In this document: positions 1-24,643 of the stretch, piece by piece
Position numbering within the stretch: the stretch's first letter is position 1
Layout of the letters: each line of letters opens with the position of its first letter
NCBI RefSeq assembly: GCF_019649055.1
Contig: NW_026570637.1
Coordinates: forward strand, 1-24,643
Reading direction: 5' to 3'
DNA: 24,643 nucleotides
Source of the DNA: Paramacrobiotus metropolitanus
Taxonomy: Eukaryota; Tardigrada; Eutardigrada; Parachela; Macrobiotidae
The notes under the pieces: model-generated
What the model was told of the DNA's origin: nothing
The model's database searches: none
What the model saw: only the letters and a program-made list of their open reading frames with translations
Program-made: the position numbers and the translations under genes

Positions 1-194
1 TTACCGCCCGTGAGTGGGTGGTCGGCGGCGTGGTAATTTAAGGGAAAAGACCCACTGTTCTGTTATTAAATTTTCCGAACTGTTGGCTAGATTAGAAACA
101 CTCTCTGATGCTGATGGCTTGCTAGGTTTTTCTAAAACGATTTTTCTTGTGGACGCAAGTCCTTTATAGTCTGCACGCAAGTCAATGCGGACAA

Positions 195-766
195 CTACCA
201 TCGAGTGTCAACGCTAATTACAGGCTGTGTCCAGTATGGAGCGATGTGGCTGTGCGCTGTCTACCTCAACAGCGGCACTGTATCCTGGATTTCAGCCTGC
301 GTGAGCGCCGTGCTGACATGCGCGATGAAGTCTACCGTCTGGGCCGACTGCTGTACCACGGTGTAACCCGCGGCGTGCGGAGCCTAATACTCAGCCGGTG
401 GCGACCGGCGGAGTACTGGCAGGGCAGCGAGGGGCACCGCAACGGCTGCACCGACGTCACCGTTATCCGGCAGGTGGTTCGCTTGTTGCGACCGGCTGCG
501 GCATTACAGCGCATCATCTGCCACCGCTGCGTCGTCACCGGCGTCCTGCCCGCTATCTGGTCACTGGACTCTCAATGGGAAGCCACGCCCGATCGCCGCG
601 CCACTTCCCGCTAAGCCACCTGTCGCCGCTGATGGAGGTGTGCCACGGCCAGCTGATCCTGGTGGACTTCCTGCAGAACGACGCCGTCCAACAGTTCCGC
701 CATCTCCGGCCCTTCTGCCGTGCCGACTTCACCCGCTTGACGAACGAGCCCTATGAGAGTGTGTGA
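195..766 (+). pseudogene. F-box/LRR-like gene fragment, frame-shifted
   Basis: GC-rich coding-like island. The frame that is open to 614 gives a segment resembling the second half of an F-box (LCPVWSDVAVRCLPQQRHC, then an ILDF-type end), followed by a leucine-rich stretch containing GVRSLILSRW. From about 560-610 the coding-like signal moves to another + frame, which reads LMEVCHGQLILVDFLQNDAV and stops at 766. Together the two pieces look like one F-box protein with a leucine-rich tail, broken by an indel or joined across an unrecognised intron. F-box proteins act as substrate adaptors of SCF ubiquitin ligases; that is family knowledge, and assignment to the family rests only on the short resemblance. 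I see no clear start codon, and the 5' end may lie outside the window. It could instead be an unrelated repeat protein. Confidence 0.35.
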
Positions 767-1700
767 GTTTAACGGCGAGCAACAAGGCGCATGGGGTATG
801 GACTTTACTTCCGGGCATCAAGCGGATACCAAGCAAAGAGCAATACCGTATATATATAACATCATAAAAGAGGCACGTAGTGCCCTAACAGCCATGCACA
901 GAAAAACATCAAAGATGAGAACAGCAGAAGTTTACACATTTCGAGAAAAGCAGTTACAGATTAGGTGGTGACGGGGATGGAGGGAGGGAAAGAAAAATCT
1001 TCTCCAGGCAAAACGGGTGAACTAATGGCTGCCGGCTGGTGGTCAGCTGCTTTATATAGGCGAGTCCAGGTGGCCAGGAATGGGAGAGCGTTTGCTTTTA
1101 CCTGGCCAGGGGAGGAACAACTGACCAATGCGCGCGCGGTGGTCAGCGGATAACTCCGCCTTCATTATAAAAAGATTTCCCCAAAGAAATCTTAATCATT
1201 AATTTCCTATGCAAAGTACTTGTACTGCAGCTGCTTGTAAGGAAGTCTCATCGAGTGACCAGTCTAGGGATTTACCCGATTAACAATAGTTGCAACTTGC
1301 AAGGGTTGTGTATCTTTTAATAACATCGTTATCGAAATCAGATGGCCAGATTGTTCAAAACGAAAAACGGCTCCGTATGAGCACAATAAATAAATCACAC
1401 AATTCGTAATAAAATACGGACAACTGCTCAATTTGTAGAAAACAATTACTGTTGCGGTTGGGCGGCGCCAGCGCCATCCGCATTGCTGCACGCGCACCCC
1501 CTGGATTCCAGATTGAAGACGGTTAAACGGATCAACTGCGCTAGTCAAGAGTTGGGGAAGTCGGCGTGCTATATATTATGCGATATTATTGCAGCGATAG
1601 AAGTTGTACAACCATAAGACCACCCCGTTATGATTCATCATTGCGTTATGAATTTCTGTCCATTTTATCGGCTAGCTGGTCTTCTTCACAATTTCTAGAA
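767..1700. other. Intergenic stretch with promoter-like elements
   Basis: I find no convincing gene here. The short open frames lack recognisable domains. At 1030-1150 there is a CG-richer patch with a TATA-like motif (tttatatagg, about 1051), a perfect palindrome cctggccagg, a CCAAT box inside ctgaccaatg, and a CTGACCA...TGGTCAG inverted repeat around a CG-rich loop. It could be a core promoter, but no gene follows closely enough to support this. Confidence 0.3.
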
Positions 1701-1706
1701 TTCAGT

Positions 1707-1760
1707 CTTGCATTCGCTTGCTACAGCTTGCATTAGCTTGATCAGCTTGTTAAACTCTTG
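1707..1760. repeat. Degenerate 10 bp CTTG-phased repeat
   Basis: CTTG recurs at 1707, 1717, 1727, 1737, 1746 and 1757, almost exactly one helical turn apart. Units resemble cttgcattag and cttgctacag. The tract is short and degenerate. It could be a diverged minisatellite or a phased binding array; nothing nearby decides which. Confidence 0.55.
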
Positions 1761-1859
1761 CCTAAACCTTCCTCCTTGTCTTGCATTGTTCTTGTCATTA
1801 AACATGCCGTGAACTTCCGTTGTTACGTTCAGTAATTGTGTTACGTCAGTAAGAGCGTC

Positions 1860-2261
1860 CACGACCGCGCCGTGGCCGGTCGTGCCAACCTTTCATCCCA
1901 ACAGCCCACACAAACTCGTGGTACGGTCAACACGCCAACCCACTAGAACAGCAGCCAGATAGGCTACCGTTACGATATACATTATGACGTTGCGCGGCGA
2001 CAGCAGTTCCGTCTGGGATGATAGGGCGTTGGCCTTGTCCCGGCACTTGCTGCAGGAGAAGAAGCGCGCCGGTCTCTTTCTGTCCTGGCGGATTCCGTTA
2101 GGTCCATGGATTGCAGCGTCTGCCGGAGGTGTTGGAAAGATCATTGGCGGTTCGTATTGATCGTCGGCACCGTCACCGCCACCCCCACCGGCCGGCAAAT
2201 ACCAACTGGCCTTCGCGGCCCCGGTCACCGTCTACTCCGCCACCGGCCAAATGGACCGCGA
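1860..2261. other. GC-rich coding-like island, strand unresolved
   Basis: Both strands have open frames here. The minus frame (2228 to 1893) is proline- and glycine-rich at its start, contains FSCSKCRDK, and then has a hydrophobic segment VIMYIVTVAYLAAVLVGW that would span a membrane once, followed by a short tail and a stop. The plus frame from ATG 1984 gives a 58-residue peptide ending at TGA 2158-2160. It is followed in the same frame by a proline run and QLAFAAPVTVYSATG, which loosely resembles the cadherin-like exon at 3525. I cannot choose between them. The island is cut on its right by the foldback arm that begins near 2262, so it is probably part of a host gene disrupted by that element. 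Confidence 0.3.
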
Positions 2262-2445
2262 CCTTTCGCCGCCGACAACTTGTCGCAGGACTTTTGGTCG
2301 CAGACATTTCGCCGTAAGGTCATCTCGCCGTGGGACGCTTCGTCGCGGGACATTTAACCGGCAGGACATTACGACAAGAAACATTTCGTCGTCAGACCGT
2401 TTCGACGCCGAGACATTTTGCCGCAGGACTGTTTCGATGAAAAGC
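2262..2445 (+). repeat. Left arm, ~16 bp periodic repeat
   Basis: GAC/GGAC cores recur every 14-16 bp from about 2288 to 2430, as in gcgggacattt, gcaggacatt and gagacatttt. The units are diverged, so this is not a recently expanded satellite. Confidence 0.65.
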
Positions 2446-2524
2446 CCATTTCAGCAGATAAATTTTTTGTCAGGCTATTGAAACTGGTAGCAATTCCTAA
2501 AAAAAGGCATGACCTCCGAAAAAA

Positions 2525-2672
2525 CTAACTAAGAAAATACGAAGGCTAAGAACCCTGAGAAAACCCTAGAAACCTGAGAACAACCTAAGAATAACCTAAG
2601 AAACCTAAATAGCCCGAGCATAAACCAAGAATAACCTAAGAAACCTAAGAATAATTAAGATCAACCAAGAAC
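2525..2672 (+). repeat. aacctaagaa-type 10-11 bp repeat
   Basis: About a dozen imperfect copies of aacctaagaa or aacctaagaat lie in the centre of the foldback element. A smaller patch of the same type recurs at about 3038-3070, next to the right arm. No coding function is apparent. Confidence 0.55.
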
Positions 2673-3104
2673 TTACTATAGCTAGAAGGACTGGGAACGG
2701 ACTGCGCAACGGTCGACTACGTCATCACTGTCGCATACAGAAAGCACTGCTGTGCTAATGCTTACCATAATTCCATAGACTTTGTTGTCCCTTTTAAAAG
2801 ATATTCTGACTTTTCTTTCTCATCAGAAGCTTTCAGAGCTTTTGATAGCTTATTTTGAATATTTAAATCCCAGTTTCGGGGGGTAAAAATAGAAGAGAAC
2901 AGAAATCTGCTGAGAAAACTGACAAAAACCGTGAAAAACGCGCATCTGTCACCATGGCAGCCGCCCTCCCGTGTATGCGAGAGTGATCACGTCAAACGGT
3001 TGGTTACCAGTCCTTCTCACACTATAGTAAGTACTTGGATCAACCTAAGAAGCCTAAAACCTAAAAAAAATCTCAGAAGAAACCCGGAAAGCCAGCAAAA
3101 ATTA

Positions 3105-3290
3105 AGCGTGTCGAATGTTTTTGCGGCGAAGAGCCCGCGATCAGACGTCCTGCGTCAAAATGTCGCTAAGTCAGCATGTCTCAATGCTAGCTGTCCCTAA
3201 CCGAAGTGTCCCAACGTCAAAATGTCCCGCGGCGAAAAGTCGTGCGTCGAATTTGATTGCGGCGAAATGTCACACTCCTAAATGTTCGGG
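3105..3290 (-). repeat. Right arm, ~16 bp periodic repeat (inverted)
   Basis: GTC/GTT cores recur about every 16 bp from 3116 to 3286, as in caaaatgtcg, gaagtgtccc, caaaatgtcc and gaaatgtcac. This is the inverse complement of the left arm at 2262-2445. Confidence 0.65.
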
Positions 3291-3365
3291 TGCGGGCCAG
3301 GCACAGCTGGCGTCCGTGCTCCAGAAGCTCCAGCGGGGACCACCACCAACCACATCTACAACGTA

Positions 3366-3518
3366 GGACGAAATGGTCGCATAGCCCCATACCCAGCATT
3401 CTGTACGCATGCGGTGCAGTGCACTTGTACGAACCGGATATTTTGAACTTAGCCGTACAGTGTACTGCACTGCATTCGTACTGAATGTGGAGATGTTGGG
3501 TATGCGACCATTTTGTCC
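3366..3518. mobile_element. Palindromic MITE, Tc1/mariner-like, TA target duplication
   Basis: The terminal inverted repeats begin ggacgaaatggtcgcata at 3366 and end tatgcgaccattttgtcc at 3518, with one mismatch in 18. Complementarity continues inward through gtgcagtgcac/gtgtactgcac, so nearly the whole 153 bp folds back. It is flanked directly by TA on each side (3364-3365 and 3519-3520), the target duplication expected for Tc1/mariner-superfamily elements. It encodes no protein, so it would depend on a transposase supplied elsewhere. Confidence 0.8.
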
Positions 3519-3524
3519 TAAGCT

Positions 3525-3656
3525 GTACTTCGCGGTCCCGGTGTACACTTTCTACCCAACCGGGACGGCGTGCAACGCCGGCGGGGTGCTGGGACAAGTC
3601 GGGGTGGTTGGCGCCACTACGGCACCGACGTTCACCATTACCAGCACTAATCCCGG
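3525..3656 (+). CDS. Cadherin-like exon fragment
   Basis: A GC-rich frame reads from just right of the MITE through YFAVPVYTFYPTGTACNAG, then a VLGQVGVVGA strand, then TFTITSTNPG, and meets a consensus 5' splice site (cccg/gtaagt) at about 3656. The pattern of Tyr-x-Phe, Gly-x-Val and Thr-Phe-x-Ile-x-Ser strands is like a cadherin-type extracellular repeat, which mediates calcium-dependent adhesion. The upstream exon border is unclear because the MITE sits immediately beside it. No following exon is recognisable in the next kilobase on this strand, so the gene is probably broken. It could also belong to another Ig-like beta-sandwich family. Confidence 0.4.
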
Positions 3657-3659
3657 TAA

Positions 3660-4058
3660 GTATGGCCTTTTGCATCCTTGACCGTAGGATTGTGACCTGC
3701 GAATCGATCGTCTGACCAGTCTGTTATTATACCGTTCAATAAGCTGAATATGTTATGCAGAAACAAGTCATCGAAAATTGTTTCTACGATTATTCAAACG
3801 TTACTGATAAAATTATTATTACCGCATTCATTAAAAAAATAGTAAGTAGTAAGAAATTAAATCTCAACGATTATTAAATATTTTATCGTAAAAGAAAAAA
3901 ATTGGTCAGTCTATATAAATTACTTCTAAAAAGACATGATCATATAATTATTACAGTAACATACAATTAGTAAACTGTGCAACTATAACATGAATTGCTA
4001 TTAAAGAGCTAAAGTGACGAGTAGAAGCACGTGGGTGTGCTAATTACGACAGCATAGT
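3660..4058. other. AT-rich non-coding stretch
   Basis: I see no gene, RNA or structured repeat here. It lies between two cadherin-like fragments that face each other. Confidence 0.5.
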
Positions 4059-4059
4059 T

Positions 4060-4292
4060 GACTAGCCTGTGGTGGGCGTGCAGGTGCCGCCGTTGCAGGC
4101 GATGGCCACCTGCGCGGTGCTGGTCCGTGACCGTCCCATCCTGCACGGTAGCCGTCACTGTCACCGCTGGTGGCCGTGCAGAACATCCGGTTTGATGATG
4201 AAAGAGGCCGGTGCGGTCTGGCCGCTGTTGGCCGTGCCCTGCACGGTGTGCGTCCCGGACACCGGGCCTGTCGTGGGGTTGGTGATGACGCC
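4060..4292 (-). pseudogene. Cadherin-like repeat fragment, two compensating frameshifts
   Basis: Read on the minus strand, one frame gives AGVITNPTTGPVSGTHTVQG followed by NSGQTAPASFIIKP. The signal then moves to another frame (PAVTVTATVQDGTVTD) and returns to the first (TSTAQVAIACNGGTCTPTTG), ending at a TAG. The order Gly-x-Ile-Thr, then xTVxxxAxSG, then VTVxATVQDG, then STAxVxIxC is that of a cadherin-type repeat. Two opposite indels would be needed to keep one frame, so the copy is decayed or carries sequencing errors. It is on the opposite strand from the cadherin-like exon at 3525-3656. No transmembrane or cytoplasmic part can be attached to it. Confidence 0.45.
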
Positions 4293-4299
4293 GGCTTAT

Positions 4300-5060
4300 T
4301 ATGTGTTCGTTTTTTAATTAAAATATTGCATGAAGTTTTAATAACGTTGGCGCGCACATACGGACCTTTTCAAAAACTTAATACATACGGTATTTACCCA
4401 CTCCTAAATTCCAAATCATAATTCCCTACGTTAAACGCAAGCGGTCGCGAACTAGCGCGACGGATACTAGAGTAAACATAATCATAATGTGTAATAACCA
4501 TCAGACCGTAAACTGCTCATAAATAATTCGTATCTACTGTGTACACGTGAGTGAACTCAGCAGTCGTCATCCTTAAATAATGCTTCTTTAAGGTTAACTA
4601 TGGTCTGTGGCCGGTTAGTCAAATTTGTACTGTTACCAGCCAGCGGACCAAGGCCGTTCCGCATTGCCGTGTTTCCGCTTATGATTTACCTGAATTCACA
4701 ATTCCTGTCCGCTGCCGAACGAAATACCTGAAGGCCGGGCTTTCTGTACGGATAAGCGAGTATTATTATCAACAATAAGCACGGTAGACAATTCGCGGCA
4801 AGCCAGGTTCATGAAGAATTTTAATGCACATCATCCAGATAGAACTATACAAATGACTCGGCAAAGGCGCGAATGTTGATAAAGCTATCGTGAAAAGATG
4901 AGAGCACCGGGCGCGGGCTTAGGTACTTTACTTTACATGATACACGCCTGTAACGCTTACAAAAAGATATGGCTCCTGTACTTTTGTAAAAACATTTAAT
5001 TTTCATAATAAGTTCGCTTACAAATTTTTGATTTCTACCCAGCGCACGCGTAGTATTAGA
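4300..5060. other. Intergenic stretch without recognisable features
   Basis: AT-leaning sequence with no convincing reading frame, repeat or RNA. It may hold the promoter of the small membrane protein at 5105. Confidence 0.5.
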
Positions 5061-5104
5061 CCATGCATGTATTGTCTAGACTTTGCACGGAAACCGACGG
5101 AATC

Positions 5105-5530
5105 ATGGCCAAGCGCCGTCTGCTGTGCACCGGCATTACGACAGTTGTCCTGCTATTTATTTTGGCTTTGGCGAGTTATCCAGCTGTCATACTTACCGCG
5201 TCAACTACCATCACGCAACCGATTGCCTGGTCACCATACTCGGAATCGTACCTTGTGTCTACAGCATCGAGTACACTCAGTTCCAGTGCGGTCACGAAGG
5301 AACAGGAATCCGTGAGAACGCCGTCAACTGCAACAAACCATACGGTGGTAATACACAGATTTCTAAACCGCGGTATCGCCAGACTTTACCGCCAGATCAT
5401 GTGTAAAGCAGAATTTAGTACTGCATCGAAATTCGCAGGACAGTTCAGCAAAGGCAAACCTCTAAGTATCAAGACAAGGTTTCTCCGACAGCAAGAGAAA
5501 CATCAAACACCACACCAAAAAAAGTACTGA
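5105..5530 (+). CDS. Small type II membrane or secreted protein, unknown function
   Basis: I chose the ATG at 5105 because it has a good animal context (atcATGG) and starts a classic N-terminal signal: basic MAKRRLLCTG, then about 18 hydrophobic residues (roughly 11-29, TTVVLLFILALASYPAVIL). An in-frame ATG at 5063 would add 14 residues. After the hydrophobic segment the protein is Ser/Thr-rich, carries one N-glycosylation sequon (NHT), and becomes basic toward its C-terminus. The layout suits a signal anchor (as in Golgi enzymes) or a cleaved signal peptide. At about 140 residues it has no catalytic domain that I recognise, so it may be only a first exon. I give no function. Confidence 0.4.
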   Translation: MAKRRLLCTGITTVVLLFILALASYPAVILTASTTITQPIAWSPYSESYLVSTASSTLSSSAVTKEQESVRTPSTATNHTVVIHRFLNRGIARLYRQIMCKAEFSTASKFAGQFSKGKPLSIKTRFLRQQEKHQTPHQKKY

Positions 5531-6189
5531 TGCGTTGTTAGAAACAAAACCGGATAAGAAACAATTATAGAAAGAAAATCTCAATGCCGCCGATACGACA
5601 CATCGCAGGTGGGCAGAGATTTTTAGAAACTTGTCATTTCTAATTTCCAAGAGTTTTCAAATTAATTTACTGTGTACCGGAATAAAGAATCTGACAGTAC
5701 AGGCATCAAGGAGACAAAAAAATAATATGCTATTTGCACCTTTTCTTTTTCCATCCCGAAATTTGTGCAGGTATGCTCAGCGAATGCATCGTATTCCACA
5801 AAAGTCCCCGGATCCATAAGGACACTGACCCGTTCCCGAGCGGTTAATTTACCCTACGACAGTGCAATGTTGCTGTAATAGTGAGTGTTAACTTTGCAAA
5901 CAGCGGATCTGCAAATTGCAGCGTTTCATGAAAACCGAGATGAACCAACTTCACTACTACGATGCTTTCGCTTCACGCAACATAAAGTCGTCTATTTAAT
6001 TCTAGAAAAATTTGAACTCGTGGTAGAGTTTTATTAACGGAAAACGAATGCACTAACACGGTTACAACTAGTTTTAATTACTGTGATTCGTGAATCCCAG
6101 GGCAAGCAAACTGTAAATGACGCAAAAGCGACTGCATCACTAGACTACACTTTTTCGGCACGTCTGCAAGTTGCATCATCCATAGAGCG
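5531..6189. other. Intergenic stretch without recognisable features
   Basis: AT-rich; only short uninformative open frames on either strand. Confidence 0.45.
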
Positions 6190-6425
6190 GTGATACGAGC
6201 ATTCTACCAGACTACCAGTACCCCCAACCTTTTTATGTTGGGCATCGATGCGCTTCTGTCCACCTCCCAAGAGAGACTGATGGCGTTTCTCGTCGATCAT
6301 CCTCTTCACCCCGATCGTCTGCAAGGCGGAACCCGGTGGCGGACTGCTGACAGTTTCCGTCGTTCCCGTTGCACTGGCTGCATCTTGCGCTGCGACAGTC
6401 GACCCCGAGAAACTTCGGTAATGCA
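6190..6425. other. GC-rich coding-like island, strand unresolved
   Basis: A compact GC-rich patch in AT-rich surroundings with competing frames. One plus frame reads FTPIVCKAEPGGGLLTVSVV then PVALAASCAATVDPEKLR and ends at a gtaatg that could be a 5' splice site. A minus frame reads SGSTVAAQDAASATGTTETV, then a proline run. Either could be a single exon of a host gene. Neither matches a family I know. Confidence 0.25.
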
Positions 6426-6429
6426 GCAC

Positions 6430-7233
6430 ATTATTAAAAACATTGCGACTAGCTATGGGGCTGTGCTGAGAGGGCAGATGAGTGCATAACCAGTGGCAGA
6501 GGAATAGTTTGTAGCGTAGGGTTTAATGCGTATTAAAGCAACCGATCAAATAATTTAGCGGTTGTAAGGTTAAAATTTTTTAATGTTTCTTATGTCTGAA
6601 ATGGCCGGGCACGTTTTCTGTCGTGTGGCACCTGTTGCTACAACATTTCAAGAAAGCAAAATTTTGTATTGAGAGAAATGATTGTACATTGGCCAACTGC
6701 ATGAAACTGGGGGCATTACAGACAATAGAAAACGTGACACTGTTTATTCGGCAATACTTTTGCGCGATGCTGAAGTTGTGGAGACAGTTTCGCGGAAGTT
6801 AGCAAGGTATCTAGAGGATATTTCCATATTGTATTACTACGGTTTACGTATGTCAGTAATGGTACAGTACGTAACGGTAAATTTTGTGGTCCCTGGACGT
6901 CGTCCGGTCACCTTGGGTCGGAAGTTTAACTTCTGCAGACGATTCTGTAGGTCGATATCAGTGTGTCTATCAGGTGTACGAAAACGGATATTGTAGTACG
7001 TGACTTTACGGATGTGAGTAATTTCGCATTCACAAATAGTCTAAGCTCCGGTCCCTGGATGTTATGCGGTCAACCAAGAGGTTTTTGTGGTTGGTTAATG
7101 GATTTATTTTTAATCATGAAAGTCAAAATACATTCGTCAGTTTTACTGAAAAATGAGGATTTTAATCATGACGTATTTTGATATTATTAATTGACCAATA
7201 TTTGGCTGTCTTGATTGTTACTTATTTGTCAAT
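6430..7233. other. Stretch upstream of the GIY-YIG gene
   Basis: I find no ankyrin repeats or LEM domain here, although both precede the nuclease domain in animal LEM-3/ANKLE1 proteins. The longest open frames have no ATG or no recognisable domain. Any promoter of the gene at 7234 would lie here. Confidence 0.4.
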
Positions 7234-7752
7234 ATGACTAGCTATGTTTATGTTCTTTGCGATTTAAAAGATTTTCACGTCTCTTTTGACAGATTTGTTG
7301 CTTGTGTTTTTTACATAGGGAAAGGTTCAAGAAATAAAAAGACTTATGATCGACCCGGTGCCCACATGAGGATGGCTCGGAAACCCTTCGTCGTTAAGGT
7401 AATGGGAATTTTAGTAAATGTTTTTATTGACTTTTTTGTTCGAAAATTTGAATTGAAGCGGAATTGTAAACTCAACACAATTCAACAAGTATGGCGGGAT
7501 GGTGGGGCGGTTACTGTTATTTCCGCATGTGAAAATTCTTCGTCAGAAGCTGCTTGGACTGCAGAGGCGTGCTTAATTCGTCACATCGGATTGAAGAAGT
7601 TAACTAACCAGAGAAATGGTACTTTTAAATACGTACCATATGGATTCAAAGTTTGCGACATACCGAATCGCGCGAACGTACTTCTTCGGAAGTTATATCA
7701 GGAATATCGTTGTGGGAAAATTAGGCGGTATACCCGAAACGGCAGAAATTGA
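7234..7752 (+). CDS. LEM-3/ANKLE1-type GIY-YIG endonuclease
   Basis: Encodes a structure-specific DNA nuclease domain of the GIY-YIG fold. Visible motifs in order are the GIY strand (Y4-V-Y6), the YIG strand FYIGKG (Y27, G29), a His/Arg helix (H44, R46), KLNTIQQVWRDGG (79-91), the catalytic Glu in AEACLIRHIGL (E111), and LTNQ with N125. The spacing and the pair VWRDGG / LTNQRNG match the metazoan LEM-3/ANKLE1 branch, not SLX1 or Penelope GIY-YIG domains. Residues 56-75 do not fit the family and coincide with a GT-AG stretch of exactly 60 nt (7399-7458, aag/gtaatg...gaag), so this is probably an in-frame intron. Family members resolve DNA bridges and branched DNA and carry ankyrin and LEM parts that are absent here. 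It may be a free-standing gene or the last exon of a longer one; an acceptor-like gactag sits just before the Tyr codons. All catalytic residues are kept. Confidence 0.75.
   Translation: MTSYVYVLCDLKDFHVSFDRFVACVFYIGKGSRNKKTYDRPGAHMRMARKPFVVKVMGILVNVFIDFFVRKFELKRNCKLNTIQQVWRDGGAVTVISACENSSSEAAWTAEACLIRHIGLKKLTNQRNGTFKYVPYGFKVCDIPNRANVLLRKLYQEYRCGKIRRYTRNGRN
7399..7458 (+). other. Putative 60 nt in-frame intron
   Basis: It begins gtaatg after AAG and ends ttgaattgaag, is AT-rich, contains no stop in frame, and encodes the only part of the GIY-YIG protein that does not align with its family. The length matches the 58 nt intron inferred in the RPA-like gene. Confidence 0.5.
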
Positions 7753-8143
7753 TTTTAGACTGAGTACTTACATATTCTTCAGATGTATTAAGGATACGCT
7801 AAACTGATGACCTTTTTACAATCCGTAATTGGGTTTTTGCGATGTTACTTTCGTCCTTGTACCAGTGTGTTAGTAGTGGAAGAGCTTGTTTTTTCGCATT
7901 CTGTGTTTGTCAAGACACGCACTGACCTTGTGTTTGTTACTTTTGTTTTCCTATCATTTCTTAGTTACGCAGATGTATTTTTACTTAACTACTATGTTTC
8001 TAATCTGCATGGAATTGCGGTTCGATAAAAACCAATCACTTGAAGCATGTTGTTGCACGTTATTTAAAACATCTTTGTTGTTGAAGATTTTCCCTCTTGT
8101 TGCATGTATTAAGTAAACTACTTTCACCTTATTGTTTACAATT
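7753..8143. other. AT-rich stretch downstream of the GIY-YIG gene
   Basis: No gene is supported. A hydrophobic open frame at 7807-8028 reflects T-richness. The first long repeat unit starts at 8144. Confidence 0.4.
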
Positions 8144-10184
8144 TACATTTTAATGACATTTTACACCAAATAACTGTGATTCACCACTTGTAAAACAGCG
8201 TTTATACAGAAAAACAATCGTAAAAGAGAAACGTAGACACACGCCAAGAAAATTAACATAACCATAAATTTATAACCAAATGCCATTAATTTATAACCAG
8301 CCTGTTATGTAACTGAGAGGTGATTCGGACGTAGACTGGTAACAGATCGATATATTTTCAAACGGGTGGATTCCGTGGTGTCCGATGGAAAATGGGATTA
8401 TGCAAAAGACTTTGTACCAATGCATACGCTATTAATCGGCGGCGCAAAATGGGATTATGGATTAATAAGCACAGCGTGGAGTCCATCGTTATTCAAGTGG
8501 AGTCCATTGTAAAGGCGATGGAAAATTAGATTGTCTACAAAATGCAGTTAAAGTAAGTTCGGTTATTTACTAAATTATAATAAATTAAACCAAAGTAAAT
8601 TACACAATAGCAGAAACACAACTGTGATTAATGTAGTATCAAAAACCGTCAATTTGGAGAATGGTTTTGGGAAAAATTAGTTAAGAGGAATTTAGTAATT
8701 CCTTACCCATATTTTATAAGCCGCACTTCTGATTTAAAACGTGTGAAAAGAAAAACGAGTTTGACTAAATTCGTTGAATTTTGAAATTGCTTTTTAGCTT
8801 AAACGGTAAATAAACGCTAAAACGTTAAAAAACGTTAAACGTTAAAAAACTTCAATTATTTACCTGGAAGGTGCTTTTAGACCACCACATATTCATATAT
8901 TATTACCTATTCGTATGTACATGGACATGGTTGTCGGCGAAGCCCCAACCCGACTTTGAACAGCTCCCGCGAATTTCGGGATGGAGGAGTTGCTGTAGTA
9001 GCTTCTAGGTACTTCTAGGAGCGGCGATCAATTCTGCGGCAATAACATCGCTGGTTTATCAAGATAGCTTCTCCAAAGATATTGTTGGAAATCGTAATCT
9101 TTAGTTTCACCTGCAGAAGGTACATGTTATTGGAGCTACCACAACAAATCGTTTTAAGTTATTTTAAAACCGTGGGGTTATTTAAAAAGACATACCACAA
9201 CGTTTTAAAATTAAAGGTTTTCTTCCATATTTACCTGAAAAGGTAGCAGGATGATGCAGATGATGCAGAGAAGGATCGAAACTTTAGACATTTTTGATAA
9301 CAAGAAGTTGTATTAAGTAAGAAATTTTTTCAGATATCGGTTCGATACTACATGCGGTGTCGAACACGGCTGTCTTTTCTTTTTTTCAGAGTTTGTAGAA
9401 ATACGGTTGGTGGTAATGATATTGCAAATCGTGTTCACTGAGTGTCTCATTTGATTGGTTTGTTAGTGATTAGTAACTCAACGAAATACTTTGGCCACGC
9501 CAAAAATGCTTAATTCCTAATCTCGGAAATTTAATTGCTCTGAAGGAATTTGATGATTAAGTTTAGGCAAGTTGCATTTGTCGGTAGACTTTTGAAGAAG
9601 TAATTGTCTTTGGCTACAGACCGTTGCATCCGTTTGTTCCTGTCGTTACCGTCGTTAGTTCTGAACGTCTGCAGCAAGGTCTTGTAAATGACCATTCATA
9701 CCAGCTGGGGCGTTTTCGTGAAGACGATCTAATCGTTCAGTGTTCTGGTCGGTGTTAATGAGTTTGGCGGTCTGTCTCAACTAATTATGGGAATAATAAA
9801 GTTAACCGTCCATGCTGTCTCTTATAAATTGTTCAGTCGCTTAGTTAATGTCATTGACAATGCAGTGGTGAGGGTGTAACTAAGCTGATTTCGCTTTGTA
9901 GTAGTACCGCCCAGCTATTAACCAGGAAACATTAATTGCCTATAAACGTCTTTTTACATGTGGACAGGACAACTATACATTATTTTTAAAAAAGCGCGTG
10001 GCGTTCTGCCCATCCAAAATTGATTAATGTGGCGCATTTGTGGGAGTACGTTTGTGGGAACCAGCTTTAAGTGTACTGTCCGAAAAATGCCATTAACTCA
10101 ACTTAAACAGTTTCGTTTACAATTACAATAGTTTTATTTGCAATTTAAAATTAAGTGGTTGCATTTATTCACTACAAATAAGAA
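8144..10184. repeat. Long tandem repeat, unit 1 (A-X-B)
   Basis: The unit has part A (8144-8956), a 552 bp segment X (8957-9508) and part B (9509-10184). A and B are repeated in the same order at 10211-11692 with a few per cent divergence. Part A contains internal direct repeats: aaaatgggattatg twice, gtggagtccat twice, an attaatttataacca-type pair, and a run of aacgttaaa. No open frame is kept intact in both units. There are no terminal inverted repeats that I can see and no transposase, so this is a non-autonomous repeat or a segmental tandem duplication. Confidence 0.85.
8957..9508. other. Segment X, present only in unit 1
   Basis: Unit 2 passes directly from part A to part B at about 11022-11024. 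The junction shares only ctt/ctta with the two borders of X in unit 1. This fits a microhomology deletion in unit 2 better than an insertion in unit 1, because X has no terminal inverted repeat. X starts with an imperfect palindrome (cccgcgaatttcggg) and carries cttctagg twice at about 9000-9020. Confidence 0.7.
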
Positions 10185-10210
10185 CCTCGAATAGAAATAA
10201 GAACCTTGAA
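10185..10210. repeat. Junction between repeat units
   Basis: Together with the end of unit 1 it gives aaataagaacctcgaata followed by aaataagaaccttgaata: an 18 bp tandem pair with one mismatch, exactly at the seam between the two long units. Confidence 0.6.
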
Positions 10211-11692
10211 TACATTTTAATGACATTTTACACCAAATGGCTTTCATTTACCACTTGTAAAACGGCGTTTATACAGAAAAAACAATCGTAAAAGAGAAAC
10301 GTAGACACACGCCAAGAAAATTAACGTAACCATTAATTTATAACCAAATGCCATTAATTTATAACCAGCCTGTTATGTAACTGAGGGGGGATTCGGACGT
10401 AGACTGGTAACACATCGATAATATTTTAAACGGGTGGAATCCGTGGTGTCGGATGGAAAATGGGATTATGCAAAAGACTTTGTACCAATGCATACGCTAT
10501 TAATCGGCGGCGCAAAATGGGATTATGGATTAATAAGCACAGCGTGGAGTCCATCGTAATTCAAGTGGAGTCTATTGTAAAGGCGATGGAAAATTTGATT
10601 GTCTGCAAAATGCAATTAAAGTAAGTCCAGTTATTTACCGAATTATATTAAATTAAACCAAAGTAAATTACACAATAGCAGAAACACAACTGTGATTAAT
10701 GTAGTATCAAAAACCGTCAATTTGGAGAATGGTTTTGGGAAAAATCGGTTAAAAGGAATTTAGTAATTCCTTACCCATATTTTATAAGCCGCACTTCTGA
10801 TTTAAAACGTGTGAAAAGAAAAACGAGTTTGACTAAATTCGTTGAATTTTTAAATTGGTTTTTAGCTTAAACGGTAAATAAACCTTAAAACGTTAAAAAA
10901 CGTTAAACGTTAAAAAACTTAAATTATTTAGCTGGAAGGTGCTTTTAGACCACCACATATTCATATGTTATTACCTATTCGTATGTACATGGACATGGCT
11001 GTCGGCGAAGCCCAAACCCGACTTAATTCTTAATCTCGGCAATTTATTTGCTCTGAAGGAATTTGATGATTAAGTTTAGGCAAGTTGCATTTGTCTGTAG
11101 ACCTTTGAAGGAGTAATTGTATTTACCTACAGACCGTTGCATCCGTTTGTTCCCGTCGGTAATTGTGGTGCGTCGGCGAGAAGCAAGGTCTTCCAAGTGA
11201 GCATTTATACCAGCTGTGGCGTTTTCGTGATGAGGATCTAATGGTTCAGTGTTCTGGTCGGCGTTAATGAGTTTGGCGGTCTGTCTCAACTAATTATGGG
11301 AATAATAAGTTAACCGTCCATGCTGTCTCTTATAAATTGTTCAGTCGCTTAGTTAATGTCATTGACAATGCAGTGGTGAGGGTGTAACTAAGCTGATTCC
11401 GCTTTGTAGTAGTACCGCCCAGCTATTAACCAGGAAACATTAATTGCCTATAAACGTCTTTTTACATGTGGACAGGACCACCATGCATTATTTTTATTAA
11501 AGCGCGTGGCGTTCTGCCCATCCGAAATTGATTAATGTGGCGCATTTGTGGGAGTACATTTGTGGGAACCAGCTTTAAGAGTACTGTCCGAAAAATGCCA
11601 TTAACTCAACTTAAACAGCTTCGTTTACAATTACAATAGTTTTTTTTGCAATTTAAGATTAAATGGTTGCATTTATTCACTACAAATAAGAA
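10211..11692. repeat. Long tandem repeat, unit 2 (A-B)
   Basis: Direct copy of unit 1 with part A at 10211-11024 and part B at 11022-11692, offset 2067 bp in part A. It lacks segment X. Part B holds a minus-strand open frame of about 80 codons (11289-11044). The same frame in unit 1 is readable for about 40 codons before a stop, with many amino-acid changes, so I do not call it a gene. Confidence 0.85.
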
Positions 11693-12161
11693 TAAAATAG
11701 GCATGAAACTATAGCATTGCTTTGAAATGAATGGGATTGAAAGTAGCCAACTATGTATTCGTAATCAAACCCGTTTACCTTGTGCAAAAACTTAATTTTT
11801 TTAATAACTTACGTATTCTCCAAAATATTCAGTTCTAAGTTATCATATCGCAACCGTATATTTTTTTGGTAAGTTTCCTATTTTTTCAAAATTTATATCC
11901 GAATTTTTAACTTTGATTGTATTATCAGATGCAAAAAAGGAAATTCCGGTTGACGCGAAATGGGGATTATGATCATTTTTATGGTATTCATATGATGATT
12001 ACTGTTAAAGCACGTATTAGCAAACATCATGAAGCTGCTTAGCAATGTGCTGTATCCGGCGTGCCTAAAAATGAGAAACGTATTTTTGGCGTCTCTTTGC
12101 TTTAACAGTGCCAACTAAACATGAGAATTAACCAGATAACATACGGTACGGAAGCGCGGTG
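11693..12161. other. AT-rich stretch without recognisable features
   Basis: No gene supported. A 73-codon minus frame (12114-11893) has no domain that I recognise. Confidence 0.45.
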
Positions 12162-12227
12162 ACTATTTTAAAACTACTATTATTTCGCGAACTAAAGTAA
12201 TTACTTTTAAGGCAGTTTTAAAATAGT
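12162..12227. other. Nested hairpin (left)
   Basis: A 14 bp perfect outer stem (actattttaaaact at 12162-12175 with agttttaaaatagt at 12214-12227) encloses a separate perfect 14 nt palindrome, aaagtaattacttt, at 12194-12207. The architecture, an outer stem around an inner 14 nt palindrome, is the same as at 22005-22052 on the other side of the Helitron genes. Confidence 0.7.
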
Positions 12228-13070
12228 AACGGTATCATGATTGTGTTTTGATATGTGGTTAACAGTCCGATCGATTTGCGACCTTTACCATTTTTTTGTT
12301 TGTTCGTTGAATCATTGCTTACCTACTCACATAGCGGAGACATTTTTATTCTGTTAACGCTAAATTTTAGTAATGAATACGGTAATGCTATCTACCATCC
12401 CAGCTGACGCCACTTGTCTAACCGAATGAAATTTATGATATTAAGTTGTAATAAAATTCCTTATTTTTAGTATCATTGATTTTTGTTTTTTTGACTAATC
12501 GATTTCGGATGTCATCTTAATGAACTTGGACAACACATCATCTAATTATTTTTTTAGCCGATATTTTTGAATTTATACATTTAACACTGCAAAACGGATC
12601 CAACAAGCACACGCTGTCACTTCCGATATTTTGTTGTCATATTGACATTAAGTACACTGCAAAAACACATTCATGAAATCCAAATGCAATTTCGATAGTA
12701 AACAATGTCACACGCAAATGCTAGATGAAAATAGTAACTGCTAAATGAAAATGCTAAATGCGTTAACCGAATTTTTTTTGGAATTTTTAAAATAAAACTA
12801 AAAATACGATGTCGTACCAATCCAAATTTAAACAACCCCCATCCACTCAAAAGACCAAGGTACATAAGATATGTATTAAATGAAATCCACAGAGCTAAAG
12901 GAGTAGTATGAGGATGCTGAGTCCGTACTAACCGAAATGAATCCTATCAAAGTGCAAATTTCACAGCGTGGCATTCTTTTAGGAGTAATCAGGACGTACG
13001 AGTTCCACCAAGTGTTATTTCCTCAATGTTGCCTGCGCAATCATGATTTGTCAGCATACATGTGCAAGAC
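12228..13070. other. AT-rich stretch downstream of the RPA region
   Basis: No gene supported. It contains short gctaaatgaaaat-type repeats at about 12716-12765. If the Helitron extends to the left hairpin, this is its 3' non-coding part. I could not find a convincing CTRR terminus. Confidence 0.4.
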
Positions 13071-14429
13071 CCAAACTTGAAAGGATTTATGATCTGGTAT
13101 AGTTTATTCAGTACGTAGTACATATGTTATAACTTTTTTGTGCGTAACCAACAAGTAATACATTGATACCATTCATAATATTCTACTTGTAACAACGTAC
13201 TCTTTCTACTTACTTCTACAAGTAAGTTGGCTTCAGTGACCCAGTCATTTTCGTCCGCGGATGTTATTTTCATTTTTCCGTTCTGCAAAACACATTTGTT
13301 CAGTGTTGTAAATGTTTCACAATTAATAGCTTTGCGGATCACCTGGTGGTGGTGGAACTGCTGCTGATGGCCCGGCATTCAGCGCGTCAGTCGGTTTATT
13401 TTTCCCACCACTTTCCGCTATAAACGACAATTATTATTATCAAATGTTTTAGGTTGCTGATTCTGAGTTATTTTCAAACCTTTTTCCATTTTGATCCAGT
13501 ACCAACGAATAGACGGCCCTTCCTGTTGGAATCAAATATTATTTGGAAAAAAGCTTTAAAATCAGCTTACTTTTCATCTTACATATATTATTTACGGCGC
13601 CCTTAGACCACTGGCATTTCAAGATATTTTTCGTGATGGTCGTCCAGTCGTAATCAGCGTTCGGTATGGCGTTAGCAGGGCCGAAAAACGCAGACAATAT
13701 TTCGTTTCCAGCCAAAACAGTTAACTCCCCGGTCTTATCGTGAAGCGTCACCTTTCGAAAATAACGGACTTTTTACAACACAAGGTAGTGACGGTTCTCG
13801 TATAACACAGTCAACAAACTTAACAACAGAGTGATTGTTGTGTAATATCCCATTAGTTAAAAGTTATGTTATACTATTATATAATAGCGTTAAGGTAGTG
13901 TTACAATCATCAGAAAATAAGTGTAATGATTTTGTTATACTTATTTTTCTAATTATAGGTATTCGCTAAATTCAGTTTATCATGTTTTCGCTCCTTTTAC
14001 TCGTTTTCTTACCTGCATCTGCTTGTAAGTGAGTTTTTATTCCCGGATTCGGTTTGACATCCAGAACAGAATATTGTACCGTTTTCTGGGTCTTCCAACA
14101 GCTTGCTCTCGCACAATCCACAAAAGCTTTCCATCTCCACGGTGCTTAAATCGACAACCCTTGCAGCGCAGTGCACGACCACGTATGCCGTCGGCTTTTG
14201 GTAATTCACTGTAATATCGGTATGTTGCGCGATCGTAACAGCCTTCAGAAACCCTGAAACATGATTATATGAATTTATAAAGCAAAGTTCCTTGTCGAAG
14301 CTACTTTTAATGCTAATTAAGGCTTAAGCAAGGTACGAACAAGATATCTTATTAAAGGTCTTCTGTGTCAGTATTGAAAAGAAGTACCTTTTTCTTCTCT
14401 TTTTGTGATGTCCATTCCGTATCCAGGAT
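13071..14429. repeat. 1.36 kb tandem duplication, copy 1
   Basis: Identical to 14430-15789 by eye except for three one-base differences in homopolymer length (T run near 13400, T run near 13480, A run near 13860). It begins at ccaaacttg. It carries duplicates of RPA exons 2, 3 and 4 (about 14013-14253, 13581-13751 and 13420-13522) and the last 40 bp of exon 1 (14388-14427), all on the minus strand. Confidence 0.9.
13420..14427 (-). pseudogene. Duplicated RPA 3' exons (2', 3', 4') without exon 1
   Basis: A second set of the zinc-ribbon exon, the OB exon and the terminal exon lies downstream of the functional set, with only a 40 bp stub of exon 1 and no start codon. It has the same frame break in exon 2' (A5 run near 14036). 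In exon 4' an extra base near 13480 changes the frame after QNGK. If the first stop were skipped by splicing, exon 2' could be reached from an upstream phase-1 donor, giving a protein with a doubled zinc-ribbon domain; nothing here shows that this happens. Confidence 0.6.
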
Positions 14430-15789
14430 CCAAACTTGAAAGGATTTATGATCTGGTATAGTTTATTCAGTACGTAGTACATATGTTATAACTTTTTTGT
14501 GCGTAACCAACAAGTAATACATTGATACCATTCATAATATTCTACTTGTAACAACGTACTCTTTCTACTTACTTCTACAAGTAAGTTGGCTTCAGTGACC
14601 CAGTCATTTTCGTCCGCGGATGTTATTTTCATTTTTCCGTTCTGCAAAACACATTTGTTCAGTGTTGTAAATGTTTCACAATTAATAGCTTTGCGGATCA
14701 CCTGGTGGTGGTGGAACTGCTGCTGATGGCCCGGCATTCAGCGCGTCAGTCGGTTTATTTTTTCCCACCACTTTCCGCTATAAACGACAATTATTATTAT
14801 CAAATGTTTTAGGTTGCTGATTCTGAGTTATTTTCAAACCTTTTCCATTTTGATCCAGTACCAACGAATAGACGGCCCTTCCTGTTGGAATCAAATATTA
14901 TTTGGAAAAAAGCTTTAAAATCAGCTTACTTTTCATCTTACATATATTATTTACGGCGCCCTTAGACCACTGGCATTTCAAGATATTTTTCGTGATGGTC
15001 GTCCAGTCGTAATCAGCGTTCGGTATGGCGTTAGCAGGGCCGAAAAACGCAGACAATATTTCGTTTCCAGCCAAAACAGTTAACTCCCCGGTCTTATCGT
15101 GAAGCGTCACCTTTCGAAAATAACGGACTTTTTACAACACAAGGTAGTGACGGTTCTCGTATAACACAGTCAACAAACTTAACAACAGAGTGATTGTTGT
15201 GTAATATCCCATTAGTTAAAAAGTTATGTTATACTATTATATAATAGCGTTAAGGTAGTGTTACAATCATCAGAAAATAAGTGTAATGATTTTGTTATAC
15301 TTATTTTTCTAATTATAGGTATTCGCTAAATTCAGTTTATCATGTTTTCGCTCCTTTTACTCGTTTTCTTACCTGCATCTGCTTGTAAGTGAGTTTTTAT
15401 TCCCGGATTCGGTTTGACATCCAGAACAGAATATTGTACCGTTTTCTGGGTCTTCCAACAGCTTGCTCTCGCACAATCCACAAAAGCTTTCCATCTCCAC
15501 GGTGCTTAAATCGACAACCCTTGCAGCGCAGTGCACGACCACGTATGCCGTCGGCTTTTGGTAATTCACTGTAATATCGGTATGTTGCGCGATCGTAACA
15601 GCCTTCAGAAACCCTGAAACATGATTATATGAATTTATAAAGCAAAGTTCCTTGTCGAAGCTACTTTTAATGCTAATTAAGGCTTAAGCAAGGTACGAAC
15701 AAGATATCTTATTAAAGGTCTTCTGTGTCAGTATTGAAAAGAAGTACCTTTTTCTTCTCTTTTTGTGATGTCCATTCCGTATCCAGGAT
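14430..15789. repeat. 1.36 kb tandem duplication, copy 2
   Basis: This copy is continuous with RPA exon 1 and is therefore the one the gene would use. The sequence just past its end (tcagacttgg) resembles the start of each unit (ccaaacttga), so the duplication probably arose by unequal exchange or template switching at this short imperfect homology. Confidence 0.9.
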
Positions 15790-16186
15790 TCAGACTTGGT
15801 ATGAAATAACAGCTTCCATCGCCGCTTGGCTTCCCAGCCTGAACGGTTCCCCTCTCAAATCGAAGCAAATAGGTGCAACCGACGCATAACTGCTCTCCGT
15901 ATGATTTCAGAAACTGTTCGTTTATCCACATGGGCAATATAACAGTCCCATCTGCAAGGGTCACCGATTGGAACTTCCCACCGGTCCCACCGCTTTTGCG
16001 CGTTCGGATTGGCGTCTTTTCAGCGATCGTAACAGTCAGCGTAAACCTAGATGAATGTACTTTCGTTGTTGCCAAGGTCAAACTATGTATGATGACCGAC
16101 ATTTGTAACCTGTCTGGTTTTTTCACAATCAATTCTGCAACTGAAAAGGCGGCCGGTGATCCTTTGAATTTTTTTGGGGACGCCAT
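14778..16186 (-). CDS. RPA1-like ssDNA-binding protein of the Helitron, multi-exon
   Basis: Likely coats single-stranded DNA during rolling-circle transposition. Exon 1 (16186-15748) starts at ATG 16186 and holds an OB-like domain (FTLTVTIAEKTPIRTRK ... VTLADGTVILPMWINEQFL). Intron 1 (15747-15614) has gtactt/tttcag borders in phase 1. Exon 2 (15613-15373) reads into FLKAVTIAQHTD and the zinc ribbon CGLC...CSGC (C-x2-C-x12-C-x2-C), as in the third ssDNA-binding domain of RPA1. Exon 3 (15110-14940) continues the OB fold with VTLHDKTGELTVLAGNEIL. A 58 nt intron (14939-14882) leads to exon 4, which reads YSLVLDQNGKGLKITQNQ and stops at TAG 14778-14780. The frames of exons 2 and 3 join only if one A is missing from an A5 run near 15395; the rescued end TYKQMQ then leads straight into VTLHD. 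Borders are inferred from sequence alone. More coding-like frames (a proline-rich tail and a segment with NGKMKITSAD) lie at 14570-14760 and could be further exons. Confidence 0.7.
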
Positions 16187-16276
16187 TTTTCAAAGTTTGG
16201 GTGTCGGATAATTTATCATGTTTTTTTATAATTGAAGGTCGCAATCTTATTAAAGTTCTTAGATTTTTTTAGTTGT

Positions 16277-17674
16277 TCAGTTCTTCAACAGAGTTTGTAG
16301 GCGACGAATTTCACAAAGTGCGGCTTTAGAATAGGCAAACGATTCTGGCGTATAATCTAGTAATATAAATGCCGAGCTATTTGGGAATCTCGAGAGCGCC
16401 ACGTAGAAACCACCCTGTGGCCTACACTTTCCAAAGTTTAAGTCAATTGCACCACTCAGTATAGTCGCCCCTTGGGACTTGTGAATTGTCATTGCATACG
16501 CAAGAGATACGGAAAACTGAGTTATTCGTATTGATGATTTATTTACGCCATAAAACCAAGACGTCGTTGGTGAAATTATAAACGGCTCAGTGTTGCCGTC
16601 GAACAAAATGCTGATACTGCTCGGCATTTTGACCTTTATGGTGCCTTCCAGATTGACTTCCGAACACGCACAATCAAACAACTCAGGCACATTGCTAGCG
16701 GCCTGATTGTCACCTTTGAACCATAATACGTCAATCAGCGTTCCCATAGCACCGTTCACTAAACCACTATTTACATCAACATTTTGTGTCAACATTATTC
16801 TGCATCCTTTAGTAAGATAAACATGCTCGGCAAGACCACCAGTCTTTTTCGAATCCTTTGATGGCTTTAATGAACCCTTACAAATCTTACTCTTGCTGTT
16901 TTTCCCACTATCGCGTACATCTTTAGCTTTTATCTCATATACGGGTACCCCCGAATTTTTTGCTAACTCGCAAAGGGCATTGTGATTGAAGTTCTGTGTG
17001 CTATTTACTCTATAGAAAAGATGAAGACCATTCCTAAATTTATCCTCGTACTCTTTTTGGATTTCTCTCCAACCAGTAGGGTTTACATTTGGATTAAGAC
17101 ACCGTTTTCGCAAAAGATTGTCAAACTCGGCAGAAAGCTCCCCATCTCTTAAGGAGTTCAACCCATCACGAAAACTGTCGTCCGATACCTGTCTCATGTT
17201 TATTGGGAAGAACACAGGTGTAAACAGTTTCCACAGATCTACGAGTTCACCAGATTTCTCGAAGATAAATTTTGCTTGTACCGGACGCAGTTGGAATAAA
17301 TCTCCAAAAAAAATTACAGGAACATCGCCAAAAAATACACCTGGCGTATTTATTTTATCTCGAACTTCGTTGAGACGTTGGTGAACTTGATAAAATAATT
17401 TCCGCCCTACCATTGATATCTCATCAATTACCAAAATCAAGCTCCCATCTAATTTATTTCGTAGATTGTAAGTTTTTGTCCGGTAGCCACACGATAATTC
17501 TGAAAAGAACCGTTTTGGACATCCAATCCGAACAATTCGTGCAAGGTTGCACCCCCAATGTTGTGAGCTGCGCACCCTGTCGCAGCCGCCAATAAGCATC
17601 CCGCTTTGTGTCTGGCCATAGATAGTATTTTTTTTTCTGCTATGACAAAATTTTTTATAAGCTTTTTTATACAT
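16277..17674 (-). CDS. RepHel PIF1 helicase, C-terminal half
   Basis: The genuine part begins at about residue 68 (TYNLRNKLDGSL); the first 65 residues are out-of-frame shadow of the Walker A half. Motif II (Walker B) is LVIDEISMVG (D84, E85), motif III is GDLFQLRPV (124-132), motif V is AYAMTIHKSQGATI (392-405) and motif VI is FYVALSRF (423-430). The ATPase and helicase motifs are therefore all present when the two halves are combined. It ends RRLQTLLKN, a normal C-terminus for the family. The RPA-like ATG follows 90 bp later on the same strand, so the two genes may share a transcript or a short intergenic promoter. Confidence 0.9.
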   Translation of the reverse strand: MYKKAYKKFCHSRKKNTIYGQTQSGMLIGGCDRVRSSQHWGCNLARIVRIGCPKRFFSELSCGYRTKTYNLRNKLDGSLILVIDEISMVGRKLFYQVHQRLNEVRDKINTPGVFFGDVPVIFFGDLFQLRPVQAKFIFEKSGELVDLWKLFTPVFFPINMRQVSDDSFRDGLNSLRDGELSAEFDNLLRKRCLNPNVNPTGWREIQKEYEDKFRNGLHLFYRVNSTQNFNHNALCELAKNSGVPVYEIKAKDVRDSGKNSKSKICKGSLKPSKDSKKTGGLAEHVYLTKGCRIMLTQNVDVNSGLVNGAMGTLIDVLWFKGDNQAASNVPELFDCACSEVNLEGTIKVKMPSSISILFDGNTEPFIISPTTSWFYGVNKSSIRITQFSVSLAYAMTIHKSQGATILSGAIDLNFGKCRPQGGFYVALSRFPNSSAFILLDYTPESFAYSKAALCEIRRLQTLLKN

Positions 17675-18654
17675 TTTATTAAATATGTCTTACCGCACCC
17701 AGCCGATCCTTGAACAAACAAACGAAAGGGCTCTATACGGTCTGGCTGTTCTCCAGCCGCCAATTTTCTACGTTCTTGCAGCAGACGATGGAGATACGAT
17801 TCAACCATCTCATAAACCGCGTTTTGCTCTGATGTGAATTTGCTCTTATCGATTACTTCGGAATGAAAACATTCTTCTCTTTCATCAAGATCTAACAACG
17901 AGCTGTCATTCAAAGCGGCATGTTTTTTCTCAGCAAAATGCTGACTTTTCGTTCCGATCGATCTGACATAATCATTTTGCTTAACCATTTCGAGTTCCAA
18001 AAGTATCATCGCTTTGTACGTCTCTGGTAACAACTCGGCATTTGCAGTTATAACCGGAATTAGTTCCCTAAATGCTGACAAAAATTCGTCGTCATTTCCC
18101 TGCAAATTGTATACTTCACTAACTTCATCACCAAAAGGCAAAGTTAGCATGCATATTCCGTAAAGCTTCTCACGAACATCTTTGCTGTTTAATGCAAATG
18201 CGACATTCTTTGGTATTCTACGCATTTTCAGTTTCGTCCCCTTAGCAGTCATTATTCGCGCAAGGCAGTGACCTTTTACTGAAATAAAGGGTGGGGCATT
18301 CTCTTCTAATTTCCACAACGGGTTTTTCTTAAAGTCCGTTATCTCGAAAACATCATTTTGATCAATATCTTCTTCATCAACATTCTCTTCTATGCATTTC
18401 TTCTTTTTGGCATCAACAACAAACCATTGCAAAAACTCAAAAAGATTTAAAGATTTGAGAAAATCATTAACTTCTTCATTGTTCCATCTCGATATACGAT
18501 TAATATAATTCGTTAGCATGGTAGGTACGAAGTCTGTCTCCGAAAACGTTGCTTTGCAGGACGTATTACGCTTCAGCAATTGGGACCTGCCTTCAACGCT
18601 TTTCAGATCAACATAAACCGATGATGTCGAGCAATAGTATTTCAAATAGGGCAT
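17449..18654 (-). CDS. RepHel PIF1 helicase, N-terminal half
   Basis: 5'-3' DNA helicase of the PIF1 family fused to Rep. From MPYLKYYCSTSS the frame covers the linker between Rep and helicase, then motif I (Walker A) GSAGCGKT at residues 316-323, and motif Ia CLLAAATGCAAHNIGG at about 353-368. It then runs into a stop just after GQKLTIYEIN. Before residue 1 the protein continues in another frame (ILKCP) up to about 18650. The acidic stretch at 85-105 (EENVDEEDIDQND) is a likely disordered linker. The C-terminal 10 residues are shadow sequence after the A5-run shift at 17473-17477. Confidence 0.88.
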   Translation of the reverse strand: MPYLKYYCSTSSVYVDLKSVEGRSQLLKRNTSCKATFSETDFVPTMLTNYINRISRWNNEEVNDFLKSLNLFEFLQWFVVDAKKKKCIEENVDEEDIDQNDVFEITDFKKNPLWKLEENAPPFISVKGHCLARIMTAKGTKLKMRRIPKNVAFALNSKDVREKLYGICMLTLPFGDEVSEVYNLQGNDDEFLSAFRELIPVITANAELLPETYKAMILLELEMVKQNDYVRSIGTKSQHFAEKKHAALNDSSLLDLDEREECFHSEVIDKSKFTSEQNAVYEMVESYLHRLLQERRKLAAGEQPDRIEPFRLFVQGSAGCGKTYLIKCIKKLIKNFVIAEKKILSMARHKAGCLLAAATGCAAHNIGGATLHELFGLDVQNGSFQNYRVATGQKLTIYEIN

Positions 18655-18794
18655 TTCAAAATAATCATCGCCGCCTCAACCTTTCCAACCTGTCTATTAG
18701 ATAGTACAGCATTTGCTGCTTTAAAAAGCGTACTTTGAATAGTACACTTGTCATTTGGGTCGTTTACAGTTTTCTCAAAAACTTTCTTCAAAAT

Positions 18795-19760
18795 TTACCT
18801 GTCCTTCTGTTCTGGCTTTGCAACATAGTTAAATAAGTACTCCATTGCTGCCCAAACATCGCACACAACTTGCACATCCATATTGCATCTAAACAATTTC
18901 AGCCAGCTGACGTTATATGGAACGATATCCATAGATTCATCTGTTAGTCGCCGTAACGTAATTTCCTTATCCCCTTTAACGCGGTTTTTCCGTTCTTTTG
19001 ATGTCAGAAATCTTGTCCTTTCTGATTTTATATGAGGATAAACAAATCTACATAACATACGTTCTACCGTAACATTCCGTTCCTTTTGGTTCCCAGAAAT
19101 TTTTTGTTGATCATTGCAATTACAACTACTTTCACAAATTTCTTCCCTATCTACTTCCTCATCAGTCTCAGACGCTATACTAGTTTCTGCAACCGTCTCG
19201 CTGATGCTTTTCTTACCCAACGGGTTCTTATTCCCCCTGAAAACCTTTTTGCCTTTGCGACAAGTAAACGTATGAACATGCTTCTGAAACTTCATCACCA
19301 AACTCTTTTCAATTTCATCTGAAGGAACCTCGGTAGTTAAGAAGCTATCCAAAAATTCGGTTGTCTTTTGCTTTCCACTTTCACGTTCGTAATTAAAGCC
19401 CACATTAAGCCATACCACACTATGTAAGTGCGGGTAGCCAGCCCGCTGAAATTCAATCTTTGTAAACACATCTTTTGCATAAATACCATTTGGAAAAGCA
19501 CCCGAGTTTTTCGATTTCAAAAATGTTACAAAACTCTCCGCTCTACGTTGAAACATTTTTGCAGCGATTCCACAATTATCATTAATGACCCTCAGAATTT
19601 CTTCATCCGCAGCACTTTCTAACTTTTCTAACACTGGGTTTTGAATATCTCCATATATATCTGGTCGAGCGTAACAAAGCAGTTCTGGACAATACCGTAA
19701 ATTTATGCTTACAAACAGTTGTGGTGGTCCTTTGCATTCAAACATGTTCTTCATTTGCAT
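18795..19760 (-). CDS. RepHel Rep nuclease domain (HUH, Y2)
   Basis: Catalyses nicking and strand transfer in rolling-circle transposition. Numbering from the first Met of this frame, the HUH motif is EFQRAGYPHLHSVVWL (H111 and H113, codons at 19430-19422). The two catalytic tyrosines of the Y2 motif are in EYLFNYVAKPE (Y308 and Y312, codons 18839-18837 and 18827-18825), with the usual four-residue spacing. All catalytic residues are intact. Between them lies a longer acidic/cysteine insert (about 200-260) with CESSCNCNDQQ. The frame stops at TAA 18795-18797 right after EQKDR. Homology continues beyond in the same frame (KTVNDPNDKCTIQSTLFKAA, then NRQVGKVEAAMIILKCP), so the stop is a lesion or part of a pair of compensating shifts. 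Confidence 0.9.
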   Translation of the reverse strand: MQMKNMFECKGPPQLFVSINLRYCPELLCYARPDIYGDIQNPVLEKLESAADEEILRVINDNCGIAAKMFQRRAESFVTFLKSKNSGAFPNGIYAKDVFTKIEFQRAGYPHLHSVVWLNVGFNYERESGKQKTTEFLDSFLTTEVPSDEIEKSLVMKFQKHVHTFTCRKGKKVFRGNKNPLGKKSISETVAETSIASETDEEVDREEICESSCNCNDQQKISGNQKERNVTVERMLCRFVYPHIKSERTRFLTSKERKNRVKGDKEITLRRLTDESMDIVPYNVSWLKLFRCNMDVQVVCDVWAAMEYLFNYVAKPEQKDR

Positions 19761-20611
19761 TTTGCCCTATCGTAGTATGCCTGCGTCCCTCGCAACGCCG
19801 CACCTACTTTTGGGCACAAAAACCGCGAAATATCAAGGACAGCCTCCTTGCCCTCTGCAAACTTTTCGGCTTCTTTCAGTACATAATTTATCTCTTTACG
19901 CATTAATTCCCTTTGATATACGTTAAGGCATCTGAAAACATATGAAGAATCTTTCTGAAATCGATTATCCTTACTTAGCAACCGAATTTCAAAATACTTT
20001 CCGTAATCAACATGGTATTCTCGATTATCTTCAACACCTCCATAACCATAAGGAAATAAATTAGGGTAACATTTTTCTTCTACTCCACTGCTGCTTCCGA
20101 AGTTGAAGATAGGCACATTCTGATAAGGAAGGGTTCGTTCTGGTCCCATAGTAAATTCTTCAGGAATAACATCACCAAAACTTACCAAAGCATGGCTATC
20201 GTGCACGTCTATTCTGACTAATACCTCAGCACGTATTTGATCATTATAGTCAGTATTATCTCGCACCCTCACATTTACGTTTTTATAATACCTATTATTT
20301 GCCAATAAACAATTCAGTGCCCGATAAACGGTATCATTATCAACAGAATAATGCGCTGTCACCGCATGTTCTCCTTTTAGCTGATTGACTGCTAATAAGC
20401 AATCAGATATTGGTACCGGAAACAAGCTGTTGACGCATTTTGTCACATCTGATACGATATGCAAAAACTGTCCTGCCGAATGCGGCATACTTTTAGACCG
20501 AAATAAAATCGTGGAGAAAGGAAATATCATCCTTATACACTGTAACTCCATGTATCCCAAGTTTAACTCGTCAACCTTGCCCCCGGGACTTAAATTATTT
20601 AATGCAAAACT
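19751..20611 (-). CDS. RepHel Helitron-like N domain
   Basis: This frame starts inside the protein (FALNNLSPGGKVDELNLGYM) and needs no start codon of its own. It contains ELQCIRMIFPFSTILFRSK, matching the xxExxLIxxxxPF segment that opens the Helitron-like N domain, and later the hallmark LFPYGYGGVEDNREY, followed by YFEIRLLSKDNRFQKDSSYV and NVYQRELMRKE. This domain precedes the Rep nuclease in all Helitron RepHel proteins and probably helps recognise element ends. The frame is lost at about 19755 (caaaatg, apparently one A short); the next segment continues with MQMKNMFECKGPPQLFVSIN, the expected GxPxxFxxxS region. Confidence 0.85.
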   Translation of the reverse strand, partial: SFALNNLSPGGKVDELNLGYMELQCIRMIFPFSTILFRSKSMPHSAGQFLHIVSDVTKCVNSLFPVPISDCLLAVNQLKGEHAVTAHYSVDNDTVYRALNCLLANNRYYKNVNVRVRDNTDYNDQIRAEVLVRIDVHDSHALVSFGDVIPEEFTMGPERTLPYQNVPIFNFGSSSGVEEKCYPNLFPYGYGGVEDNREYHVDYGKYFEIRLLSKDNRFQKDSSYVFRCLNVYQRELMRKEINYVLKEAEKFAEGKEAVLDISRFLCPKVGAALRGTQAYYDRAKCK

Positions 20612-21345
20612 GCGGTAGCAAAACTCCCTTCCCTCCCACGGTTCAAATTTTCACATTCATGGCACAATACACAATCAACTGGTAGTTCTGGATGACCTAC
20701 ACCATCATTTTTTGCACACTGATCTGTTCTTTCAACAACAAAACAACACTCGCATTCTAAATATTCAACATAAACCGACCTTATATATGCTGATCCAATT
20801 TTTTCCCCCACCTTGAACTCTTTTTTACGATTATTTTTCCGACAATTTTTTAATTTCGCCCTGTACTCCCGCATATACAACTTTCGTTTTTCTTTTCGGT
20901 CTGCTGTAACACCACGAACTTCCTCTTTTTTTTTGCACTGCACTCCTTATAACGTTCGGTTTTTTTTTGTGCCCGGTACCGCCGCATATACTCAGTTCGA
21001 TTTTTGTTTAGCTTTGTTGTGACAACCTGGTTTATTTGGGTTCGGTCAGCCTCGTGCACCATCATATCTTCCCCACAATTACTGCTGTTTGAAACGGGCA
21101 TTTCGATGCTATCGCCCAATCCTCCCATTCTTTTTTTTAAAAACATTTCTTACAGACGACTTGATAACCTTCTCAGTCTTAGCCGACTTAGCTTTTACTG
21201 TTATTCCCTGAGTTTTACTTTTTCTATGCGTAATTTTCCGCCCATCGGAACCATTACGCCGAGCAGCCTCATCACCTTTTAGCAGGTTTTTCGAACCATA
21301 TTCACCATACTCTGGTATACTTGCTCTTGATTCCATTAAGAGCAA
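20599..21345 (-). CDS. RepHel N-terminal region (basic repeats and Cys cluster)
   Basis: Three overlapping frames give one continuous region: a lysine-rich leader (21345-21135), then EYMRRYRAQKKTERYKE, then LYMREYRAKLKN (two copies of a YMRxYRAxxK motif seen as a basic DNA-contact element at the start of many Helitron proteins), then a Cys-rich segment with YLECECCF and VDCVLCHEC that would form the zinc-binding N-terminus. Frame changes fall in the A-runs near 21135 and 20935. It ends in GREGSFA, where the 14 bp duplication at 20604-20625 throws the frame; the same words SFA resume in the next segment as SFALNNLSPGG. Confidence 0.65.
20604..20625 (-). repeat. 14 bp duplication that breaks the RepHel frame
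   Basis: gcaaaact occurs at 20604-20611 and at 20618-20625 with period 14. Without one 14 bp unit the minus frame would run from the Cys-rich region into the Helitron-like N domain with no gap. Unlike the other breaks in this gene, this one is not at a homopolymer. Confidence 0.6.
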
Positions 21346-22004
21346 TTATCCATATCACCACGCCATAAATTTAACGATTTTAAAACCAAATTAAACGAAC
21401 CGATCATATCCCTGCGCTACCAACACTGCTTTACAGCATCAACCAATTGTATATTAATCAGTACTTAATTCCTTTTACAAAATTTAGCGATCTTGCGCTA
21501 AATCTTACCTCACTCCAAGACAACGCAAAATCACACAGCCGCACTTATTGTTTCGGAAAAGATAATTTTATTCGCACAGCAGTTACCTCCATCCAAACAA
21601 ATCTTCGACTGACCGTTTGCATCTACACAACTGATCTATACATGCCAACCGGATCTTCTTCAAACAGGCAGCTCAAACAGGCAGCTTCTTGCTTATATCA
21701 ACTGCCGCACCACTGCAATAATTGCGCCCGCCTTTGGGCAGGTATCGTAAACAGTTTAATCCAATCTTTAATCTTCACTCCAGTATTCAGGCCAATCTTA
21801 CAATTACGACACCTCCCCGTGTACTGCAGTAAATTTTACTAAGCACTCAATCAACTTGCATTACGCACACTCTACCAGCTGCCTCCCATTTCTTTCTTTG
21901 AAGCACTCACATAACATTTCCCAAACCGCTCCCCTTAATCTCACCAATCACATCGATGTAACATTTTGGTTACGAATTTCCATAGACAAACCCAAAACAA
22001 GCCG
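21346..22004. other. Presumed Helitron 5' leader
   Basis: No gene is supported on either strand; a 131-codon plus frame is compositional (C/T-rich). It holds a perfect 13 bp tandem pair, caaacaggcagct at 21661-21673 and 21674-21686. It lies between the first RepHel codons and the right-hand hairpin, so it is where the element's promoter should be. Confidence 0.4.
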
Positions 22005-22052
22005 TTAACACTATTCTTAGCGAAGACTAGTCTTCCCTTTTCATAGTGTTAA
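22005..22052. other. Nested hairpin (right), possible Helitron terminus
   Basis: ttaacactat (22005-22014) pairs with ataagtgttaa-like atagtgttaa (22043-22052), a 10 bp perfect stem. Inside it is the perfect 14 nt palindrome gaagactagtcttc (22022-22035). It sits between the Helitron genes and the point where the Harbinger reading begins (22085). Helitron-type elements carry hairpins near their ends, so it may mark a terminus. Confidence 0.65.
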
Positions 22053-22084
22053 GTCCTGCATCTATGTGCAGTCCCTCCGGAAAA

Positions 22085-22636
22085 ATGCGTATTCGATATG
22101 CTACAGCGGGATATACGGCCTCAGTGCATGACAACCGTGTGTACTCAAATTGCAAATTAGCCACGAACGCCGCTAATTAATTTACTGATCAAGAGTATAT
22201 GCTGGGTGACAGCGCCTGTGCTATTTCACCAACGATGATGCCCGCCGTACAAATCCGCACGTAGCGCATTGAAGAAATTGATAATCTGCAGCATTCAAGA
22301 TTACGCGTGAAAGTTGAAAATGCATTCGGTTTGTTAAAAGGCCGTTTTCAGTCTTTGAAGGACTTAAAATTGATATCCGATGCCGGTCAGCACGTGCTCG
22401 TTGCAATTCCTGGATTCTGTGTGTTGTGTGTTGCATGCTGTGTGTTGCATAACATCCTGCTGGACATTGATTACTGTGATGAAGAATGGTATCAACTCAA
22501 AGACATCACTGAAGACGAAGAGGATAACATTTTATTGGATAACGGTCAGTTGAATGGGCAAGGTATGACAGACAAACAAAAAGGTGAACAAAAGAGAGAT
22601 AAAGTGAATGAATTTCTTATCGATTTTTTTGGTTAA
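22085..22636 (+). pseudogene. Harbinger (PIF) transposase, 5'-truncated, two stops
   Basis: A single plus frame from 22085 reads through the C-terminal two thirds of a Harbinger-type DDE nuclease. It starts MRIRYATAGYTASVHDNRVY with the Asp of the HD motif (22130-22132). It then has YMLGDSACAISP with the Asp of LGDS (22208-22210), and KVENAFGLLKGRFQSLK with the catalytic Glu (22316-22318), followed by CVACCVLHNILL and an acidic tail ending at TAA. In-frame stops lie at 22178-22180 (TAA) and 22262-22264 (TAG). The N-terminal part, with the first catalytic Asp, is missing: the sequence before 22085 is the hairpin region. No partner Myb-like ORF is visible. The copy is dead and looks older than the Helitron. 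Confidence 0.8.
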
Positions 22637-23525
22637 CAAAATAACTGTTGTTCATAAACTATGAAAATTCATGTTAAGCAGCTGTTGCTTAAGTATAACC
22701 TTGTTAACAGTTAACATAAGGGTCTTTCCTGTTACTTGCGTTCGACATTTTACGACCGGAAATCAGTCACAAAACTATATTAAAACAATTAAATATGCAG
22801 AACTCAGCGTCAAATTTTGACTGAAGTAAATCCAACTTACGAAATTTTGCAACTGCTGTTTTTGGCGCTATTGTTGTTATGACAACTTGTACTGTTTGTT
22901 AGCTGAATATGCCGATGACGGGTAAGTTCAGAAAACGGAGCTCTTTGGGCTGTTATCTTGAGAACGTGCCGTATGATTTTGACCATTCGGAGCGCAGAGT
23001 GTGATGACACATCTTACTGGGCAGTTGATAATGTGAATCTTTGAACAATTACATAATTCCGATCACTCAGCAGGAATGTGCCTCGAACGATCTCCAGTGG
23101 TAGCGAGCACCAGCGTCATGGCTCTCATCACTAAACAGTGCTGTAGTAGCAAATCCCGTAACCACAGGTTAATCTGCAGCTCTGATCAGTGATTTCTTTG
23201 CAGTTGTTTCGGTTTACTCTTTCAGAGTTTCAGATAACTTTAAACGAGTATTTCCGAAAAAATGTATCTGAATGACAGAAAACATTTGTGCAAAGGGGTA
23301 ACTTGCGCTCCGCATCAAAACTTTGAACGTTCCATAAAAAACCTTTAACGTACATAGTTCAGAATTACGTACACAGAACGTTTTGCTTTCCAGGTTTGTA
23401 GATGGCAGTTACGAACCGATGACCAACGCAAACCGCTCCGTAAATTACTAGTCAACCAAGGAAACAAAAATTCTGATTCCTGGGGAAGGTTTATCGATCT
23501 ATTTTTCTACGAACAGGCATGGTCA
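22637..23525. other. Stretch between Harbinger remnant and LINE remnant
   Basis: No gene or strong repeat is supported. Part of it is presumably the Harbinger 3' end and the retrotransposon 3' non-coding tail. I did not find clear terminal inverted repeats or a poly-A tail. Confidence 0.4.
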
Positions 23526-23621
23526 GTGGATAGTAATATCTCTAATGGCTCCGTTATAAGGATACTAGATTCGTCAGCAATTTATTTCAAACCATCACTT
23601 AAACACGTGTTAGAGAAACAG

Positions 23622-24563
23622 TTACAAAAACAACAGCTCGTTAAACATTTCGGCTTTCTCCACCGTGCCCAAAACAGAAACCGCATTACCACGCTGTATC
23701 TCTATGGACAAACGTTGTCGAAGAAATTCGTGCGAGCGGGCTTCTCCTGAGTGAGAACGTAATCTTTTCCCCAGTTCTTTTATGATGGCAATGGCCGCTG
23801 GTCCCCACGGGCCCATAGTTTCAAAAGCGATAGGTGTGAATATATAGCGGCCGTTTCAATAAGAATAGAACCTAGACTTCTTTTCTTCAGCCTGCAACGC
23901 GGCCGATCCCGCAATTGCCGAAGTAGATTTGATGTGGGAAGCGGCAATAGTATCCACGCAGGTGACATCCCATGCCAAGCACATTCCTCGCTGCCAGGCG
24001 AACGTTGTGCAGCCATCGGGGCGTCGTTCGTTGGTGTGGGAAGTGCCTCGGGGTTCAAGTTTAGCTGGGATTCCGGCTGATACAAAAGCCCGACATACGA
24101 TACTGTTAAGGCCACCATGTCTTGGGTGTCTGCCGGCGGAGAAGGTACAGGAAAGACCATGATGAGCGTATCCGTCGACCGGCTTTAAACATTTCGTGCA
24201 GTTGTGAGGTTCACAAATCCTGGCGCCGAGTCTAAGGCCTACTGAGATTTTCAGAGTGTCGTCATCGAGGAGGTTACCTATATGCGCGGAAGGCAACGCG
24301 TTAAGCCAAATGCCGGCTTCTGGTCTCGACTGGGCAAGCAGACGCGCCTTATTAATTTCATCATCCCGGTATACTTCTAGCAGGGCAGCCAGAGATACAT
24401 TAAACAATGGCAAATCCCATGCCTTCTGGGAATTGCGGAATTCTGGAACGGGCAGTTCTGTTAAACGGGCTTTTGCCTTCCACATTTCTAGAGCAACGGT
24501 AATGTCTGAAATCTCTCGACTGGGAAGCAACAGGCACGAGCACCGTGGGCGGAGCGAATACAC
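23622..24563 (-). pseudogene. Non-LTR retrotransposon ORF, C-terminal region
   Basis: The minus frame reads a conserved retroelement C-terminus: WLNALPSAHIGNLLDDDTLK, ISVGLRLGARIC, a CCHC finger (C122, C125, H134/H135, C139 in CTKC...HHGLSC), then AGIPAKLEP, RRPDG and CLAWDVTCVDTIAASH. The RPD...WDVT pattern (P182-D183, D199) resembles the restriction-like endonuclease placed after the reverse transcriptase in some non-LTR elements. An in-frame TGA (23856-23858) interrupts it. Beyond the stop the same frame continues with FTPIAFETMGPWGPAAIAII, then RLSIEIQRGNAVSVLGTV, and stops at 23622. Upstream, near 24530, the frame appears to shift once more (IRSAHGARACC in the neighbouring frame). The reverse transcriptase itself would lie past the right edge. 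The clade is not determined. Confidence 0.75.
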
Positions 24564-24643
24564 GACTGCATGTGATGGTCATTGGTCAGTACGGCTTCGT
24601 TAATAGTCAGTACGAGTACGGAGCAATCACTGCCTGTCTGTAA

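Follow-up and report, generated by a model that had tools for sequence, protein, structure and literature searches.

Does the locus described here bear the trace of a recent duplication within a transposable element, or has one and the same stretch been written twice during assembly? In the window, by which we mean the whole 24,643-nucleotide stretch of DNA analyzed, two head-to-tail copies of a unit were aligned globally, one at positions 13071–14429 (1359 bp) and the other at 14430–15789 (1360 bp), and showed no substitutions and three one-base differences in homopolymer length, as the preliminary description had claimed. Both copies are read on the minus strand: according to the alignment and the breakpoints, the copy at 14430–15789, called here the proximal copy, is contiguous with the first predicted exon of the gene involved, and the copy at 13071–14429, the distal copy, is a 5'-truncated gene fragment. 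The runs which differ are T5 versus T6 at 13399/14758, downstream of the exon 4 stop; T5 versus T4 at 13481/14841, inside exon 4, the frame of which is altered; and A4 versus A5 at 13859/15218, in intron 2. Identity ends abruptly at both outer edges of the unit. Self-BLAST of the window revealed no third copy, the matches elsewhere not exceeding 34 bp. A 1.36-kb match of this kind cannot be due to chance. Whether it is real or an artefact, the duplication was well spotted and correctly measured, and it belongs to an ordinary kind; the choice originally offered between a very young duplication and an assembly artefact was the right one: with no substitutions in 1359 bp, the divergence between the copies is at most 0.22% (95% upper bound).

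Read along the minus strand, the unit opens with 42 nt from the end of predicted exon 1 and the donor of that exon, followed by exons 2–4 and the 3' flank of a gene which, judging from its sequence, is likely to be RPA-like. Predicted exon 1 (15748–16186, 439 nt) is an open stretch running from an ATG at 16186 to a GT donor after 15748 (GTACTT). In the proximal copy, it is followed by predicted exon 2 (15373–15613), with a zinc ribbon of the form C-x2-C-x14-C-x2-C, by the OB-fold-like exon 3 (14930–15127, RYFRKVTLHD...) and by exon 4 (14778–14881), which is open to a TAG stop; an AG precedes each of these three exons and a GT follows each internal one. AATAAA motifs are present after the exon 4 stop (14754–14759) and 32 nt before the end of the unit (14462–14467). 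The distal copy is headed by the 42-nt tail of exon 1 (14388–14429), which has its own donor and shows no acceptor of its own, and then carries exon 2 (14013–14253), exon 3 (13571–13768), a stretch matching exon 4 (13418–13522), the frame of which shifts past the A run and meets an early stop, and the counterparts of the two AATAAA motifs (13103–13108 and 13395–13400). The zinc-ribbon, OB-fold and terminal exons said to be carried by each copy were therefore found in both, though the frame of the distal exon 4 differs; since this run-length difference changes the frame, the longer open C-terminus is kept only in the proximal copy.

The phases fit between exons 1 and 2 and between exons 3 and 4, where one extra base meets the two needed in each case. 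Between exons 2 and 3 there is a misfit common to both copies (two extra bases versus two needed), which is either older than the duplication or due to a consensus error in both copies or to misplaced exon edges. When joined manually, exons 2–4 matched Rep_fac-A_C in Pfam with an E value of 4.2e-4 (20.6 bits), and an alternative joining of exons 2 and 3 gave 0.0093 (16.2 bits); these two scores, which reflect two ways of writing the exon 2/3 gap, are both below the curated cut-off of 28.5. Neither exon 3 alone nor exon 4 alone had any Pfam match, and exon 1 (open frame 15728–16189) matched no Pfam family up to E 0.01. RPA was absent from the results of the PDB sequence search with the RPA-like gene, exon 1 included, and the single-sequence structure model of exon 1, with a pLDDT of 36, was too poor to be used.

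Upstream of this gene and in the same orientation, fragmented RepHel reading frames (16280–20650, minus strand) were identified with Pfam as DUF6570, Helitron_like_N, PIF1 helicase and Pif1 2B, and the element is therefore assigned to the Helitron type. Between the end of the helicase frame, at 16280, and exon 1 there are about 94 bp. The HLH in YPHLHSVVW, picked out by eye, is what we take to be the Rep HUH motif. Helitrons end in a 3' hairpin followed by CTRR, begin with a 5' TC and are inserted between A and T; in the script search of the minus strand from 10800 to 14000, no hairpin followed by CTRR was listed, and neither end of the element was placed. The location of the RPA 3' exons inside a Helitron, as first proposed, is thus likely: PIF1 scores of 38.3 and 31.1 bits in two overlapping frames exceed the cut-off of 25.9, but Helitron_like_N (E 1.8e-6, 28.8 bits) is marginally below its own (28.9), as Rep_fac-A_C is below its cut-off, and the ends are missing from the picture. 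We infer that the PIF1 and Rep parts once formed one frame, and the coding part of the element is broken as the sequence stands, with frame slips within 19766–19751, 18675–18642 and 17689–17449 of the minus strand. All three slips can fall in runs of three or more equal bases, which was considered as a sign of homopolymer errors and dropped as evidence, since such runs fill 27–44% of these stretches versus 24% of the region and the slips consequently say little. An in-frame TAA is also present at 18795–18797 (minus strand), between the Rep and helicase parts, and run length does not account for it. Two RepHel frames and exon 1 had no relatives among the viral contigs searched, and one helicase frame had none among the phages searched; the other helicase frame matched at least 18 loci in genome contigs, with 23–50% identity, all of them bacterial by title (17 titled MAG and one Psychrobacter).

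Several other features were noted in the window. An open frame at 7195–7752 on the plus strand (185 aa) carries a LEM-3-like GIY-YIG nuclease domain (Pfam, E 8.8e-22) and had no relative among the viral contigs searched. A fragment of a DDE_Tnp_4 (Harbinger-like) transposase lies at 22265–22636 on the plus strand (Pfam, E 6.4e-7), and an inverted repeat at 3357–3527, with 69-nt arms which are 77% complementary and 33 nt apart, is perhaps a MITE remnant. On the minus strand, a 240-aa open frame at 23856–24578 has no Pfam match; to the eye, it resembles a metazoan LINE reverse transcriptase in its C-terminal part. The kinds of transposon present in the window suggest an animal host.

An older tandem repeat, with a period of about 2.07 kb, is located near the unit; its copies (8144–10210 and 10211–11692) stand head to tail, and the second lacks 555 bp. 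The comparison between 8144–10184 and 10211–11692, made on an alignment trimmed where the BLAST matching stops, gave 87 substitutions and four indels, two of which are in homopolymers, in 1481 aligned bases (5.9%). At the rate observed in this older repeat, the probability that three differences out of three would be homopolymer indels is 1.1e-5, and it is 3e-4 at the upper bound of that rate. Compared with these 87 substitutions and four indels, the three differences in the unit are best attributed to consensus noise or slippage, and not to ordinary divergence. From the sequence, they are most likely to be consensus errors, and the copies may therefore be identical in the organism. A spectrum consisting of homopolymer differences only does not separate a real duplication from an artefact.

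The surroundings of the breakpoints bear on this point. Within ±15 bp of the crossover, the two breakpoints are alike at 18 of 30 positions, a value which 7 of the 250,942 other registers in their ±250 bp neighborhoods attain; the counts are 13 of 20 within ±10 bp (46 of 250,962 registers as good) and 11 of 16 within ±8 bp (71 of 250,970). Drawing 100,000 times at random from the window gave corresponding P values of 0.00016, 0.00034, and 0.00056. The similarity is restricted to the junction, as just outside the ±15 bp only 5 of 25 and 10 of 25 positions match, and in the 15-base core, compared by eye, 11 positions match and all four mismatches are transitions. The crossover itself sits between two mismatched positions, with an exact microhomology of 0 bp, and this speaks against a real event. 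The test was designed after the sequences had been inspected; a simpler score gave a P value of only 0.004, weaker than the register test, and gapped alignment of the 200-bp neighborhoods of the breakpoints gave nothing special, 54 of 500 shuffles being equally good. In the excerpts of a study on PLP1 copy gains (PMC6902434), microhomeology is defined as at least 5 bp with at least 70% identity and gaps of at most 2 nt, was present at 51 of 159 join-points, and is described for replicative template switching. The join-point here, where 11 of the 15 core bases agree (by eye), as do 18 of the 30 positions within ±15 bp, corresponds to this definition. Two further candidates were set aside. A G·T wobble pairing of 16 consecutive nt across the breakpoints is a post hoc observation and was given no weight; stretches as long occurred in 6 of 400,000 random draws, five of which were at least 36 nt long and probably represent repeats of the window itself. 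Nor does the sequence point to a ligation chimera at a GATC cut, because the junction creates a GATC (seen by eye) which is present in neither parent.

The fact that the breakpoints resemble each other would favor a real event over the joining of contigs end to end, where such a likeness is unexpected. The older tandem repeat close by also speaks for a real event. If contig or gap-fill ends overlapping by 1.36 kb had been laid end to end unmerged, one stretch would be shown twice; this is a possibility to be taken seriously, although we find it less probable than a real duplication. It is in line with the 0 bp of exact overlap at the junction and with copies differing in homopolymer length only, as against the 87 substitutions and four indels of the older repeat, but this spectrum would arise just as well from consensus errors in a real duplication whose copies are identical, and randomly placed breakpoints are not expected to fall in a patch of local similarity. 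Two haplotypes of an outbred invertebrate, moreover, usually differ by substitutions, which also counts against an artefact. Re-homogenization of an older duplication, with gene conversion or unequal exchange acting on its copies, is compatible with a single sequence devoid of substitutions; it is very unlikely, however, with identity reaching both ends of the unit and leaving no diverged edge, and with no third copy in the window.

The explanation which we favor, with moderate confidence, is that a 1.36-kb stretch at the 3' end of the RPA-like gene of a Helitron-type element was genuinely and recently duplicated in tandem, and we infer a template switch at the origin of this event. During DNA synthesis along the sense strand of the element (the minus strand of the window), the nascent end would have copied past the gene, ending in ...CAAGTTTGG; on the ancestral sequence, still in single copy, it would then have slipped back by 1.36 kb and paired again with the similar CAAGTCTGA close to where exon 1 ends, after which the stretch would have been copied a second time, giving the tandem copies. 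Since the proximal copy keeps exons 2–4, the stop and an AATAAA, exon 1 and the proximal copy together hold all the predicted exons; they would have retained the stop and the poly(A) signal, along with the exon 2/3 phase break. The distal copy would be a 5'-truncated fragment with no evident function, and is most likely to be a neutral one.

It is highly improbable that the slip took place during the rolling-circle replication of the element itself, that daughter insertions carry the duplication and that occasional skipping of the proximal exon 4 yields a protein with two zinc-ribbon OB folds. Least credible of all is a functional partial gene amplification leading to an RPA with two C-terminal domains. 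The proximal exon 3, with one trailing base, does join in phase to the distal exon 2, with its two leading bases, but the proximal exon 4 stop and an AATAAA precede the distal exons, the exon 2/3 phase break exists in both copies and would have to be crossed twice, the frame of the distal exon 4 differs, and the distal copy has no first exon. The doubled C-terminal domain initially envisaged is therefore unsupported, as it requires skipping of the proximal exon 4, read-through of the AATAAA and two passages through the phase break.

The duplication matters little on its own. If it is real, a clean microhomeology junction inside a rolling-circle transposon raises the question as to whether Helitron replication is prone to template switching; if it is an artefact, it marks an assembly site which needs checking and cautions against regarding sequences with homopolymer-only differences as young paralogues.

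In the excerpts of the literature on plant Helitrons carrying RPA, Helentrons and a proto-Helentron (PMC4067079, PMC4683698), RepHel-type frames are associated with an RPA-like gene located downstream on the same strand, as in the present element; the RPA-like gene differs here from those described in these excerpts in that it has predicted introns, the frames are broken and the ends are not placed. Helentrons are described there as having an endonuclease domain fused after the helicase (PMC4067079), and no endonuclease family was detected by Pfam in the present helicase frame at E 0.01. Mothra, a non-autonomous Helitron, likewise contains repeats within a Helitron, but its blocs consist, in the part of the source concerned, of several direct repeats, six of them in bloc A (PMC4683698), as opposed to the two-copy duplication of gene exons at this locus. 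Among the titles and opening lines of abstracts returned by the literature search, no report of a Helitron RPA gene duplicated in tandem as two copies was found.

PLP1 gains are far larger than 1.36 kb. The duplication analyzed here differs from the microhomeology-associated PLP1 cases attributed to FoSTeS/MMBIR, as presented in the excerpts (PMC6902434), in its 1.36-kb unit and in that its mechanism is proposed from the sequence. It resembles them in being a direct duplication with a clean junction and breakpoints lying in short, imperfect similarity, and in that the bases at the junction follow one parent at a time (PMC6902434).
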